A stretch of DNA of 64,000 nt from Anaerococcus sp. Marseille-P3625. GTDB taxonomy: Bacteria > Bacillota > Clostridia > Tissierellales > Peptoniphilaceae. Each line of letters begins with the position of its first letter. The stretch's first letter is position 1. The position numbers were made by a program, and so were the translations under genes. Positions 1 through 64,000 of the stretch are shown piece by piece. The DNA lies in assembly GCF_900232825.1 (NCBI RefSeq), contig NZ_OCTP01000010.1, forward strand, positions 620,001 through 684,000. The letters run 5' to 3'. The notes beneath the pieces are model-generated. The model was not told the origin of the DNA. It saw only the letters and a list, made by a program, of their open reading frames with translations, and ran no database searches.

Positions 1-478
1 ATCCTTCGTTTAGGGCCTTAGAATAATTAGAAGCTTTTAGATCGCTAAGCATAAAATTATCTATAATTCTTCCAACTTTACCATCATTAAGTCTTCCCTC
101 AATTCCGTAGCCAGTTGCAATAAAAACTTCTCTTTTTCCACTTGTGTCATCTTGGCTTATAAGTATTAAAACTCCATTTTTTTTCTTACTATCGCCAATT
201 TTCCATTTATTAAAAATTTTTACTGCCAAATCACTTGCTGGAAGCGATTGAGTATTTTTGACAGTTGCAACTACGACCTGTGAACCTGTTTTACTTTCTA
301 GCTCTTTGTTGGTGGAATTTATATTATCCTTTGCACTTTGATCAAGCATATTTAGCTCATCCAAATAATAATCACTTGGAGGATCTGGTAAGCTTTCATT
401 AGCCAAAGAAAAAAAAGGAAAAATTAATAGGCTAATGAGTAAAACCAAGTTTATTGTAAATATTTTTCCTTTCTTCAT
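1..478 (-). CDS. TPM-domain (YgcG-like) secreted/membrane protein, C-terminus missing
   Basis: The gene starts at ATG 478 and stays open to the window edge, so only about 159 residues are seen. An N-terminal hydrophobic stretch (about residues 5-24, ending LANES) is a signal peptide or anchor. It is followed by a region typical of the TPM domain: LPDPPSDYYLDELNMLD, then QVVVATV and GVLILISQDD. TPM proteins are extracytoplasmic; some are linked to photosystem repair or phosphatase activity, but the role in Firmicutes is unclear. It lies 10 bp downstream of lemA on the same strand, and this TPM-LemA pairing is common in bacteria, which suggests one operon and a shared envelope role. Confidence 0.82.
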   Translation of the reverse strand, partial: MKKGKIFTINLVLLISLLIFPFFSLANESLPDPPSDYYLDELNMLDQSAKDNINSTNKELESKTGSQVVVATVKNTQSLPASDLAVKIFNKWKIGDSKKKNGVLILISQDDTSGKREVFIATGYGIEGRLNDGKVGRIIDNFMLSDLKASNYSKALNEG

Positions 479-488
479 TTTTTTCTCC

Positions 489-1079
489 TTAATTATTTTT
501 GTTAAAATCTACTGTTGGTGCATCTTGAGCCTTTTCGCTGGCTTGGAAATATTCAGCTTCTTGGTAGCCTGTAATTTTTGCTATAAGATTTGTCGGAAAT
601 CTTCTAATATCAGAGTTGTAAGATTTCACAGCTTGGTTGTAATTTCCTCTTTCTACAGAAATTCTATTTTCAGAACCTGCTAGCTCATCCATTAATTGGG
701 TGTATTGGGTATTTGCTTTTAAATCTGGATAATTTTCAACTACTACATTAATATCACGAATAGCTTGGCTTAGATTTTCGTTAGCATTTGCCAATTCACC
801 TGGAGTTTTTGCATTAGTAACACCAGCTCTAGCTTCTGTTATCTTTGTTAAAGTTTCGCCCTCATAATCAGAATAACCTTTGACTGTATTTACCAAATTT
901 GGTATAAGGTCTGCTCTTCTTTGTACGACATTTTGTACTTGAGCATAGGCTTCATTTACATTTTCTCTAGCTCCTGCCAATCTATTATAGGTAGGAACGA
1001 TTAGAAATAAAGCTATAGCTACAATTGCTATTATTCCTATAGGTCCGAGACCACGTTTTTTTTGATAATTCTGGTTCAT
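489..1079 (-). CDS. lemA: LemA family protein
   Basis: A 196-residue protein with one N-terminal membrane segment (about residues 13-30, GPIGIIAIVAIALFLIVP) followed by the family signature YNRLAGARENVNEAYAQVQ and a long helical body (QRRADLIPNLVNTVKGY, VENYPDLKAN). This matches LemA in length and layout: a short outside N-terminus, one anchor and a mostly alpha-helical cytoplasmic domain. The biochemical role of LemA is not established. The gene sits between nrdG (27 bp upstream) and the TPM gene (10 bp downstream), with the Shine-Dalgarno GAGGA just before the ATG. Transcription may therefore continue from the nrdDG promoter. Confidence 0.93.
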   Translation of the reverse strand: MNQNYQKKRGLGPIGIIAIVAIALFLIVPTYNRLAGARENVNEAYAQVQNVVQRRADLIPNLVNTVKGYSDYEGETLTKITEARAGVTNAKTPGELANANENLSQAIRDINVVVENYPDLKANTQYTQLMDELAGSENRISVERGNYNQAVKSYNSDIRRFPTNLIAKITGYQEAEYFQASEKAQDAPTVDFNKNN

Positions 1080-1106
1080 TTTTCCTCCTCAATTATTTAT
1101 ATTATA

Positions 1107-1604
1107 TTAATACCCCTCTAAAAGTATAATCTTATTTTCTTTTAAGGAATTTTTTACATCAATAATCCTTTGATTTTTTGAGCCTCTAAAAGCAAGTGTT
1201 AAATCTTTTTTTTCTTCTATAAAAGGTCCATCAACCAAAACATCTATTAGTTTTAGTAATTCACGAGCTTTTTCAATTCTAATTAATATCTCAAAAGTAT
1301 AACCAGAATAAATCCATATTGACTTATCTATTTCTTTTCTAATCATTTTTACAATATCTACTAGTCCGTCCAAATTCTCAAAAGGTTCCCCACCTAGAAT
1401 AGTTAAGCCTGAAACATTTGGATCTTTCAAATAACTTATAAGTACTTTTGTTGTATCAGAAGTCCATTTTTCGCCAAAATTATGGTCTTGATATTCTTTA
1501 TTAAAGCAGTTTTTGCAATTAAGTGAGCAACCAGTTACGAAAAAACTTGTTCTTATTCCTGGACCATTGGCTATATCATATTTTCTAATTTGGGCATAAT
1601 TCAT
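1107..1604 (-). CDS. nrdG: Anaerobic ribonucleotide reductase activating protein (radical SAM)
   Basis: A 165-residue radical-SAM enzyme that puts the glycyl radical on NrdD. The cluster motif CSLNCKNC (C-x3-C-x2-C) is at residues 26-33 and binds the 4Fe-4S cluster that cleaves S-adenosylmethionine. GGEPF near residue 71 is the usual SAM-binding segment. Its length is typical of NrdG, without the extra ferredoxin domain of pyruvate formate-lyase activases. It overlaps the nrdD stop by an ATGA junction, so the two are translationally coupled and regulated together by the NrdR boxes upstream of nrdD. Confidence 0.97.
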   Translation of the reverse strand: MNYAQIRKYDIANGPGIRTSFFVTGCSLNCKNCFNKEYQDHNFGEKWTSDTTKVLISYLKDPNVSGLTILGGEPFENLDGLVDIVKMIRKEIDKSIWIYSGYTFEILIRIEKARELLKLIDVLVDGPFIEEKKDLTLAFRGSKNQRIIDVKNSLKENKIILLEGY

Positions 1605-3721
1605 ATGTGCAAAACCCTAGCTTTGATTTCTTTTGTACGTCCTTCATTCCAGAAATTTTCTCCTAGATAACCACAAGTTCTTCTTACAACTGTTAATTTG
1701 CTACGATCTTTGTTGCCACAATTTGGACAATACCAATTATTTTCATCATCTAATAATATTTCTCCATCAAAGCCACACTCGCTGCAATAATCAGATTTGG
1801 TGTTAAATTCTGCATATTGAATATTATCGTAAATATATCTAATCATTGTCATGACAGCTTCAATATTATTGGTCATATTTGGAATTTCTGCATAAGAAAT
1901 ACAACCTCCTGTTGATAAGCTTTGAAATTCCGATTCAAAATCAAACTTTTCAAAAACAGAAATTTTTTCTCTTACATCAACGTGAAAAGAATTTGTATAA
2001 TAACCCTTGTCGGTCACATCTTTTATATCTCCAAATCTTTTTTTATCTATTGATGCAAATCTATGGGTTAAGCTTTCTGCTGGAGTTCCGTAAACAGCAA
2101 AGGCTATGCCATATTCCTTAGACCATTCTTCTTTTTTCTCATTTAACATTCTCATTATTTTTAGAGCAAATTCTTTGCCTTCTTTGCTTGTATGAGATTT
2201 GCCAGTTACAAGTATACTAGCTTCGTAAATTCCTATATAACCGATGGTTACAGTTGCGTATCCATTTTCTAATAGTGGCTTAATAGGCGTATGTTTTGGA
2301 AGTCTTGCAATTGCTCCATGAGAAAAATGTATTGGAGAAGAATCGCTTGTTACTTTTGATAAGTGATCGTATCTTAATAGTCCAACTTCTTTTACCAATT
2401 CAAGTCTTTTTTCCAAAATTTCAAAGAATTTTTCCTCATCATTTCTAGCAAGTATTCCAATTTGTGGGAGATTTATTGTGCAAACTCCCATATTAAATCT
2501 GCCCTCAAATTTATAATTGCCATGGCTATCTTTATATGGAGGCAAAAATGCTCTGCAACCCATTGGAGAGAAGACATTGCCCTCGTAATTTTCACGCATT
2601 TTTTTTGCGGAAATATAATCTGGATACATTCTTTTTGCTGTACATTTTCCAGCTAATTGTGTTAAATAGTAATATTTGCTATCCTTATGGATATTATTTT
2701 CATCTAAAACATAGATTAATTTTGGAAAAGCAGGTGTTACATATACTCCAGCTTCGTTTTTTATTCCCAAATATCTTTGTTTTATAATTTCTTCGATGAT
2801 TTTAACTGTTTGATCAAGATTTGGATCATTTTCATCTGTATGCATGAACAATGTTACAAATGGAGCTTGACCGTTACTAGTCATTAGCGTATTTATTTGA
2901 TATTGGATTGTTTGTATACCAGATTCCAAATCCTTTTGAGTCATAGCTTCTGCCATTTTTTTTGAAACTTCGCCCTCGCCTAAAGTTTTTTCTGCAAGTT
3001 TTAGATTTTTATTATAGGATTTTTTTAAATAAGGACTTAGACAACTAATGTTTATTGATTGACCGCCATATTGGTTAGATGCAATTTGAGCTATTATTTG
3101 AGTCATGACATTGCAAGCTACTTGAAAAGATTTTGGTGTTTCTATTAATTTGCCATTTATAATCGTTCCATTATCTAGCATATCTTTCATATCAACTAGA
3201 CAGCAGTTAAAAATAGGTTGAATTAGATAATCCAAATCGTGAATATGTATGGCTCCTGATTCGTGAGCTTCTACCAATTCTGCTGGTATTAATTTTCTTT
3301 TTGCGATATCTTTGGCAACTTCTCCTGCTATAAGATCTCTTTGTGTTGATGCAATTAGTGGATTTTTGTTGGAATTTTCATCCATTACATCGATATTAGT
3401 CATATTTAATAAACCTAAGATATCCTTATCTGATGTATTTTGCTCTCTCTTGTAAGCTTGAACAGATTTGTAGGATTCGTAGGCTCTTGCAGTTGCTGGA
3501 TTATTTTTTTCTATTAATTTGTAATATACCAAGTCTTCAATTTCATAAATACTTAATTCATCTGTATCTTTTTTCTCATTTTCGATTTCACTAGCTATTT
3601 GATCTGCTTGGCCTTTTATGTAAACTCCTGATGGAGAATGCATAGCTTTTTCAATTGCTATGGTGATTTTTTCTTTATTAAATTCAGTTTTTTTATTATC
3701 TCTTTTTATTACTGTTGTCAT
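1601..3721 (-). CDS. nrdD: Anaerobic ribonucleoside-triphosphate reductase (class III)
   Basis: A 706-residue oxygen-sensitive reductase that converts NTPs to dNTPs. An ATP-cone allosteric domain occupies about residues 1-95. The catalytic barrel follows, then a C-terminal zinc ribbon (CSECGFDG and WYCPNCGNKD) and the glycyl radical loop RTCGYLGENFWNEGR near residues 680-695. All key elements are present and the length is normal. The start has the Shine-Dalgarno AGGAGGAG five to six bases upstream. This is the only ribonucleotide reductase in the window and fits an obligate anaerobe. The promoter is covered by a pair of NrdR boxes, and the repressor gene itself lies at 26192-26641. Confidence 0.98.
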   Translation of the reverse strand: MTTVIKRDNKKTEFNKEKITIAIEKAMHSPSGVYIKGQADQIASEIENEKKDTDELSIYEIEDLVYYKLIEKNNPATARAYESYKSVQAYKREQNTSDKDILGLLNMTNIDVMDENSNKNPLIASTQRDLIAGEVAKDIAKRKLIPAELVEAHESGAIHIHDLDYLIQPIFNCCLVDMKDMLDNGTIINGKLIETPKSFQVACNVMTQIIAQIASNQYGGQSINISCLSPYLKKSYNKNLKLAEKTLGEGEVSKKMAEAMTQKDLESGIQTIQYQINTLMTSNGQAPFVTLFMHTDENDPNLDQTVKIIEEIIKQRYLGIKNEAGVYVTPAFPKLIYVLDENNIHKDSKYYYLTQLAGKCTAKRMYPDYISAKKMRENYEGNVFSPMGCRAFLPPYKDSHGNYKFEGRFNMGVCTINLPQIGILARNDEEKFFEILEKRLELVKEVGLLRYDHLSKVTSDSSPIHFSHGAIARLPKHTPIKPLLENGYATVTIGYIGIYEASILVTGKSHTSKEGKEFALKIMRMLNEKKEEWSKEYGIAFAVYGTPAESLTHRFASIDKKRFGDIKDVTDKGYYTNSFHVDVREKISVFEKFDFESEFQSLSTGGCISYAEIPNMTNNIEAVMTMIRYIYDNIQYAEFNTKSDYCSECGFDGEILLDDENNWYCPNCGNKDRSKLTVVRRTCGYLGENFWNEGRTKEIKARVLHI

Positions 3722-3746
3722 GACGCTCCTCCTATATTGTGATTAA

Positions 3747-3776
3747 ATTATACCATATGTAGTATGCTTTTTGCAA
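3747..3776 (-). promoter_or_regulatory. nrdDG promoter
   Basis: On the minus strand a perfect -10 TATAAT (3747-3752) is preceded, after an 18-bp spacer, by TTGCAA (3771-3776). This places the start of transcription about 15-20 bases before the Shine-Dalgarno of nrdD. Both NrdR boxes overlap or flank these elements. Confidence 0.7.
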
Positions 3777-3794
3777 TAGCTAACTATATATAGT
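3752..3794 (-). promoter_or_regulatory. Pair of NrdR boxes
   Basis: Two palindromic boxes, ACCATATGTAGT (3752-3763) and ACTATATATAGT (3783-3794, a perfect palindrome), match the core of the known NrdR box. They start 31 bp apart, about three helical turns, which is the spacing known for NrdR operators. The proximal box lies between the -10 and -35 elements and the distal box just upstream of the -35, so binding would block RNA polymerase. Confidence 0.82.
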
Positions 3795-3817
3795 ATATAA
3801 TAGTAAAAAACTTGTAA

Positions 3818-3881
3818 TTAAAAAAAGCTTACTTAAGCTTGTAATTTTAATATTTCTAGTAAAATACAAGTAAGTAAGCTA
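3818..3881 (-). terminator. Intrinsic terminator after the 3890-4726 gene pair
   Basis: A long imperfect hairpin: AGCTTACTTAAGCTTGTA on one arm, TACAAGTAAGTAAGCT on the other, with an A/T-rich loop. On the minus strand it is followed by a run of seven U residues (3821-3827 region). Confidence 0.7.
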
Positions 3882-3889
3882 TTTTAATA

Positions 3890-4120
3890 TTAAAATAGTG
3901 ACATTTTTGCAATGATTAGACTAAGAAAAGTTATTGATAGTATTATTTTCATATTTTTTTTAAAGTAATTATTAAAATTAATAAAATATATTATTATAAC
4001 TATTGAAACTATAGACGAATAAAATGCATAGGTTCTATCAAAAAATTTATCTGAAAATAATAAAATTATTACAGAAATAATAGCAAGCAGTTTTATAATT
4101 ATATCTCTAAAACTTTTCAT
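3890..4120 (-). CDS. Small hydrophobic membrane protein of unknown function
   Basis: A 76-residue protein with three hydrophobic segments (about residues 8-24, 33-50 and 57-74) separated by short charged pieces such as DKFFDRTY and NNYFKKNMK. I do not recognise a family. It lies 6 bp downstream of the secreted protein gene at 4127-4726, with only a weak Shine-Dalgarno (TAGGT), so its translation is probably coupled to it. A three-segment membrane protein next to a secreted amphipathic protein is the layout of many bacteriocin immunity genes, but that role is only inferred from position. It could equally be an assembly or anchoring partner. Confidence 0.7.
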   Translation of the reverse strand: MKSFRDIIIKLLAIISVIILLFSDKFFDRTYAFYSSIVSIVIIIYFINFNNYFKKNMKIILSITFLSLIIAKMSLF

Positions 4121-4126
4121 TAGTAT

Positions 4127-4726
4127 TTACCTACACCAATAATATGAAAAATAGGGTTTCGGATTAACTGTCACATAGATTCCATGTTTTTTACTAGTAC
4201 TAGCGTCCCACAAAGCTGCTGAAACTCCAGTTGAGTAACCGCCAAATATTGCCGCAACAATATTTGCAGGTGGAAATGCAATGCCTATTGTTGAAGCAAC
4301 TAATGATGCAACACCAGCAGCAGTTGCACTTTTCCCCAAGATGTTTGTTAACTTATAATATGAAAAGTAATACGTTTTGTTTACTCCTTTTCTTGCAAAA
4401 CGGTATGTGAACAAATTATTATTATGTAAATTTGTATCCAGAGATGTATATTTACCAGTAATTGTAGAATAAATCTTATTTTCATTCTTGTAAAAAATTA
4501 ATTCATCTATGGTTCCCTTATCTAAACTTAACATTCTAACTGTTCTTGTTTTATCATTTTCTAAAATTGTAATTTTTGTGTTTTCTACAGTCGTATAATT
4601 TTCATACTCTTCATTTCTAAAAGTACTAAAATTACTAGTGTTCTCTACTTGTGAATATGCATAAGAATAAGAAATTGATTGTAAAAATATTAATATAGAT
4701 ATCATTAGCATTAGCTTCTTTTTCAT
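4127..4726 (-). CDS. Secreted protein of unknown function, bacteriocin-like layout
   Basis: A 199-residue protein with a clear signal peptide (residues 1 to about 23, ending SYSYAYS). A polar beta-rich middle follows (KITILENDKTRTVRML, IDELIFYKNENKIYS). Near residues 135-175 is a Gly/Ala-rich hydrophobic stretch (AAGVASLVASTIGIAFPPAN, IVAAIFGGYSTGVSAALWD), then an aromatic tail ending YFSYYWCR. This layout recalls large secreted bacteriocin-like proteins such as those related to Geobacillin 26, but I cannot show homology by eye. It has its own promoter, its own terminator and a small membrane-protein partner, so it is a self-contained two-gene unit between nrdDG and clpB. Confidence 0.72.
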   Translation of the reverse strand: MKKKLMLMISILIFLQSISYSYAYSQVENTSNFSTFRNEEYENYTTVENTKITILENDKTRTVRMLSLDKGTIDELIFYKNENKIYSTITGKYTSLDTNLHNNNLFTYRFARKGVNKTYYFSYYKLTNILGKSATAAGVASLVASTIGIAFPPANIVAAIFGGYSTGVSAALWDASTSKKHGIYVTVNPKPYFSYYWCR

Positions 4727-4759
4727 AATTTGATCCTTGTCTTATTAATTATCAATAAT

Positions 4760-4788
4760 ATATTAAATCTAGAAATTTATTTCGTCAA
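4760..4788 (-). promoter_or_regulatory. Promoter of the secreted-protein unit
   Basis: TTGACG (4783-4788), a 17-bp spacer and TATAAT-like TAATAT (4760-4765) on the minus strand. It is one of the best sigma-A type promoters in the window. The Shine-Dalgarno AAGGAT lies a few bases before ATG 4726. Confidence 0.75.
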
Positions 4789-4815
4789 TAGAAAGTCTTA
4801 AATATTTTATATAAA

Positions 4816-4862
4816 AGAAAAAGTGCCTAACTTAATATTTATAAATTAAGTTGGCACTTTCT
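4816..4862 (-). terminator. clpB operon terminator
   Basis: A hairpin with arms AAGTGCCTAACTTAA and TTAAGTTGGCACTT (one bulged base) around an A/T loop. On the minus strand it is followed by CTTTTTCTTTTAT, just after the clpB stop. Confidence 0.82.
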
Positions 4863-4869
4863 TAGCTAT

Positions 4870-7455
4870 TTATTTTTTTCTAATTTTTAGCTCTTTATTT
4901 TCATCTACATCCAAAATAGCAGTATCTTTTTCTATTATTTTTCCCTCGATTATCATTTTACCAAGTTCTGTTTCAACATGAGTTTGTAAAAATCTTTTTA
5001 CAGGTCTTGCTCCATATTCTACATCGTAAGCTTTTGCTAAAATGTATTCTTTAGCAGCTCCTGTTATTTCAAGTTTAATATCTAAATGATCAAGTCTTTT
5101 TTGAATTTCTGCTATTTGTAGGTCTATTATCTTATAAACTTCCTCTCCAGTTAGTGGGTTAAACATTACTATATCGTCAATTCTGTTTAAAAATTCTGGT
5201 CTAAAGGATGATTCAAGAGCTTTTTTAACCAAATCTTTACTATTTTGGTCAATTGTTCCATCATCTTTTAAGCCGTCTAGGAGGTAATGGCTACCGATAT
5301 TTGAAGTCATGATTATGATTGTGTTTTTAAAATCAACAGTTCTTCCCATTGAATCGGTAAGCCTACCATCATCTAAAACTTGCAATAAAATGTTAAATAC
5401 ATCTGGATGAGCTTTTTCTATTTCATCAAATAAAATTACAGCATAAGGCATACGACGTACAGCTTCTGTAAGTTGCCCACCTTCTTCATAACCAATATAT
5501 CCTGGAGCAGCACCGATTAATCTTGAAACGGAATATTTTTCCATATATTCACTCATATCAATTCTTATCATGTGTTTTTCATCATCAAACATTGCTTCTG
5601 TCAAAGCTTTTGCAAGTTTAGTCTTACCAACTCCAGTTGGTCCTAGGAAAATAAATGAACCAATTGGCTTATTTATATCTTTTAGTCCACTTCTAGCACG
5701 AATTATTGCATCAGAAACAGATTTTATGGCAACTTCTTGGCCTATGACTCTTTGATGAAGTTTTTCTGGAAGTTTTAGAATTTTTTCCTTTTCGCCTTCT
5801 ACAAGCTTAGATACTGGAATTCCAGTCCAATTGCTAACTACATCTGCAACATCTTCATCTGTTACTTCTTCTTTGATAGAATCATCTTCGTTTTGCTTAG
5901 ACTCAAGACTCGCATTTTTTAATTTTTCTTCAAGAGATGCTAATTTACCATATTTTAATTCTGATAATTTTTCAAAGTCGTATCTTCTTTCAGCTTGTTC
6001 TATTTCAACTTTAACTCTATCAATTTCTTCTTTTATTTTTTTGATATCGTCAATTGATGATTTTTGTTCTTTCCATTTTAGGAAATCTTGGTCGTATTTT
6101 TCTGACAAATCTGCCAATTCTTTTTCAAGAGTTTCTAGTCTTTTTTTAGAATTTTCATCTTCTTCTTTTTTTAGAGCGGTTATTTCAATTTGAATTTGCA
6201 ATAATTTTCTTTTTTGTTCATCCAAGTAGGTTGGCATGGTGTCAATTTCTGTACGAACTGTCGCACAAGCTTCATCCATAAGATCTATTGCCTTATCTGG
6301 CAAAAATCTATCTGTTATATATCTATCTGATAATTCTGCAGCTGCAATTACTGCACTATCCTGAATTCTAATTCCGTGGAAAATTTCGTATTTTTCCTTG
6401 ATTCCTCTAAGAATACTTATGGTATCTTCAATTGATGGTTCATTTACCATTACTTTTTGGAAACGTCTTTCTAAGGCTCCATCTTTTTCAATATATTCCC
6501 TATATTCATTTAAAGTTGTAGCTCCAATTACCTTTATTTCTCCACGAGCTAGCATCGGCTTCATAATATTTGATGCATCCATTGCTCCCTCACTTTTTCC
6601 AGCTCCAACAAGAGTATGAATTTCATCTATAAACATTATAATTTGACCATCAGATTTTTCTATTTCATTTAGAACTGCCTTTAATCTTTCCTCAAATTGT
6701 CCACGATATTTTGCTCCTGCTACTAAAGCGCCCATATCAAGAGAAAATATTTTTCTGCCTTGGAGTGGCTCTGGCACATCATTATTTACAATTCTTTGAG
6801 CTAAACCTTCTACAATTGCAGTTTTACCAACGCCAGGATTACCTATCAAAACTGGGTTGTTTTTCTTTCTTCTTGATAAAATCCTTAGAGCATTTCTAAT
6901 TTCATTATCTCTTCCTATTACAGGGTCGATTTTTCCTTCTCTTGCTTCTTTGGTCAAATCTCTACCAAATTTTTCCAAAGGATTTGTGGTTTCTTCTGGA
7001 TTATCTGTAGTAACTTTTTGACCTTTCCTGACCTTTTCTATAGAATTTTTAAAATTCTTATAAGTTAAACCATAGGAATTGTTAGTATCAGATACATCGC
7101 TCTTTTCATTTAATAAAGATAGGAAAATGTGCTCTAAAGATACAAAGCTGTCTCCCATAGCCTTTGCCTCATCTTCAGATTTTAGTAAAATTCTCGTAAA
7201 AGTCTGAGTAGGGTAAATATTTGATCCACCTTTCGCTTGTGGGAGTTTTTCCATCATATTTTTAATTTCTTCTCTATAGCTATTAAAATCAATATCCATA
7301 GTTTTAATTACTTGTGAAACTATGGAATCTGAATTCTCAATCAAGGCAAAGTTTAAATGAATTTCATTAACATCAGGATTTGAATTTTTGATAGCTATGT
7401 TATTGGCATTATTTATAGCCTCTAATGATTTTTGTGTAAATTTGTTGTAATCCAT
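4870..7455 (-). CDS. clpB: ClpB protein disaggregase
   Basis: An 861-residue AAA+ Hsp100 chaperone that resolves protein aggregates with the DnaK system. In order: a Clp N-domain (about residues 1-145), AAA1 with Walker A GNPGVGKT near residue 205, a coiled-coil middle domain (about 405-520, rich in Lys/Glu) that marks ClpB rather than ClpC, and AAA2 with Walker A GPTGVGKT near residue 605 and Walker B VILFDEIEKA. The length is full. It is co-transcribed 2 bp downstream of the DnaJ-like gene, and both are under a CtsR operator. It lacks the ClpP-binding loop context, so it should act by refolding rather than proteolysis. Confidence 0.98.
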   Translation of the reverse strand: MDYNKFTQKSLEAINNANNIAIKNSNPDVNEIHLNFALIENSDSIVSQVIKTMDIDFNSYREEIKNMMEKLPQAKGGSNIYPTQTFTRILLKSEDEAKAMGDSFVSLEHIFLSLLNEKSDVSDTNNSYGLTYKNFKNSIEKVRKGQKVTTDNPEETTNPLEKFGRDLTKEAREGKIDPVIGRDNEIRNALRILSRRKKNNPVLIGNPGVGKTAIVEGLAQRIVNNDVPEPLQGRKIFSLDMGALVAGAKYRGQFEERLKAVLNEIEKSDGQIIMFIDEIHTLVGAGKSEGAMDASNIMKPMLARGEIKVIGATTLNEYREYIEKDGALERRFQKVMVNEPSIEDTISILRGIKEKYEIFHGIRIQDSAVIAAAELSDRYITDRFLPDKAIDLMDEACATVRTEIDTMPTYLDEQKRKLLQIQIEITALKKEEDENSKKRLETLEKELADLSEKYDQDFLKWKEQKSSIDDIKKIKEEIDRVKVEIEQAERRYDFEKLSELKYGKLASLEEKLKNASLESKQNEDDSIKEEVTDEDVADVVSNWTGIPVSKLVEGEKEKILKLPEKLHQRVIGQEVAIKSVSDAIIRARSGLKDINKPIGSFIFLGPTGVGKTKLAKALTEAMFDDEKHMIRIDMSEYMEKYSVSRLIGAAPGYIGYEEGGQLTEAVRRMPYAVILFDEIEKAHPDVFNILLQVLDDGRLTDSMGRTVDFKNTIIIMTSNIGSHYLLDGLKDDGTIDQNSKDLVKKALESSFRPEFLNRIDDIVMFNPLTGEEVYKIIDLQIAEIQKRLDHLDIKLEITGAAKEYILAKAYDVEYGARPVKRFLQTHVETELGKMIIEGKIIEKDTAILDVDENKELKIRKK

Positions 7456-7457
7456 AA

Positions 7458-8384
7458 TTATTCCTCCAATTCTTGTAATTTTTCGTATAATTCTTTTGCT
7501 TCTTTTGATAGATTTTTAGGGTTGTCGATGATTAATTCTAAAATCAAATCGCCCTTATTACCCTTTCTATCAGTGTAACCGTATCCTTTTAATCGCATTT
7601 TTTGACCTGAATTAGTTTCTTTTGGAATATTTACCATAAGATTGCCATCCATGGTTGATATCTTCTTTTTGCAGCCAAAATACGCCTGCCATGGAAGTAT
7701 TCTTTCTCTTTTTATAATATCAATTCCATCAAGTCTTCTATCATCTTCATCCTTAATAATAATTTTTGCTAAAATATAAGCATTTATTCCATATTTTGAT
7801 CCATCAATTTTTATCTTATTATTATTTTTAATTCCCTTAGGGATATTAATTTCTATATTTTTTATTTCTTTAGAATCTTTTACACTTACAGATTTTTTGC
7901 AACCTTTAATTGCCTCATCAATAGAAATTTCTATTATGGCATTTAAGGTATTTTTTTTCTTTGAAGTGAAAGTTGATCCATTGGTAAATCTTTGCGATCC
8001 CGGTCTAAAGTTTGATGTACTTTTGCCAAAATTTCCAAACAAAGAATCAAAAAAGTCTGAAAATCCACTATCAGAACCTGTAGTATATGTGTAAGAAGAT
8101 CCTCCAAAGTTTCCAAAATCAAAGCCAAAATCATTTGGATTAAAGTTTTGACCAGCTGAAAAATTGGCATTTTTGCCAAAAGTATCGTATTTTTTACGCT
8201 TTTCGGGATCTGATAAAACCTCGTAAGCTTCGTTTACTTCGGAAAATTTATCTTTTGCATCTTTATCATCTGGATGAAGGTCTGGGTGGTATTTTTTGGC
8301 AAGTTTTCTATAGGCCTTTTTAATTTCGGCATCACTTGCTTTTTTGTCCACTCCCAAAATTTCATAATAATCTCTATATTTCAT
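7458..8384 (-). CDS. DnaJ-like co-chaperone without zinc finger (CbpA type)
   Basis: A 308-residue J-protein. The J-domain covers about residues 1-66 (YYEILGV at the start, then the HPD motif that stimulates DnaK ATPase in [10 protein letters not shown]). A Gly/Phe/Ser-rich linker follows to about residue 125, then the C-terminal substrate-binding domains. The four CxxCxGxG zinc repeats of classical DnaJ are absent, so it is type B (CbpA-like). I start it at ATG 8384 because GGAGGG lies four to five bases upstream; the in-frame ATG at 8396 has no ribosome site. It is the first gene of the CtsR-controlled dnaJ-clpB unit. Confidence 0.93.
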
Positions 8385-8406
8385 CTTACCCTCCATCGTA
8401 TTTGTG

Positions 8407-8423
8407 TTTGACCATCTCTGACC
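8407..8423 (-). promoter_or_regulatory. CtsR operator
   Basis: On the minus strand GGTCAGA-GAT-GGTCAAA is a direct heptad repeat with a 3-bp spacer. It fits the CtsR consensus (two RGTCAAA copies separated by NAN) with one mismatch. It lies just downstream of the -10 box, where bound CtsR would block initiation of the heat-shock operon. No ctsR gene is in the window. Confidence 0.85.
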
Positions 8424-8431
8424 TTAATAGA

Positions 8432-8459
8432 ATTATACTATCTTGATATTAGTATTCAA
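8432..8459 (-). promoter_or_regulatory. Promoter of the dnaJ-clpB operon
   Basis: TTGAAT (8454-8459), a 16-bp spacer and a perfect TATAAT (8432-8437) on the minus strand. The CtsR repeat begins 8 bp downstream of the -10. Confidence 0.75.
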
Positions 8460-8514
8460 GTAATTAATTTAAAAAAAATAAAAAATTAAACAAGTTTAAA
8501 TTATCTTATTAATC

Positions 8515-8541
8515 ATAAAAAAGCCCTCAAAAGAAGGCTTA
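8515..8541 (-). terminator. apt terminator
   Basis: On the minus strand the short hairpin AAGCC(TTCTTTTGA)GGGCTT is followed by six U residues, directly after the apt stop. Confidence 0.8.
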
Positions 8542-8543
8542 TT

Positions 8544-9062
8544 TTAATGATCGTATTGAACAAGGGAAATAATTTTATAATCGCTTAGTTTTTCTCTGGC
8601 TTTTAGAGAGGTTAATTCTATTAGGAAAGCAAAAGCTGCTACCTTTGCTCCTTGAGATTCGATTAATTTAGCTGTTGCCTGTGCAGAACCACCAGTAGCT
8701 ATCAAATCGTCGATAATAAGCACCTTATCTCCTTTGTTTAGAGCATCTTTGTGCATTTCAAGTTCATTTTGACCATATTCAAGATCATAAGAAACTTTTT
8801 CAATTTCTGCTGGTAATTTTCCTGGTTTTCTAACTGGTATAAAGCCAACACCAAGTCTATCTGCAAGAGGTGCACCAAAAATAAATCCTCTTGATTCTAT
8901 GCCAACTATATAATCAAAGTCCAAAGAAGCTACTTCTTTTTCCAAAAAGTCTAAAGATTCTTTAAAAGCTTCCTTATCTTTTAGCAAAGTTGTTATATCC
9001 TTAAAAGATATTCCCTCTACTGGATAATCTTCAATTACTCTAATTTTTGATTTTAATTCCAT
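8544..9062 (-). CDS. apt: Adenine phosphoribosyltransferase
   Basis: A 172-residue type I phosphoribosyltransferase that salvages adenine with PRPP to give AMP. It shows the APRT start (IRVIEDYPVEGISFKDITTL), the VGIESRGFIFGAPLA segment, and the PRPP loop VLIIDDLIATGGSA near residues 115-128. ATG 9062 is chosen because GGAGG lies five bases upstream; the ATG at 9074 touches the GGAGG and would be too close. A lone TATAAT (minus strand, 9080-9085) suggests a promoter with a very short leader. The gene is monocistronic, with its own terminator. Confidence 0.97.
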   Translation of the reverse strand: MELKSKIRVIEDYPVEGISFKDITTLLKDKEAFKESLDFLEKEVASLDFDYIVGIESRGFIFGAPLADRLGVGFIPVRKPGKLPAEIEKVSYDLEYGQNELEMHKDALNKGDKVLIIDDLIATGGSAQATAKLIESQGAKVAAFAFLIELTSLKAREKLSDYKIISLVQYDH

Positions 9063-9197
9063 ATCATCCTCCAATTAAAATTATACCCTAAATGAAGCTA
9101 ATTTTTCGAAATAGATATTTTTGTTAAGATTTTTTATGTTGTTTTATTCTTTTAATTTTGGATATAAATATATTGTAATAATAAGGAGGTTATATTT

Positions 9198-9488
9198 ATG
9201 AAATATAGCGTAATCGACCAAGAAAAAAGAGCTCATAATATTTATGAATCAGAAAATCAAGTTGTTACTCATCTAAATATTAAAAAAGGTGAGGAAATTC
9301 CAAGTCATGATAGCCCAATGACTGTAATAGTTGTTATCTATCAAGGAGAAGTTTCTTTTACAGAAGATGGTAATACTTTTGTTATAAAGCCTGGAGATAT
9401 AGTTAGTCTAAAACCTGGAGTTAGTCACAGCTTATTAGCAAAAGCAGATAGTAAGTTAATGGTAATCAAATCAAAATTAGCAGAATAA
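9198..9488 (+). CDS. Small cupin-fold protein
   Basis: A 96-residue single-domain cupin with the two conserved beta motifs: GEEIPSHDSPMTVIVVIYQG (about residues 34-53) and PGDIVSLKPGVSHSLLA (about 67-83). In motif 1 only the first of the usual His pair is present (H-D-S), so metal binding may be weak or altered; the His of motif 2 is kept. The role cannot be told; such proteins bind small ligands or act as sugar-metabolism accessories. AAGGAGG lies nine bases before the ATG. It is divergent from apt and ends in a terminator shared with lepA. Confidence 0.87.
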   Translation: MKYSVIDQEKRAHNIYESENQVVTHLNIKKGEEIPSHDSPMTVIVVIYQGEVSFTEDGNTFVIKPGDIVSLKPGVSHSLLAKADSKLMVIKSKLAE

Positions 9489-9490
9489 CT

Positions 9491-9532
9491 AAAAAAGCGA
9501 TCTAGAAATTTTTCCTGATCGCTTTATTTTTT
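9491..9532. terminator. Bidirectional terminator between the cupin gene and lepA
   Basis: A perfect nine-base stem AAAGCGATC / GATCGCTTT with T runs on both sides: TTTATTTTTTT on plus, and six A residues on plus that become U on minus. It can serve both convergent genes. Confidence 0.87.
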
Positions 9533-11352
9533 TAATTGGTATTTTCGTCGTCGTATTTAAGAACTGCCAAAAATGCATCTTGTGGAACTTCCACATTTCC
9601 TAATTGGCGCATACGCTTCTTGCCTTCTTTTTGTTTTTCAAGAAGCTTTTTCTTTCTAGAAATATCGCCACCATAACATTTGGCAATTACATCTTTTCTC
9701 AAGGCTTTTACAGTTTCTCTAGCTATGATTTTGCCGCCAATGGCTGCTTGAATTGGCACTGCAAATTGTTGGCGAGGAATTTCTTCTTTTAGTTTTTCTA
9801 CAATTGATCTTCCTCTACTATAAGCACTATCTTCATGAACTATAATTGATAGAGCATCGACAACTTCTTCATTTATTAAAATTTCAAGTTTTACAAGTTT
9901 TGCTTTTTGATAGCCTATTAACTCATAATCCAGTGAAGCATAGCCTTTGCTTCTTGATTTTAAAGAGTCAAAAAAGTTATAAATTACTTCGTTTAGTGGA
10001 ATTTTATATTTGATAGAAACTCTCGATTGATCAATATAGGTCATATCAACCATTTCTCCCCTTCTATTTTGAGAAAGATTCATGACCTGTCCTATATAAT
10101 CTTTCGGGGTAATAATTTCTACCATTGTAATAGGCTCTTCTATATATTCAATGTTTGCAGCTTCTGGAAAATCGTTAGGGTTTTGTATCTCAATTTCATC
10201 ATCGGCATTTCTCATCTTTACCTTATATATTACAGATGGAGCTGTTGCGATAATGTTTAAATCATATTCACGCTCTAGTCTCTGGGTTATTATATCCATG
10301 TGTAATAATCCCAAAAATCCTGCACGCAAACCAACACCTAAGGCTTGTGAATTTTCTTGTTCGTAGACCAAGGCTGCATCATTTACCTGTAATTTTTCTA
10401 AGGCGTCACGAAGTTTATCAAAGCTTTCCCCTTCTGCTGGATAGATTCCAGAATAAACCATAGGCAAAACTTCTTTGTAACCCTCAAGTGCTTTTGCTGT
10501 AGGATTGTTGGCATTTGTTATGGTATCACCAACTCTTGCATCCTTAACTTCTTTTATACTTGCTTCTATAAAACCAACATCACCTGATCTTAATTCCTTG
10601 GTTTCTATACGAGTTCTCATGGTGTAGCCTACTGTATTTACTTCATAGGTCTTACCTGTATTCATCATTTTTATCGTATCGCCTGGTCTTACAATTCCTT
10701 CAAAAATTCTCACATAGCAAATTACTCCTCTGTAAGAATCATAATATGAATCAAATATCAAGGCTTTAAGAGGCTTATCATCGTGATCTTCAGGAGCCGG
10801 AATATTTTTTACTATATCTTCTAAAACATCTTCAATATTTAAACCTGTTTTAGCAGAAACTAGTGGTATGTTATCGGTATCTAAGCCTATTTGACTTTCA
10901 ATTTCAGCTTTTGCTTCATCAACTCTTGCAGATGGCAAGTCGATTTTGTTTAATACTGGCAAAATTTCCAAATTTTGTTCTAAAGCAAGATATGTATTTG
11001 CAAGAGTTTGTGCTTCAACTCCTTGAGAAGCATCCACAACAAGAATAGCACCCTCACAAGCTTTAAGAGATCTTGAAACCTCATAATTAAAATCAACATG
11101 TCCTGGGGTATCTATTAGATTTAGATCGTAAATCTTACCATCTTTTGCTGAATAATGAATTTTTATTGACTTTAATTTTATAGTAATCCCACGTTCTCTT
11201 TCTAGTTCCATATCATCGAGAATTTGGTTGCTTACTTCTCTAAAATCAATATTTTCAGATTTTTCTATAAGTCTATCAGCCAAGGTGCTTTTACCATGAT
11301 CTATATGGGCTATTATCGAAAAATTTCTAATGTTATCTTTTTTTGTACTCAT
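9532..11352 (-). CDS. lepA: Elongation factor 4 (LepA)
   Basis: A 606-residue translational GTPase that acts on stalled ribosomes (back-translocation or biogenesis). The G1 motif AHIDHGKST is at residues 15-23, G3 is DTPGHVDF, and G4 is NKIDLP near residue 135. EF-G-like domains II, III and V follow, and the LepA-specific C-terminal domain ([19 protein letters not shown]) near residue 560 separates it from EF-G and TypA. It follows lepB without a gap. The lepB-lepA pairing is known in several bacteria. Confidence 0.98.
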
Positions 11353-11964
11353 CTAATTTGTCTTTTCTCCATAAGGATTGTTATCTATTAAACCAAAATC
11401 AGAAAATGGATAAAATCTAAAGAAAGCGTGTCCTACTATTTCATCTTTTGAAATTGGTCCAAAGTTTCTTGAATCGTTGCTTGCACCTTCTAATCTATTA
11501 TCTCCCATGACAAAATATTCATTTTCTGAAAGTTTCCATTCTAATCCGTCATTTTCTGGCAAAGTATAATCTACAGAAGTATAAGGTTCTTGTAGCTGTT
11601 CACCATTTAGATAAACTTTGTCATCTTTTAGTGAAATTGTATCTCCAGGAATTCCTATAACTCTTTTTACATAAAGTCTATTAGGATAATCTGGAGCATC
11701 CAAAATTACAATTTGTCCTCTTTTATAGCTTGTAAAATGCTTACTTATTTTATTTACCAAGAGCATATCATCATGATGAAGAGTATTAAGCATTGATTTG
11801 CCGGAAACTCTTGTAGCATCAACAATGAAAAGTTTAAGAACTAAGGCTATCACTAAAGCTGTAAGAATTGTCTTTATCCAATCTATGATAGTATCTTTTA
11901 AGCTATCCTTCTTTACTTCTTTTTTATTTTTTTGTATTTTTATCTTCTCTTTATTATCTTCCAT
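11353..11964 (-). CDS. lepB: Signal peptidase I
   Basis: A 203-residue membrane serine protease that cleaves signal peptides outside the cell membrane. A basic cytoplasmic N-terminus is followed by one membrane segment (about residues 30-48). The catalytic Ser57 lies in SGKSMLNTL and the general base Lys100 in RLYVKRVIGIPGD. The C-terminal box MGDNRLEGASNDSRNFGP is also present. Its length fits Gram-positive type I enzymes. GAGGAG lies six bases before the ATG. It would process the exported proteins in this window, such as the surface protein at 44260-45825. Confidence 0.97.
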   Translation of the reverse strand: MEDNKEKIKIQKNKKEVKKDSLKDTIIDWIKTILTALVIALVLKLFIVDATRVSGKSMLNTLHHDDMLLVNKISKHFTSYKRGQIVILDAPDYPNRLYVKRVIGIPGDTISLKDDKVYLNGEQLQEPYTSVDYTLPENDGLEWKLSENEYFVMGDNRLEGASNDSRNFGPISKDEIVGHAFFRFYPFSDFGLIDNNPYGEKTN

Positions 11965-12041
11965 AAATTTCTCCTCGTATTCTCTTATATTATAAACTAA
12001 AATTAAAAAACTTCAAAAATATAAATTTTTAGCAATTCCAC

Positions 12042-12070
12042 TTGTAAAATATACAAATGTATGGTAGAAT
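12042..12070 (+). promoter_or_regulatory. rpsT promoter
   Basis: TTGTAA (12042-12047), a 17-bp spacer and TAGAAT (12065-12070), giving a leader of about 35 bases before the S20 start. Confidence 0.65.
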
Positions 12071-12113
12071 AAATCAGTCAAGCAAAAATAAAAGCAAGAA
12101 AGAAGGTGAAAAT

Positions 12114-12383
12114 ATGGCAAATATCAAATCAGCAAAAAAGAGAATTGAAACAAACAAAAGAGATACTCTAAGAAATAAATCTCGCAAGTCTGAAATCAAA
12201 ACTTATATCAAAAAATTTGATCAAGCTTTAGAAGCTGGTGATTTAGACAATGCTAATCAAATCTTCAAACACGTTGACAAAAGATTAAAACAAGCTGAAT
12301 CTAAGAATGTATTCCACAAAAATAAAGTTGCTAGAACAAGTTCTAGATTACAAAAAGCTTTAAACAAGGCACAAAACGCATAA
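12114..12383 (+). CDS. rpsT: 30S ribosomal protein S20
   Basis: An 89-residue, very basic protein with the S20 start MANIKSAKKRIETNKRD and RNKSRKSEIKTYIKKF, ending in VHHK-like FHKNKVARTSSRLQKAL. It binds 16S rRNA early in 30S assembly. The start is ATG 12114 with AAGGTG seven bases upstream; an upstream in-frame ATG (12057) lies before the -10 region and is rejected. It is monocistronic, divergent from lepB-lepA and convergent with holA. Confidence 0.98.
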   Translation: MANIKSAKKRIETNKRDTLRNKSRKSEIKTYIKKFDQALEAGDLDNANQIFKHVDKRLKQAESKNVFHKNKVARTSSRLQKALNKAQNA

Positions 12384-12384
12384 T

Positions 12385-12446
12385 AAAATGAGTAATTATC
12401 AGTATTGGATCCTCACATATGATTACTGATAGTTACTCATTTTTTA
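12385..12446 (+). terminator. rpsT terminator
   Basis: A long stem AAATGAGTAATTATCAGTA / TACTGATAGTTACTCATTT with one mismatch pair, followed by TTTTTTATTT. It also overlaps the end of the convergent holA. Confidence 0.87.
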
Positions 12447-13457
12447 TTTGCATATTTTATTTATAAAAATTAAAGTTTCTCTTTTCATATCAAAATCTTG
12501 AGATTTTTGTCTAATTTCCATATCAAAAAGTCTTTTGTGAGCGGAAAATAAGTCATCCAAAGTGAAATTTTTTTCAAATTCCCTTAGTTTTTTAAGTTCA
12601 TAAGTTCCTATGGAAATATTTTTCATTATAAAAGAATCGTTCTTGCCATTAATTTTTAGTGTCTTATAGGCTATTAAATTTCTAATTTGTCTTATAATCA
12701 TATGAAAAATCATAAATAAATCATCATCTTTTTCCGCCATTTTTAGATATATTTCTGAAGCGGATTTTGCATTTCTCATACTTATAGCATCAGTTAAATT
12801 AAAAATATTTAAGTTTAATATCTCATCAAGCTGATTTCTTACATCTTCAATTTTTATAATCTCATCAGTTGAATTTGCTATTATTTTATCAATTGTGTTT
12901 ACAACTTCATATAAGTCGATTTCGCTATCTTTTTGTAGATAAGAAAATCTATCGATAATTTCTCCTATCATAGATTTTTGTATTTTTTTATTATTTCTAA
13001 CAAATCTTCTTCCAATAAAAGTTTCAAGGTCTTTTTTGCTAAGTCTTTCAATTTTTACAATATTAGCATATTTTTCTACTTTTTTATAAAACTTTCCTTT
13101 AAAAGGTCTATTATCAGAAAAAATCAAGAAATTTGCATAATCCGGGAAATTTTCAAGGTCCTTTGTGATATTTGCAAGTATTTCTTCATAATCTTTTATA
13201 GAGTTTTTTGAAAGATCTATATTTTTCCAGACTATATATTTTTTTTCTTCCATAACTGGATATGTTTCGTAGGCTGTTTTAATGGTTTCAAAATCACACA
13301 AACCTTTTATTTCTATATAATTAAAATCAGCAATATTAACCAAAGTTTTTGTCGTTTCAATAATGCTATCAGATAGAAATTTTTCTTCTGAATCTATAAG
13401 ATAAATTCCTTTTGTATTTTTATCTAGCAGATTATTCATAAATTCTTTGTAATTCAT
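12444..13457 (-). CDS. holA: DNA polymerase III delta subunit
   Basis: A 337-residue clamp-loader subunit that opens the sliding clamp. Seen are the N-terminal AAA-like region (NKGIYLIDSEEKFLSD-like start, about residues 15-35), the middle EEILANITKDLENFPDYANF part and the C-terminal helical collar (DDDLFMIFHMIIRQIRNLI near residue 235). There is no functional Walker motif, as is normal for delta. It lies downstream of comEC on the same strand with a 116-bp gap, an order also found in other Firmicutes (comEC-holA-rpsT). Confidence 0.93.
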   Translation of the reverse strand: MNYKEFMNNLLDKNTKGIYLIDSEEKFLSDSIIETTKTLVNIADFNYIEIKGLCDFETIKTAYETYPVMEEKKYIVWKNIDLSKNSIKDYEEILANITKDLENFPDYANFLIFSDNRPFKGKFYKKVEKYANIVKIERLSKKDLETFIGRRFVRNNKKIQKSMIGEIIDRFSYLQKDSEIDLYEVVNTIDKIIANSTDEIIKIEDVRNQLDEILNLNIFNLTDAISMRNAKSASEIYLKMAEKDDDLFMIFHMIIRQIRNLIAYKTLKINGKNDSFIMKNISIGTYELKKLREFEKNFTLDDLFSAHKRLFDMEIRQKSQDFDMKRETLIFINKICK

Positions 13458-13573
13458 TTAATCTCATTTCCTTTTATTGATAATACCTGTATTTTATTTT
13501 TTATGCACCAAAAAAATTAAAAAGTTCAAGCTTAAACCATCGAAAGAAGTTTATAATATAAATGCTGAAATTT

Positions 13574-15754
13574 TCATCTAAAATATCCACCTTTCAAATA
13601 TGGAGCTATTTTTACTTTTTTATAAAAACTAATTTTTACTAATCCATCTTTTTGGCTATTATAAATTTTTACCCCTGATAAATTTTCTATAACTTCCTTG
13701 TGTGGATGTCCATATATATTATTTCTACCTGCAGATATTAGAGCTACTTTTGGCTTTACATTGGATAAAAAATATTTAGAAGTAGAAGATCTTGACCCAT
13801 GATGAGATACTTTTAATATATCGGCTCTTAAATCTAATTTATCTTCATATTCTTTTGGCAAATCTCCCAAAGTTAGTATCTTTTTTCCTTTTATATTAAT
13901 CATAAATCCTGTTGAATGGCTATTTTCTTCTCCTTCAATTCCTTGAAAAACGCATTTCATTGTCCCATTTTTAAGTTTTATTTCCTGGTTTTCTTTTATA
14001 ACTTTTGCCTTATATTTTTTGATTATTTTTTTATTTAATGGCCCTGTTATTAGACATTCAACTTTGAAATTGTCGTATAAAATCTTTAAATTTCCACTAT
14101 GATCTGAGTCTTCGTGAGAGATAAAAACTCCCTTTATTTTTTTTATTCCTAGTGATTTAAGATAAGGAACTAAAATTCTTTGACCTGAGTCATAATCATC
14201 GTATTTGGGACCACCTACATCAAATAAGTAATAATCACATCCATCATTTAACAAAAATGCATCTCCTTGACCAATATCTATCATAGAAAAGCTTACTTCA
14301 GGTTTTAGCAAATCTTTTATAGGACTTATGCTTACAAAAAGTAAATTTATTATAAGAAATTTTTTAAAAAAAGCCTTATTAGATTTTTTTATGTAGATTA
14401 GCGTTAAAACTAACAAATAAAAATATATGCAAATTAAAATGCTAGGATGGGCAAAGTCAATTGTTAGAAATTTTATTTTGTTTAATAGATAGCTAATATT
14501 TGTAATACTTAAAACAAGATAATTAAGTATTGTAAAAACTGGTTTTAGAAAAGCTTTCGCCAATGGATAGAGCAAAGTTATGCCAAAAATCAAATACATA
14601 GCTAGGGTAAAAATTGGAACTATCAAAAAGTTTGCCAAGATGCTTAATAGATTTATTTTACCAAAATAATAAATTGAAAATGGAAAAAGTGTAGCCTGAA
14701 TAGTAGCTGTAAATCCAAGATTTTCCATTATAAGCTTATCCTTAAAATACTTTTTAAATTTTGGATAGATTAAGTAAACTCCACTTGTTGCAACAAAAGA
14801 TAAAATAAAGCCAGAGTTTAATATAGCAAAGGGATTAACTAATAAAATTAGTGTAGCTGCTATTAGCAAAGCTTTGATTTTATCGAAAGGCTTCTTGTAC
14901 AAAAATCCTAAAAATCCTATCAAATTAACCAACAAAACTCTTATAACAGAAAATGGAAAAGCAATTAAATATCCATAAAATAAGCAGGTAGAAAGAGCAA
15001 AAATGTAAGCCTTTTTGTAATCTAAATTAAAAATATTAAAAATAAAAATAATAGATGCAAAAAGCAAATCGATATGAAGACCAGAAACTGCCAAAATATG
15101 AGATAGTCCCAGATCTCTAATATCGTTATTTTCCAGCAAATTTTCCCCTAAAATAACCGAAATTACAAAAGAGGATGATTTCTTGCTTAGATTTTTTTCA
15201 TATATATCGTGGATATAAGAATAAAATTTTCTCCTTAATTTTAATAAAAAATTAGAAGTTTCCCCTATTTTTTTAAATTCTTTTATATCAAGATTACTTG
15301 CTACATTTTTGGAAATCAGATAATTTCTATAATTGAAAAGATTTGGATTGGTATTTCTATTTGGAATATTAATATCGGCATCAACAAATAGTTTATCCCC
15401 TATTTCGAATTCATAATCAGAGAAAATGACCGATTTCTCCTTGATTTTTTTACCCTTTACTCTTACAAAATACCTATAAGAATCCTTTGTTTCTCTTTTT
15501 TGAAGAATTGTTACATTAGCCTTGATATTTTTGAAACCTTTTAGCTTATAAGAATTAAAGTTTAGAAGACTTAATGAAAATCCCAGACCAATGCCAAGGC
15601 TTATAAGTAAGTATTTCTTGTCAATAAAAAGTAAAATTATAGATATTACTAAGATAAATCCTAGTAAAACAAGCGGATTAAGATTTTCAAAATTAATGAA
15701 AATTCCAATTCCACTTACTAAAGAAATCAAAAATAAAAAAATAAACTTTCTCAT
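13574..15754 (-). CDS. comEC: ComEC/Rec2 DNA-uptake channel
   Basis: A 726-residue polytopic protein that moves single-stranded DNA across the membrane during transformation. Two to three N-terminal membrane segments are followed by an OB-like extracellular part (about residues 65-155). The Competence domain with many membrane segments comes next (GLSHILAVSGLHIDLLFAS near residue 222). A C-terminal metallo-beta-lactamase domain ends it, with MIDIGQGDAFLL and SHEDSDHSGNLKIL carrying the metal-binding residues. All three parts are present, so it appears intact. An extended -10 (TGATATAAT, minus strand 15772-15779) lies close upstream. No other com genes are in the window. Confidence 0.96.
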   Translation of the reverse strand: MRKFIFLFLISLVSGIGIFINFENLNPLVLLGFILVISIILLFIDKKYLLISLGIGLGFSLSLLNFNSYKLKGFKNIKANVTILQKRETKDSYRYFVRVKGKKIKEKSVIFSDYEFEIGDKLFVDADINIPNRNTNPNLFNYRNYLISKNVASNLDIKEFKKIGETSNFLLKLRRKFYSYIHDIYEKNLSKKSSSFVISVILGENLLENNDIRDLGLSHILAVSGLHIDLLFASIIFIFNIFNLDYKKAYIFALSTCLFYGYLIAFPFSVIRVLLVNLIGFLGFLYKKPFDKIKALLIAATLILLVNPFAILNSGFILSFVATSGVYLIYPKFKKYFKDKLIMENLGFTATIQATLFPFSIYYFGKINLLSILANFLIVPIFTLAMYLIFGITLLYPLAKAFLKPVFTILNYLVLSITNISYLLNKIKFLTIDFAHPSILICIYFYLLVLTLIYIKKSNKAFFKKFLIINLLFVSISPIKDLLKPEVSFSMIDIGQGDAFLLNDGCDYYLFDVGGPKYDDYDSGQRILVPYLKSLGIKKIKGVFISHEDSDHSGNLKILYDNFKVECLITGPLNKKIIKKYKAKVIKENQEIKLKNGTMKCVFQGIEGEENSHSTGFMINIKGKKILTLGDLPKEYEDKLDLRADILKVSHHGSRSSTSKYFLSNVKPKVALISAGRNNIYGHPHKEVIENLSGVKIYNSQKDGLVKISFYKKVKIAPYLKGGYFR

Positions 15755-15771
15755 GGCCTTTCCTCGGGTAT

Positions 15772-15779
15772 ATTATATC
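15772..15779 (-). promoter_or_regulatory. comEC extended -10 promoter
   Basis: TGATATAAT on the minus strand with no clear -35. It would give a short leader that contains the AGGAAAGG ribosome site. Confidence 0.5.
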
Positions 15780-15819
15780 ATAAGAATTTATTTAAAGATG
15801 AAATTTATAGGAGAGAAAA

Positions 15820-16446
15820 ATGCAAAAATTATATATGGACTACCCAGAAATTTCAAAAATAAAAGCAAATATAATCTCAAGACGCTATCTAGATGACAAA
15901 ACTCAAATAATCCTAGATAGGACAATTTTTATGCCAAATTCAAAAGAATTTTTAGCTGATAAGGGAACTATCTCTGCTATGGAAGTTTTAAATGTAGAAG
16001 AAAAAAAGGACAATATAATCCACACCATCCAAGGAAAGCCTCAAAAATCCGAAGTTTTTCTTGATCTTGATATGACAAACAGAAGAAAAAATCTCTCTTA
16101 TAACACCGCTTACATAATTTTTAAGCTAATTTTTGATTCTTTTTATAGGTCAAGCTCCATAAATCTAATAAGAAAAGAGGAAGATTTTTTCATTGAAGTA
16201 AATGATTTTTATGATGTTTTTGATGAAAAATTAATACTTGATCAAATAAATTTTCTAATAGGAGCTAATCTAAAAATTGAAAGCAAACAAGGAATTACAA
16301 AAATTGACCCTATTGGAGATGTGATCAATAATTTTATTTGCTTTGATTATACAGGAAAAGTTCGTGGACTTGTTTTTGAAAATATAGACGTAAACAAAAG
16401 TTCTCTTAAAATAAAAATAAAAGCTTGTGACGATATTCTAAAATGA
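15820..16446 (+). CDS. Degenerate AlaX / AlaRS-editing-domain homologue
   Basis: A 208-residue protein. Residues 30-51 (IILDRTIFMPN, then LADKGTI) match the start of the alanyl-tRNA editing fold, followed by IIHTIQG and a region RRKNLSYNTAYIIF. In AlaX and AlaRS this last stretch reads R...HTAxH and binds zinc; here it is N95-T-A-Y-I99, so both His are gone. The later CxxxH pair is C174-x3-T178, and the glycine-rich GGGQ loop is replaced by NSKEF. Three of four zinc ligands are therefore missing, and hydrolysis of mischarged tRNA is unlikely. It is divergent from comEC and has a clean AGGAGAG ribosome site and its own terminator. It may be a tRNA-binding pseudoenzyme. Confidence 0.72.
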   Translation: MQKLYMDYPEISKIKANIISRRYLDDKTQIILDRTIFMPNSKEFLADKGTISAMEVLNVEEKKDNIIHTIQGKPQKSEVFLDLDMTNRRKNLSYNTAYIIFKLIFDSFYRSSSINLIRKEEDFFIEVNDFYDVFDEKLILDQINFLIGANLKIESKQGITKIDPIGDVINNFICFDYTGKVRGLVFENIDVNKSSLKIKIKACDDILK

Positions 16447-16472
16447 CGGTTTGATGCCGTCATTTTTTAATT
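16442..16472 (+). terminator. Terminator of the AlaX-like gene
   Basis: A seven-base stem AATGACGG / CCGTCATT around TTTGATG, followed by TTTTTTAATTTT. The stem starts inside the stop codon. Confidence 0.88.
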
Positions 16473-16485
16473 TTATTTAAAAGTA

Positions 16486-16514
16486 TTTACATTAAATTAA
16501 TAAAGTGATATAAT
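16486..16514 (+). promoter_or_regulatory. Promoter of the ABC exporter operon
   Basis: TTTACA (16486-16491), a 17-bp spacer and a perfect TATAAT (16509-16514), followed by a leader of about 130 bases before the first transporter gene. Confidence 0.8.
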
Positions 16515-16544
16515 TTTATCATATTTTATGAAAGGAGTAGAAAA

Positions 16545-16589
16545 ATGACAAAATTAAGAAATAGAAAATTCGGAGAAAAATGTAACTAA
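16545..16589 (+). CDS. Short leader peptide ahead of the ABC exporter
   Basis: A 14-codon reading frame, MTKLRNRKFGEKCN, with a good ribosome site (AAAGGAG, eight bases upstream) and just downstream of a consensus promoter. It is basic, with one Cys next to the end. Its stop is followed at once by a stable hairpin (16590-16620) and then the ABC genes. This is the layout of regulatory leader peptides such as BmrB of the Bacillus BmrCD exporter. A peptide substrate of the exporter is an alternative. It is too short for homology by eye. Confidence 0.6.
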   Translation: MTKLRNRKFGEKCN

Positions 16590-16651
16590 AGTCATTGTAA
16601 GTAAATACCTTACCTTGACTAAGAAAATCAAGGAGGTCGAGGTTTATCCTC
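16590..16651 (+). promoter_or_regulatory. Leader RNA hairpins between the leader peptide and the ABC genes
   Basis: Hairpin 1 is AGTCA-tt-GTAAG / CTTAC-ct-TGACT (16590-16620) with no U run, so it is not a terminator. Then comes AAGGAGG (16630-16636), 19 bases before ATG 16656, too far for normal initiation. Hairpin 2, GAGG-TTTAT-CCTC (16639-16651), sits between them and would bring the effective spacing to about six bases. This suggests structure-dependent translation. Confidence 0.5.
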
Positions 16652-16655
16652 ATAT

Positions 16656-18410
16656 ATGAAAGAACTAAAATTTGTTTTTAAAGAAATGTGGTCAAAAGAC
16701 CCATTTATGTATTTTATAATACTCGTAACATCACTACTTAATGGAATCATTCCCTTTGTTTGGATTTTGGCACCAGCTTATGTCATAGAAAACAGAACAC
16801 TCGGAATGAAGTTTTTTATTCCCTTTTTTATCGTATTATTTTTAATCACAAGCCTATCAAGCTTTTTAGTTTCATTTCTTACTGGAAATTACAGAATGAG
16901 AATGAATAACATTAGATATGGACTTGCTATAAATATCATTGATTATAGTCTAAATTTATCCTACATTGATCAGCAAGATAAGAAACAAAGAGAAATTATT
17001 AATAATGCCTTGCGCGCTGTGGATAATCCTTTTCAAGGGATTGGTGGCATGATTTTACAGATGCCAAATATGATTGGGCTTATAATTTCAAGTTTTGGAT
17101 TCATTTGGATTTTTTCGTCTATGGATTTTTACATTCTTGCCCTAACAATAATTTTAACTTTAATCGCGGCTTTTTTTCATAGAAAGGCAGCTAATATTGA
17201 AAGCGATTATTGGGTTGAAATGGAAGAATGTGAAGAACAACTTATGCAAATGAATTATCAGATAAAAAATCCCTTATCTAAGCTTGATTTGATAATGTAT
17301 GACATAATTGGACTGTTTAGAAAATATTTTCAAAATCTAATGGATTATAAAAATGAAAAGACTAAAGATGTCACTAAAAAAAGCATGAAATTAATAAGCA
17401 TCTTTACTTTGATCTCTTTATTAAGGGATGTAATCATATTTTCTTGGATGATAAAAAATTTTCACGATGGCAATATAAATATAGGTCAATTTTACATATA
17501 TTTTACAGCTGTTTTTTCCTTTATCTTATTTGTAGAAAGATTTTCCTTATATTTTGGTTCTTACATCAAAGATATAGGTTTTGCCAAATCTTATTTTAAG
17601 ATTTTAGACAAAAATATCCAAAATTATGAAGAGTTTTCCGAAGACGATTTTGATATCGAACTAAAAGATGTTTATTTTAAATATCCATCAAATGACAACT
17701 ACACTTTAAAAAATATCAATCTAAAGATTAAAAAAGGCGAAAAGATAGCTCTTGTTGGAGAAAATGGAGCAGGTAAATCAACCCTTGCGTTAATTCTTGC
17801 AGGCCTTTACCAAGTAACAAGTGGCAAAGTTTTGATAAATGGAAAAGACCTTAGCGAAAGTAATATTGATTTAACAAAAATTGTATCTGCTGTTTTTCAA
17901 GATAGTTTGCTCTTACCTTATAGCATTAAAGAAAATATTTTGCTTAATTCTAACAAAGAAAACTTGGATGATCTTTACAAATTGACAGGGCTTGATGAAA
18001 TAGTAGAAAAATTTGAAAAAAAAGATGAGCAAATATTGTTAAGAACTCTAGATGATCAGGGTGTTGACTTATCTGGTGGCCAAAAACAAAGATTATTTTT
18101 AGCTCGTGCCTTGAATAAAAAAAATGCAAAGATGTTAATATTAGATGAGCCGACAGCCCAGCTGGACGCCATTGCAGAGCGAGATTTGTATGAACTTTAT
18201 AATACTTTGACTGATGATTTATCAAGTGTATTTATTTCTCATAGACTTGCTTCAACGCAATTTTGCGATCGAATTATTTATTTGGAAAATGGAGAAATTA
18301 CAGAAGAAGGAACTCATCAAGAACTTTTAGATGCAAATGGCAAGTACAAGGAATTATTTGATATTCAAGCCAAAAATTACAAGGAGAATATTTATGAAGA
18401 ATCTCTTTAA
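16656..18410 (+). CDS. ABC exporter half-transporter (subunit 1)
   Basis: A 584-residue fused membrane-plus-ATPase half-transporter. Six membrane helices fill about residues 15-310. The ATPase domain follows, with Walker A GENGAGKST near residue 370, a Q-loop VFQDSLLLP, the intact signature LSGGQKQRL near residue 472, Walker B MLILDEP and the H-loop ISHR. There is no peptidase C39 domain. It pairs with the overlapping downstream gene to form a heterodimeric exporter. The substrate is unknown: drug, lipid or peptide are all possible. Spacing of the ribosome site to the start is unusual (see the leader hairpins). Confidence 0.93.
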   Translation: MKELKFVFKEMWSKDPFMYFIILVTSLLNGIIPFVWILAPAYVIENRTLGMKFFIPFFIVLFLITSLSSFLVSFLTGNYRMRMNNIRYGLAINIIDYSLNLSYIDQQDKKQREIINNALRAVDNPFQGIGGMILQMPNMIGLIISSFGFIWIFSSMDFYILALTIILTLIAAFFHRKAANIESDYWVEMEECEEQLMQMNYQIKNPLSKLDLIMYDIIGLFRKYFQNLMDYKNEKTKDVTKKSMKLISIFTLISLLRDVIIFSWMIKNFHDGNINIGQFYIYFTAVFSFILFVERFSLYFGSYIKDIGFAKSYFKILDKNIQNYEEFSEDDFDIELKDVYFKYPSNDNYTLKNINLKIKKGEKIALVGENGAGKSTLALILAGLYQVTSGKVLINGKDLSESNIDLTKIVSAVFQDSLLLPYSIKENILLNSNKENLDDLYKLTGLDEIVEKFEKKDEQILLRTLDDQGVDLSGGQKQRLFLARALNKKNAKMLILDEPTAQLDAIAERDLYELYNTLTDDLSSVFISHRLASTQFCDRIIYLENGEITEEGTHQELLDANGKYKELFDIQAKNYKENIYEESL

Positions 18411-20154
18411 AATTTTAAAATTGATGAATGAAAAAAACAAAGGATTTTTGCTAAAAGCAATCTCATTTTCCTTAATTCTAGGTATCCTACCCTTATATAA
18501 TATCATTGCGCCAAAACTTGTAATTGACGAATTTAACGGAGCCAGAAGATTTTCAATTATGCTTTTGATAGTACTTGGAGTTCTTCTTATTAATTTTATA
18601 AGCTCGGAGATAAATTTTTATTCAAGATTTTATTATATGAAAATTTTTCAAAATTTCATCTTTGAATTACAATTTATGGTCAATGAAAAAGTTTTAAGAC
18701 TTCCTATAGAATTAACCGATTCAAAATCTATACAAAACAAGGTAGAGCAAGCCTCTGAGTCTATTTGGTATGTCTATAGTCTTTTTGATGTATTTACAAT
18801 GGTTGTTGGTGCTCTTATTACGGGAATAATATCGATCATAATCCTGATTAGATTAAATATATTTGTCCCTTTTTTGATATTTGGACTATTTCTATTAAAT
18901 ATTCCCTTAGCCAAAAAAATCAAAAAGAATGAAGTTAGCTATACAGAAAAAAGCGCCATTGAATCGAGAATTTATAGATACTATATGTATTTTTCTAAAG
19001 ACTTTAAATATTCAAAAGACTTAAAAATTTACAAGGGCGAAAAACTAATTTTGGATAAAGCCGCTTTCCATCTTAATCAGATGTATAAAGTTAACCATAA
19101 ATATTTCACTTCAAATGGTGCTTATTTAGGCTTAATGAATTTGATTAATAACTCTGGAGTAATTGTTTCATTTATATATTTAAGCTTTAGACTTATTGAA
19201 AATACGCTTTCTATAGCAAATTTCACCTTATATTTTAACTCTCTTATAAGACTAATAGATGGTTTAAATATCCTCCAGCAAAATGCTGCAAATGTCATGG
19301 GTGCTAATACAATACTTGAAGTTCTATTTGAATTTCTTGCTATAAAAGAAGATGAAAATACAGAAAATGGGATAAAAGATATAGATTTATCAAAAGTGAA
19401 AATTGAATTTAAGGATGTATCTTTTAAATACCCGACAAGTGAAGACTATATCTTAAAAGACTGTTCATTTGTCATCAATCCTGGCGAAACACTTGCTCTT
19501 GTTGGAAGAAATGGTGCAGGTAAATCTACCATAGTAAAGCTTTTGTGTAGATTTTATGATGTAAGTAGCGGAGAAATCTTACTAAATGGCATTAATATAG
19601 AAAATATAGACAAAAATTACTATTACCAAATACTTTCTCCAACTTTTCAAGATTTTAGACTCTTTCCTTTTAGGATTGATGAAAATGTCGCAACTATTGG
19701 TCATGAAGAAATTACCGATAAGGATTATGAGGAAATGGATAGGTCTTTTAGGCTTTTAAATATCAAAAATTGGGTCGATTCTTTAACTAAGAAAAAAGCC
19801 AATTATATTACTAGCCTATTTGACGATAAGGGAATCGAGCCATCTGGAGGTCTTGGTCAAAAACTAGCACTTTCTCGTTCTATGTACCATAAGGGCAAAT
19901 TCATTATAATGGATGAGCCAACAAGTGCACTAGATCCTAGAAGTGAACAGGAAATTTTTGAAAATATGCTAGAGATAACAAAAGATCAGACTTCCCTATT
20001 CATATCTCACAGACTTTCTTCAACCAAATATGCAGATAGAATCCTCGTTTGCAACAATCACTGTATAGAAGATACTGGAACTCACGATGAGCTAATGAAG
20101 AAAAATAAATTATACAAAGAAATGTTTGAAACACAAGCAGAATTATACACTTAA
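18394..20154 (+). CDS. ABC exporter half-transporter (subunit 2)
   Basis: A 586-residue half-transporter with six membrane helices (about residues 15-310) and an ATPase domain. Walker A is GRNGAGKST, Walker B is FIIMDEPTSALDP, and the H-loop is ISHRLSS. Its signature is degenerate (PSGGLGQKLALSR instead of LSGGQ), so one of the two ATP sites of the heterodimer would be weak, as in many asymmetric exporters. ATG 18394 is chosen because AAGGAG lies seven bases upstream; it overlaps the first subunit by 17 bp. An earlier in-frame ATG (18331) would extend the N-terminus into the first gene without a ribosome site. Confidence 0.92.
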   Translation: MKNLFKILKLMNEKNKGFLLKAISFSLILGILPLYNIIAPKLVIDEFNGARRFSIMLLIVLGVLLINFISSEINFYSRFYYMKIFQNFIFELQFMVNEKVLRLPIELTDSKSIQNKVEQASESIWYVYSLFDVFTMVVGALITGIISIIILIRLNIFVPFLIFGLFLLNIPLAKKIKKNEVSYTEKSAIESRIYRYYMYFSKDFKYSKDLKIYKGEKLILDKAAFHLNQMYKVNHKYFTSNGAYLGLMNLINNSGVIVSFIYLSFRLIENTLSIANFTLYFNSLIRLIDGLNILQQNAANVMGANTILEVLFEFLAIKEDENTENGIKDIDLSKVKIEFKDVSFKYPTSEDYILKDCSFVINPGETLALVGRNGAGKSTIVKLLCRFYDVSSGEILLNGINIENIDKNYYYQILSPTFQDFRLFPFRIDENVATIGHEEITDKDYEEMDRSFRLLNIKNWVDSLTKKKANYITSLFDDKGIEPSGGLGQKLALSRSMYHKGKFIIMDEPTSALDPRSEQEIFENMLEITKDQTSLFISHRLSSTKYADRILVCNNHCIEDTGTHDELMKKNKLYKEMFETQAELYT

Positions 20155-20216
20155 AAACGATTAGAAAAATGATGTGATCCAAATCTTGGGATCACATCAA
20201 ATCTAATCGTTTTTTA
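20153..20216. terminator. Bidirectional terminator between the ABC genes and the VTT gene
   Basis: A very strong hairpin: AAAACGATTAGA ... TGATGTGATCC / GGGATCACATCA ... TCTAATCGTTTT, with T runs on both strands. It serves the two convergent units. Confidence 0.9.
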
Positions 20217-20804
20217 AAATTTATTTACAATAAAATCAAGTCCCATAGCCCATCCCATGGAATATAGGAAAATTGATGGCGGTTTGCACAAAAGAATTAT
20301 TGTTGCAAACTTCCTAAAACTCATATCAGTAAGTCCTGTAAGATAACACAAGAAATCATCTGGCGCAACTGGCAATAAAATTGCAAGAGCAAAAAATTTC
20401 TCGTAAGTTTTATCTTTTAGTTTATGTTTATACTTATCATAAGTTTCTTGGCCAAAAATATCTAGAATAATGGATTTTCCAAAGGTTCTTGAAATGAAAA
20501 ATACCAGCATTGAACCAAGACAAATGGAAATATAATTATATACAAATCCCCAAAAAGCCCCAAAAATTACAACACCAAAAACAGTAGTAAGTCCGCCAGG
20601 AATTATTGGCACTACTATTTGAATGACTTGAATAAGCATAAATATTATGTGTGCCTTAGTACCGTAGGATAAAACAAATTCTCTAAAACTTTCAATTGAG
20701 TTGAAAAGACCCTTCTTGTATCCTATATATCCTAAAATAGTTAGACTTACCAAGGCTATGACCGCTATTATATTGTATTTATTTTTTATAAGAAATTCTT
20801 TCAT
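20214..20804 (-). CDS. VTT/TVP38-family membrane protein (DedA-like)
   Basis: A 196-residue polytopic protein. A first helix is at about residues 12-28. The VTT-domain segments follow, including the re-entrant type VVPIIPGGLTTVFGVVIFGA near residue 65 and the ALAILLPVAPDDFLCYLTGL segment near residue 143. This family includes bacterial DedA-like proteins and TMEM41B/VMP1 scramblases, so a lipid-flipping role is likely, but the substrate is unknown. It is monocistronic with a strong promoter and an unusual palindrome in its leader. The Asp pair in the second re-entrant part (PDD) fits the proton-coupled residues of the family. Confidence 0.86.
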   Translation of the reverse strand: MKEFLIKNKYNIIAVIALVSLTILGYIGYKKGLFNSIESFREFVLSYGTKAHIIFMLIQVIQIVVPIIPGGLTTVFGVVIFGAFWGFVYNYISICLGSMLVFFISRTFGKSIILDIFGQETYDKYKHKLKDKTYEKFFALAILLPVAPDDFLCYLTGLTDMSFRKFATIILLCKPPSIFLYSMGWAMGLDFIVNKF

Positions 20805-20862
20805 AAATGCTCTCGATCTTTACTATAAATCTAATACAATCATGCGATTATATTTTGATTAT

Positions 20863-20878
20863 GTCAAATTAATTTGAC
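20863..20878. promoter_or_regulatory. 16-bp perfect palindrome in the VTT gene leader
   Basis: GTCAAATTAATTTGAC is a perfect inverted repeat about 30 bases downstream of the -10 and 60 bases before the start. It is a likely operator for an unknown dimeric regulator. It has no U run, so it is not a terminator. Confidence 0.5.
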
Positions 20879-20906
20879 TAAAAAAATAACCGACGTACCA
20901 TGTATA

Positions 20907-20935
20907 ATAATACACCACAGGAGCGTATTTGTCAA
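20907..20935 (-). promoter_or_regulatory. Promoter of the VTT gene
   Basis: TTGACA (20930-20935, perfect), a 17-bp spacer and TATTAT (20907-20912) on the minus strand. It is the closest match to consensus in the window. Confidence 0.8.
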
Positions 20936-20960
20936 TTATTATTTTCATTATAAATTAATT

Positions 20961-20990
20961 TAAAAAAATAAAGGCTAAAAAAAGCCTTTA
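20961..20990 (-). terminator. leuS terminator
   Basis: On the minus strand AAAGGCT-TTTTTT-AGCCTTT is followed by ATTTTTTTAAA, directly at the leuS stop. Confidence 0.85.
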
Positions 20991-23423
20991 TTTACTTACT
21001 ACAATATTTAATATTTTTCCTGGAACGTAAATTACTTTTTTAATTTCTTTTTCAAGTAGATAATTACTTACATTCCTATCAGCTTTTGCTGCTTCAATAG
21101 CCTCTTCTTTATTGGCATCTATTTTCATCATAACTTTGCCACGCATTTTTCCATTAATTTGTACTGGCATTTCAAATTCATTAAGGATTAGTTTCTTTTC
21201 ATCATAGCTTGGCCAAGTACTTTCGTTTAAGTAACCATCAAAGCCAGCCATTTGCCATAATTCTTCTGTTAAGTGTGGCGCTACTGGATTAAGTAAAGTT
21301 ATATAAGTTTTAAAGTCAGCTTTGCTGATCTTTCCAAGACTTCTCATCTCATTAGATAAGCTCATTAGAGCTGCTATGGCTGTATTAAACTTCAAATTCT
21401 CATAGTCTTCAGAAACTTTCTTGATAGTTTGATGAATTGAAACTTCAAGCTCTTTTGAATAATTATCACCCTCAGATATTAAGTCTATCATATTGTAAAC
21501 TCTTTCTAGGAATTTCCTACAACCACGAACTCCTTCATCTGACCAAATTGCAGTTGAACCAAAATCTCCTATAAACATTTCATAGCATCTTAGAGTATCA
21601 GCTCCGTAATCTCTTATTATATCATCTGGATTTACAACATTTCCACGAGATTTGCTCATCTTTTGATGATCTTCTCCAAGAATCATTCCATGACTTGTTC
21701 TTTTTATATAAGGTTCTTTTGTTGGAACAACTCCTATATCATAGAGGAATTTATGCCAAAATCTTGAATATAATAAGTGTAGGGTTGTATGCTCCATTCC
21801 ACCATTATACCAATCTACTGGTGAGTAATAATCTAGCGCTTCCTTGCTTGCAAGATTCTTATCATTGTGTGGATCCATGTATCTTAGATAATACCAAGAG
21901 CTTCCTGCCCATTGAGGCATGGTATCAGTTTCTCTTTTGGCAGCTTTTCCACAAATAGGACAAGTTGTATTTACAAATTCATCTATTTCAGATAGTGGAG
22001 ATTCTCCTGTAGCTGTTGGCTTATAAGATTTTACTTCTGGTAATAAAAGCGGAAGTTCTGATTCATCAATTGGAACCCAACCATGCTCATCACAATAAAC
22101 CATAGGAATTGGCTCTCCCCAATATCTTTGACGAGAAAATACCCAATCGCGAAGTTTAAAATTAGTTGTAGCTTTTCCTAAATTTTTATCTTCTATATAT
22201 TCTATAGCTTTTACCTTAGCCTCTGTTGCTGGTAAGCCATTTAAAAACTGAGAATTAATTGAAATTCCCTTATTAATGTCAGTTACTGGAAGATCTTCAT
22301 CATCTTCAGTTTGATATACTGGAATTATTGGCATATCAAATGTTTTTGCAAATTCAAAATCACGTGTATCATGAGCTGGAACTGCCATGATTGCACCTGT
22401 TCCATAGGTCATAAGAACATAATCTGATACCCAAATTGGAATTTCTTTATCAGAAAGTGGATTAATTGCAGAAATTCCATCAATCATAACTCCGGTTTTT
22501 TCTTTATTTAACTCTGATCTTTCAAAATCAGATTTTTTGCGAGCTTTTTGTTGATAAGCCAAAATTTCATCAAAATTATTGATTTTTTCTCTATATTTAT
22601 CTAATATAGGATGCTCTGGTGATATTACCATATAGGTCACACCAAAAATTGTGTCTGGGCGAGTTGTATAAACTGTAAGTTTTTCATCACTATCTTTGAT
22701 TTTAAAATCTACATTACAGCCCTTAGATCTTCCAATCCAATTTATTTGCTGAGCTTTTATCCTATCTTCATAATTAACTAAGTCTAGATCATCTATGAGT
22801 CTATCGGCATAATCAGTAATTTTTAGCATCCATTGATTTTTCATCTTATGAATAACTTCACTACCACATCTTTCACATTTGCCATCAACAACTTCTTCGT
22901 TGGCAAGACCTACTTGGCAAGATGGGCACCAATTTACGCTCATTTCGTTTTTATAAGCTAGACCATGTTTAAATAATTGGATAAAAATCCATTGAGTCCA
23001 CTTGTAATAATCAGGATCTGTGGTGTTTACTTCCCTATCCCAATCAAAAGAAAATCCAATTGACTTTAATTGATTTTTGAAATTTTTTATATTATCTTCA
23101 GTAACTTTTGCAGGATGAATTTTATTTTTTATTGCATAATTTTCTGTTGGAAGTCCAAAGGCATCAAAGCCCATTGGAAATAAAACGTTATAGCCTTCAA
23201 GTCTTCTTTTTCTAGATACAACATCTAAAGCTGTATAAGGGCGCGGGTGACCTACGTGTAAGCCTTGACCTGATGGATAAGGAAATTCTACTAGAGCATA
23301 AAATTTTTCTTTATCCTTATCAATTTGGCTATGAAAAGTTTTATTTTCATCCCAATATTTTTGCCATTTTTTTTCTATGAAATTAGGATTGTATTCTTTA
23401 TAATTTTTGTTATTTTCTGTCAT
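20988..23423 (-). CDS. leuS: Leucyl-tRNA synthetase
   Basis: An 811-residue class Ia synthetase. The HIGH-type motif lies in [13 protein letters not shown] near residue 50. An inserted zinc-binding piece ([21 protein letters not shown]) follows, then the CP1 editing domain with the threonine-rich [17 protein letters not shown] near residue 588 is the second catalytic motif, followed by the anticodon-binding helices. The length is normal. It is the last gene of the rarA-asnS-leuS unit, 8 bp after asnS, with TAGGAG before the ATG. No T-box is seen upstream of this unit. Confidence 0.98.
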
Positions 23424-23431
23424 TTTTACTC

Positions 23432-24820
23432 CTAGTTCTTAGCTCCAAAGGCATTTACATATCTTGGATAAGGGATTACATCACGAATGTTTTTCATTCC
23501 TGTCACATACATTACAGCTCTTTCAAATCCTAAACCGTAACCAGAGTGAACGACACTTCCAAATCTTCTTAGATCAAGATAGTTTTGATAATCTTCTTCT
23601 TTTAGACCATTTTCTTTGAATGATTGTAAAAGTTCGTTTATATTTTCCTCTCTTTGTGAACCTCCGATTAATTCACCTACACCTGGAACAAGCATATCAA
23701 ATGCTGCTACTGTTTTGCCATCAGCATTTCTTTTCATATAAAAAGCTTTGATATCTTTTGGATAATCTGTTACAAATACTGGCCCATCTACTATAACTTC
23801 TGATAAATATCTTTCATGTTCAGTTTGTAAATCCATGCCCCACTCAACTGGAAATTCAAATTTTTCTCCACTTGCTTTTAATTTTTCTATGGCATCTGTG
23901 TAGGTAATTCTTGCAAATTTTGCATTTCTAACCTTATCTAATCTTTCAAATAAATTTTCATCTATAAATCTATTGAAAAATTCCATTTCTTCTTTGTTAT
24001 TTTCTAAAACATAATTAATGGCATATTTTATCATATCTTCTGCCACATCCATGCATACGTTATAATCGGCAAATGCTATTTCAGGTTCAAGCATCCAAAA
24101 TTCTGCCGCATGTCTTGGAGTATTTGAAACTTCTGCCCTAAAAGTTGGACCAAAAGTATAAACATCGCCAAAAGCTAGTGCATAATCTTCAGCTTCTAGT
24201 TGGCCAGATACTGTTAGATATGACTTTTTGCCAAAGAAATCTTTGTTGTAATTAATTTCTCCATCTTCTGTCAATGGTGGATCTTTAGGGTCAATTGTAG
24301 TTATATTAAACATTTCTCCAGCACCTTCAGCATCTGAAGATGTTACTATTGGTGGATTTACATACAAAAATCCTCTTTCTTGGAAAAATTTGTGAAGGGC
24401 AAAAGCAAGAGAGCTTCTTACTTTAAACACTGCTCTAAAGGTATTAGTTCTTGGACGTAAATGTGGAATTGTTCTCATAAATTCTAGAGTTTGTCTTTGT
24501 TTTTGGATTGGGAATTTATCTGAAGATTCTCCCAAAATTTTAATTTCATCTGCTTGAATTTCGTAAGGAGTCTTGTTATTGCCTGTTGCAACTAATTTCC
24601 CCCTAACCCAAAGACTTGTTGATAAGAATTGATGAGAAAGTTCATCGTAATTTTCTTTGTCAGTTCCAACAACTATTTGTAAATTTTTGAAAGTAGATCC
24701 ATCATTTAATTCGATAAAACCAACGTTTTTACCAAATCTTGAATTTCTTATCCAACCTTCAATTATTACTTCTTTGTCAAGATATTTTTCAATATCTGAA
24801 AGCATTTGTCTAATTTTCAT
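23432..24820 (-). CDS. asnS: Asparaginyl-tRNA synthetase
   Basis: A 462-residue class IIb synthetase. An N-terminal OB-fold anticodon-binding domain (about residues 15-105, [20 protein letters not shown]) is followed by the class II core. Motif 2 is in [20 protein letters not shown] and motif 3 in [15 protein letters not shown]. The Asn-type residues (TFRAEVSNT and AEFWMLEPE) separate it from AspRS. It overlaps rarA by 11 bp and uses GAGGG six to seven bases before its ATG, so it is coupled to rarA. Confidence 0.96.
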
Positions 24821-26129
24821 TATTTCCCTCTTTTCTTTTCTTTAAATTTTCTATCATTATTTTCTCATATCCAACATTTTTTGCTTGGTAAAATTTTTCA
24901 TTTACAAAATCTTCTGGAAGATAATCCTGCTTAACATAACCCCCATAATCGTGAGGATAAAGATAGGTATCTTTGATAAACTTTTTACTTTGTGGATAAT
25001 GAGAATCTTTTAATTTGTTAGAAACTTCTCTATCCGGATTATTTTTTATAAATTTACTAGCTTTTTCTATTGCTAGATATGTAGAATTGCTCTTTGGTGC
25101 AGCTGCAAGATAAGTTACACATTGAGCAAGGATTATTCTTGCTTCTGGCATGCCAACAGCATTAATTGCATCAAAAGTTGAACTTGCCAATATTAATGCA
25201 TTGGGATCAGCATTTGATATATCTTCTGAGGCAAAAATCATCATTCTTCTTGCGATAAATTTAATATCTTCACCTGCTTCTAGCATTTTTGCCAAATAAT
25301 AAAGGCTTGCATCAATGTCAGATCCTCGCATGGATTTGATAAAAGCAGAAATAGTATCATAATGTCTATCTCCATTTTTATCATAAATTGCAATTTTCTT
25401 TTGGATAGAATTTTCTATAGATTCTTGGTCTATAGTGATTTTACCATCTTTTGCTTCTTGTGAAAATATTGCAATTTCTAGTGCATTTAATAAGGCTCTG
25501 CTATCGCCGTTTGAATATTTTATAAGGCTTTCTTTGGCAGTTTTAGTAAATAAAATATTTTTGCTAAAAAGAATTTTATCTTTAGTTAGCGCTTGATTTA
25601 TAAGTTTTTCTAAATCAGAATTATTCAAAGGCATAAGCTCAAAGACATACATTCTTGAGATCAAGGCCTTATTTATTTCAAAATAAGGATTTTCTGTTGT
25701 CGCTCCTATTAAAATAATCGTTGAATTTTCAACAAAAGGAAGCAAATAATCCTGTTGAGATTTATTAAATCTATGAATTTCATCGATAAATAAAATGGTT
25801 TTTTTGTTTTCATATTTTAGATTATCTTTGGCTATTTCAATCTTTTTTTTGACATCAGAAATTCCAGATGATACTGCTGACAATTCTTCAAAATCCATAC
25901 GTGTTGACTCTGAAATTATCTTGGCAAGGGTAGTTTTGCCGACACCTGGAGGTCCATATAAGATCATAGAATAAATTCTATCTGCCTTAATCATTCTATT
26001 TATAATTTTTCCCTCTGCAAGCAAATGAGATTGCCCTATATAATCTTCTAAGCGTCTTGGCCTTAATCTATCTGCCAAGGGTGCAGATTTTTCCAATTCA
26101 TATTTTTTATTTAGCTCAAATAAATCCAT
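24810..26129 (-). CDS. rarA: Replication-associated recombination protein A (MgsA/RarA)
   Basis: A 439-residue AAA+ ATPase of the clamp-loader family that acts at stalled replication forks. Walker A is [12 protein letters not shown] near residue 60 and Walker B is [16 protein letters not shown]. Sensor 1 is in [16 protein letters not shown]. The C-terminal tetramerisation part includes [18 protein letters not shown] and [20 protein letters not shown]. Length and order are normal. It lies downstream of the nrdR terminator and heads a unit with asnS and leuS, an unusual neighbour for tRNA synthetases. Confidence 0.96.
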
Positions 26130-26142
26130 AGAAAACTTCCTA

Positions 26143-26188
26143 ATAAAAAAGATGCTAGAAGCTATTTTCTAGCTAAATACTAGCATCA
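26143..26188 (-). terminator. Terminator after nrdR (end of the division cluster)
   Basis: A stem GATGCTAG / CTAGCATC with an inner AGCT/AGCT pair, followed on the minus strand by TTTTTTAT. It separates the division cluster from rarA. Confidence 0.85.
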
Positions 26189-26191
26189 TAT

Positions 26192-26641
26192 TTAATCTCT
26201 TAAATTAAGTATCTCTTCATAAAATGAATCTACATCTTTAAATTCTCTATATACTGATGCAAATCTAACATATGCTACAGGATCAAGTTTCTTAAGCTCG
26301 TCCATAACAAGCTCTCCTATATAATTTGATGTAACTTCCTTATTACCTTCATTATTGATTTTTACTTCAATATTTTTGGCAACTTGTTCAATTTGCTCCA
26401 TGCTTACAGGTCTTTTTTGACAACTTTTTACAACCCCAGAAATAATTTTGGCTGGATTAAATGATTCTCTCGTATCATCTTTTTTAACAACCATAATGGT
26501 GTTGTCTTCATATCTCTCGTATGTTGAAAATCTCTTTTTGCAATCTTCGCACATTCTTCTGCGTCTTATTGCAGTATCATCTTCTGTAGCTCTTGAATCG
26601 ATTACTCTTGTGTTAGTTGAATGACAATATGGACATTTCAT
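26192..26641 (-). CDS. nrdR: Transcriptional repressor NrdR
   Basis: A 149-residue repressor of ribonucleotide reductase genes. An N-terminal zinc ribbon has CPYC (residues 3-6) and CEDCKKRF near residue 31, with the RRRR stretch that contacts DNA. An ATP-cone (about residues 46-136) senses dATP and ATP. It is the last gene of the division cluster, 1 bp after ftsZ. Its target boxes are found at 3752-3794 before nrdDG, so regulator and operon are in the same window but far apart. Confidence 0.98.
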   Translation of the reverse strand: MKCPYCHSTNTRVIDSRATEDDTAIRRRRMCEDCKKRFSTYERYEDNTIMVVKKDDTRESFNPAKIISGVVKSCQKRPVSMEQIEQVAKNIEVKINNEGNKEVTSNYIGELVMDELKKLDPVAYVRFASVYREFKDVDSFYEEILNLRD

Positions 26642-26642
26642 T

Positions 26643-27746
26643 TTATTTCAAAAAATCTGGTAATTCTATATCGTCAAATGGATTTTTTTTAGCCTTTTTT
26701 TCTTCTGCAACTCTATTTCTGCTTGGAGCCTCAAAATCTCTTCTTTGAGATCTTTGTGGACTTATCTCTTCTCTTCTTGATGGTCTTTGACCATTATCAA
26801 AACCTGTTGCAATAACAGTAATTTTGATATCATCGCCTAGAGATTCATCGCTACCAACTCCGAAGATAATATTTGCATCAGAATCGATATTTTCTCTAAT
26901 TAGCTCAGCTGCTTCATTTGCTTCCATTAGACCTACTTCAGCTGCAGTGACATTTAATAAGACTGCTTTTGCTCCATCGATATTTGTTTCTAATAGTGGT
27001 GAGTTAATTGCAGCTTTAGCAGCATCAACAGCTCTATTTTCACCATTAGCTCTTCCTATTCCCATGTGAGCTATGCCTTGATCGCTCATTATTGATTCAA
27101 CATCTGCAAAGTCTAGATTTATTACATTTGGTACAGCTATTAATTCTGAGATACCAGAAACTGCATCCATCAAAACTTGATCAGCAAGTTTAAATGCATC
27201 TACCATTGATGTTCTTTTTTCAACAATTTGTAATAATCTATCGTTAGGAATTGTTATAAGAGTATCTACGTTTTCTTTTAATTTTTCAATTCCAGCTTCA
27301 GCTTGAGATTGCCTTTTGCGACCTTCAAAAGTAAATGGTTTGGTTACAACGCCAACAGTAAGTATATCTAAATCCTTAGCAACACTTGCTACAACAGGTG
27401 CAGCACCAGTTCCAGTTCCGCCACCCATACCAGCTGTAATAAATACCATATCAGCACCTTTTAGTGCTTCTGTTATTTCGTTTTTGGATTCTTCTGCAGC
27501 TTTTTCTCCTACACTAGGATTTGCTCCAGCACCAAGGCCTCTTGTAAGTTTTTCACCTATTTGTAAACGAATATCTGAGTTTGATTCTTGAAGAGTTTGT
27601 AAATCAGTATTTACTGCTACGAATTCTACTCCAGATAATCCATTTTCTCTCATGCGGCTTATAGCGTTATTTCCGCCTCCGCCGACACCTATTACTTTGA
27701 TTTTTGCCAAAGAGTAATTGTCCATTTCCATGTTAATATTTGCCAT
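26643..27746 (-). CDS. ftsZ: Cell division protein FtsZ
   Basis: A 367-residue tubulin-like GTPase that forms the division ring. The start of the GTPase fold is [14 protein letters not shown], the tubulin signature loop is [13 protein letters not shown] near residue 105, and the T7 loop region ([11 protein letters not shown]) is near 207. After a variable linker, the tail ends [10 protein letters not shown], the conserved peptide that binds FtsA, SepF and others. I start at ATG 27746 because GGGGGA lies four to five bases upstream; the ATG at 27761 lacks such a site. No ftsA is next to it, so the ring may be tethered by SepF encoded elsewhere. Confidence 0.97.
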
Positions 27747-27770
27747 ATTTTCCCCCATCATTCATATTTA

Positions 27771-28604
27771 TTACTTATTGAGATTCTCATTAAAAGATTT
27801 GCTGTAAACTTTCACAATTGGATTTTTTCCATTATTTAGATCAATTGAACTAACTTTTATGTCCTTATTTTTGATTTCACTAAGAATATGATCTAACAAT
27901 TTTAATTTAAAATTGATATTATTTAAATCACCGAAATTTACATCTATATCTCTTAACATTATACCAATTTCGGTTTTATTTTCCAAATTTAATTCTTTAA
28001 GATCCTTAAAGTAAGGATATTTTTGAATTTCATTGATAAAATCAATTGTTGCTTTTGAGCTTGTAAAATTTTGACCTATGGTTTTTTTGATTTTTGTACC
28101 TTTTATTTTTACCAAAGACTTGTCATAATCTTTAATATCAGCTTTTAAAACTTTGCATTTATTAGAGATAAAATAAATTTCATTTTCGTTTTCTTGATAA
28201 AACAAAGGATAATTTTCGTCAATTTTTACGCTTAAAATATTTGGAAAAACTTTTTTTATTTCTACATCGTCAATTTTGTCGAGTTTTTTTAAATTTTCCT
28301 CGCTGTCATTTATCTTGTAGAACAATATATTTTTGCCTATTGGATTAGATAAATATCCAATTATTTCACTATCGGATATGGTGTTATTGCCAGTAACATA
28401 AATATCAGAAATTTGCATATAAGGATGAAAATACGCACAGATAGTGATAGTTGCTAAAGCAAGAATTATTAGTATGAATACAAATCCTTTAGAAAATAAT
28501 TTCTTGTTAGTATCTTTTTTTAAAGAATTTTTCCTAGCAACATAATTCTTTTTTACAGTTTTTCCATTTTTTTTAAGATATCTATCATCATTTGTGTTTT
28601 TCAT
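27771..28604 (-). CDS. ftsQ: Cell division protein FtsQ/DivIB
   Basis: A 277-residue bitopic protein. A basic cytoplasmic N-terminus (to about residue 37) and one membrane helix (about 38-58, GFVFILIILALATITICAYF) precede a POTRA domain (YMQISDIYVTGNNTISDSEI, about 68-135) and a beta domain. It acts in the FtsQ-FtsL-FtsB complex that controls septal wall synthesis. It overlaps murG by 17 bp and precedes ftsZ by 24 bp, as in many division clusters. Confidence 0.92.
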   Translation of the reverse strand: MKNTNDDRYLKKNGKTVKKNYVARKNSLKKDTNKKLFSKGFVFILIILALATITICAYFHPYMQISDIYVTGNNTISDSEIIGYLSNPIGKNILFYKINDSEENLKKLDKIDDVEIKKVFPNILSVKIDENYPLFYQENENEIYFISNKCKVLKADIKDYDKSLVKIKGTKIKKTIGQNFTSSKATIDFINEIQKYPYFKDLKELNLENKTEIGIMLRDIDVNFGDLNNINFKLKLLDHILSEIKNKDIKVSSIDLNNGKNPIVKVYSKSFNENLNK

Positions 28605-29688
28605 TTTTTTCTGTAAGTCCTATTACCAATTCCAAAATTTTATCGCTTGCATCCTTATGGGCAAGTTTTCCACTAGCATCGCCCATTTCTTTAAGTTTTT
28701 CCTTATCAGAAATCATTTTTAAAATAGTTTCATTTAACATATCTCCACTCAAATCTTTTTCCAAAATCATTAGCGATGCCTTATTATCCACATAAGTCAT
28801 AGCGTTATATTGCTGGTGATTTTCAGTGGTATAAGCTTTAGGAATTAAAATTGAAGGTTTTTTTACAGAAGATATTTCAGCAAGACTCATAGCTCCACTT
28901 GAGGCGATTACCAAATCACTTACTGCATAAAACAAATCTATATTATCAATATAAGCAAAAACTTTTATAAATTCATTTTCAGTCATTTCTTCCATGAATT
29001 TATCGTAATTTTTTTTGCCAGTTTGATGAAGTAGATAATACTCTCCTCCAATATTTTTTGATAATTCTAAAACAGCTTTGTTAAGAGCATAAGAACCGTT
29101 TGATCCACCAAAAGAGAATACTACTGGCCTATCTTTTTTTATTCCTAAAGTTTCTAAATCAGAATCGGAAAATTCATTTTTAAAATTATTTCTAACAGGA
29201 TTTCCCGTTACTACAATATTATCCTTATATTTAAAATGTTTTAAAGCTTCTTTATAAGAAATGCACAAAACATCAACTTTTTTATTTAAAAATTTAGATG
29301 TCACTCCCGGGTAAGAATTTGACTCGTGTAAAAGTGTTGGGACTTTGGCACTTGCAGCTTGGAAAAGAATTGGACCACATACATAACCACCTGTTCCTAT
29401 TGCTATATCAGGTTTAAATTCTTTTACAATTTTTCTAGCTTCACTAAAGCCTCTCAAATTGGTAGTTAAGGATTTGAAAAATCTTTTGTTGATTTTTCTT
29501 GGTAATCCCATTCCCTCGATAGGTCTAAATTCGTAAGAATATTTTTTTGCAATATTTTCTTCAGGGCCACCTTTAATACCAACATAAAGAATTTGGCAAT
29601 CTTTAATATTTTCTTGAAGTTTTTGAGCAATGGCTATGGCTGGATAAATATGTCCGCCAGTTCCACCACCAGAAATTATTACTCTCAT
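28588..29688 (-). CDS. murG: UDP-GlcNAc transferase MurG
   Basis: A 366-residue GT28 enzyme that adds GlcNAc to lipid I, forming lipid II on the inner face of the membrane. The N-terminal glycine loop is ISGGGTGGHIYPAIAIA (residues 4-20). The donor site carries FSFGGSNGSYALN near residue 190, and a C-terminal segment AEISSVKKPSILIP near residue 275 completes the fold. It overlaps murD by an ATGA junction. The usual ftsW between murD and murG is missing here. Confidence 0.97.
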   Translation of the reverse strand: MRVIISGGGTGGHIYPAIAIAQKLQENIKDCQILYVGIKGGPEENIAKKYSYEFRPIEGMGLPRKINKRFFKSLTTNLRGFSEARKIVKEFKPDIAIGTGGYVCGPILFQAASAKVPTLLHESNSYPGVTSKFLNKKVDVLCISYKEALKHFKYKDNIVVTGNPVRNNFKNEFSDSDLETLGIKKDRPVVFSFGGSNGSYALNKAVLELSKNIGGEYYLLHQTGKKNYDKFMEEMTENEFIKVFAYIDNIDLFYAVSDLVIASSGAMSLAEISSVKKPSILIPKAYTTENHQQYNAMTYVDNKASLMILEKDLSGDMLNETILKMISDKEKLKEMGDASGKLAHKDASDKILELVIGLTEKNEKHK

Positions 29689-31010
29689 CTAATATTTCCT
29701 TTGTATTTATTGACTAAATTTTTAAAATCTTTGCCTCTAATCTCGTAAGATTTGTACATATCCCAGCTAGCACTTGCTGGTGATAGTAAGATAATATCTC
29801 CACTTTTTGCAAAACTTACGGCATATTTTACGGCTTCTTCCATATTTTCTACTATTTTATAGGAAATTTCAAATTTTTCGCATAGAGATTTAAGTTGATC
29901 TTTGGTTTGACCCATGATAATCATTTCTTTGCCATTTTTCTTAAAGGCTTTGACATAGTTTGTGTAGTCGATTTTTTTGTCGTAACCTCCTGCGATTATT
30001 ATTAAAGGATCGTTAAAACTTTCTATTGCTTTGACACTGCTATCGACATTAGTACCCTTGGAATCATTGTAAAATTTTACATTTTTTTCTTCTGTTACAA
30101 ATTCTAAACGATGTTCAATTGACACGAATGTTTTTGAAGCTTTTGCAATCTCTTCAAAATTTAAGCCAAATAAATATGTTTCTAGTATTGCAGCCATGAG
30201 ATTTTCGTAATTGTGATTGCCTATGATTTTTAAATCTTTTACATCAAGAATTTCACTTGTTTTCCCATCTTCTACAAATTTTATCTTGTCATTTTCTAAA
30301 TATAAACCCTTATCAATCTTATTTTTTGAAGAAAATTCATAAATATTTGCTTTTATTTGATTTTTCTTATCCTGTAAAATTTCATCTTCATGGTTAATAA
30401 TTAAATAATCATTAGAATTTTGATTTTTTGTAATATTTAGCTTTGAATTTATATAATCATCAAAAGATCCATGCCAGTCTATATGATCAGGTGTAATATT
30501 AAGGAGCGCTCCAATATGTGGATGGTATTTGTAGGTATCTTTTAGTTGGAAAGAAGATAATTCTTCTACAAATACACAATCTTTTTCATACATTTGCCAC
30601 AAGATTCCCTCGCCAATATTTCCTACAGAAACAGCTGTTATTCCATTTTCATTTAGAATGTGAGTTATCATAGATGTAGTTGATGTTTTCCCATTTGTCC
30701 CTGTTACTGCAAGAAATTTTTTATCAGGGAAAAGTCTATAAGAAAGTTCTATATCAGAAATTATCTCGAATTTTTCAGCTAATTTTCTTAAAATTTCATC
30801 ACTTGGCTTAATTCCAGGAGATTTTACAACAAAATCATAAGAATTTTCCATTAATCTACAATCAGAAATAGGGCTATAATCATAGCCCTTTAATTCATCA
30901 ATTTCTTTTTTATTTTTATCATAAGTATAAACTTCATATCCCATTTTGCTTAAAGTTTTTACTGCAGATATTCCGCTTATTCCTAATCCGTATACTAAAA
31001 CATTTTTCAT
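29685..31010 (-). CDS. murD: UDP-MurNAc-alanine:D-glutamate ligase
   Basis: A 441-residue Mur ligase that adds D-Glu to UDP-MurNAc-L-Ala. The N-terminal nucleotide fold starts KNVLVYGLGISGISAV. The ATP loop is AVTGTNGKTSTTSM near residue 108. Further signatures are NITPDHIDWHG near 195 and FYNDSKGTNVDS near 310. ATG 31010 is chosen since GGTGG lies seven bases upstream and it forms an ATGA overlap with the mraY stop; the in-frame ATG at 31037 would add nine residues not found in the family. Confidence 0.97.
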   Translation of the reverse strand: MKNVLVYGLGISGISAVKTLSKMGYEVYTYDKNKKEIDELKGYDYSPISDCRLMENSYDFVVKSPGIKPSDEILRKLAEKFEIISDIELSYRLFPDKKFLAVTGTNGKTSTTSMITHILNENGITAVSVGNIGEGILWQMYEKDCVFVEELSSFQLKDTYKYHPHIGALLNITPDHIDWHGSFDDYINSKLNITKNQNSNDYLIINHEDEILQDKKNQIKANIYEFSSKNKIDKGLYLENDKIKFVEDGKTSEILDVKDLKIIGNHNYENLMAAILETYLFGLNFEEIAKASKTFVSIEHRLEFVTEEKNVKFYNDSKGTNVDSSVKAIESFNDPLIIIAGGYDKKIDYTNYVKAFKKNGKEMIIMGQTKDQLKSLCEKFEISYKIVENMEEAVKYAVSFAKSGDIILLSPASASWDMYKSYEIRGKDFKNLVNKYKGNIR

Positions 31011-31957
31011 AAAATAGCCACCAAAGTTATTAAACATAGTACAACGCTTACTATTGTAAAGGCTGTCACTATTTTTGGTTCTTTATATCCTTTCAATTCA
31101 AAATGATGATGAATTGGAGTCATCAAAAACACTCTTTTTTTGTTTCTATGTTTGTAGGAATAGACTTGGATTATTACTGATAAAGTTTCTACAACGTATA
31201 CTCCACCAAATATTACAAGATAAATTGGTATTTCTTCTATAATTGCAAGAGCAACCACCGCTCCACCAATTGCCATTGATCCTGTATCTCCCATAAAAAC
31301 AGAAGCTGGATTTGAATTAAAAAATAAAAATCCTAATAAAACTCCAAACATTATCACAGAAAACATTCTGCTCGTATCTTTGCTAGTTAACAAAAATAAT
31401 GACAAAAATACTGGAATTGATACGCTTGCTGCAAGTCCATCTAAACCATCAGTAAGATTAACTGCATTAGTTGTTCCAACAATAATAAATATTAGAATTG
31501 GAAAGCCCAAAAAACTTACTGGTAGTTGATAATTAGAAAAAGGAATAGTCATCATTGTGACTGATTCTTTGTCGTAAACAAAAGTAAGTATTGTGATAAT
31601 TATTGCAAGAGAAAATTGCAAAACAATTTTTTCTTTGGGTTTTAAACCTTCAGATTGTTTTAAGACAAGTTTTCTAAAATCATCTACAAAGCCAATAGCA
31701 CCAAAACCTATTGTTGAAAGTAGCAAAATCAATGTACTTAAATCAAAAGGTACAAAAATCAGGGTTATCAAAAAAGCTGCAATTATAAAAATTATTCCAC
31801 CCATTGTTGGGGTACCAGCTTTTTGATAGTGACTTTTTGGTCCTTCTTTTCTAATATTTTGACCGACTTTCATGTTCTTAAGTATAGGTATTATAGCATA
31901 ACCTAAGACGATTGAAGATATAATACTTACTAAAGCTATTTTAAAAATTTGATTCAT
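31007..31957 (-). CDS. mraY: Phospho-MurNAc-pentapeptide translocase MraY
   Basis: A 316-residue membrane enzyme with about ten helices that links UDP-MurNAc-pentapeptide to undecaprenyl phosphate, giving lipid I. Signatures seen are GTPTMGGIIFI (residues 48-58), the aspartate pair in GFVDDFRKL, NAVNLTDGLDGLA near residue 167, FMGDTGSMAIGG near 222 and the HHHFELKGYKEPKI tail near residue 285. It lies 2 bp after ftsL. The normally intervening ftsI, murE and murF are absent. Confidence 0.97.
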   Translation of the reverse strand: MNQIFKIALVSIISSIVLGYAIIPILKNMKVGQNIRKEGPKSHYQKAGTPTMGGIIFIIAAFLITLIFVPFDLSTLILLLSTIGFGAIGFVDDFRKLVLKQSEGLKPKEKIVLQFSLAIIITILTFVYDKESVTMMTIPFSNYQLPVSFLGFPILIFIIVGTTNAVNLTDGLDGLAASVSIPVFLSLFLLTSKDTSRMFSVIMFGVLLGFLFFNSNPASVFMGDTGSMAIGGAVVALAIIEEIPIYLVIFGGVYVVETLSVIIQVYSYKHRNKKRVFLMTPIHHHFELKGYKEPKIVTAFTIVSVVLCLITLVAIL

Positions 31958-31959
31958 AT

Positions 31960-32358
31960 CTAGTTACCATTATCATTTGCCACTTCTTTATCATTATTAG
32001 CATATACCATTCCAAGCTCTTCTAGTGCATAGCGTTGGATTCTGTTTAGATCAATAGCATTTTCAAGTTTTGCATTTAATCTATCTTTTTTTAGTTGTTT
32101 TGATATAACTTCATTCATAAGTGTATTATACTCGTATCTTTTATTATTCAATTGTTTTCTTTTTTGTAAATTAAAATATCCAAAACTGGCAATAATAAAT
32201 ATGGTTAATACAGTAAAAATTCTCTTAAAGCGAAAAGCTCTTTTTTCTAAGCTTCTATTTCTATATTTAGGAGATACTTCTTTAGTTTCTTTTACTTTAA
32301 GTCTTTTTCTATTAATATTAGTATTTATTGAATTTGCCCTAATTCTTATCTCAGCCAT
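31960..32358 (-). CDS. ftsL: Cell division protein FtsL-like
   Basis: A 132-residue small bitopic protein. A basic N-terminus (about residues 1-45) is followed by one membrane helix (about 46-63, IFTVLTIFIIASFGYF). The extracytoplasmic part is helical and likely coiled coil (LMNEVISKQLKKDRLNAKLE), ending LEELGMVYANNDKE-like. The final YALEELGMVYA motif is typical of the FtsL/DivIC family. Identification rests on size, topology and position between rsmH and mraY, since FtsL is poorly conserved. Confidence 0.82.
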   Translation of the reverse strand: MAEIRIRANSINTNINRKRLKVKETKEVSPKYRNRSLEKRAFRFKRIFTVLTIFIIASFGYFNLQKRKQLNNKRYEYNTLMNEVISKQLKKDRLNAKLENAIDLNRIQRYALEELGMVYANNDKEVANDNGN

Positions 32359-32359
32359 A

Positions 32360-33280
32360 TTAAATCCTCTGACATACTCTTAATTTTGCACTTTTTGACC
32401 TTGAATTTTCTTTTTGCTCTTTTTTGCTTGCAACAATAGGTTTGTTTGTAATAATCTTTATTTTAGAAACTTTCCCACAAACACAAACCGGAAAATCCGG
32501 TGGACATATACAGTCTTTTTCTAAGTCCTTAAACTTATTTTTTACTATTCTATCTTCTAGGGAATGGAAAGTTATAATACATAATCTTCCATCAACATTT
32601 AGCTGATCAACTGCTTTTTCAATAGTATTTTCTAAGACATCTAATTCTCTATTCACCTTTATCCTAAGAGCTTGAAAAACTCTTTTTTCTGGATGGGCCT
32701 CTTTAGATTTTACGCTGTGATTTATTATATCCCTAAGCTTAAAAGTCGTATCTATTCGCTGTTTTTTTCTATATTCGACAATATTTCTAGCTATGGTTTT
32801 TGAAAATCTTTCTTCACCATACTTAGAGAAAATCTCAGAAAGTTCATCTTGTGAATATTCATTTATAATTTTTTCTGCTGTTAACTCATTACTTGTGTCC
32901 ATCCTCATATCCAAAGGACCATCATGCATATAGGAAAATCCCCTTTCTGCATTGTCGATTTGATATGAACTGACACCAATATCCATCAAAAAACCATCTA
33001 CTTTTTCTATAGCTATTGATTGCAAAACTTCATCTATGTTTTCAAAATTTGATTGAAAATATAAGACATTTGAAAAATCTTTAAGATTTTCCTTACTAGC
33101 TTTGATTGCTTCAGCGTCTTGATCAAGACCAATTAATTTTCCTTTTGAAGAAAGTTTTTGTAAAATTCTTTTGCTATGTCCACCCTTTCCCAAGGTAAGA
33201 TCTACATAAATTCCATCTGGCTTAATATTTAAATTTTCTATGACTTCATCAGCTAAAACTGATACATGACTAAACTCCAT
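32360..33280 (-). CDS. rsmH: 16S rRNA m4C1402 methyltransferase RsmH
   Basis: A 306-residue SAM-dependent methyltransferase that modifies C1402 in the 30S decoding site. The N-terminal HVSVLADEVIENL is the family start, then the SAM-binding DLTLGKGGHSKRIL near residue 29. A further core block is DIGVSSYQIDNAERGFSY near 101, then PEKRVFQALRIKVN and ITFHSLEDRIVKN. Near the C-terminus CICPPDFPVCVCG is a Cys cluster typical of Firmicute RsmH. It sits 1 bp after mraZ and 1 bp before ftsL. Confidence 0.97.
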   Translation of the reverse strand: MEFSHVSVLADEVIENLNIKPDGIYVDLTLGKGGHSKRILQKLSSKGKLIGLDQDAEAIKASKENLKDFSNVLYFQSNFENIDEVLQSIAIEKVDGFLMDIGVSSYQIDNAERGFSYMHDGPLDMRMDTSNELTAEKIINEYSQDELSEIFSKYGEERFSKTIARNIVEYRKKQRIDTTFKLRDIINHSVKSKEAHPEKRVFQALRIKVNRELDVLENTIEKAVDQLNVDGRLCIITFHSLEDRIVKNKFKDLEKDCICPPDFPVCVCGKVSKIKIITNKPIVASKKEQKENSRSKSAKLRVCQRI

Positions 33281-33281
33281 A

Positions 33282-33695
33282 TCAACTATCCATTATATCG
33301 GATAAATTCACCTCGACTTCATTAATGTAAGCTTCCCAAGTTGCTACATCCCATATTTCTATGGTTGTATTGTTGCCAATAATCATCGCCTCGCTAGCAA
33401 TATTTGCATAATCTCTCAAATTTTTGTTAAGCAAGACTCTACCTTGTTTGTCAAGACTTGTTTTGATAGTAGATGAGAAGAATAATCTTTTTATCGCCCT
33501 GTTTTTTTTGTTTTCAATTACTAGGTTATCAAGTCTTTGACTTTGTTTTTCAAACTCTTCTTTTGTATAAATTACTAAAGAATTTTCAGGACCTTTTGTG
33601 ATATAAAATTCTTCTGATAAAATATCACGAAACTCACTAGGCATCATTATTCGATTTTTATTATCCAATTTGTGAGTAAATTCTCCTAAAAACAT
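33282..33695 (-). CDS. mraZ: Transcriptional regulator MraZ
   Basis: A 137-residue AbrB-like DNA-binding protein with two MraZ half-domains (GEFTHKLDNKNRIMMPSEFR near the start and a second one, SLDKQGRVLLNKNLRDYA near residue 78). It represses its own division cluster by binding direct repeats in the promoter. ATG 33695 (MFLGEF...) is chosen: it matches the family start and has GGTGG five bases upstream; the in-frame ATG at 33707 lies inside the third operator repeat. It is the first gene of the cluster. Confidence 0.96.
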   Translation of the reverse strand: MFLGEFTHKLDNKNRIMMPSEFRDILSEEFYITKGPENSLVIYTKEEFEKQSQRLDNLVIENKKNRAIKRLFFSSTIKTSLDKQGRVLLNKNLRDYANIASEAMIIGNNTTIEIWDVATWEAYINEVEVNLSDIMDS

Positions 33696-33700
33696 CTCTA

Positions 33701-33726
33701 CCACCATTAACCACTTTATTCCACTT
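33701..33726 (-). promoter_or_regulatory. MraZ operator (three repeats)
   Basis: On the minus strand AAGTGG (33721-33726), AAGTGG (33711-33716) and TGGTGG (33701-33706) recur at an exact 10-bp period. Direct GTGG-type repeats at one helical turn are the known MraZ target. The third copy also forms the ribosome site of mraZ. Confidence 0.78.
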
Positions 33727-33735
33727 CATAATTAT

Positions 33736-33763
33736 TTTATACCATATTTGAAATTAAAGCAAA
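33736..33763 (-). promoter_or_regulatory. Promoter of the division cluster
   Basis: TATAAA (33736-33741) preceded after 16 bp by a weak TTTGCT (33758-33763) on the minus strand. The MraZ repeats begin about 10 bp downstream of the -10, so a bound MraZ ring would sit over the start of transcription. The exact -35 is uncertain. Confidence 0.5.
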
Positions 33764-33792
33764 CAAAAAATCGACTATTTAAGTCGATTTTT
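33764..33792 (-). terminator. lgt terminator
   Basis: On the minus strand AAAATCGACT-TAAAT-AGTCGATTTT runs into TTTTTTG, after the lgt stop. The stem overlaps the likely -35 area of the mraZ promoter. Confidence 0.82.
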
Positions 33793-33818
33793 GTCTGTTT
33801 TTATATTTATTTGTTAAT

Positions 33819-34619
33819 TTATTTAAAATTTATAATCTTTTCTTCTTTTTTTACCAATTTTTTCTCTTTAAAATAAGGTGGGAGATTATTTTTATCTGAG
33901 ATGTAAAATAAAATTATTCCAAGGATTACAAATAATATAGACATCAATTGTGCAGTTCTAATTGGTCCAATGTATAGGGAATCAGTTCTTAATCCTTCTA
34001 CAAAAAATCTCAAAATTCCATATCCTATAAAATATGTCGCAGAAATTTTTCCCTTGTCCGGATTATTTTTCCTCCAATTAATTAAAATAAGAAAAATTAT
34101 TATATCACCAATAGATTCGTATAAGAAAGTGGGATGAACTTTAACCCCATCAATTATAATCCCCCAAGGAAGGTCTGTTGGTCCTCCATGAGCTTCTTGA
34201 TTCATAAAATTTCCCCATCTGCCTATTGCTTGTCCTAAAACAAGTGAAGGAATTAGGACATCAGCCATATCCCAAAATGGTAGATTTTTTTTCTTGCCAT
34301 AAATATACAAGGCTAAAAGTCCAAAAATTATTCCACCGTGAATGGCTAGTCCTCCTGCTCTTATATTTAGGATTTGGATTGGATTTAAAGAATAATAGTC
34401 CCATTCAAATAAAACATACCAAAATCTTGCACCCAAGATTCCAATTGGAACAATTACAAATAAGACATCGTAGACGAAATCTTCATCAAATCCACGTCTT
34501 ACAAATTCTTTTTTGGCAAAATAACTTCCCAAAAGCATACCAGCTATTATTATCAAAGCATACCAACGTATTTCAATACCAAAAATAGAAAAAGCTACTG
34601 GATTAAAATTAAATTCCAT
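33819..34619 (-). CDS. lgt: Prolipoprotein diacylglyceryl transferase
   Basis: A 266-residue membrane enzyme that adds diacylglycerol to the Cys of lipoprotein precursors. About seven membrane helices are seen. The signature GRWGNFMNQEAHG near residue 140 and the early IRWYALIIIAGMLLG and GARFWYVLFEW (about 55-70) are typical. Its substrates in this window include the DUF4349 protein and ApbE, both with lipoboxes. Its ATG overlaps the yebC stop as TAATG. It is the last gene of the hflX-yigZ-yebC-lgt unit. Confidence 0.97.
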   Translation of the reverse strand: MEFNFNPVAFSIFGIEIRWYALIIIAGMLLGSYFAKKEFVRRGFDEDFVYDVLFVIVPIGILGARFWYVLFEWDYYSLNPIQILNIRAGGLAIHGGIIFGLLALYIYGKKKNLPFWDMADVLIPSLVLGQAIGRWGNFMNQEAHGGPTDLPWGIIIDGVKVHPTFLYESIGDIIIFLILINWRKNNPDKGKISATYFIGYGILRFFVEGLRTDSLYIGPIRTAQLMSILFVILGIILFYISDKNNLPPYFKEKKLVKKEEKIINFK

Positions 34620-35353
34620 TATTCTTCCTCACTTGGTAAATCCCAGTTTGTATAGACATCTTGGACATCGTCATTATCTTCAAGAGTGTCAATTAATTTT
34701 CCCAAATTAGTAAAATGTTCACTAGAAACTTCTATAAGATTTGATGCTATATATGAAATTTCTGCACTTTTTATATCATAGGCTAATTCTTTAAGCTTAT
34801 CGACAGCATCGTTAAAGGCTTCAAGGCTTGTTAGGGCTTGGTAATAATCGCCATATTCATTTACATCATCGCAGCCTGCTTCAAGTGCATCCATCATAAA
34901 TTGATCGAAATCTTTGTTGGTTTTATCTACTAATATCTCACCCTTATGTTCAAACATAAACATAACAGATCCATCAGTTCCAAGATTTCCACCATTTTTA
35001 TCAAAAGCATGCCTTACATCTGGGGCTGTTCTTTGGATATTATCTGTTAGGCAATCAACAATTATAGCAACTCCTCCTGGACCGTAACCTTCGTAAATTA
35101 CTCTTTGATAATTATCAGCAGCTCCTTCACCAGTTGCTTTTTTGATTGCTCTTTCGATATTATCATTTGGCATATTATCAGCTTTTGCCTTATCAATTGC
35201 TGCTTTTAATGTTGGGTTATAATCTGGATTATCTCCCCCTTGCCTTGCAGCAACTGTAATATTTCTAGCGTGTTTGGTAAAAATTTTACCACGTCTAGCA
35301 TCTTCTGTTCCTTTTTTATTTTTTATCTTGCTCCATTTATTATGTCCTGACAT
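34619..35353 (-). CDS. YebC/PmpR family protein
   Basis: A 244-residue member of the YebC/TACO1 family. It begins MSGHNKWSKIKNKKG and carries ITVAARQGGDNPDYNP, AKADNMPNDNIERAIKKATG and the GPGGVAIIVDCLTDN block near residue 98. Older work calls these transcription regulators; newer work shows roles in relieving ribosome stalling at proline-rich runs. Length and motifs are normal. It overlaps lgt by one base and follows yigZ by 8 bp. Confidence 0.95.
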   Translation of the reverse strand: MSGHNKWSKIKNKKGTEDARRGKIFTKHARNITVAARQGGDNPDYNPTLKAAIDKAKADNMPNDNIERAIKKATGEGAADNYQRVIYEGYGPGGVAIIVDCLTDNIQRTAPDVRHAFDKNGGNLGTDGSVMFMFEHKGEILVDKTNKDFDQFMMDALEAGCDDVNEYGDYYQALTSLEAFNDAVDKLKELAYDIKSAEISYIASNLIEVSSEHFTNLGKLIDTLEDNDDVQDVYTNWDLPSEEE

Positions 35354-35361
35354 AAATCCTC

Positions 35362-35997
35362 CTATTTACTATAAAGCATTTCAGTTTTAATTTTTATTAT
35401 TGAAATTTCTCCGCTGGTCAAATTTATCAAATCCTCTGATGTTTTATCATAAGATTCTTCTGACAAATAAATATTCATCTTTACCTTATCTGTAAAATCT
35501 TTGTCAATAATATATATTTTATTTTCATTTAGATAATTTTCAATTTGACCTAAGACATTATAAGAATGAATTAATTCTACTACAAAAAAAGGTCTTTTGT
35601 AAATAATTTTATTATTTAAGCACTCACTTACGCCCTTGGAGTAGGATCTTATAAGTCCCCCCTTGCCCAAAAGTTTGCCGCCAAAATATCTTGTAACAAC
35701 CGCTACAATATTTTTTACGTCATTTTTTTCTAAAACACTTAGCATGGGAAGGCCAGCAGAACCAGTGGGTTCACCATCGTCATTATATCTTTTAATCAAA
35801 GGATTTGTATTGATTATAAAGGCGGTGCAATTATGAGTAGCATCCTTATATTTTTCAGATATTTCTTCTATGAATTTATTAGCGTCATCTTCACTTTCAA
35901 CATGGCTTATGTTGCTGATAAAAATAGATTTTTGTTCGATAAACTCACTTTTTATTTCGCCTTTTACAGTTTTATATGCTTTCGATATATTTTCCAT
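35362..35997 (-). CDS. YigZ/IMPACT family protein
   Basis: A 211-residue protein with an N-terminal UPF0029/IMPACT domain (about residues 10-125, including DDGEPTGSAGLPMLSVLE and VTRYFGGKLLGKGGLIRSY) and a C-terminal DUF1949 domain (about 135-200). In eukaryotes IMPACT affects GCN2 signalling; the bacterial role is unknown, and a nucleic-acid-binding role has been suggested. It overlaps hflX by 26 bp, so it is translated from the same message. Confidence 0.93.
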   Translation of the reverse strand: MENISKAYKTVKGEIKSEFIEQKSIFISNISHVESEDDANKFIEEISEKYKDATHNCTAFIINTNPLIKRYNDDGEPTGSAGLPMLSVLEKNDVKNIVAVVTRYFGGKLLGKGGLIRSYSKGVSECLNNKIIYKRPFFVVELIHSYNVLGQIENYLNENKIYIIDKDFTDKVKMNIYLSEESYDKTSEDLINLTSGEISIIKIKTEMLYSK

Positions 35998-37210
35998 ACT
36001 TATTCATATCCTCACTAGATATTTCAAATTGAATGATAGTTCCAAGACCATCGTATTTTGTATCCAAAATATCATAATTTGTCATTAAATAATCTAAAAC
36101 ATCTCCATCTGAAAAAGGTATGTGCATAGAAACTTTTTTATAATCTTTTTTTATAATTTCTACGATTTTTTCTTTAAGTTTTTCTAAATCTTTCTCATCT
36201 TTTGCTGAGATATAAATCCTATCTTTATCTCTTTTAAAAAGTTTAACTTTAAAATCATCATCAATTTTGTCCATTTTATTAAAAACATATAAGATATGCT
36301 TATCTTCTAAATCTATGTCCTCTACTGCTTTCTCTATGGTTTTTATTTGATGATCGATATTTAAACTTGCATCAATTACAATTAAGAGCATATCAGCAAA
36401 TTTAATTTCTTCTAAAGTCGTCAAAAATGAATCATTTAATTCTTTGGATAGATTATCGATGAAACCAACAGTATCGGTAAGTGTTACCTTGGTATTTGAG
36501 AAATCTAATCTTCTGGTAGATGTATCTAAGGTTGCAAACAATAAATCATCAGAATAAACAAATTTATCTTTACCGTACAAATGCATCATACCATTAAGTA
36601 TTGTTGATTTTCCAGCGTTAGTATATCCTAATAAAGAAATATTATAGATATTATCCCTTGATTTTCTATTTGTAATTTTTGTCTTTTCTACATCTTTTAA
36701 TTGTTTTTCAAGAGATTTTATGTCACGTATTACTGCACGCCTGTCGGTTTCAAGCATGGTTTCACCAGGACCTCTTGTTCCTATACCGCCAGCTTGCCTT
36801 GATAAATATGAAAACCACTTATTAAGTCTTGGCAATTGGTATTTTAGTTGAGCAAGCTTAATTTTAAGTCTGCTTTCTTTAGTATTTGCTCTTTGGGCAA
36901 AGATATCTAAGATCAGACTAGTCCAATCAACAACATGAAGTTTTAGCTCTTCTTCAAGATTATATAATTGACTGGCTGATAGTTCCACATCAAAAATCAC
37001 AGTATCTATCTCTAGTTTTTTTGCCAAATCTTTAATTTCAGAAACTTTTCCACTGCCTATAAAAAATCTTGGGTTGACTTTTTCTACAACCTGGCTTACA
37101 TAAGCAATAGATTTGCCACCGGCTGTATTTATTAACGATTCTAGTTTGTATATTCTATTATCAAGATCATCTTCTCTATTTAAAACATTTACTTGTATAA
37201 CTTCCTGCAT
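35972..37210 (-). CDS. hflX: GTPase HflX
   Basis: A 412-residue ribosome-splitting GTPase used under stress. The N-terminal HflX domain (KSIAYVSQVVEKVNPRFFIG, about residues 30-50) is followed by a helical linker with GGIGTRGPGETMLETDRR. The G domain follows with G1 GYTNAGKST near residue 195, DTVGFIDNL and NKMDKIDD. ATG 37210 has AAGGAAG about four bases upstream. An in-frame ATG at 37243 lies upstream of the TATAAT at 37229-37234 and is rejected. It heads the unit with yigZ, yebC and lgt. Confidence 0.95.
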   Translation of the reverse strand: MQEVIQVNVLNREDDLDNRIYKLESLINTAGGKSIAYVSQVVEKVNPRFFIGSGKVSEIKDLAKKLEIDTVIFDVELSASQLYNLEEELKLHVVDWTSLILDIFAQRANTKESRLKIKLAQLKYQLPRLNKWFSYLSRQAGGIGTRGPGETMLETDRRAVIRDIKSLEKQLKDVEKTKITNRKSRDNIYNISLLGYTNAGKSTILNGMMHLYGKDKFVYSDDLLFATLDTSTRRLDFSNTKVTLTDTVGFIDNLSKELNDSFLTTLEEIKFADMLLIVIDASLNIDHQIKTIEKAVEDIDLEDKHILYVFNKMDKIDDDFKVKLFKRDKDRIYISAKDEKDLEKLKEKIVEIIKKDYKKVSMHIPFSDGDVLDYLMTNYDILDTKYDGLGTIIQFEISSEDMNKYGKYIESI

Positions 37211-37346
37211 AAACTTCCTTTCTAAAAGATTATACGATAGCAATAAATATTATAAAGATACTAAGATATAGATATATTATTAAAAAAATGATAAAATAGA
37301 GATGATATTGAAATAAATAAATAAAATAATAAATATAGGAGGCCAA

Positions 37347-40256
37347 ATGTTTAAAAAAATCGCCTCTATAGTGATAAAACTAATTTTGATAATAATACTT
37401 GGCATAGGATCTATCCTTGTTGTATTTGGAGGACTTATGGGAGGAGCTATTCTTGAAGTTATGAAAACCGCCCCAGAAATCGATCCAAACATTATTAAGT
37501 ATGAAATGAGTCAAAATTCCACTATAGTTGATGAAAATGGAAATGAAGTTGATTCTATAGCTACAAGCGAATATAGAGAAATAATTGATTATGAAAAAAT
37601 CCCAAAAGCTTTAAAGCTTGCTTTCGTCGCCATAGAAGACGAAAGATTTTATAAGCATCCGGGTTTGGATTTTCAATCTATTATAGGCTCTGCCCTAGAA
37701 AATTTTAGAGCTGGTAGCATTGTTCGTGGAGGCTCCACAATAACTCAACAGCTTGCTCGTAATACCTATCTTTCTAATGATCAAACCTACGAAAGAAAGA
37801 TTAAGGAAATTTATTTGGCTTTAGAGATAGAAAAGGCCTTGAGCAAAGATGAAATACTAGGAGCTTATCTTAACCGAGTATTTATGGGACAAAATTCCTA
37901 TGGTGTTCAAGCAGCAGCAAGGACTTATTTTGACAAAGACGTTACAGAGCTTAACCTAGCTCAATGTGCAACTCTTGCTAGTATAGTTCAATCACCATCA
38001 GATAATTCTCTTTACAAAGCAATAAAAGTAAGTGAAGTTACAGATCAAAGAGTTTTGGGAGAATTTAGTATTGATGGAGAAAAATATGCAGCCGTTTACA
38101 ATGAAAATCCTTATGAGAGGGAACAATTTGCCCTAGAAAAGATGCTTGAACTTGGCATGATTTCAAAAAAAGAATACAACGAGGCAAAAGATTTTGATGT
38201 AGCAAGCACAATAAAGCCTGCTGAAAGATCAAATACCGAAATTGCAAGCTATTTTAACTCCTTGTTAGAAAAACAAGTTGTAAGAAAATTACAAGAAATC
38301 TATAATTTAAGCGAAAATCAAGCTTGGGATAGACTTTATTATGGTGGATTAAGGATAACAACTACCATAGATGAAGACATGCAAAAAGAATTGGAAAATA
38401 TCTATGCAGACTTCTCTTCATATTTGATGGGGGATACATCAGGCTGGAAGCAAGCGCCACTTCTTGATTTACGCTATGATCAATATGGAAATATAATAAA
38501 TAGCGATGGCAATTTATTGTATTATGCAGAAAAAAACATATTAAATGATAATAACGATATTAGACTTAGAGATGATGAAGCTTGGTATGACGATGATGGA
38601 AATTTAGTTCTATCAACTTACAAAGCCTACCTTGATCAAACTAATCTATATTTTAGAAATTATTATTCTTTAGATAAAAATAACAAAAATTTAAGAACTC
38701 ACAAAACTGGCCACATTACCTTTAAAAGTAACGAAGATGCAAGCCTTGATGAGGATGAAAACATAGTTATATCAAAGAATTTCTTAGATGAAAATAAAAA
38801 TCTCATAACAGCTTATGAAGACGGAACCTTTTCAATAAACAAAGATTTCTATGGTATTGACTTAGAAGGAGTTATCCAACCTCAATCATCAACAGTCATT
38901 ATGGACCAAACAAACGGTCATATTAAGGCAATTATGGGAGGTCGTGATCAAAGAGGTATAAGAATTTTGGATAGAGCTTCTGCAATACCTAGACAACCTG
39001 GTTCTTCAATAAAACCTATTGCAACCTACACAGCAGCTTTTGACAATGGATTTAACCTAGCTACTGGCATGGATGACGTTCCATTGATGAAAAATGAAGA
39101 GGATCAACCTTGGCCAAAGAATGTTTACGAATACTATATGGGTCTTGTCCCTATTAGAAAGGCTATAGAATTATCCATAAATACCATTGCGGTAAGAACT
39201 CTAAAAGAAGTAGGTATTGCTAAGAGCTTAGAATACTTAAAGAATTTTGGAATAATAAGAGAAGATGGCGAAGATAACTTTGTTAGCAAAGAAGATAACC
39301 CTAGAACTAACGATGAGAATTTAGCAGCCTTAGGTTTAGGTTCCATGACAAATGGTCTTACAACTTTGGATATGACTGCAGCTTACGCAGCTTTGGCAAA
39401 TCAAGGAAAATACAACGAACCATTGACATTTTCTAAAATTGAAGATTCAACAGGCAAAGTTTTATTTGATGATAAAAATGTAATAACTCATCAAGTAACA
39501 TCAGCTGAAACAGCTTACCAAATAACCTCTGCCCTAGAGTCAACTGGTCAAAGCTACAAAAACATCTATATAAACGATATAGATTATGCAACAAAAACTG
39601 GTACTACCGATAATAAAGTAGATTTTTGGTGCATGGGCTATACTCCTTACTACACTGTTGGAATTTGGATGGGTGCAGATGATCAAAATCTTAGCATGAC
39701 TGGCAATTCTATACAAAGAGCTGCTTTGATGTGGAATATAATCAATAATCATATCCTTGACGGCTATGAAGTCGCTAATTTTGAAATTCCAGATGGCATA
39801 GTAGAAATGCAAGTAGATACCATGAGTGGAAAACTACCTTCAGACATATCCAGATGGGATCCAAGAGGAACAATAAGAACAGAAATTTTTGGTCCAAACA
39901 ATACGCCTACTGAAGTAGATGATGTTCATGTTATGATAACAGTTGATGATAGAAATAATCTTTTAGCATCAGATATGACACCAAAAGAGCATGTAACAAA
40001 TAGAGTATTCATTAGCCCAAAAAGTAATTACAATCCTAACGAATTTGGTGGAATTTATCCTAGAGATTGGGGTTATAGACCTCCAAGCGCATATTCAAAC
40101 TTAGGAGAAGATCCTGAAGAAGAAGAGCAAGAGGATGACGAGAAAGATAAAGACGGAAAGGATAAAGAAAAAGATAAGGACGGCAAGGATAAAAATCCTA
40201 ACGACAACAAAGAAAAAAATCAAAATCCTGACCAAAAACAAAACACAAATCCATAA
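37347..40256 (+). CDS. Class A penicillin-binding protein (PBP1A type)
   Basis: A 969-residue bifunctional peptidoglycan synthase. One membrane anchor (about residues 8-33) is followed by a GT51 glycosyltransferase with AIEDERFYKHPG and GGSTITQQLARN. After a long linker, the transpeptidase has SxxK in PGSSIKPIATY near residue 555, SxN in ELSINTIA and KTG in ATKTGTTD near residue 749. The C-terminus ends in a low-complexity charged tail of about 55 residues, rich in Lys, Asp and Glu, with KDKDGKDKEKDKDGKDK. AGGAGG lies four bases before the ATG. It is monocistronic and followed by a strong terminator. Confidence 0.96.
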   Translation: MFKKIASIVIKLILIIILGIGSILVVFGGLMGGAILEVMKTAPEIDPNIIKYEMSQNSTIVDENGNEVDSIATSEYREIIDYEKIPKALKLAFVAIEDERFYKHPGLDFQSIIGSALENFRAGSIVRGGSTITQQLARNTYLSNDQTYERKIKEIYLALEIEKALSKDEILGAYLNRVFMGQNSYGVQAAARTYFDKDVTELNLAQCATLASIVQSPSDNSLYKAIKVSEVTDQRVLGEFSIDGEKYAAVYNENPYEREQFALEKMLELGMISKKEYNEAKDFDVASTIKPAERSNTEIASYFNSLLEKQVVRKLQEIYNLSENQAWDRLYYGGLRITTTIDEDMQKELENIYADFSSYLMGDTSGWKQAPLLDLRYDQYGNIINSDGNLLYYAEKNILNDNNDIRLRDDEAWYDDDGNLVLSTYKAYLDQTNLYFRNYYSLDKNNKNLRTHKTGHITFKSNEDASLDEDENIVISKNFLDENKNLITAYEDGTFSINKDFYGIDLEGVIQPQSSTVIMDQTNGHIKAIMGGRDQRGIRILDRASAIPRQPGSSIKPIATYTAAFDNGFNLATGMDDVPLMKNEEDQPWPKNVYEYYMGLVPIRKAIELSINTIAVRTLKEVGIAKSLEYLKNFGIIREDGEDNFVSKEDNPRTNDENLAALGLGSMTNGLTTLDMTAAYAALANQGKYNEPLTFSKIEDSTGKVLFDDKNVITHQVTSAETAYQITSALESTGQSYKNIYINDIDYATKTGTTDNKVDFWCMGYTPYYTVGIWMGADDQNLSMTGNSIQRAALMWNIINNHILDGYEVANFEIPDGIVEMQVDTMSGKLPSDISRWDPRGTIRTEIFGPNNTPTEVDDVHVMITVDDRNNLLASDMTPKEHVTNRVFISPKSNYNPNEFGGIYPRDWGYRPPSAYSNLGEDPEEEEQEDDEKDKDGKDKEKDKDGKDKNPNDNKEKNQNPDQKQNTNP

Positions 40257-40259
40257 AAT

Positions 40260-40302
40260 TAAAGGGACTATAAGAAAATTTTCCTATAGTCCCCTTTTTT
40301 TA
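40260..40302 (+). terminator. Terminator of the penicillin-binding protein gene
   Basis: A stem AAAGGGACTATA / TATAGTCCCCTTT with an A/T loop, followed by TTTTTTT. Confidence 0.88.
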
Positions 40303-40338
40303 CAAAAAATTTTTGATTTTTTTGAAATTTTTATAATG

Positions 40339-40623
40339 TTACTTCTTCATAGGTCCTTTGTTTTTCCCTGTAACTAGGTTAATAACCCACAATAAAATTA
40401 CAGCACCTATTACTGACCATAAAATTATTGCAAAAGTTCCTGGTCCACCAGCTTTTAGGAAAAACGAATTATAAATCCAACCTCCAATTACAGAGCCAAT
40501 AATTCCTACGATTATATTTGCAAGACTTCCCATCTGAGAATCCTTACCCATTATCCTACTAGCAATCCAGCCAGCTAAAGCTCCTAATATTAAAGTCATT
40601 AATATACCTTTTCCACTTAACAT
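40339..40623 (-). CDS. GlsB/YeaQ/YmgE-family small membrane protein
   Basis: A 94-residue protein with three hydrophobic segments and the family pattern GALAGWIASRIMGKDSQMG, NIIVGIIGSVIGGWIYN and IILWSVIGAVILLW. These so-called transglycosylase-associated proteins are stress-related, but their role is not known. ATG 40623 is chosen because AAAGGAG lies five bases upstream; the longer reading from 40668 adds a charged tail without a ribosome site. It is alone on the minus strand between two plus-strand units. Confidence 0.92.
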   Translation of the reverse strand: MLSGKGILMTLILGALAGWIASRIMGKDSQMGSLANIIVGIIGSVIGGWIYNSFFLKAGGPGTFAIILWSVIGAVILLWVINLVTGKNKGPMKK

Positions 40624-40741
40624 AACTTCTCCTTTCATTTTTTTAAAAGTTCGTAATAAATTTTTCAATTACTTTATATTTATATCCATTTTTTACTTTT
40701 TTAAACATTTTTATAAAGTAAAAATAATACTAGCTTTTGTG

Positions 40742-40750
40742 TGGTATAAT
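40742..40750 (+). promoter_or_regulatory. Extended -10 promoter of the two-component operon
   Basis: TGGTATAAT is a perfect -10 with the TGn extension. No clear -35 is seen 17 bp upstream (A/T-rich). Confidence 0.6.
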
Positions 40751-40769
40751 GAAATAAGAGGTGAGTTTT

Positions 40770-41483
40770 TTGAATAATATCAATATTTTAATAATTGAAG
40801 ACGAAAAGAAAATTTCAACTATAATGAAATCTTATTTTGAAAAAGAAGGTTATGGTGTTTTACAAGCTTTTGATGGCAAAGAGGGCTTAGAACTTTTTAA
40901 TAATAATGAAGTAGATCTAGTTATACTCGATTTAATGTTGCCAAAACTACCTGGTGAAGAAGTTATAAAAGAAATTAGAAACAAGTCTGATTTGCCAATA
41001 ATTATGGTATCTGCAAAAGTTGAGGAAGATAATCGCGTGGAAGGCCTAAGACTTGGGGCTGACGATTATGTGACCAAACCATTTTCCCCAAAAGAATTGG
41101 TTGAAAGAGTAAAGGCAGTTCTTAGAAGAATCGAAAAATATAACATTCCAAGAGCCGATATAATAAAAACTTCTGACGGAAGATTAGAGATGGATTTACA
41201 ATACAATAGGATATTTAAAGATGGAAAAGAAATTTTGTTAACGAAAAACGAATTTCAAATTTTAAAAACTATCTTTTCTTCTCCTAATAAAATTTTCTCA
41301 AGAGATGAGATTATAGCTCTCACATTTGGTTATGATTACGATGCCTATGACAGAGCAATTGATACTCATATAAAAAATATTAGATCGAAGATAGAAGATA
41401 ATCCAAAAAGACCTGCTTATATCAAAACAATTTATGGTATGGGCTATAAATCCGGTGGAGTAGATGATTACATTAAAGAGTAA
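40770..41483 (+). CDS. OmpR-family response regulator
   Basis: A 237-residue two-component regulator. The receiver domain (about residues 1-115) has the acidic pair E10-D11, the phosphorylated Asp54 in VILDLMLPK and the Lys of VTKPFSP. A winged-helix DNA-binding domain follows (about 135-230), ending IKTIYGMGYK. The start is taken as TTG 40770 because AAGAGGTGA, nearly the full anti-Shine-Dalgarno partner, lies six to seven bases upstream; a GTG at 40761 lies inside that site. It overlaps the histidine kinase by 20 bp. No target genes can be named. Confidence 0.93.
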   Translation: MNNINILIIEDEKKISTIMKSYFEKEGYGVLQAFDGKEGLELFNNNEVDLVILDLMLPKLPGEEVIKEIRNKSDLPIIMVSAKVEEDNRVEGLRLGADDYVTKPFSPKELVERVKAVLRRIEKYNIPRADIIKTSDGRLEMDLQYNRIFKDGKEILLTKNEFQILKTIFSSPNKIFSRDEIIALTFGYDYDAYDRAIDTHIKNIRSKIEDNPKRPAYIKTIYGMGYKSGGVDDYIKE

Positions 41484-42786
41484 AATAATAAGAAACTTTG
41501 TTGCGGGTATTTTAGCTTGCGTTTTGGTATTCTCAATTTTGGTTACTCTTTTTGTCACCTTTAACTATAGACAGATGTTAATGGAAATGAAAGATGTTAG
41601 AGTTACAGAAGTTAGCTCATGGTTTATAAAGTATCAAAAGGATCCCAAGATAAGCATCGAAGAAATGTGGCAAGGACTTGATAATCTTGCTAAAGATCTT
41701 AAGGTTGATATAACTTTTGAAGAGCCTGACGGAACTATTTCTTATGAAGTTTTGGGTAGAGATCCTTCAAATACTTATCCGCTAAAACAAGAACATTTGA
41801 AATTATTTAATGCTGATAAAGCCAAGAGATCTGGAACTTTAAATATAACCTACAATGTTAATCCCGAACCAATAGAAGATTTGCAAAGAAATTTTACAAC
41901 TGCAATAATTTATGGATTGATCATTTCTTTGATAATTGGATTTGTAATAAGTTTAATTTTATCAGAAAACATTTCAGAGCCTATAATGTTAATTAGCGAT
42001 GATACATTAAAAATTAAAGATGGCAAATACGAGGTTACTGATAGAAATACCGATATTATAGAAATTGAAAACCTTCAAGATAATATAACTTATTTATCAA
42101 ACAACTTAAAAAATCAAGAAAATATTAGAAAACAATACGCTCAAGATATATCTCACGAATTGCGCACTCCCCTAACGAATTTGCAACTTTACATAGAAGC
42201 AATCAAAGATGGGATTGTTGAAGCTGATAGTCAAACAATGGATATTTTGCTTGAAGATGTAATACGCTTGCAAGATTTGATAGTTGGACTAAAAAAGACC
42301 TTTGATGAAAATGTTGAATTTATCCAAGTAAGAAATGAAGATACAAATATTACCAATCTTATTAAAAGAATTGCCTATGCTTTCTTGCCAAAAGCAGAAC
42401 AAAATAACATAAAAATCACAGAAAATCTTGCTGAAAATGTTATTATGAACACTGACAAGAATAAATTCACACAAATTTTAAATAATCTCATTTCAAATGC
42501 CATTAAGGCTATAGGTGAAAATGGAAATATTGAAATTTATCTAAATGAAGATGTTAAAAAAATAGAAATAAAAGTTATTGATGATGGTATTGGAATTGCA
42601 GAAGATAAAATCGATAGAATTTTTGATAGGTTCTATAGAATTGAAGATTCGAGAAATACAAGTGACAACGGCCATGGCTTAGGGCTTGCAATTAGCAAAA
42701 ATTTTGTTGAAGCCTTAGGTGGAAAAATAAAAGTAGATTCGAAACTTAATCATGGTACTTGCTTCACACTTATCTTTACAAAATAA
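41464..42786 (+). CDS. Sensor histidine kinase
   Basis: A 440-residue membrane sensor. Two membrane helices (about residues 8-30 and 145-165) flank an extracytoplasmic domain of about 110 residues. A HAMP linker (about 166-215) follows. The phosphorylated His231 lies in SHELRTPLTNLQLY. The ATPase domain has N-box NNLISNAIKA, G1 VIDDGIGIAEDKIDRIFDRF and G2 GHGLGLAIS. It is the partner of the upstream regulator. The external domain suggests sensing of an envelope or outside signal, in line with the neighbouring cell-wall genes. Confidence 0.94.
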   Translation: MITLKSKIIRNFVAGILACVLVFSILVTLFVTFNYRQMLMEMKDVRVTEVSSWFIKYQKDPKISIEEMWQGLDNLAKDLKVDITFEEPDGTISYEVLGRDPSNTYPLKQEHLKLFNADKAKRSGTLNITYNVNPEPIEDLQRNFTTAIIYGLIISLIIGFVISLILSENISEPIMLISDDTLKIKDGKYEVTDRNTDIIEIENLQDNITYLSNNLKNQENIRKQYAQDISHELRTPLTNLQLYIEAIKDGIVEADSQTMDILLEDVIRLQDLIVGLKKTFDENVEFIQVRNEDTNITNLIKRIAYAFLPKAEQNNIKITENLAENVIMNTDKNKFTQILNNLISNAIKAIGENGNIEIYLNEDVKKIEIKVIDDGIGIAEDKIDRIFDRFYRIEDSRNTSDNGHGLGLAISKNFVEALGGKIKVDSKLNHGTCFTLIFTK

Positions 42787-42798
42787 AGTAGGAATGTT

Positions 42799-44184
42799 AT
42801 GTCAAGAAAAAGCATAAATAAAAGAAAAACTAAAAACACTGAACCATTAACAAATAATGATAGAGAAGAATATATAATCCAATCAGATTCTCAAAGAAAA
42901 AGAGCCGAAAGAAAAAAACTTCAAAGAAGGAAAAAATTTATAAGACGTAGAATAATCCTTGGACTATTATTGTTTGTTCTAGTGATTTTCACAACAAAAT
43001 TTATTTCTAATGCCATAAACTCATACAAAGTTATGGGCTATCCTGACTTTAGAGATGAAGTCTTGGAAAGTTTGGGAAGAGAAGTTTTTGTTTCTCCATC
43101 AGAAAATAGATCCTTAAGTGCTGGCGAAAAAATTACAGATTTTGAGAGTCTATATAATGTAATCCAAAGATCTTACGCAGTAGATAATGAAAATAAAGAA
43201 AACTACAAGAAATTTTTAGGTCAATACAACGATTTTAGAAAAAAAATCGCCCTATCTAAAACTGACCAAGAATACTTTACACTAATAAATCAGTACCTAG
43301 CAATACTTGATGATAGCAGAACCTTTATTTTGGAAAAAGATACTTACCAAAACCTCTTTAATTATTATAAGGATAAGAAAAATTCAAACAAAAAATCTGT
43401 CCTTGAAGATCCTCAAGCTGTCGATAGGTACAAAAGGTTAATAACTGATGTAAATATCAAAAAGGAAGCTACAAAAGGTGAAATCATAACAAACGGCCTA
43501 ATGATAATAAGCATGGAAGATTTTAGACCTAAAGAATTTGAAAATGATCTAAAAAAAATAACCGACACATTTTTGGCAAATCCACCAGTTGGCAAACTAA
43601 TCATAGACTTATCAAATAATAATTCAATAGATCATGTTTATTGGAACAAATTTGCAAGAATTTTAATTCCTGAAGACTACAAAGAATCTAATATAATTTT
43701 TTACAGATCAAAGTTATTTGAAGATTCACTAAAAACTTTTAAGGAAGACGAAAATAGTCCTTATGATACAGCTCTTGCAAAAAATGATGCAAGCAAATAC
43801 AAGGAAGTTAAGAAATTAATTAATCCTAGTGACTATTTATATTACGACCAATTAGACTTGTCAATAAGGAAAAATACAGATTATTCAACAAGAAAAATTT
43901 ATGTCTTGACAAATTCTAACACAGCCAACGAAGCAATAAAATTTGCAGACTTTTTGAAAAAAAATGGAGCTTATGTTGTAAAAAATGCTCTTGACTCCAA
44001 AGAAACAAAAAATGACATAGTTTACAATGCTCCAACTGATCTTTACTTATTAGAACATTCTGGTCTAATCTTATCGATAAACTCATCTTTTTGCAAAAAC
44101 GATGAAAATATCTACCTATCTTACGATCAGAAAATAAATTCCAAAGATCCTAGGTCAAATATGCTAAGCATAGTAAATCAATAA
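42799..44184 (+). CDS. Membrane-anchored S41-peptidase-like protein lacking the catalytic serine
   Basis: A 461-residue protein. A very basic cytoplasmic tail (residues 1-50, RKRAERKKLQRRKKFIRRR) precedes one membrane helix (about 51-70) and a large outside part. The outer part resembles the tail-specific protease fold: YLAILDDSRTFI matches the usual LGDGHT segment, and ISMEDFRPKEF with KLIIDLSNNNS near residue 270 matches the core. YVLTNSNTANEAIKFAD (about 366-382) is the place of the nucleophile, where Ser is replaced by Asn377. It is thus probably not an active protease. It lies 12 bp after the kinase and may act with it. Confidence 0.72.
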   Translation: MSRKSINKRKTKNTEPLTNNDREEYIIQSDSQRKRAERKKLQRRKKFIRRRIILGLLLFVLVIFTTKFISNAINSYKVMGYPDFRDEVLESLGREVFVSPSENRSLSAGEKITDFESLYNVIQRSYAVDNENKENYKKFLGQYNDFRKKIALSKTDQEYFTLINQYLAILDDSRTFILEKDTYQNLFNYYKDKKNSNKKSVLEDPQAVDRYKRLITDVNIKKEATKGEIITNGLMIISMEDFRPKEFENDLKKITDTFLANPPVGKLIIDLSNNNSIDHVYWNKFARILIPEDYKESNIIFYRSKLFEDSLKTFKEDENSPYDTALAKNDASKYKEVKKLINPSDYLYYDQLDLSIRKNTDYSTRKIYVLTNSNTANEAIKFADFLKKNGAYVVKNALDSKETKNDIVYNAPTDLYLLEHSGLILSINSSFCKNDENIYLSYDQKINSKDPRSNMLSIVNQ

Positions 44185-44185
44185 A

Positions 44186-44236
44186 ATAACGCCCCCATCT
44201 AAGTTTTGATAAAACTTATGGAGGCGTTTTAATTTG
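44186..44236 (+). terminator. Terminator of the two-component operon
   Basis: A long stem AACGCCCCCATctAAGTTTT / AAACTTATGGAGGCGTT with one or two bulges, followed by TTAATTTG. Confidence 0.8.
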
Positions 44237-44259
44237 TCGCTTATTCTAAATTAAGTTTA

Positions 44260-45825
44260 TTAATCATTCTTTTTCCTTAAAGCAACAAGAGATGACATAG
44301 AAATTGCAAAGCTTGCAACAATTGGTGCCATGCTAACTACACCTGTTTTTGGATTTGAGTGTTTTTTAGCAGGAGCTTGTTTTTCTTCCTTTTTATTGTC
44401 TTTTTCTGGATCTTTTGTAGGATCTTCTTTCTTGTCGTTTCCTTCTTGATTTGCTTCGTTTTCTTTAAGGATTTTTTCAATCTCTTTTGTATTTTTAGTA
44501 ATTTTATCTATTAAATCCTTAGCTTTGTTTTCATCTTTATTTTCTTCTTGAACTTTATCATCAGTGTCAACTTCAGTTTTGTCATCAGAATCACTTGTTG
44601 TGCCTGGTACAACTGGATTTGATGGATGATCTGGAACTACTGGTTTATCTGGATTTGGAGTTGGTTTTTCTTCTTCTTTTACTTCAAATCTATAAAACCA
44701 TCTTCCATTTGCTCCTTGGTCAGCTGTAACTTTAAAGTTATTTTTCATATTTTCTGGCATTGCTTCTTCGCCAGCTTTTATAGCAGCATCTTTTGTTTTG
44801 TAACCATTTTCATTGTTTTCTGGTTTTTCGTCTGTTTGAGGATCCTCTGGATCTTCTTCTGGAGTATCTATTTTTTCATATGATGATAGGAGATAAATAT
44901 ATCTACCGTCTGCATTTTGGCTGATTGTGTATGATTTGTTAACTGGATCATTCTTTAAAGCTTCTTGAGCTGCTTTTTCGGCTGCTTCTTTTGTTTTGTA
45001 GCCATTTTCATTGTTTTCTGGTTTTTCTTCAGGTTTTTCTTCAGGAATTTCTCCATTTTTGTTTACGCCATTAATTGTGTAAACTAGAGTTTCTTCGGTT
45101 CCGTCCCCATTTTTTACAGTTAATACAAGATTAACAGTTTTGCCTACAAAATCTTTAAGTTTGCCAGTGTTATTTCCTGGTTGTTGAACTGCATTTAATA
45201 TATCAGCTCCAAAAGTTAATTTGAATAATTGCTCTACAGTCATTCCTGAACTAGGTGCAGCAGCAGCTAAAGATGTTAGATCTCTTACTGGTTGGCCATC
45301 CACTTGTACTTTTACAAGATTATTATTTTTATATAAATTAGTTAAACCTGCTACTATACCAGTTCCGCTAATTTCTTTTGCACTTTGACTTTCATCAAGG
45401 ATTGTTACTGTTACATTCTTGCCATATTTATCGTAAACAGCTTCATAAACTCCTTCTTTTTTAGAAATTCCATCAAACATACTATCAGCAGCTTGTTCAA
45501 ATTTATCAGATTCTGGACTTTCTAGAGCTTCAGGTTCTTCAAAGTCACTAATTTGAAGACCGTCATTATCTAAAGCTTTTTCAGTTTCTTCTAATGGTTG
45601 AGCTTCTTCTTTAGTTTCTTCTTTTTCTTTTTCAGTTTCTTGTTTTTTTTCTTCAGAAATTTCTTCTTCGGAATTTTCTTCGCTAGTTTCTTCTTTTAAA
45701 GTTTCGATAGCTTCAGTTGGATGATTTTCTTCACTCTTAGCTTCTTCAGCAAATGCAGTTTGTGCTGAAACTACAAAGGAAATTGACAATGCTAAAGCTA
45801 GTATGGTGCTCTTTTTGTTTTTCAT
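44260..45825 (-). CDS. Sortase-anchored surface protein (NPKTG)
   Basis: A 521-residue exported wall protein. A signal peptide (residues 1 to about 26, ending TAFA) is followed by a highly acidic Glu/Lys/Ser stretch to about residue 90. A folded middle follows (AVYDKYGKNVTVTILDESQ and TVEQLFKLTFGADI, about 125-255), then two copies of a 66-residue unit that starts ENNENGYKTK. A Pro-rich and charged spacer leads to NPKTG, a hydrophobic helix and RKKND, the full sorting signal with NPKTG in place of LPXTG. The function is unknown; adhesion or a wall role is plausible. It is monocistronic with a good promoter. Confidence 0.88.
   Translation of the reverse strand: MKNKKSTILALALSISFVVSAQTAFAEEAKSEENHPTEAIETLKEETSEENSEEEISEEKKQETEKEKEETKEEAQPLEETEKALDNDGLQISDFEEPEALESPESDKFEQAADSMFDGISKKEGVYEAVYDKYGKNVTVTILDESQSAKEISGTGIVAGLTNLYKNNNLVKVQVDGQPVRDLTSLAAAAPSSGMTVEQLFKLTFGADILNAVQQPGNNTGKLKDFVGKTVNLVLTVKNGDGTEETLVYTINGVNKNGEIPEEKPEEKPENNENGYKTKEAAEKAAQEALKNDPVNKSYTISQNADGRYIYLLSSYEKIDTPEEDPEDPQTDEKPENNENGYKTKDAAIKAGEEAMPENMKNNFKVTADQGANGRWFYRFEVKEEEKPTPNPDKPVVPDHPSNPVVPGTTSDSDDKTEVDTDDKVQEENKDENKAKDLIDKITKNTKEIEKILKENEANQEGNDKKEDPTKDPEKDNKKEEKQAPAKKHSNPKTGVVSMAPIVASFAISMSSLVALRKKND
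44791..45028 (-). repeat. Two 66-codon direct repeats in the surface protein gene
   Basis: The block TTTTGTTTTGTA...CCATTTTCATTG, then TTTTCTGGTTTTTC, occurs at about 44791-44829 and again at 44989-45028. The 198-bp distance (66 codons) keeps the frame. The DNA is nearly identical over about 39 bases at the repeat junction and more divergent between. Confidence 0.8.
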
Positions 45826-45881
45826 TTCTCCTCCAATTTTTTATAATTACATAATCAAATAATTAATTATTATTTACCTCT

Positions 45882-45910
45882 ATTATATAAAAATATATAT
45901 GAATTTGCAA
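45882..45910 (-). promoter_or_regulatory. Promoter of the surface protein gene
   Basis: TTGCAA (45905-45910), a 17-bp spacer and TATAAT (45882-45887) on the minus strand, with GGAGGAG before the ATG. Confidence 0.75.
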
Positions 45911-45943
45911 TTTTTTATACTAATAGTATATTTTCAATTTCAC

Positions 45944-45978
45944 TAAAAAACTCGACACATTAATGCCGAGTTTTCTTT
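45944..45978 (-). terminator. serS terminator
   Basis: On the minus strand AAAACTCGGCATTAATGTGTCGAGTTTTTT forms a hairpin (ACTCG / CGAGT core) with a U run, just after the serS stop. Confidence 0.8.
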
Positions 45979-45986
45979 TAATAGTC

Positions 45987-47276
45987 TTATTTATTTTTTG
46001 GAATTATTTTATCTTTTCCACCCATGTACATTTGAAGTGGAGCTGGGATTTTTACGCTGCCATCTTCTTGTAGTAAGTTTTCAAGGAAGGCTATTAGCAT
46101 TCTTGGTGGAGCTACTACTGTATTATTTAGGGTGTGAGCAAAATATGTTCCCTTTTCTCCTCTTAGTCTTATGTTTAGTCTTCTTGCTTGGGCATCTCCA
46201 AGATTTGAGCAAGATCCAACTTCAAAGTATTTCTTTTGGCGTGGGCTCCATGCTTCTACATCGCAAGATTTTACTTTAAGATCTGCAAGATCTCCTGAGC
46301 AACATTCTAGAGTTCTTACAGGAATTTCTAGACTTCTAAAGAAATCTACTGTGTTATTCCATAATTCGTTATATAAAGTTTTTGAATCTTCTGGCTTACA
46401 AATGATTACCATTTCTTGTTTTTCAAATTGGTGGATACGATATACTCCACGCTCTTCTATACCATGAGCTCCTACTTCTTTTCTAAAGCAAGGTGAATAG
46501 GAAGTCATTTTTAGAGGCATTTTTTCTTCTTCATTAATTGTATTTATAAATTTGCCTATCATGGAGTGTTCGCTTGTTCCTATGAGGTATAAGTCTTCGC
46601 CTTCTATCTTATACATCATATTTTCCATTTCTTCAAAGCTCATAACGCCTGTTACAACATCAGATCTTATCATAAATGGTGGAATGTAATAAGTATAGCC
46701 ACGATCTATCATAAAATCTCTTGCATAAGAAAGGATTGCTGAATGAAGTCTTGCTATATCACCTCTTAGATAATAAAAACCTGAACCAGATGTTTCTCTT
46801 GATGCATCAAGGTCAATTCCGTCAAATGTTTCCATGATGTCAACGTGATAAGGAACTTCGTATTCTGGAACAATTGGCTCTCCAAATCTTTCGTTTTCAA
46901 CATTTTCGCTGTCATCTTTGCCTATTGGAACAGTTTCATCAATTATTTGTGGGATTTTTTGCATACGAGTTTTTACTTGATCTGCATAATTTTTGGTTTC
47001 TTCTTCGATTTTTAGAAGTCTATCGTTTATTTCTCCTACATGGGCTTTAGTTTTTTCTGCTTCATCTTTTTTGCCTTGACCCATCAAAGCGCCGATTTCT
47101 TTTGAAAGTTTGTTTCTTTCTGCTCTTAGATTGTCGCCTTCGGTTTTGACAGCTCTTTGTTTTTCGTCTAGTTCTAAAACTTCATCTACTAAAACTAGTT
47201 TTTGATCTTGAAATTTCTTTTTAATATTTTCTTTTACAAGATCTGGATTTTCTCTTAAAAATTTAATGTCAATCAT
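45987..47276 (-). CDS. serS: Seryl-tRNA synthetase
   Basis: A 429-residue class IIa synthetase. An N-terminal antiparallel coiled coil (about residues 1-105, with AVKTEGDNLRAERNKLSKEIG) grips the long arm of tRNA-Ser. The class II core has motif 2 in CFRKEVGAHGIEERGVYRIHQF and motif 3 in NNTVVAPPRMLIAFLEN. Length and order are normal. It has its own promoter and a T-box leader, so it responds to uncharged tRNA-Ser. Confidence 0.98.
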   Translation of the reverse strand: MIDIKFLRENPDLVKENIKKKFQDQKLVLVDEVLELDEKQRAVKTEGDNLRAERNKLSKEIGALMGQGKKDEAEKTKAHVGEINDRLLKIEEETKNYADQVKTRMQKIPQIIDETVPIGKDDSENVENERFGEPIVPEYEVPYHVDIMETFDGIDLDASRETSGSGFYYLRGDIARLHSAILSYARDFMIDRGYTYYIPPFMIRSDVVTGVMSFEEMENMMYKIEGEDLYLIGTSEHSMIGKFINTINEEEKMPLKMTSYSPCFRKEVGAHGIEERGVYRIHQFEKQEMVIICKPEDSKTLYNELWNNTVDFFRSLEIPVRTLECCSGDLADLKVKSCDVEAWSPRQKKYFEVGSCSNLGDAQARRLNIRLRGEKGTYFAHTLNNTVVAPPRMLIAFLENLLQEDGSVKIPAPLQMYMGGKDKIIPKNK

Positions 47277-47295
47277 TATTACTCCTTTTTGGCAT

Positions 47296-47470
47296 ATAAA
47301 AAGACCTCCTCCCTACATGGGACGAAGGTCTCGTGGTGCCACCCAATTTTTTTCTTAATTTTATAAGCTAAAGGTAGATTCTCCAAATTCCATCAAAGAT
47401 TTTCACCAACCATCTTCTCTCTAAAAACTTCCTAAGGGTACTAAGTCTTATCATTGCTTTATTTAGTTAA
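47296..47470 (-). promoter_or_regulatory. T-box riboswitch of serS
   Basis: The minus strand has the T-box core TGGGTGGCACCACG (about 47333-47347) and a terminator hairpin AGACCT-tcg-TCCC / GGGA-GAGGTCTTTTT (about 47299-47328). Stem I carries AGAGAG and GGTTGGTGAAAATC. A UCU codon (47376-47378) followed by A lies where the specifier is expected and would read tRNA-Ser. Uncharged tRNA should favour the antiterminator and serS transcription. Confidence 0.93.
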
Positions 47471-47474
47471 CTAT

Positions 47475-47503
47475 AGTATACGAGTTTTCTAAAATTTAAT
47501 CAA
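47475..47503 (-). promoter_or_regulatory. serS promoter
   Basis: TTGATT (47498-47503), a 17-bp spacer and TATACT (47475-47480) on the minus strand. The -35 overlaps the end of the DUF4349 gene. Confidence 0.7.
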
Positions 47504-48446
47504 GATTATTTGGCAAATCTTTGCTTGTTTTGTCTATTTTTTTAGCCTTATTTTTCTTTTTTATAAACTTTACAATTATAATAATTATTATAATGATTAG
47601 AACTAAGATTGGCCAATAGGATACAATTATAACCAGTAGATCCATAATAGAATTTAGAAAAATTCCAATGGAATTTCCAAAAGCTTCTGCTATTCTCTCG
47701 CCAAAGCGAGGATTGTTTTTGGAAATATCATTATAATCGTAAACTTCTCTTAGAAAAATTGTGAAAGTATTGTAATCTACTCTTTGGTCTAATTCTCTAA
47801 GATTTGACTTAATTTGATCTATTTCACTTTCTACTTCAAGGATCCTTTGACTAATGGCCATAGTTTCTTCAATATTTTCGGATTTTTCCATTAGCTGGTT
47901 GAGTTTTTCTAGTTCTTTTTTCTTGGTTTCAAGTCTTAAATTTATATCTTTATAGTCTTTGGTCAAATCATTGCTAGATTGACTTATATTATTAATTTTT
48001 CCAATTTTTGTAAGATCTTTGGCAAAACCAGCTGATGTATCTCTAGGAATTTTTATTACAACCTGATAACTTCTAAGATCAATTTTATCATCATTTCTTC
48101 TATCCATATAAAAATCAGAAGAATTGATATATCCCTTGTATTTGCTTGTTAGTTCAATTAGTTTTTTATAATCATCGTCATAAGTTGTTGTTTCTATGGT
48201 GTATTCGTAAAAATATTCGATCTTTCTATCTTTTACTTGATTATTTTCTTCAATCTGACCACTGATATCAAAAGAATCGCCTATATTGTCAGTTGCTTCT
48301 TCAGTAGTATCTGAAATCTCTTGCTCAGAAGCTTCTTCACTTTTCATATTATCATATGAAGAATTTTGTAAAGATTTATTGCTTCCACAAGAAGTTAAAG
48401 CTAGAATCAAAAATAGATTTACTAGTAATTTTTTCTTAAATTTCAT
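47496..48446 (-). CDS. DUF4349 lipoprotein with C-terminal membrane helix
   Basis: A 316-residue exported protein. A lipobox LTSC places the lipid-modified Cys at residue 20. An acidic Ser/Glu linker is followed by the DUF4349 core (RKIEYFYEYTIETTTYDDDY, about residues 73-92; YQVVIKIPRDTSAGFAKDL near 127). A coiled coil (about 165-225, KKKELEKLNQLMEKSEN) follows, then a C-terminal membrane helix rich in Ile (about 265-295) and a basic tail. The function is unknown; anti-sigma-like or envelope roles have been proposed. It lies 11 bp after nnrE. Confidence 0.9.
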   Translation of the reverse strand: MKFKKKLLVNLFLILALTSCGSNKSLQNSSYDNMKSEEASEQEISDTTEEATDNIGDSFDISGQIEENNQVKDRKIEYFYEYTIETTTYDDDYKKLIELTSKYKGYINSSDFYMDRRNDDKIDLRSYQVVIKIPRDTSAGFAKDLTKIGKINNISQSSNDLTKDYKDINLRLETKKKELEKLNQLMEKSENIEETMAISQRILEVESEIDQIKSNLRELDQRVDYNTFTIFLREVYDYNDISKNNPRFGERIAEAFGNSIGIFLNSIMDLLVIIVSYWPILVLIIIIIIIIVKFIKKKNKAKKIDKTSKDLPNNLD

Positions 48447-48457
48447 AATTAACTCCT

Positions 48458-49129
48458 CTAAGGATAAGTTTCATTAAGGACATGGTCAATTGCCTTTTGA
48501 GGTATGCCTATATCTTCTACGACGCATTTGTTTTTATAAATCGATCTGTCATAAACTCCTTTTTTCATAAGCTGCATAGAAACGATCAAATCGCTATCAA
48601 CCACTTCTCCCCAAGCTTCTCCAGTTGTAGAATCCACTCCTGATGGAATGTCTATGGAAATTATGTATTTCATCGACCTATTTAGCATGGCTATAACATA
48701 GGCGTAAGTACCAGTAATCGTTCTATCAAGTCCAGTTCCAAAAATTCCTTCGATAATTGTAGAAACTTTGGAAATATTTTTTTCCATTACTTCCAAATCC
48801 AAAATAGTATCTATCAAATAAATTTTGTCAGTTAAATTTTTGACTGCTTGGTAATTTAAGATAAAATCTTCTTTAGCTTTTTCTATATTTCCTATTATAT
48901 AGACTTCGACATAATAATCTCTGGCAAGAAGATTTCTTGCAAGAGCCAAGCCATCAGCACCGTTATTGCCAATTCCTACTACAAGGGCAAAGGTTTTTCT
49001 TACATTCAAATCAATATTTTTGATGACAGAAAGAGCTGCTCTTTCCACCAAACAAATGGAAGGAATTTTTAGCTCATTAATAGCATATTGATCTATTTTT
49101 TGCATTTGATCTTTATCTACAACAATCAT
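48458..49129 (-). CDS. nnrE: NAD(P)H-hydrate epimerase
   Basis: A 223-residue YjeF N-domain enzyme that interconverts the R and S forms of damaged hydrated NAD(P)H. It shows VVGIGNNGADGLALARNL near residue 50 (nucleotide-binding loop), DTILDL and IISIDIPSGVDSTTGEAWG near residue 160. The epimerase stands alone; the dehydratase NnrD domain is not fused and is not in the window. ATG 49129 has AGGTG six to seven bases upstream; a GTG at 49138 lies inside that site. Confidence 0.92.
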   Translation of the reverse strand: MIVVDKDQMQKIDQYAINELKIPSICLVERAALSVIKNIDLNVRKTFALVVGIGNNGADGLALARNLLARDYYVEVYIIGNIEKAKEDFILNYQAVKNLTDKIYLIDTILDLEVMEKNISKVSTIIEGIFGTGLDRTITGTYAYVIAMLNRSMKYIISIDIPSGVDSTTGEAWGEVVDSDLIVSMQLMKKGVYDRSIYKNKCVVEDIGIPQKAIDHVLNETYP

Positions 49130-49138
49130 TGCTAGCAC

Positions 49139-50101
49139 CTATCTTTCTTTTAATCTCAAATCTTCTCCAAATACTTCGTATACTTTACTATTACCCACAA
49201 TTCTTGAAAATATGCGTCCACCATAGACTTCTGAAAGCATGGACTCGTCATAATTTGTAGAAAAAATTATTGGTTTTTCGCTAATCATCCTACTATTTAC
49301 AATATCAAATAAATTTGCTGGATCATTTTTACTAGTTGCTTCACTACCCAAATCGTCAATTATTAACAAATCACATTCTTTAATAAAATCGTATTTTTCT
49401 TGATGTTTAGATCTTTGCTCTTCAAAGGCCCAGTTATAATCGTTTAAAAATTTAAAAAGACTAGAAGATGTGATATAAAAAACAGAATAATTTTGGTCTA
49501 AAATTTCTTTGGCAAGGGCATTTAGTAAAAAAGTTTTGCCCCTGCCCACATCTCCAAAAATATAAAGATTTGATTTTTCTTTATCGAAATTATTGACAAA
49601 TTTTAGAAGTTCATCTTTTATTAGCAAAATATTTTCTCTAGGACTTATAGGATAGTCTTTGTAGGGATTTGCTGAAAATAAATTTTCATCAAAAGAATCG
49701 AAATTTTCCCTAAGAATCAAGCTTTTTATGGAAGAATTGCTGTAATTTTCTTCTATAATAATTTGCTTTCTGCAAGAGCAGATCTCTGTTCCGACAAAGC
49801 CAGTATCCTTGCAAAGCTCGTGGTGGTAATGCATTTGTAAATAGTCTTTGGAAAAACCATTTTCTACCAAGAGTTTTTCTTTTAGGTCTAAAAGTTTTAT
49901 TTGCTCATTTTCAAGATCTTCTGTATTTATATTATCTAAACCAAAACTTACAATCTTAAAACCCAAGTCTTTTATAGTTTTATCAAGTGCTTTCATATTT
50001 GGAATTTTTCCATAAACTTCATTTACTCTATTTTGCAAATTTATTATATTTTCTTCGCGTCTTTTGGCTAATATTTCACTGGCTTTGCTATTTTTGTTCA
50101 T
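49139..50101 (-). CDS. Helicase loader (DnaI/DnaC-like AAA+ ATPase)
   Basis: A 320-residue ATPase that loads the DnaB helicase. The N-terminal part has a Cys cluster (CKDTGFVGTEICSCRK near residue 95) like the zinc-binding region of DnaI. The ATPase domain has Walker A GDVGRGKTFLLN near residue 184 and Walker B LLIIDDLGSEA near 241, then sensor IIFSTNYDES. It overlaps the dnaD gene by 14 bp. The DnaB-DnaD-loader set in one operon is the Firmicute primosome. Confidence 0.92.
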   Translation of the reverse strand: MNKNSKASEILAKRREENIINLQNRVNEVYGKIPNMKALDKTIKDLGFKIVSFGLDNINTEDLENEQIKLLDLKEKLLVENGFSKDYLQMHYHHELCKDTGFVGTEICSCRKQIIIEENYSNSSIKSLILRENFDSFDENLFSANPYKDYPISPRENILLIKDELLKFVNNFDKEKSNLYIFGDVGRGKTFLLNALAKEILDQNYSVFYITSSSLFKFLNDYNWAFEEQRSKHQEKYDFIKECDLLIIDDLGSEATSKNDPANLFDIVNSRMISEKPIIFSTNYDESMLSEVYGGRIFSRIVGNSKVYEVFGEDLRLKER

Positions 50102-50834
50102 AGCTATCTTCCTTTTCTAGCATTTTTTTGAATCTCTTCGCTCTTGCTTTTTCTGCGTATGATTTATAATCATCGTTGGATAAGTTTGTGTTTTTTGATC
50201 TTTTATATTGGCGTGGAGAATTTTTTCTTAGAAGTTTTTGTCTTTCTTCTTGGACTTTTAGGTCATTTAGCTTAAAAATATTTTGATCTCTCCAAGTTTT
50301 TAGGTAACCCATAACATATTTTACATCGACATTGCCTGAAGTTTTGGCTTGTCTAAAGGCTTCTGTTATAAGCTCCGGATCTTGCTTATATTCTTCTAAA
50401 GTTTCCTGAATTCTTGTAATATCTGCGGGTGTGAGGGCTCTATTTATTATATTTATAATATTTTCAAACATAACTTGTTTTCTGCTTGATAAGTCAAAAC
50501 TATTTTCATTTATAGGATTTTCGTCATCACCAAAATACATCTGTCTAAACGAAACTATTTCTATGTAAGATTGATTGTCCATTGATTTTTTTTCTCTAAA
50601 AACTCCCATACTTATCCAATAATCTATGCATCTTTTAATATCTTCATCAGAAAAATCTAGCTGTCTTTGAATTTTGTTAAGGTCGGCATTTCCCTGGTTA
50701 TAAATATCTTTATAAACTAACAAGTAGAATTTAAGGGCGTCGCCACTAGCCTTATCTACATACATATTCAAAAACATATTTTCAAACGGGGTCATTCCCA
50801 AGTCAACTTTTAAGCTTTCTATCTTAAATTCCAT
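50088..50834 (-). CDS. DnaD-domain replication protein
   Basis: A 248-residue protein. An N-terminal winged-helix part (about residues 15-95, LDFSDEDIKRCIDYWISMGV) is followed by the DnaD/DnaB2 domain with YVMGYLKTWRDQNIF near residue 190 (the YxxxIxxxW-type motif). In Bacillus, DnaD and DnaB bind DNA and recruit the loader to origins and stalled forks. ATG 50834 is used since AAAGGA lies eight bases upstream. It overlaps both neighbours, the GNAT gene and the loader. Confidence 0.9.
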   Translation of the reverse strand: MEFKIESLKVDLGMTPFENMFLNMYVDKASGDALKFYLLVYKDIYNQGNADLNKIQRQLDFSDEDIKRCIDYWISMGVFREKKSMDNQSYIEIVSFRQMYFGDDENPINENSFDLSSRKQVMFENIINIINRALTPADITRIQETLEEYKQDPELITEAFRQAKTSGNVDVKYVMGYLKTWRDQNIFKLNDLKVQEERQKLLRKNSPRQYKRSKNTNLSNDDYKSYAEKARAKRFKKMLEKEDSYEQK

Positions 50835-51396
50835 AATAATCATCCTTTGTAAGTTTCATTTTTAATATTTTTGAATATATAAGTCCTCTTTTTTCTTCAA
50901 AATATCTCTGATCAAATTCTATATCTTGATTTTCAAACACTTCGCTTGTTAATCCAGTTTCTTTAAATCCTAAACTTTTGTAAAGTTTTAAGGCCCTATC
51001 GTTAAATAAGTTTACTTCCAAAAGCAATTCTCTAAATTTTAGGGTATTGAAATAATAATCTAGTAAAATTTCCATAGCTGCGTAGCCATAGCCCATAGAT
51101 GTGAAATTAGGATCAAAAACTATACCAAGTTTTGCTCTTTTTGTTAGTGGATTATAATTTTTTAATCCCAAAAATCCAATAAATCTATTATCGGATGTTC
51201 TTTTTACGGCAAAATATTTTTTCCTGGGCGTAGTTACTGAGCTATACCAAAAACTTATCTCAAAGCTGCTTAAATTTCCATAATTATAGCCAGATAAGCG
51301 TGGATCTGAGAAATTTCCCCATTGACTTAATTCGCTTGCTACTTGTCTATTTATTTTTTCAAGATATACATTAGTTTGTTGATTTTTCTTTTCCAT
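50824..51396 (-). CDS. GNAT acetyltransferase (RimJ/RimL-like)
   Basis: A 190-residue acetyltransferase. It shows FAVKRTSDNRFIGFLGLKNY, LGIVFDPNFTSMGYGYAAME (the acetyl-CoA loop GYGYA) and NLFNDRALKLYKSLGFKETG, the standard GNAT motifs A and B. The substrate is unknown; N-terminal protein acetylation (RimJ/L/I) is possible. Its place between dnaB and dnaD, overlapping both, is unusual and may mean it works on a replication or ribosomal protein, but operon position alone is weak evidence. Confidence 0.88.
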   Translation of the reverse strand: MEKKNQQTNVYLEKINRQVASELSQWGNFSDPRLSGYNYGNLSSFEISFWYSSVTTPRKKYFAVKRTSDNRFIGFLGLKNYNPLTKRAKLGIVFDPNFTSMGYGYAAMEILLDYYFNTLKFRELLLEVNLFNDRALKLYKSLGFKETGLTSEVFENQDIEFDQRYFEEKRGLIYSKILKMKLTKDDYYGI

Positions 51397-52720
51397 TTTC
51401 TTCTTTTAAGCTTAAATCTCTAAAAGTTGTGCAAGGTTTGTTGAAAAATAAATCCAAAGTTCCTGTAGAACCATTTCTATGTTTTGCTACAATTATTTTG
51501 GCAATATTTGGATTTTCTTCTTCGTTGTAATAATCTTCCCTATAAAGAAGCATAACCACATCTGCATCCTGTTCAATAGCTCCAGATTCTCTTAAATCAG
51601 ATAGTATCGGCCTATGATCGGCTCTTTTGTCTGCCTCACGAGATAATTGGGCAAGAGAAAGAATTGGACAGTTTAATTCTTTGGATAAACTTTTTAACCC
51701 ACGCGAAATAGAGGCAATTTCATTTTGCCTATTTTCCTTGTTTCCTTCTGCCGTCATCAGCTGAAGATAATCTATTACAACTAGATCTAAGCCTTTTTCT
51801 GCCTTTAATCTTTTTAGTTTACTTCGCATTTCTGATAAGGAAATTGCTGGAGTTTCGTCAACATACAAATCTTTGCTTGCTATTTCTTTTACAGAATCAA
51901 ATAAAAGTTGCCATTCATGATCTTTTATTCTTCCATTCATTACTTGATCAAGTTCTATCAAGCTTACCATAGAAATAAGTCTATAGTTAAGTTGTAAGCT
52001 AGACATTTCAAGTGAGAAAAATCCTACAGATTTGCCAGCTTTTGCTGCGTTCCAAGCAATTGTAAGGCCAAGAGCTGTTTTTCCCATGGCTGGTCTTGCT
52101 GCCAAAAGTATTAGTTGAGATTGTTGCAAACCTGAAAGTTTCATATCCACTAAGGATAGGCCAGTTGGAACTCCTGTTATATTTCCATCGTTTAAAGATA
52201 GCTCGTTTATCTTTTGTATGGTTTCATCTAGGGTATCTGATACTCTAACCAAGCCATCATTAAGTCTATCTTGTGATATATCAAAAATTTTACTTTCAGC
52301 TTTTTCTAAGATTGTGCCAATATCGTCACTTTGCCTGTAGCTATCCTCCATTATATCCGCACTTGCCTCTATAAGATTTCTTAGCAGAGATTTTTCTTTG
52401 ACCGTTTTTGCGTATGTATCGATATTTGGAGTATAAAATGAGGAGAGGGTAATCTCAGCGATAAACTCCTCCCCTCCAACTTCTTCTAATATATTTTCAT
52501 TCCTTAACTGGGATATTAAGCTTACTTCGTCAACTTTTATGTCTTTTTCAAACATAGTTACGATTGATTTATATATCCTTTGAGTTCTGGAATCGTAAAA
52601 GTCCACAGGTTTTATTATTTGATTTGCTCTATCGAAAGTTTCATTTTTTTTGATTATACTTCCGATAATAGCTTTCTCTGCTAAAAAGTCGTATGGAAGA
52701 GGCCTATTTGCCTCAGTCAT
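51371..52720 (-). CDS. dnaB: Replicative DNA helicase DnaB
   Basis: A 449-residue hexameric helicase. The N-terminal collar domain (about residues 1-110) starts LPYDFLAEKAIIGSII, and the RecA-like motor has Walker A AARPAMGKTALGLTIA near residue 209. Other motor motifs are VVIDYLQLMT near 308, the LKSLSKELNCPILSLAQLSR segment and DADVVMLLYREDYY. It is of the bacterial chromosomal type (DnaC in Bacillus naming). It lies next to rplI with a one-base overlap, the usual rplI-dnaB order. Confidence 0.98.
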   Translation of the reverse strand: MTEANRPLPYDFLAEKAIIGSIIKKNETFDRANQIIKPVDFYDSRTQRIYKSIVTMFEKDIKVDEVSLISQLRNENILEEVGGEEFIAEITLSSFYTPNIDTYAKTVKEKSLLRNLIEASADIMEDSYRQSDDIGTILEKAESKIFDISQDRLNDGLVRVSDTLDETIQKINELSLNDGNITGVPTGLSLVDMKLSGLQQSQLILLAARPAMGKTALGLTIAWNAAKAGKSVGFFSLEMSSLQLNYRLISMVSLIELDQVMNGRIKDHEWQLLFDSVKEIASKDLYVDETPAISLSEMRSKLKRLKAEKGLDLVVIDYLQLMTAEGNKENRQNEIASISRGLKSLSKELNCPILSLAQLSREADKRADHRPILSDLRESGAIEQDADVVMLLYREDYYNEEENPNIAKIIVAKHRNGSTGTLDLFFNKPCTTFRDLSLKEENGKEKSTN

Positions 52721-53169
52721 TATTCTGCCTCAGCTACCACTTCAACTTTTAGATTAGCATTTACTTCTGGATACAATCTAACATTTAGTTCATATTCACC
52801 AACTGATTTGATTGATTCAACATTTTCAATTCTTTTTCTATCAATTTCTATGCCATTTTCAGCTAAAGCTTCTGCTAGAGATTTGTTAGTTACTGATCCA
52901 AAAAGTTTTCCATCTTCGCCAACATTTACTTTTTGAGTAATTGTTAGTGCTTCGATTTTTGCTTTTAATTCTTCAGCTTCTTTTCTATTTTGAGCTTCTT
53001 CTTCTTTTAACTTAGCTTGCATTTCTTCAAGCTCTGCCATGTTTTTCTTGTTAGCTTCTACTGCTAATCCTTGTGGGTTAAGGAAATTTCTAAAATATCC
53101 TGGTTTTACATCAACCAAATCTCCTTTTACGCCTACTCTTACAATATTATCTGTTAGTATTACTTTCAT
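52720..53169 (-). CDS. rplI: 50S ribosomal protein L9
   Basis: A 149-residue L9 with the N-domain MKVILTDNIVRVGVKGD and VKPGYFRNFLNPQGLAVEA (residues 22-40), a long connecting helix (NKKNMAELEEMQAKLKEEE) and the C-domain (KLFGSVTNKSLAEALAENG). It binds 23S rRNA near L1. It overlaps the gdpP stop by 23 bp and dnaB by one base, so all are coupled. Confidence 0.98.
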   Translation of the reverse strand: MKVILTDNIVRVGVKGDLVDVKPGYFRNFLNPQGLAVEANKKNMAELEEMQAKLKEEEAQNRKEAEELKAKIEALTITQKVNVGEDGKLFGSVTNKSLAEALAENGIEIDRKRIENVESIKSVGEYELNVRLYPEVNANLKVEVVAEAE

Positions 53170-55153
53170 CTTCTTCTTCCTCTCTTAAATATTCAATTAT
53201 TGCTTTTTTGAGCAATTTTTCAGCATTTTCCATGCTCATATCTAATTGGGTGGCTGCAGCCGTTAGATGGCCTCCACCTCCGATACGCTCTAGTATTAAT
53301 TGTACACTTATATCGCCTAAGCTTCTACCTGAAATGTGAATTTTATTATTTGCTCTTGTCAAAACAAAGCTTGCTTTTACACCTTTTATGCTTAATAAAT
53401 CATCGGCAGCTTGGCTTGCTATAAGGGTTGAACCGTCTATATCTCTATTAAAATGAGCAATAGCAATCATATCATTAACTATACTCGAATCTGCAATTAC
53501 TTCAGATTTATATCTAACAATTTCAAAGTCATCTTTAAACATTCGTTTTATATAAACTGTATCTGCTCCCCAACGCTTTAATATACTTGCAGCTTCAAAA
53601 GTTCTTACACCTGTTTGATATACAAAGTTTTTGGTATCAACTGTAATTCCAGCAAGAAGTGCTTCAGCAACTGGCGTTCTTGCCTTGAAATTCTCATCCA
53701 AATAATTAAGTATTTCAGTTACTAATTCTGAAGCTGATGAAGCATAGGGTTCGATATATGAAATAGTAGATTTTTTAATATAATCTTTACCTCTTCTGTG
53801 GTGGTCAATTATAAATATTTGATCAGTTTTATCTATAAGACTTGGTGCTTCAGTTGAGTTTTTCCTATGATTATCGCAAACTACAATCAAAGATGATGGT
53901 TTGATTTTTGATAAAGCTTCTTCTTCTGTCAAAATATGATCTTTAAGTTCCCCCAAATTATTAATAGAGCTGTTGTAAATATTTTCAATTTGTCTTGGAA
54001 TTTCATTTAAAACTAAATAAGCATCTTTTTCTAAAAATCTTACCCCTTCGTAAACTCCCAAAGCTGAGCCAAAAGAATCCATGTCCGGATTATTATGACC
54101 CATAACAAATACATCGCTGCTTGATTCTACAATCCTCTTTAAGGCTCCTGAAATAACTCTAGATTTTACTTTTGATGTTTTTTCTGTGGCCTTGCTTTTG
54201 CCGCCAAAATATTCGTAATTATCTTTATGTTTTACTACCGCTTGATCTCCACCACGGGATAAGGCTATTTCTATTGAAACCCTAGAATCATTGTAAATTT
54301 CATTTGGATTTTGGCCCAAAACCCCAACTCCTATAGATAAGGTAGGATTTATTAGATTTCCATAGCTAATTTTCCTAACTTCATCAAGGATTGAAAATTT
54401 GCTTTCGTATATTTTCATGTAATCTTGATATTCCATGACGACCAAGTATCTATCATTTTCGTATTTTCTTACTACACCTGTTCTTGATTTGAAATATTCG
54501 TTAATCGTTCTATCAATTGCCCCCAAAACTTGAGGTCTATTTAATGAATCGGTTGCATTTCTCAAATCTTCATAATTGTCTAAATAAATTGTAAAAAATA
54601 CCAATCTCTTATCTTTAAAAAGTTGCTTGATTGACTCATCGTAAGTGTTATCAATGCCGTAGATAAAAGTTTCGATTTCATCTAGTTCATCATTTTTGAC
54701 ATTATTAAAATGAAACTGAATTTTTTTATCTCCAATCTCAGCCACTAAAGCTCGATCAGATTTTGTTTCGTTAAAATTTAATTTGGCAATTGCTGGTATT
54801 ATTTTACTAATATCACTTCCTATTAGTTCATCGTCTGGAAATAAGTTTCTAAAGTAGGTGTTGTGCCACTTTATTTGTTTTTTTTCATTTAAAACGACAA
54901 TCGGAAATGGCATTTCAAAAACCAAACTTTTTGTGATGCTATTAAAACTAATGTCTACTTCATCTACGTATTTTTGCAAAAGATCTTGGTTGTAATCAAC
55001 TATATTTCTCAGATGAAAATATAAGGCGAGACATAGTATTAGAGCAATTATTCCAAGAACTGGATTAAAATATATAAGGATAAAAGAAATTACGATTGGT
55101 AGAGCCAAAATCCCGGGTATTTGTTCTTTTCCTCTTATCTTAAATTTTTCCAT
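53147..55153 (-). CDS. gdpP: Cyclic-di-AMP phosphodiesterase GdpP
   Basis: A 668-residue membrane enzyme that hydrolyses c-di-AMP. Two membrane helices (about residues 10-48) are followed by a degenerate PAS domain, a degenerate GGDEF-like domain (about 170-305) and the DHH/DHHA1 catalytic part. The DHH part has VMGHNNPDMDSFGSA near residue 347 and IIDHHRRGKDY near 420, and the DHHA1 part has GGGGHLTAAATQ near 630. ATG 55153 has GGAGG five bases upstream; an earlier in-frame TTG is part of that site. It controls c-di-AMP levels linked to wall and osmotic balance. Confidence 0.97.
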   Translation of the reverse strand: MEKFKIRGKEQIPGILALPIVISFILIYFNPVLGIIALILCLALYFHLRNIVDYNQDLLQKYVDEVDISFNSITKSLVFEMPFPIVVLNEKKQIKWHNTYFRNLFPDDELIGSDISKIIPAIAKLNFNETKSDRALVAEIGDKKIQFHFNNVKNDELDEIETFIYGIDNTYDESIKQLFKDKRLVFFTIYLDNYEDLRNATDSLNRPQVLGAIDRTINEYFKSRTGVVRKYENDRYLVVMEYQDYMKIYESKFSILDEVRKISYGNLINPTLSIGVGVLGQNPNEIYNDSRVSIEIALSRGGDQAVVKHKDNYEYFGGKSKATEKTSKVKSRVISGALKRIVESSSDVFVMGHNNPDMDSFGSALGVYEGVRFLEKDAYLVLNEIPRQIENIYNSSINNLGELKDHILTEEEALSKIKPSSLIVVCDNHRKNSTEAPSLIDKTDQIFIIDHHRRGKDYIKKSTISYIEPYASSASELVTEILNYLDENFKARTPVAEALLAGITVDTKNFVYQTGVRTFEAASILKRWGADTVYIKRMFKDDFEIVRYKSEVIADSSIVNDMIAIAHFNRDIDGSTLIASQAADDLLSIKGVKASFVLTRANNKIHISGRSLGDISVQLILERIGGGGHLTAAATQLDMSMENAEKLLKKAIIEYLREEEEDESNTNR

Positions 55154-56045
55154 AGATTCCTCCAAGTTTTTTTCTTAAATCCATAAATAGATCAATTATA
55201 CCTAAAATGAAAAACATTATAGCTAGCAAATAAAAAAACATCAATATAAAAAACCACTGCAAACTCCTGCTTAAAAGACTTTGCCTATAAGTAAGAATAT
55301 AGTCAAAGGTGAACATCCCATTAAAGGTAAAAATCGCTAAAAGCATAAAAATAATGTTAAGCATTATATATGATTTATTTACCCCAAAAAAGCCTAACAA
55401 AAAATAACTTACTAGGGAAAAGATAGAAATTACAAGCAGATCTTTCTTTTCTAATCTAAAAGTATTTACATTAGCTAAATCTTTGCCAAGATTTTTATAA
55501 GATAAAAAATTTCTAATAATTTTAAGGCCTATAAGGCTATAAATTAATGAAATACTTGAAAGTATTGCTGGATATAGAGCAAAAGATGCTTTATAATAGC
55601 TAATTGGAATTTTGTAATTAGTACTTTCTTCTAAAGCTCCTTTAAGCTCCTTTGCAAGCTTATTTATATCAACATTTTCCATTAGCATTGAAAGCTTACA
55701 GATTAAAATTAAAATCAAACTAATAAATATCCAAGATATTACTATTTGCTCTTTATCAGAGATTCCCGATTTAATAATAGCAATAAAAATCAAACTAATT
55801 ATTAAAAAAGGCAAGATATTTAAAATGATAAATTTAAAATTTGAAAAAATATAAGCCATCAATAAGCCAAGACCTAAGGCTATTAAATATTTGCTTAAGC
55901 CATAAGAAAAACAAACTATAGCAAGTAATATTGGGCAAAGTGCGATGACTAATAAGGATGCATCACTAATTAAAAATAAAATAGTAACTATGCAAATCCC
56001 CAATAAAATATTTATAATTTGCTTGAAATTTTCGCTAATATTCAT
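55140..56045 (-). CDS. DUF2232 membrane protein (YybS-like)
   Basis: A 301-residue protein with about eight hydrophobic segments and few charges. Its place just before gdpP, rplI and dnaB is that of YybS (DUF2232) in Bacillus. It likely serves as an integral membrane component of an unknown transporter or modulator; the role is not established. ATG 56045 is chosen because GAGG lies six bases upstream; the ATG at 56051 is too close. It overlaps gdpP by 14 bp and heads the operon. Confidence 0.85.
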   Translation of the reverse strand: MNISENFKQIINILLGICIVTILFLISDASLLVIALCPILLAIVCFSYGLSKYLIALGLGLLMAYIFSNFKFIILNILPFLIISLIFIAIIKSGISDKEQIVISWIFISLILILICKLSMLMENVDINKLAKELKGALEESTNYKIPISYYKASFALYPAILSSISLIYSLIGLKIIRNFLSYKNLGKDLANVNTFRLEKKDLLVISIFSLVSYFLLGFFGVNKSYIMLNIIFMLLAIFTFNGMFTFDYILTYRQSLLSRSLQWFFILMFFYLLAIMFFILGIIDLFMDLRKKLGGIYGKI

Positions 56046-56221
56046 AAACATCCTCTTAACTTATTTTAGCATATATCCCTATTTTAAAACAGTGTTTATT
56101 TATATTACTTCAAAAAATCAGCTTATCAATAATTATTTACAAAATCTCTCTAATTTCTTTAAGTGTAATTACTAATAAGTGTCGGTATACTATAACTATA
56201 ACGAAAATACAGGGGTGTCCT

Positions 56222-58357
56222 ATGCAATTACAGGAAATAGATGATTACGATATATCGATTATAAGCGATCCTCATGTACTTAGCTTTGATTTAATAGCAG
56301 ATACTGAAGATTTTAAAAAAGAAATTAAAATAGATAGAAAATTAATGGTTGAAAGCGAAGCCTTGTTTAAGGAGGCTTTAAGCTTAGTAGATAAAGCAAA
56401 TAGTGAATTTTTATTTATTCCTGGTGATCTAGTAAAAGATGGCGAATATAAATCTCATCAAGTTGTAAAAGAAAATTTATTGGCTTGGAAAAATAAAGAT
56501 GAAAAACGAGAAGTTTTTCTAATTCCAGGTAACCATGACTTAAATAATCATAAATCCTACGATTTTAAAAAAGATAAACCTACAAAAAATATAAATCCAA
56601 GGGAATTTTTGGATTTATACGATTTTGTTTTCAAAAATCCTTATATACTTGAAATGTATAAGGATTCTGATATTTTTAAGACTTATTTAGATGAAGTCAA
56701 CAAAAAATACGATAGAAAAGAAGAATTTTCTTATTACGCTCATGGATATTTTTCATATGTAGCTAGAATTCCAAGCAATAGAAATGATAGCACTGGCCTT
56801 ACTTTAATATCAATTGACACATCCATTTATTCAGCAGACACTGAGCAAAATCACAGAGATCAAAGAGAAAATGTAGCAGGATCTATAACTTTAAGTCAAA
56901 TGAAGTGGATTGTAGAAAAAATTGATCAAGCCAAAGCTCGTAAAGATCTAATTTTTGTCATGGCTCACCATGCTATTATGCCAAATTTTAGAAATCAAGA
57001 ACTAGTTTTTTCTCCTTTTATAATAAAAGAATGGAGAAGTAAATATGTTGATGATAATCCAAAAATAAATGGAAAAACTCCAATTGAGGTATTAGCTGAT
57101 AATGGAGTAAAATTTGTTTTTACAGGTCATTTGCATGAAAATGGTACTGCTAAGTATACTTCAGAAATTGGCAATGTTATCTATGACATCCAAACAGGCT
57201 CTCCAATAACTTATCCCTTGCCTATTAGGCATATAAAGGTTGTAAATAGGGTGGCCGAAGAAAATGGCTATGAGGTTTATATCAAAACTGAGCTTATAAA
57301 AGAATTTACTTACAAAAACTTAGATGATGAAATTGAAGTGGTTTATGATGCTATAAACTATACCATAAATAAGCAACTTTCACTTAGAGATGTTTTGCAC
57401 AATTACATAAGAATTCAGGTAAATAGTCCTAAGTTTGAACATTTGAATCTAAAAAATGAAATTTCCAATCAAATTTCTTCAAGACTAAATATAAAAATTC
57501 CAGAAAAAGGCTATGTAAATGAGCTTCTATTTCCTATGGTAGAAAAATTTCTACCTATTTATAAAAAACATATTGGAAATATTTATCTAAGAAAGATAGA
57601 TGGAGAATACCAGCTAGTAGTTGAAAAATCCAAAAATTATTTTATAATTAAGGCTAGTAAGCTTGAAGAAGCTATTAATATAATTTTAGATCAAATTCAA
57701 GATAAAATATTAACTCCCTACAAAATCGTAAGATATTGGGATAAAAACATCAACAAAGGTCTTGATATGCCAATAGACGAATACGGCCACAAACTTTACG
57801 ATTTTGCAAATTATTTATACCAATACAAGCCTTTGGGAGAAGACCAACGCCCGGATTTTGTAAATAAAATGATTGATAATCTCAATGATCCTAGCTATGA
57901 TATAATTAATCTATTACTAGATTACATGAAAGATGACATAAACGAAAGTTTTGATAAATTAGCTAGTTTGGTAAAGTTTGAAAAAAATAATTCCAAAGAT
58001 CTATTTTTTGATGACCTTGCAGAAATTAGAGGACTTTGGTTTAAATTAGCTTATAAATATTTAAAATTTAAGGTTAATACCCTAAGAGATTTGCTAGATT
58101 TCTTCTCTATGAATATCACCAAAGAGAAAAAAATTAGCGGAGTTGATTTAGCAAAGACAATTGTAAGGTCAAAATCATTGATAAAAGCCAAGGAAAGCTT
58201 CTCAACGACTATGTTTGGTCAAGCAAGTCTTAGAAAGTTTGTAATTGATATGGTTAATTCCATGAGCGATGAGATGGTAGAAATTTACCAAAATGAAGAT
58301 ACCAATGAATTAGAAAAATATTTTAACTATGTTGAATATGATGATTACAACAAATAG
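56222..58357 (+). CDS. Calcineurin-type metallophosphoesterase
   Basis: A 711-residue protein. The N-terminal metallophosphoesterase domain (about residues 10-345) has all metal motifs in order: SDPHV near residue 16, FIPGDLVKDG near 62, IPGNHDLNNH near 101, AHH near 244 and FTGHLHENG near 302. Mature substrates are unknown. The C-terminal half (about 370-711) is helical, with no domain I recognise. There is no signal peptide. AGGGGTG precedes the ATG. It is divergent from the DUF2232-gdpP operon and monocistronic. Confidence 0.9.
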   Translation: MQLQEIDDYDISIISDPHVLSFDLIADTEDFKKEIKIDRKLMVESEALFKEALSLVDKANSEFLFIPGDLVKDGEYKSHQVVKENLLAWKNKDEKREVFLIPGNHDLNNHKSYDFKKDKPTKNINPREFLDLYDFVFKNPYILEMYKDSDIFKTYLDEVNKKYDRKEEFSYYAHGYFSYVARIPSNRNDSTGLTLISIDTSIYSADTEQNHRDQRENVAGSITLSQMKWIVEKIDQAKARKDLIFVMAHHAIMPNFRNQELVFSPFIIKEWRSKYVDDNPKINGKTPIEVLADNGVKFVFTGHLHENGTAKYTSEIGNVIYDIQTGSPITYPLPIRHIKVVNRVAEENGYEVYIKTELIKEFTYKNLDDEIEVVYDAINYTINKQLSLRDVLHNYIRIQVNSPKFEHLNLKNEISNQISSRLNIKIPEKGYVNELLFPMVEKFLPIYKKHIGNIYLRKIDGEYQLVVEKSKNYFIIKASKLEEAINIILDQIQDKILTPYKIVRYWDKNINKGLDMPIDEYGHKLYDFANYLYQYKPLGEDQRPDFVNKMIDNLNDPSYDIINLLLDYMKDDINESFDKLASLVKFEKNNSKDLFFDDLAEIRGLWFKLAYKYLKFKVNTLRDLLDFFSMNITKEKKISGVDLAKTIVRSKSLIKAKESFSTTMFGQASLRKFVIDMVNSMSDEMVEIYQNEDTNELEKYFNYVEYDDYNK

Positions 58358-58359
58358 AA

Positions 58360-58405
58360 AAAAGGATAGGTTGCTAGAATTTTCTAGCTCCTATCCTTTA
58401 TTAAA
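58360..58405. terminator. Bidirectional terminator between the phosphoesterase and DUF1846 genes
   Basis: A stem AAAGGATAGG ... GCTAGAA / CTAGC ... CCTATCCTTT with T-rich flanks on both strands. It sits between two convergent genes. Confidence 0.85.
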
Positions 58406-58409
58406 ATTA

Positions 58410-59885
58410 TTAATAACCACTATCTTCGCCAAAAACTGGATCTTGAGTGAAATTCATTTTTAGTTTTCTTAACATTCTTTTTTCACTATCATTTAAAATT
58501 ACCGTGCTATGAGCATCTAAATTTTCTAAGTTTTTAATCTCTTCTATTGCCATGTGAGTTAGAGGATTGGTTGTAGCAGAGATTGCAAGAGCTATAAGCA
58601 TTTCATTTATTGAAAGTGATGGTTTGCTTTCTCCAAGAGATTTTGTTTTAAGATTTGAAACAGGTTCAATTATGTGTGGACTTAAAAGCAAAATTTCATC
58701 ATCGATATTTCCAAGTTTTTTTAAGGCATTTAAGATGCAAGCAGCTGGTGCTGAAAATAGTTTTGATTTTTTGCCCTCGATAATATTTCCATCATTTAAT
58801 TTGATTGCAAAGGATTCTTTTCCTGTAATTTTCTCTTTTTCCCTAGCTTTTAAAGCGACAATCCTATCATCAGCATTAATATCAAGATTGCTCATTAGGG
58901 TTTGAATTTTTTCTATGGTTTGATTTGATTCTTTGGCAAGTCTAACATCTACCAAAGCGTTGTAATATCTTCTAATGATTTCTTCTTTGGAAGCTTCTAT
59001 TGCAGCTTTGTCATCAACTATGCAAAATCCTACCATATTTACACCCATATCAGTAGGAGATTTATATGGAGTTTCTCCCATGATTTTTTCAAGTATTCTT
59101 TTTAAAACCGGAAACGCTTCAACATCTCTATTGTAATTTACAGCTGATATGCCGTAGGCTTCAAGATGATAAGGATCAATCATATTTACATCATTAAGAT
59201 TTGCAGTTGCTGCTTCATAAGCCATATTTACTGGATGCATTAGGCCTAAATTCCAAATTGGGAATGTTTCAAATTTTGCATAAGATGATCTTTTGCCCTT
59301 TTCATTGTCAAGATACATTTGAGAAAGACAAGTTGCCATTTTCCCAGAACCGGGACCTGGACCTGTTATTACTACAAGTGGACGATCTGTCACTATATAA
59401 TCATTTTTGCCAAATCCATCTTTTGATAAAATAAGATCGATATTATTTGGATAACCTTTAATATCATAAGTTCTGTAATGATTTATGGATAAATTATCCA
59501 AATATTTTTCAAATCTTATAGCCTTATCCTGATTGGCAAATTGGGTTAATACTATGGAATTTACCTTAAATCCTCTCTTCTCAAAAGCTTGTTTTAATCT
59601 GATTGATTCAGTGTCATAGGAAATTTCATTATCTCCTCTGATTTTATTGTTTTCTATATCGTTAGAATTAATAGTTATTATTATTTCGATTTTTTCCTTT
59701 ATACTATCAAGCATCCTTAGCTTACTATCTGGCAAAAATCCTGGTAATACTCTTGATGCGTGTCCATCGTCAAATAATTTTCCACCAAATTCTAGATATA
59801 ATTTGTCAAAATGACTAATTCGTTCAAGAATTTTCTCCGATTGGAGTTTTATATATTTGTCATTGTCAAAGGCTAATTTATTCAT
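58410..59885 (-). CDS. DUF1846 family protein
   Basis: A 491-residue protein of the DUF1846 family, known from Firmicutes and with solved structures but no assigned function. Recognisable blocks are KIEIIITINSNDIENNKIRG (about residues 65-84), PLVVITGPGPGSGKMATCLS near 170 (a P-loop-like glycine stretch), NLGLMHPVNMAYEAATANL near 212 and AISATTNPLTHMAIEEIKNL near 435. The length is normal for the family. GGAGTAAGCG precedes the ATG. The group II intron now ends about 47 bp upstream, where its own promoter would be expected. Confidence 0.9.
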   Translation of the reverse strand: MNKLAFDNDKYIKLQSEKILERISHFDKLYLEFGGKLFDDGHASRVLPGFLPDSKLRMLDSIKEKIEIIITINSNDIENNKIRGDNEISYDTESIRLKQAFEKRGFKVNSIVLTQFANQDKAIRFEKYLDNLSINHYRTYDIKGYPNNIDLILSKDGFGKNDYIVTDRPLVVITGPGPGSGKMATCLSQMYLDNEKGKRSSYAKFETFPIWNLGLMHPVNMAYEAATANLNDVNMIDPYHLEAYGISAVNYNRDVEAFPVLKRILEKIMGETPYKSPTDMGVNMVGFCIVDDKAAIEASKEEIIRRYYNALVDVRLAKESNQTIEKIQTLMSNLDINADDRIVALKAREKEKITGKESFAIKLNDGNIIEGKKSKLFSAPAACILNALKKLGNIDDEILLLSPHIIEPVSNLKTKSLGESKPSLSINEMLIALAISATTNPLTHMAIEEIKNLENLDAHSTVILNDSEKRMLRKLKMNFTQDPVFGEDSGY

Positions 59886-59932
59886 CGCTTACTCCTTATA
59901 AATTTACATTAAAAAATACAAATAAAATTAAA

Positions 59933-59999
59933 ATCGAATAGGGGCTAAGATCTAGCCCCTTTCACACCACCGTACGTGCCGTTCGGCATACGGCGGTTC
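59933..59999 (-). ncRNA. Group II intron domains V and VI
   Basis: Domain V is the hairpin ACCGCCGTATGCC-GAAC-GGCACGTACGGTGGT (minus strand, about 59965-59998), the catalytic core. Domain VI is AGGGGCTA-GATCT-TAGCCCCT followed by the bulged A (59939) and TTCGAT. The triad position reads CGC-like rather than AGC, a known variant. Confidence 0.87.
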
Positions 60000-60002
60000 A
60001 AT

Positions 60003-61283
60003 TTAATTTACACATGTCCTGCTTATATAGTAATCATAAGGGTCAATTAAGCCTGTTTTGCTTAACCTTTCTTTTGTGATTGCTCTTACTAAGCAGGTTT
60101 TCGTTGCTACAAAATAATACCTATCTCCACAATAGGATGTTAATCTTGCTAGGTCTTTTACTATTCCCATTTTCCTTAACGCCCATTGTCTTTTCTTCGG
60201 TACCTTCCACATTTTCCAGCAGATTATTCTTAGTCTTGTTCTTAGGTGCTCGCTGAAACTTTTTAGTTTACTTTTCATACTAGCTATTTTAAAGTAGTTT
60301 ATCCAGCCTCTTATTACTTCATTTAACTTTTTGATTCTGTATTCTAAGGATACTGACCATTTTCTTGTGGTGAGTTTCTTCATTTTGTCTTTGAATCTTT
60401 TAAATGATGTTTCATGGACTCTTGCTTTCCATTGATTTGTTTTGTTGTCTTTCCAGTAGCCAAATCCTAGATATTTTATTTTGCTTGGTCTTGTTATTTT
60501 ACTTTTTTCTGCATTTACTTTTAGGCCAAGTTTCTTTTCTATGAATCTTGTTATTGAGTGCATTACTCTTGTGGCTGCTGCTTTACTTCCTACAAATATT
60601 AAGCAGTCGTCTGCGTATCTGATGTATCTAAGTTTTCTTGCTTCTAGTTCTTTGTCTAGTTTGTCTAGCATTATGTTGCTTAGCAGTGGTGATAGGTTTC
60701 CTCCTTGTGGGGTTCCTATTTCACTTTTCTCGTATATACCTTTGTTCATTATTCCCGCTTTTAGGTATTTTCTGATTAGTGATTCTGTGTCTGGTGCTTT
60801 GATGTGCTCATGGACTATGCTCATTAGTTTATCTTGTGGCACTTTGTCGAAGAATTTTTCTAGGTCTATGTCTACTACCCATTCGTACCCGTCGTTTAAA
60901 TATTCTAGGCTTTTGATTATTGCCATTTGACAGTTTCTTTCTGGTCTGAAGCCATAGCTTGTTTCAGAAAATCTTTTGTCTATTATCGGGGTTAGGACTT
61001 GTACGATTGCTTGTTGGATTATTCTGTCCATTACTGTTGGTATTCCAAGTTTTCTTTTTCCTCCGTTTGGTTTTGAGATTTCTACTCGGAGTACTGGTTG
61101 TGGTTTGTAGCGTCTTTCGATTATTTCTTGTCTTATCCCTGCCCAGTTTTCTTTGATGTATTCATCTATTTCTTCTACACTTATGCCGTCTGTTCCAGCT
61201 GCTCCTTTGTTGGAGATGACTTTTACTTTTGCTTGGTGCATGTTTTCTGGGTTTAGGATTTGACTGATTAGTTTATCTTCCAT
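60003..61283 (-). CDS. ltrA: Group II intron reverse transcriptase/maturase
   Basis: A 426-residue intron-encoded protein. The reverse transcriptase domain starts KGAAGTDGISVEEIDEYI and includes RKLGIPTVMDRIIQQA, the SYGFRPERNCQMAI block, TPQGGNLSPLLSNIMLD and the catalytic YADD in IRYADDCLIFV near residue 225. The maturase (X/GIIM) part follows, with RKWSVSLEYRIKKLNEVIRG near 310 and WINYFKIASMKS. No HNH endonuclease domain is present, so mobility would be through target-primed or replication-linked routes. The frame is open and the catalytic residues are intact, so it may be active. It ends just before domain V. Confidence 0.96.
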   Translation of the reverse strand: MEDKLISQILNPENMHQAKVKVISNKGAAGTDGISVEEIDEYIKENWAGIRQEIIERRYKPQPVLRVEISKPNGGKRKLGIPTVMDRIIQQAIVQVLTPIIDKRFSETSYGFRPERNCQMAIIKSLEYLNDGYEWVVDIDLEKFFDKVPQDKLMSIVHEHIKAPDTESLIRKYLKAGIMNKGIYEKSEIGTPQGGNLSPLLSNIMLDKLDKELEARKLRYIRYADDCLIFVGSKAAATRVMHSITRFIEKKLGLKVNAEKSKITRPSKIKYLGFGYWKDNKTNQWKARVHETSFKRFKDKMKKLTTRKWSVSLEYRIKKLNEVIRGWINYFKIASMKSKLKSFSEHLRTRLRIICWKMWKVPKKRQWALRKMGIVKDLARLTSYCGDRYYFVATKTCLVRAITKERLSKTGLIDPYDYYISRTCVN

Positions 61284-61761
61284 GTGTGCACTTGCTCCTT
61301 TCCGCTTACATAACTTTTTCTTAGGTGTAAGATTTTGATTTCATTTACGTTTCTTCTACTTTCTCTGTCAGATTTGTTATGCTACATACATTTTGCTTGT
61401 GCTTTTAAATTGTTCGGTCCTTCGGTGTTTCCACCTACTATGACTTCTGCTGACTTCTCACTATTCGTTGTTACTACTTCTTCGCTAGTGAGACCTCACG
61501 GGATAAGCCCTAATACTTTCATCGTTTACTTGCAGAATTTACGCCTTGGGTTTACGGTTACCTTTTGGGTCTTTGCTATCTACAGCTAGCTTGCCCACCT
61601 GTTACGCCTTATATTCTGTTCCTGTTCGTCAAGCCACGATTTCGCTACCCGTTCTTCTCTCCTAGATGTCGCCACCTAAAACTTCGGGGTCGCTATTAGA
61701 TTCGTTGGTAACTACGCTCTGTAGGGATTTTCACCCCAGCATTAGAACATGCCCGTCATAC
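61284..61761 (-). ncRNA. Group II intron domains I-III (no gene)
   Basis: This non-coding stretch of about 480 bases is the structured 5' part of the intron. It includes GCTGGGGTGAAAATCCCTACAG near the start. A hairpin GCTA-GCTGTAGA-TAGC (61575-61590) has a loop TGTAGA (61579-61584) that pairs with the 5' exon end TTTACA (61762-61767) through five Watson-Crick pairs and one G-U, as expected of EBS1-IBS1. No other gene is seen here. Confidence 0.75.
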
Positions 61762-61764
61762 TGT

Positions 61765-61789
61765 AAAAATCGGACGATTGTCCGATTAT
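61765..61789 (-). terminator. apbE terminator, site of intron insertion
   Basis: On the minus strand AATCGGAC-AATC-GTCCGATT (perfect eight-base stem, 61768-61787) is followed by TTT. The stem begins inside the apbE stop codon, and the intron begins within seven bases of the stem. Confidence 0.85.
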
Positions 61790-62949
61790 TCTTCTAGTTC
61801 TTTCCAACCTTCTGTTTTATATTCTTTATCCTCAAGATCTATCCAATAAGCTTCAATTCCAAATTTCTTGCAAACTTCTTTGCCTTTGTCTAAATCTATG
61901 GTAAATAAATATGTGCTTAGGCCATCGGCTAAGGCAATATCATCGCAAATAACAGAAACCGACCTAAAATACCTTGCTGGCATATTTGTATCAGTATCTA
62001 CTATATGATGATATCTTACTCCATCTACTTCAAAAAATCTCTGATAGTCGCCACTTGTAACAACTGTTGTGCTTTTTAATCCAACTATGGATCTGTAATT
62101 TTCTTCTGAGTTAAGATCTGGATTTTGGATTGCTATGTTCCATTCTCCATTTTCTCTTGATGGATTATCGCCAATTAGTAGGTCATCTCCTCCTACTGAT
62201 AAAACCGCGTTCTTAACTCCAGCATCAACTAATATTTTCCCAAGTTTTTTTATTGCAAAACCCTTGTTAACAGCTCCAAGTTCAAGTTTCATTTCTGGAT
62301 CTTCTAAAAAAACAGTATTATTATCTTCGTCAACTATGACTTTGTCAATATCTTTGTGCTTGGCCTTTTCTTCTAATTCTTCTTTTGTTGGAATTACATC
62401 TTTGTTTTCTGTTTTTAGATAAGATTCTCTAGCATTATGCCAAAGCTCTAAGACACTTCCATAGGCTATGTTAATTTTGCCTTCGCTATCCTTATATATT
62501 TCTTTTGCAAAATTAATTAGTTCAATTATTTCCGGGTCAACTTCTACTGGTTTTTTGCCTGCATTTTCATTAATAGTTTTGATATTATTTATACCTTCAA
62601 AAGAATTATAACCATTGTATAATTCATGATATCTTTGCATAGCTTTTTCTAAAAGATCTAAATATTTCTTAAATTCTTCCTCAGTTTTTGTGTAAGCTGT
62701 AAAAGTAGTTACAGTATCAAAATAGTCATAATAAACCTTATCGTGCTTAGTTAAATCTGTGGAAGGATTTGTTTCTTTTAAGCTTTCATTGTCTGTTTTT
62801 TCTTTTGTATCTGAGTTTTCGCTAGTTTCAACTTTCTTTATGCTCGGAACATTTTTAGGATCCGTATCATTTGTGCTTTTTCTAGTTTGTGAACAAGAAC
62901 TTAGACTTATGACAAAAGCTAAAAACAAAATAATTTTTTTAATTTTCAT
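61786..62949 (-). CDS. apbE: FAD:protein FMN transferase (ApbE lipoprotein)
   Basis: A 387-residue lipoprotein that attaches FMN to Thr residues of membrane redox proteins (Rnf, Nqr types). The lipobox LSSC puts the modified Cys at residue 19. A Ser/Thr/Glu-rich linker is followed by the ApbE fold: YDYFDTVTTFTAYTKTEEEF near residue 74, LELGAVNKGFAIKKLG near 222, AVLSVGGDDLLIG near 246 and the metal-binding HHIVDTDTNMPARYFRSVSV near 315. The length is normal. It overlaps the upstream UPF0158-like gene by four bases. It probably serves an Rnf complex encoded elsewhere. Confidence 0.95.
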   Translation of the reverse strand: MKIKKIILFLAFVISLSSCSQTRKSTNDTDPKNVPSIKKVETSENSDTKEKTDNESLKETNPSTDLTKHDKVYYDYFDTVTTFTAYTKTEEEFKKYLDLLEKAMQRYHELYNGYNSFEGINNIKTINENAGKKPVEVDPEIIELINFAKEIYKDSEGKINIAYGSVLELWHNARESYLKTENKDVIPTKEELEEKAKHKDIDKVIVDEDNNTVFLEDPEMKLELGAVNKGFAIKKLGKILVDAGVKNAVLSVGGDDLLIGDNPSRENGEWNIAIQNPDLNSEENYRSIVGLKSTTVVTSGDYQRFFEVDGVRYHHIVDTDTNMPARYFRSVSVICDDIALADGLSTYLFTIDLDKGKEVCKKFGIEAYWIDLEDKEYKTEGWKELEE

Positions 62950-63404
62950 AACTTATCAATATTTATGGTTTCCATATCTTTATTCACAGATATTCTCTCA
63001 TCTTCTGCCCAATTAAGAAGTATATATGCTACTACTTTTGCGGTAAACTCATTAAATTCTTTTTCTAAACCCAAAGAATAGATTATATCCAAAAATTCTT
63101 CTCTAGGCGCCATTCCATCAAATTGGTCAATTACTAGGTCTTTTTGTTGTCTTGATAGGGTTTCAAAGAAAGCTTGCCTTACCTTTTCTTCATCAAATTC
63201 ATCTGCAGTTGGCATTAATACATAGTTTTCAATATCATCATCAATATCAATATAATTTTTTATAATATCTTCTTCAGTTTCTCCTTGGTTAATTCTAATT
63301 ATATCTAAACTTTCTGTGTTTAGCCAGATATTTTTTAAATAAGAATCCTCATCTAACAAGGTCCATTTTTCTACTAACCAAGATAAATTAATTGTCTTAT
63401 TCAT
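62946..63404 (-). CDS. UPF0158-like protein
   Basis: A 152-residue acidic cytoplasmic protein. The middle and end (FDEEKVRQAFFETLSRQQ, near residues 88-105, and ILLNWAEDERISVN near 128) resemble UPF0158 proteins, which carry a helical DLP-EE-type body and a WxEE-like end. There is no known function, and similarity is by layout rather than by strong motifs. It lies between glgB (overlap of 8 bp) and apbE (overlap of 4 bp), so it belongs to the same operon. Confidence 0.65.
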   Translation of the reverse strand: MNKTINLSWLVEKWTLLDEDSYLKNIWLNTESLDIIRINQGETEEDIIKNYIDIDDDIENYVLMPTADEFDEEKVRQAFFETLSRQQKDLVIDQFDGMAPREEFLDIIYSLGLEKEFNEFTAKVVAYILLNWAEDERISVNKDMETINIDKL

Positions 63405-64000
63405 TATTTTTTATCTCAAAAATTGCAGCTTCATATTCCCAAAGCTCCAACTTTAGCGGACTTCCTTTCTCAATTTTTATATTCCTTAAATAAGTTTTTG
63501 CTCCACCATATCTAGGATTAAAAGAATTTATTTTCTCTTCAAATGTTAAATTCTCATCGTAATATATTTCATATGAACTATGATAGGTGTTTGTCATATT
63601 TAACACTATCAAAAATCTACTATTTTCGGCTACTCTTTCAAAGGCAAAAACAGAAGTGTTTGAATCATCTACCACCTTCCACATAAAGCCTTTTTCTTCA
63701 TAATCGTATTTGTAAAAAGCCGGATTATTTTTGTATAAATAATTAATATCTTTTACAAATCTGTTAAGATCATCATGCTTAGGATATGATCTAATATCCC
63801 AATTGATGCTAGCATTTTCATTCCACTCATCAAAAGTTGCAATTTCATTGCCCATAAAATTTAAAATTTTACCTGGATGAGCCATTTGATAAGTGTACAA
63901 AACTTTTAATTCCTTAAACTTATCTTCATAAGAACCATTCATTTTATTTATCATAGATCCTTTTAGATGGACAACTTCATCATGACTTAATGGTAAAATA
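63397..64000 (-). CDS. glgB: 1,4-alpha-glucan branching enzyme, C-terminal part only
   Basis: The reading frame is open from the window edge down to the stop at 63397, giving about 200 residues of the C-terminus; the start is outside. It shows LPLSHDEVVHLKGSMINKM, then HPGKILNFMGNEIATFDEW, the conserved end of the GH13 barrel with the catalytic-region His-Asp pair, and then the C-terminal beta domain (RFLIVLNMTNTYHSSYEI). GlgB makes alpha-1,6 branches in glycogen, so a glycogen operon may continue to the right. The usual VVHGKGS motif reads VVHLKGS here. Confidence 0.93.
   Translation of the reverse strand, partial: ILPLSHDEVVHLKGSMINKMNGSYEDKFKELKVLYTYQMAHPGKILNFMGNEIATFDEWNENASINWDIRSYPKHDDLNRFVKDINYLYKNNPAFYKYDYEEKGFMWKVVDDSNTSVFAFERVAENSRFLIVLNMTNTYHSSYEIYYDENLTFEEKINSFNPRYGGAKTYLRNIKIEKGSPLKLELWEYEAAIFEIKNNE

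Follow-up and report, generated by a model that had tools for sequence, protein, structure and literature searches.

Why should a bacterium keep an editing protein whose active site appears to have gone? The question is raised by a frame of 208 codons at 15820..16446 (forward strand) of the window, by which we mean the whole 64,000-nucleotide stretch of Anaerococcus sp. Marseille-P3625 DNA that was analysed. Its product resembles AlaX, a free-standing protein whose editing of Ser-tRNA-Ala has been described as redundant (PMC3158927).

Judged from its sequence, the frame is a real gene and a descendant of this alanyl-tRNA trans-editing family. It was recognised as an open reading frame and by profile matches, ends in a stop codon at 16444-16446, and is preceded by the ribosome-binding site AGGAGAG (15809..15815, forward strand). 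An intrinsic terminator of its own was predicted as a hairpin at 16440..16466 (forward strand), with a stability of -13.9 kcal/mol that was equalled by none of 200 shuffles. The initial annotation had described an intact gene with a good ribosome site and its own terminator, and in these points it was right.

Beyond the terminator, a 14-codon frame, MTKLRNRKFGEKCN, lies at 16545-16589 (forward strand) with a good ribosome site and is followed by the genes of an ABC exporter (16656 and 18331). A frame of 12-15 codons occurs in 11 of the 12 same gaps (the window, L098-L100, L104 and L106-L112, not L108), and we take the 14-codon frame to resemble the BmrB leader peptide of the B. subtilis BmrC/BmrD transporter.

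AlaX ancestry and loss of the zinc site

Profile comparisons show AlaX ancestry over the entire length of the protein. With hhalign, nine intact AlaX sequences matched a profile of 30 genus sequences at 99.7% (E 1.3e-26, 241 columns). In HMMER searches the genus profile covered both halves of the solved protein 3kew (E 6.5e-17) and the first part only of 9iuw (E 1.3e-9) and 2e1b (E 2.3e-9); a fourth row of the structure search was non-significant (E 3.3) and was set aside. The window protein alone matches the NCBIfam AlaXM model (NF040865) at E 2.3e-11 over residues 1-110, its score of 43.9 bits falling short of the curated cut-off of 300, and 28 of the 30 genus members match this model at E 0.001 or better. 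These results bear out the original proposal of an AlaX-like protein and confirm its N-terminal half as AlaX-like. The AlaRS model TIGR03683 gave a weak match to the window protein, and a Pfam search with it gave none, the cut-off for PF07973 (tRNA_SAD) being 24 bits. A PF07973 search of the organism's own genome returned AlaRS and ThrRS only. Pfam scans of the 30 members gave four families, each in a single member, which we read as chance; an anti-phage function was rejected, with no PADLOC match in any of the 30.

The zinc site of the window protein is a different matter, and here the initial annotation needs correction. It had counted three of four ligands as lost and had read the CxxxH site as C174-x3-T178. 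Three alignments (MAFFT with 97 sequences, HMMER against 3kew, and hhalign) instead agree on another register: N170 aligns with the zinc Cys, the second zinc His is matched by C174, and T178 falls on the Thr of a downstream T-G-E motif. The C174/T178 register is thereby ruled out, and the count of replaced ligands rises from three to four. The site N95-T-A-Y-I99 had been placed correctly, N95 and I99 occupying both His positions of HxxxH. The former zinc motifs thus correspond to codons 95-99 (N-T-A-Y-I, 16102..16116) and codons 170-174 (N-N-F-I-C, 16327..16341), both on the forward strand, and none of the four ligands survives in the residues N95, I99, N170 and C174. From these alignments the loss of the known zinc site is clear. 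The GGGQ loop had also been called absent, and this extends to the genus, where the Gln is found in 0 of 30 copies and the last Gly in three.

Some of the remaining protein has been kept. Seven residues (M1, Y5, P9, I36, R88, N91 and N170) are invariant in the 30 genus copies, in an alignment of true translations that included L016, L024 and L027, which have no start codon at the aligned end. R88 (codon 16081..16083, forward strand) is also present in 55 of 56 other zinc-less copies and in all nine intact AlaX sequences. Further positions that never vary in intact AlaX are largely retained by the genus copies, among them T178 (29/30) and the N144 and G203 positions (27/30 each), the window copy having C203 at the last of these. 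Across the 35 columns invariant in eight intact AlaX sequences (L062 left out), the genus copies keep the four ligand columns in 1 of 120 cells and the 31 non-ligand columns in 366 of 930 (39%). In the intact reference L061 the residues corresponding to N144 and N170 are separated by 47 positions, here by 26, indicating that part of the former substrate side has also been lost.

In short, the window protein is akin to AlaX-M and AlaX-L (NF040865; 3kew, 9iuw and 2e1b) in an editing domain that is homologous over its whole length, but differs from them in having no zinc ligand, no G-G-Q loop and no C-Ala domain, and in scoring under the curated cut-offs.

Retention across the genus

The profile found the gene in 30 of 31 genus genomes, the organism's own included. 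In the sole exception, G009, comEC was matched in part only, within a frame of 318 codons, and holA was not found in a search that had no positive control. The gene holA is normally essential. With holA unmatched and comEC partial, we rejected a true gene loss in G009 and judged a probable assembly gap to be the cause.

The relatives share the ligand loss: 29 of the 30 copies keep no ligand and one (L015) keeps one. As the gene is genus-wide in this form, a one-off broken copy was also rejected. The reading frame is intact in all 30 copies, a comparison in which L016, L024 and L027 had their first letter set to M. We see dN/dS values of 0.050-0.292 in all 28 genus pairs above 68% identity, pairs that are non-independent and include the window copy in none, its nearest relative being 56% identical. 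The frames and these ratios support the earlier view that this is not simple decay, and on this evidence the gene is retained under purifying selection in the genus. The genus sequences that hold the invariant residues share only 31-56% identity with the window protein. The latter has a pI of 6.0, in a genus range of 4.8 to 9.4 that shows no common basic character.

The synthetase itself belongs to the same domain family (TIGR03683, TIGR00344), but its editing domain retains both HxxxH and CxxxH, in all 48 genomes examined, whereas the window protein has neither. Proofreading therefore need not depend on the AlaX-like gene, and a role as backup for a damaged AlaRS is ruled out.

Ligand states and domain lengths in the wider family

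The genus profile matches 65 of 130 family genomes. The 97-sequence alignment holds nine intact AlaX sequences (six in the family, L061, L062, L068, L071, L134 and L138, and three outside it), the 30 genus copies and 56 other zinc-less copies, where 'zinc-less' denotes zero to two of four ligands by alignment. Two sequences were set aside: L160 is a fragment that lacks the ligand columns, and L077, which reads Q-H-C-H, is an additional copy in G017. Four family copies (L150, L154, L160 and L162) are split into two ORFs, and the larger pieces of L150, L154 and L162 were counted among the 56. Within this group of 56, 45 copies keep no ligand, ten keep only the last His, and one (L065) keeps two. 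Their Cys position is mostly Tyr (23), Ser (16) or Trp (5), and their first His position mostly Asn (31), Ile, Val or Leu.

At the order level, both HxxxH and CxxxH are intact in 16 of 16 AlaX loci (L252 read from the sequence), from 16 of the 19 genomes with a match (G049, G055 and G059 left out). Seven of these 16 intact genes outside the family are divergent from comEC, as is the window gene. An intact AlaX is therefore the most likely ancestral state, and the arrangement with comEC is older than the ligand loss.

We mapped ligand states on a quick tree built from AlaRS only (41 family genomes and seven outgroups, SH-aLRT support only), in which 10 of 45 inner branches are open and five rows have odd composition. 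Intact and zinc-less copies interleave, the intact g33/g45/g55 and g36 standing between genera that are zinc-less. With loss taken as irreversible and four outgroups set to intact, the full tree needs a minimum of six losses, and five, four or three when branches below 80, 90 or 95 are collapsed; free parsimony gives three changes between intact and zinc-less. The pseudo-AlaX thus appears to be a conserved, free-standing form that was derived repeatedly, through at least three to six losses if these are irreversible.

Of the 41 family genomes in the tree, nine carry no AlaX-like gene beside comEC, indicating that the function is dispensable in some lineages. A wider whole-genome profile search of 26 genomes without a comEC-side copy gave matches in 25, confined to AlaRS-length frames (801-905 codons) except that two genomes (G093 and G115) also hold a 374-386-codon frame of a different AlaX form, and no match at all in G092. 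On these results, relocation of the gene was rejected.

The window protein ends past the editing domain and does not include the C-Ala/DHHA1-like domain that is a feature of the long form. Short forms of about 203-253 aa are found in the genus, in the sister genus (g41) and in several other genera, and many other family copies have 370-634 aa. A long C-terminal part matching AlaRS models is present even in zinc-less L066 (TIGR00344, E 1.2e-18) and L090 (TIGR03683, E 6.1e-8). From the short forms, the editing fold seems to be the core that is kept.

Other variants were seen during these comparisons. Some genomes hold, away from this locus, a second AlaX-like form; all eight copies inspected (L077 and L244-L250) have Gln in place of the first zinc His (QxxxH) but an unaltered CxxxH. 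The zinc-less copies of g57 (L079, L086, L088, L133, L139, L140, L142, L147 and L155; 486-634 aa) carry a long, charged, low-complexity stretch of variable length after the editing domain. Short AlaX-like proteins L241-L243, from MAGs of Paceibacterota, an unnamed bacterium and Parcubacteria, retain HxxxH but carry NTEP instead of the G-G-Q loop; in L241 the zinc Cys is replaced by Asp.

The comEC neighbourhood

The divergent neighbour of the gene is comEC (13574..15754, reverse strand), which scores above the cut-off of TIGR00361. The two genes have in common a 65-bp intergenic region (15755..15819). The AlaX-like gene is divergent from comEC in all 30 genus copies and directly adjacent in 29; in the other genome, G003 (L026 1-1488), about 1.3 kb with a 130-codon ORF separates them. 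Inspection of 16 genus neighbourhoods revealed holA and comEC in every one. L102 alone lacks lepA and lepB (present in 15), and rpsT is matched in all but L099, L102, L104 and L109 (12 of 16). On the other flank, 11 loci have a pair of ABC exporter genes, broken into pieces in L112, and five have leuS, identified by eye.

We also sampled 37 family loci (including L077, the second copy in G017), three order loci and 60 further regions upstream of comEC, with L159 and L144 cut by contig ends at 134 and 1,469 bases. The comEC gene itself was found in 126 of 130 family genomes. The AlaX-like gene has it as a divergent neighbour at 35 of the 40 family and order loci, and at 33 of the 37 family loci; the family exceptions are L062 (at a contig start), L077, L080 and L082. 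Among the 60 further regions, 27 hold an AlaX-like ORF, divergent from comEC. Intact AlaX genes outside the family also have this neighbour, as described above, which implies that the adjacency predates the ligand loss. In the two g29 loci L080 and L082 the AlaX-like gene lies beside another protein common to both that is not a comEC match, and in G072 comEC is about 10 kb from the AlaX-like gene.

The comEC start could be placed in 20 of the 30 genus loci, giving intergenic distances of 43-244 bp. A symmetric, nearly palindromic 20-bp element, ATTATANCATATGNTATAAT, occurs at one place per genome in 16 of 31 genus genomes; it matches on both strands and always lies, by coordinates, between comEC and the AlaX-like gene, and a reversed control gave no match. 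The consensus of an extended -10 box is TGnTATAAT. Against this consensus, the element can be read as a pair of extended -10 boxes placed back to back, which would mean that common promoters alone may hold the gene pair together. The full element is absent from the window's own genome, where only the comEC half is present, as an extended -10 box TGATATAAT at 15772..15780 (reverse strand) read from the sequence. Where the double element occurs, transcription of comEC and of the AlaX-like gene might be mutually exclusive.

A proposed binding role and its alternatives

An AlaX-like protein that is kept intact and under selection across a genus probably has a job that needs no zinc. We tentatively propose that the AlaX of an old comEC-divergent locus was turned in place into a pseudoenzyme that acts by binding, a reading to which we give slightly less than even weight. 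With its zinc site lost, the protein would be unable to deacylate Ser- or Gly-tRNA-Ala by the established mechanism, and AlaRS, with its editing site intact, would do the proofreading instead. Binding would be achieved through the retained editing-domain fold, which is predicted from homology, and the target would most likely be tRNA or a component of the tRNA-Ala/AlaRS system.

The nearest precedent that we found is the fused AlaX-like domain of Plasmodium cytosolic TrpRS. The four ligand positions of that domain are occupied by Asp, Ser, Asn and Val, and both tRNA binding and aminoacylation depend on the N-terminal region that contains it (PMC3680381). The two proteins have each lost the whole set of four ligands, with Asn at the Cys position in either case, and non-catalytic tRNA binding, proposed there, is what we would suggest for the window protein; the Plasmodium domain is, however, fused to a eukaryotic synthetase, whereas the window gene is free-standing and bacterial. 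The same paper notes that the N-terminal extension of Cryptosporidium TrpRS was found to be dispensable for enzymatic activity (PMC3680381). Our search of open-licence papers found none on a free-standing zinc-less bacterial AlaX and no link between AlaX and comEC. The initial statement that no role is described for such a form thus holds, within those papers, for the free-standing bacterial protein, but not for the form fused to a synthetase.

Of the roles considered, binding within the (t)RNA system would be the most likely one for the pseudo-AlaX, and we favour it with modest confidence over a ComEC-linked role, a slow relic and new catalysis. In its favour we count the homology, the ligand loss, the residues that persist, the dN/dS values, the intact AlaRS and the Plasmodium precedent. 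Against it we count the short genus form without C-Ala, a domain that carries much of the tRNA binding in AlaRS and AlaX (PMC3158927), as well as the N144-N170 spacing, the pI spread, the dispensability in Cryptosporidium and the nine tree genomes without a copy.

The constancy of the comEC neighbour could instead point to a partner or regulator of DNA uptake, produced from the promoter region shared with comEC, binding DNA or RNA, and acting on ComEC expression or on incoming strands. The divergence in the whole genus, in most family loci and in 27 further regions speaks for this, as does the single symmetric element in about half of the genus genomes, and comEC stays while the gene on the other side varies (an ABC pair or, by eye, leuS, thrB or eno). 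Nevertheless, we consider the idea unlikely: intact AlaX has the same neighbour outside the family, the back-to-back -10 boxes could by themselves keep the pair together, the window's genome has only the comEC half of the element, and family searches (Pfam, NCBIfam and PADLOC) gave no DNA-binding domain. It is similarly improbable that the gene is a slowly dying relic under weak constraint, from which the zinc site goes first, then C-Ala and the linker, and finally the gene. Such a course would fit the nine tree genomes and the wider set of 26 without a copy at comEC, the C-Ala domain missing, by length, in several genera, and the four split family copies, but it sits poorly with the intact genus frames, the low dN/dS of every close pair, residues that stay invariant among divergent sequences, and a gene that has its own ribosome site and terminator.

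The invariance of N170, R88 and N91 in all 30 genus copies, which is tighter than an inactive pocket would seem to require, raises the thought of a new zinc-independent enzyme that uses the conserved polar residues R88, N91, N170 and T178 of the AlaX pocket. Yet the Cys and first His positions vary among the 56 other zinc-less copies, leaving no shared catalytic set, and intact AlaX also conserves R88, T178, N144 and G203, which may therefore be structural; we regard new catalysis as quite unlikely. Least probable of all, and very unlikely in our estimate, is a regulatory subunit of AlaRS that pairs with it through the editing domain, for which we can cite the common fold family and the intact editing motifs of AlaRS.

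Implications

The window gene appears to encode a genuine, conserved pseudo-AlaX that is part of a wider, repeated conversion, mostly at one locus. An active site that was erased repeatedly, in a gene that was kept under selection, hints at a second use of the fold for which zinc is not required. The family offers a graded natural series for testing that use, with four, two, one or no ligands, with and without C-Ala. A bolder version, which we hold to be decidedly improbable, is that comEC-linked AlaX was converted at least three times independently to a non-catalytic DNA-uptake protein, co-expressed with comEC from the symmetric promoter. If true, this would be a parallel transition from enzyme to pseudoenzyme with living intermediates such as L065, which keeps two of four ligands. 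Gene names such as 'alanyl-tRNA editing protein', given by similarity, may be wrong in this family.
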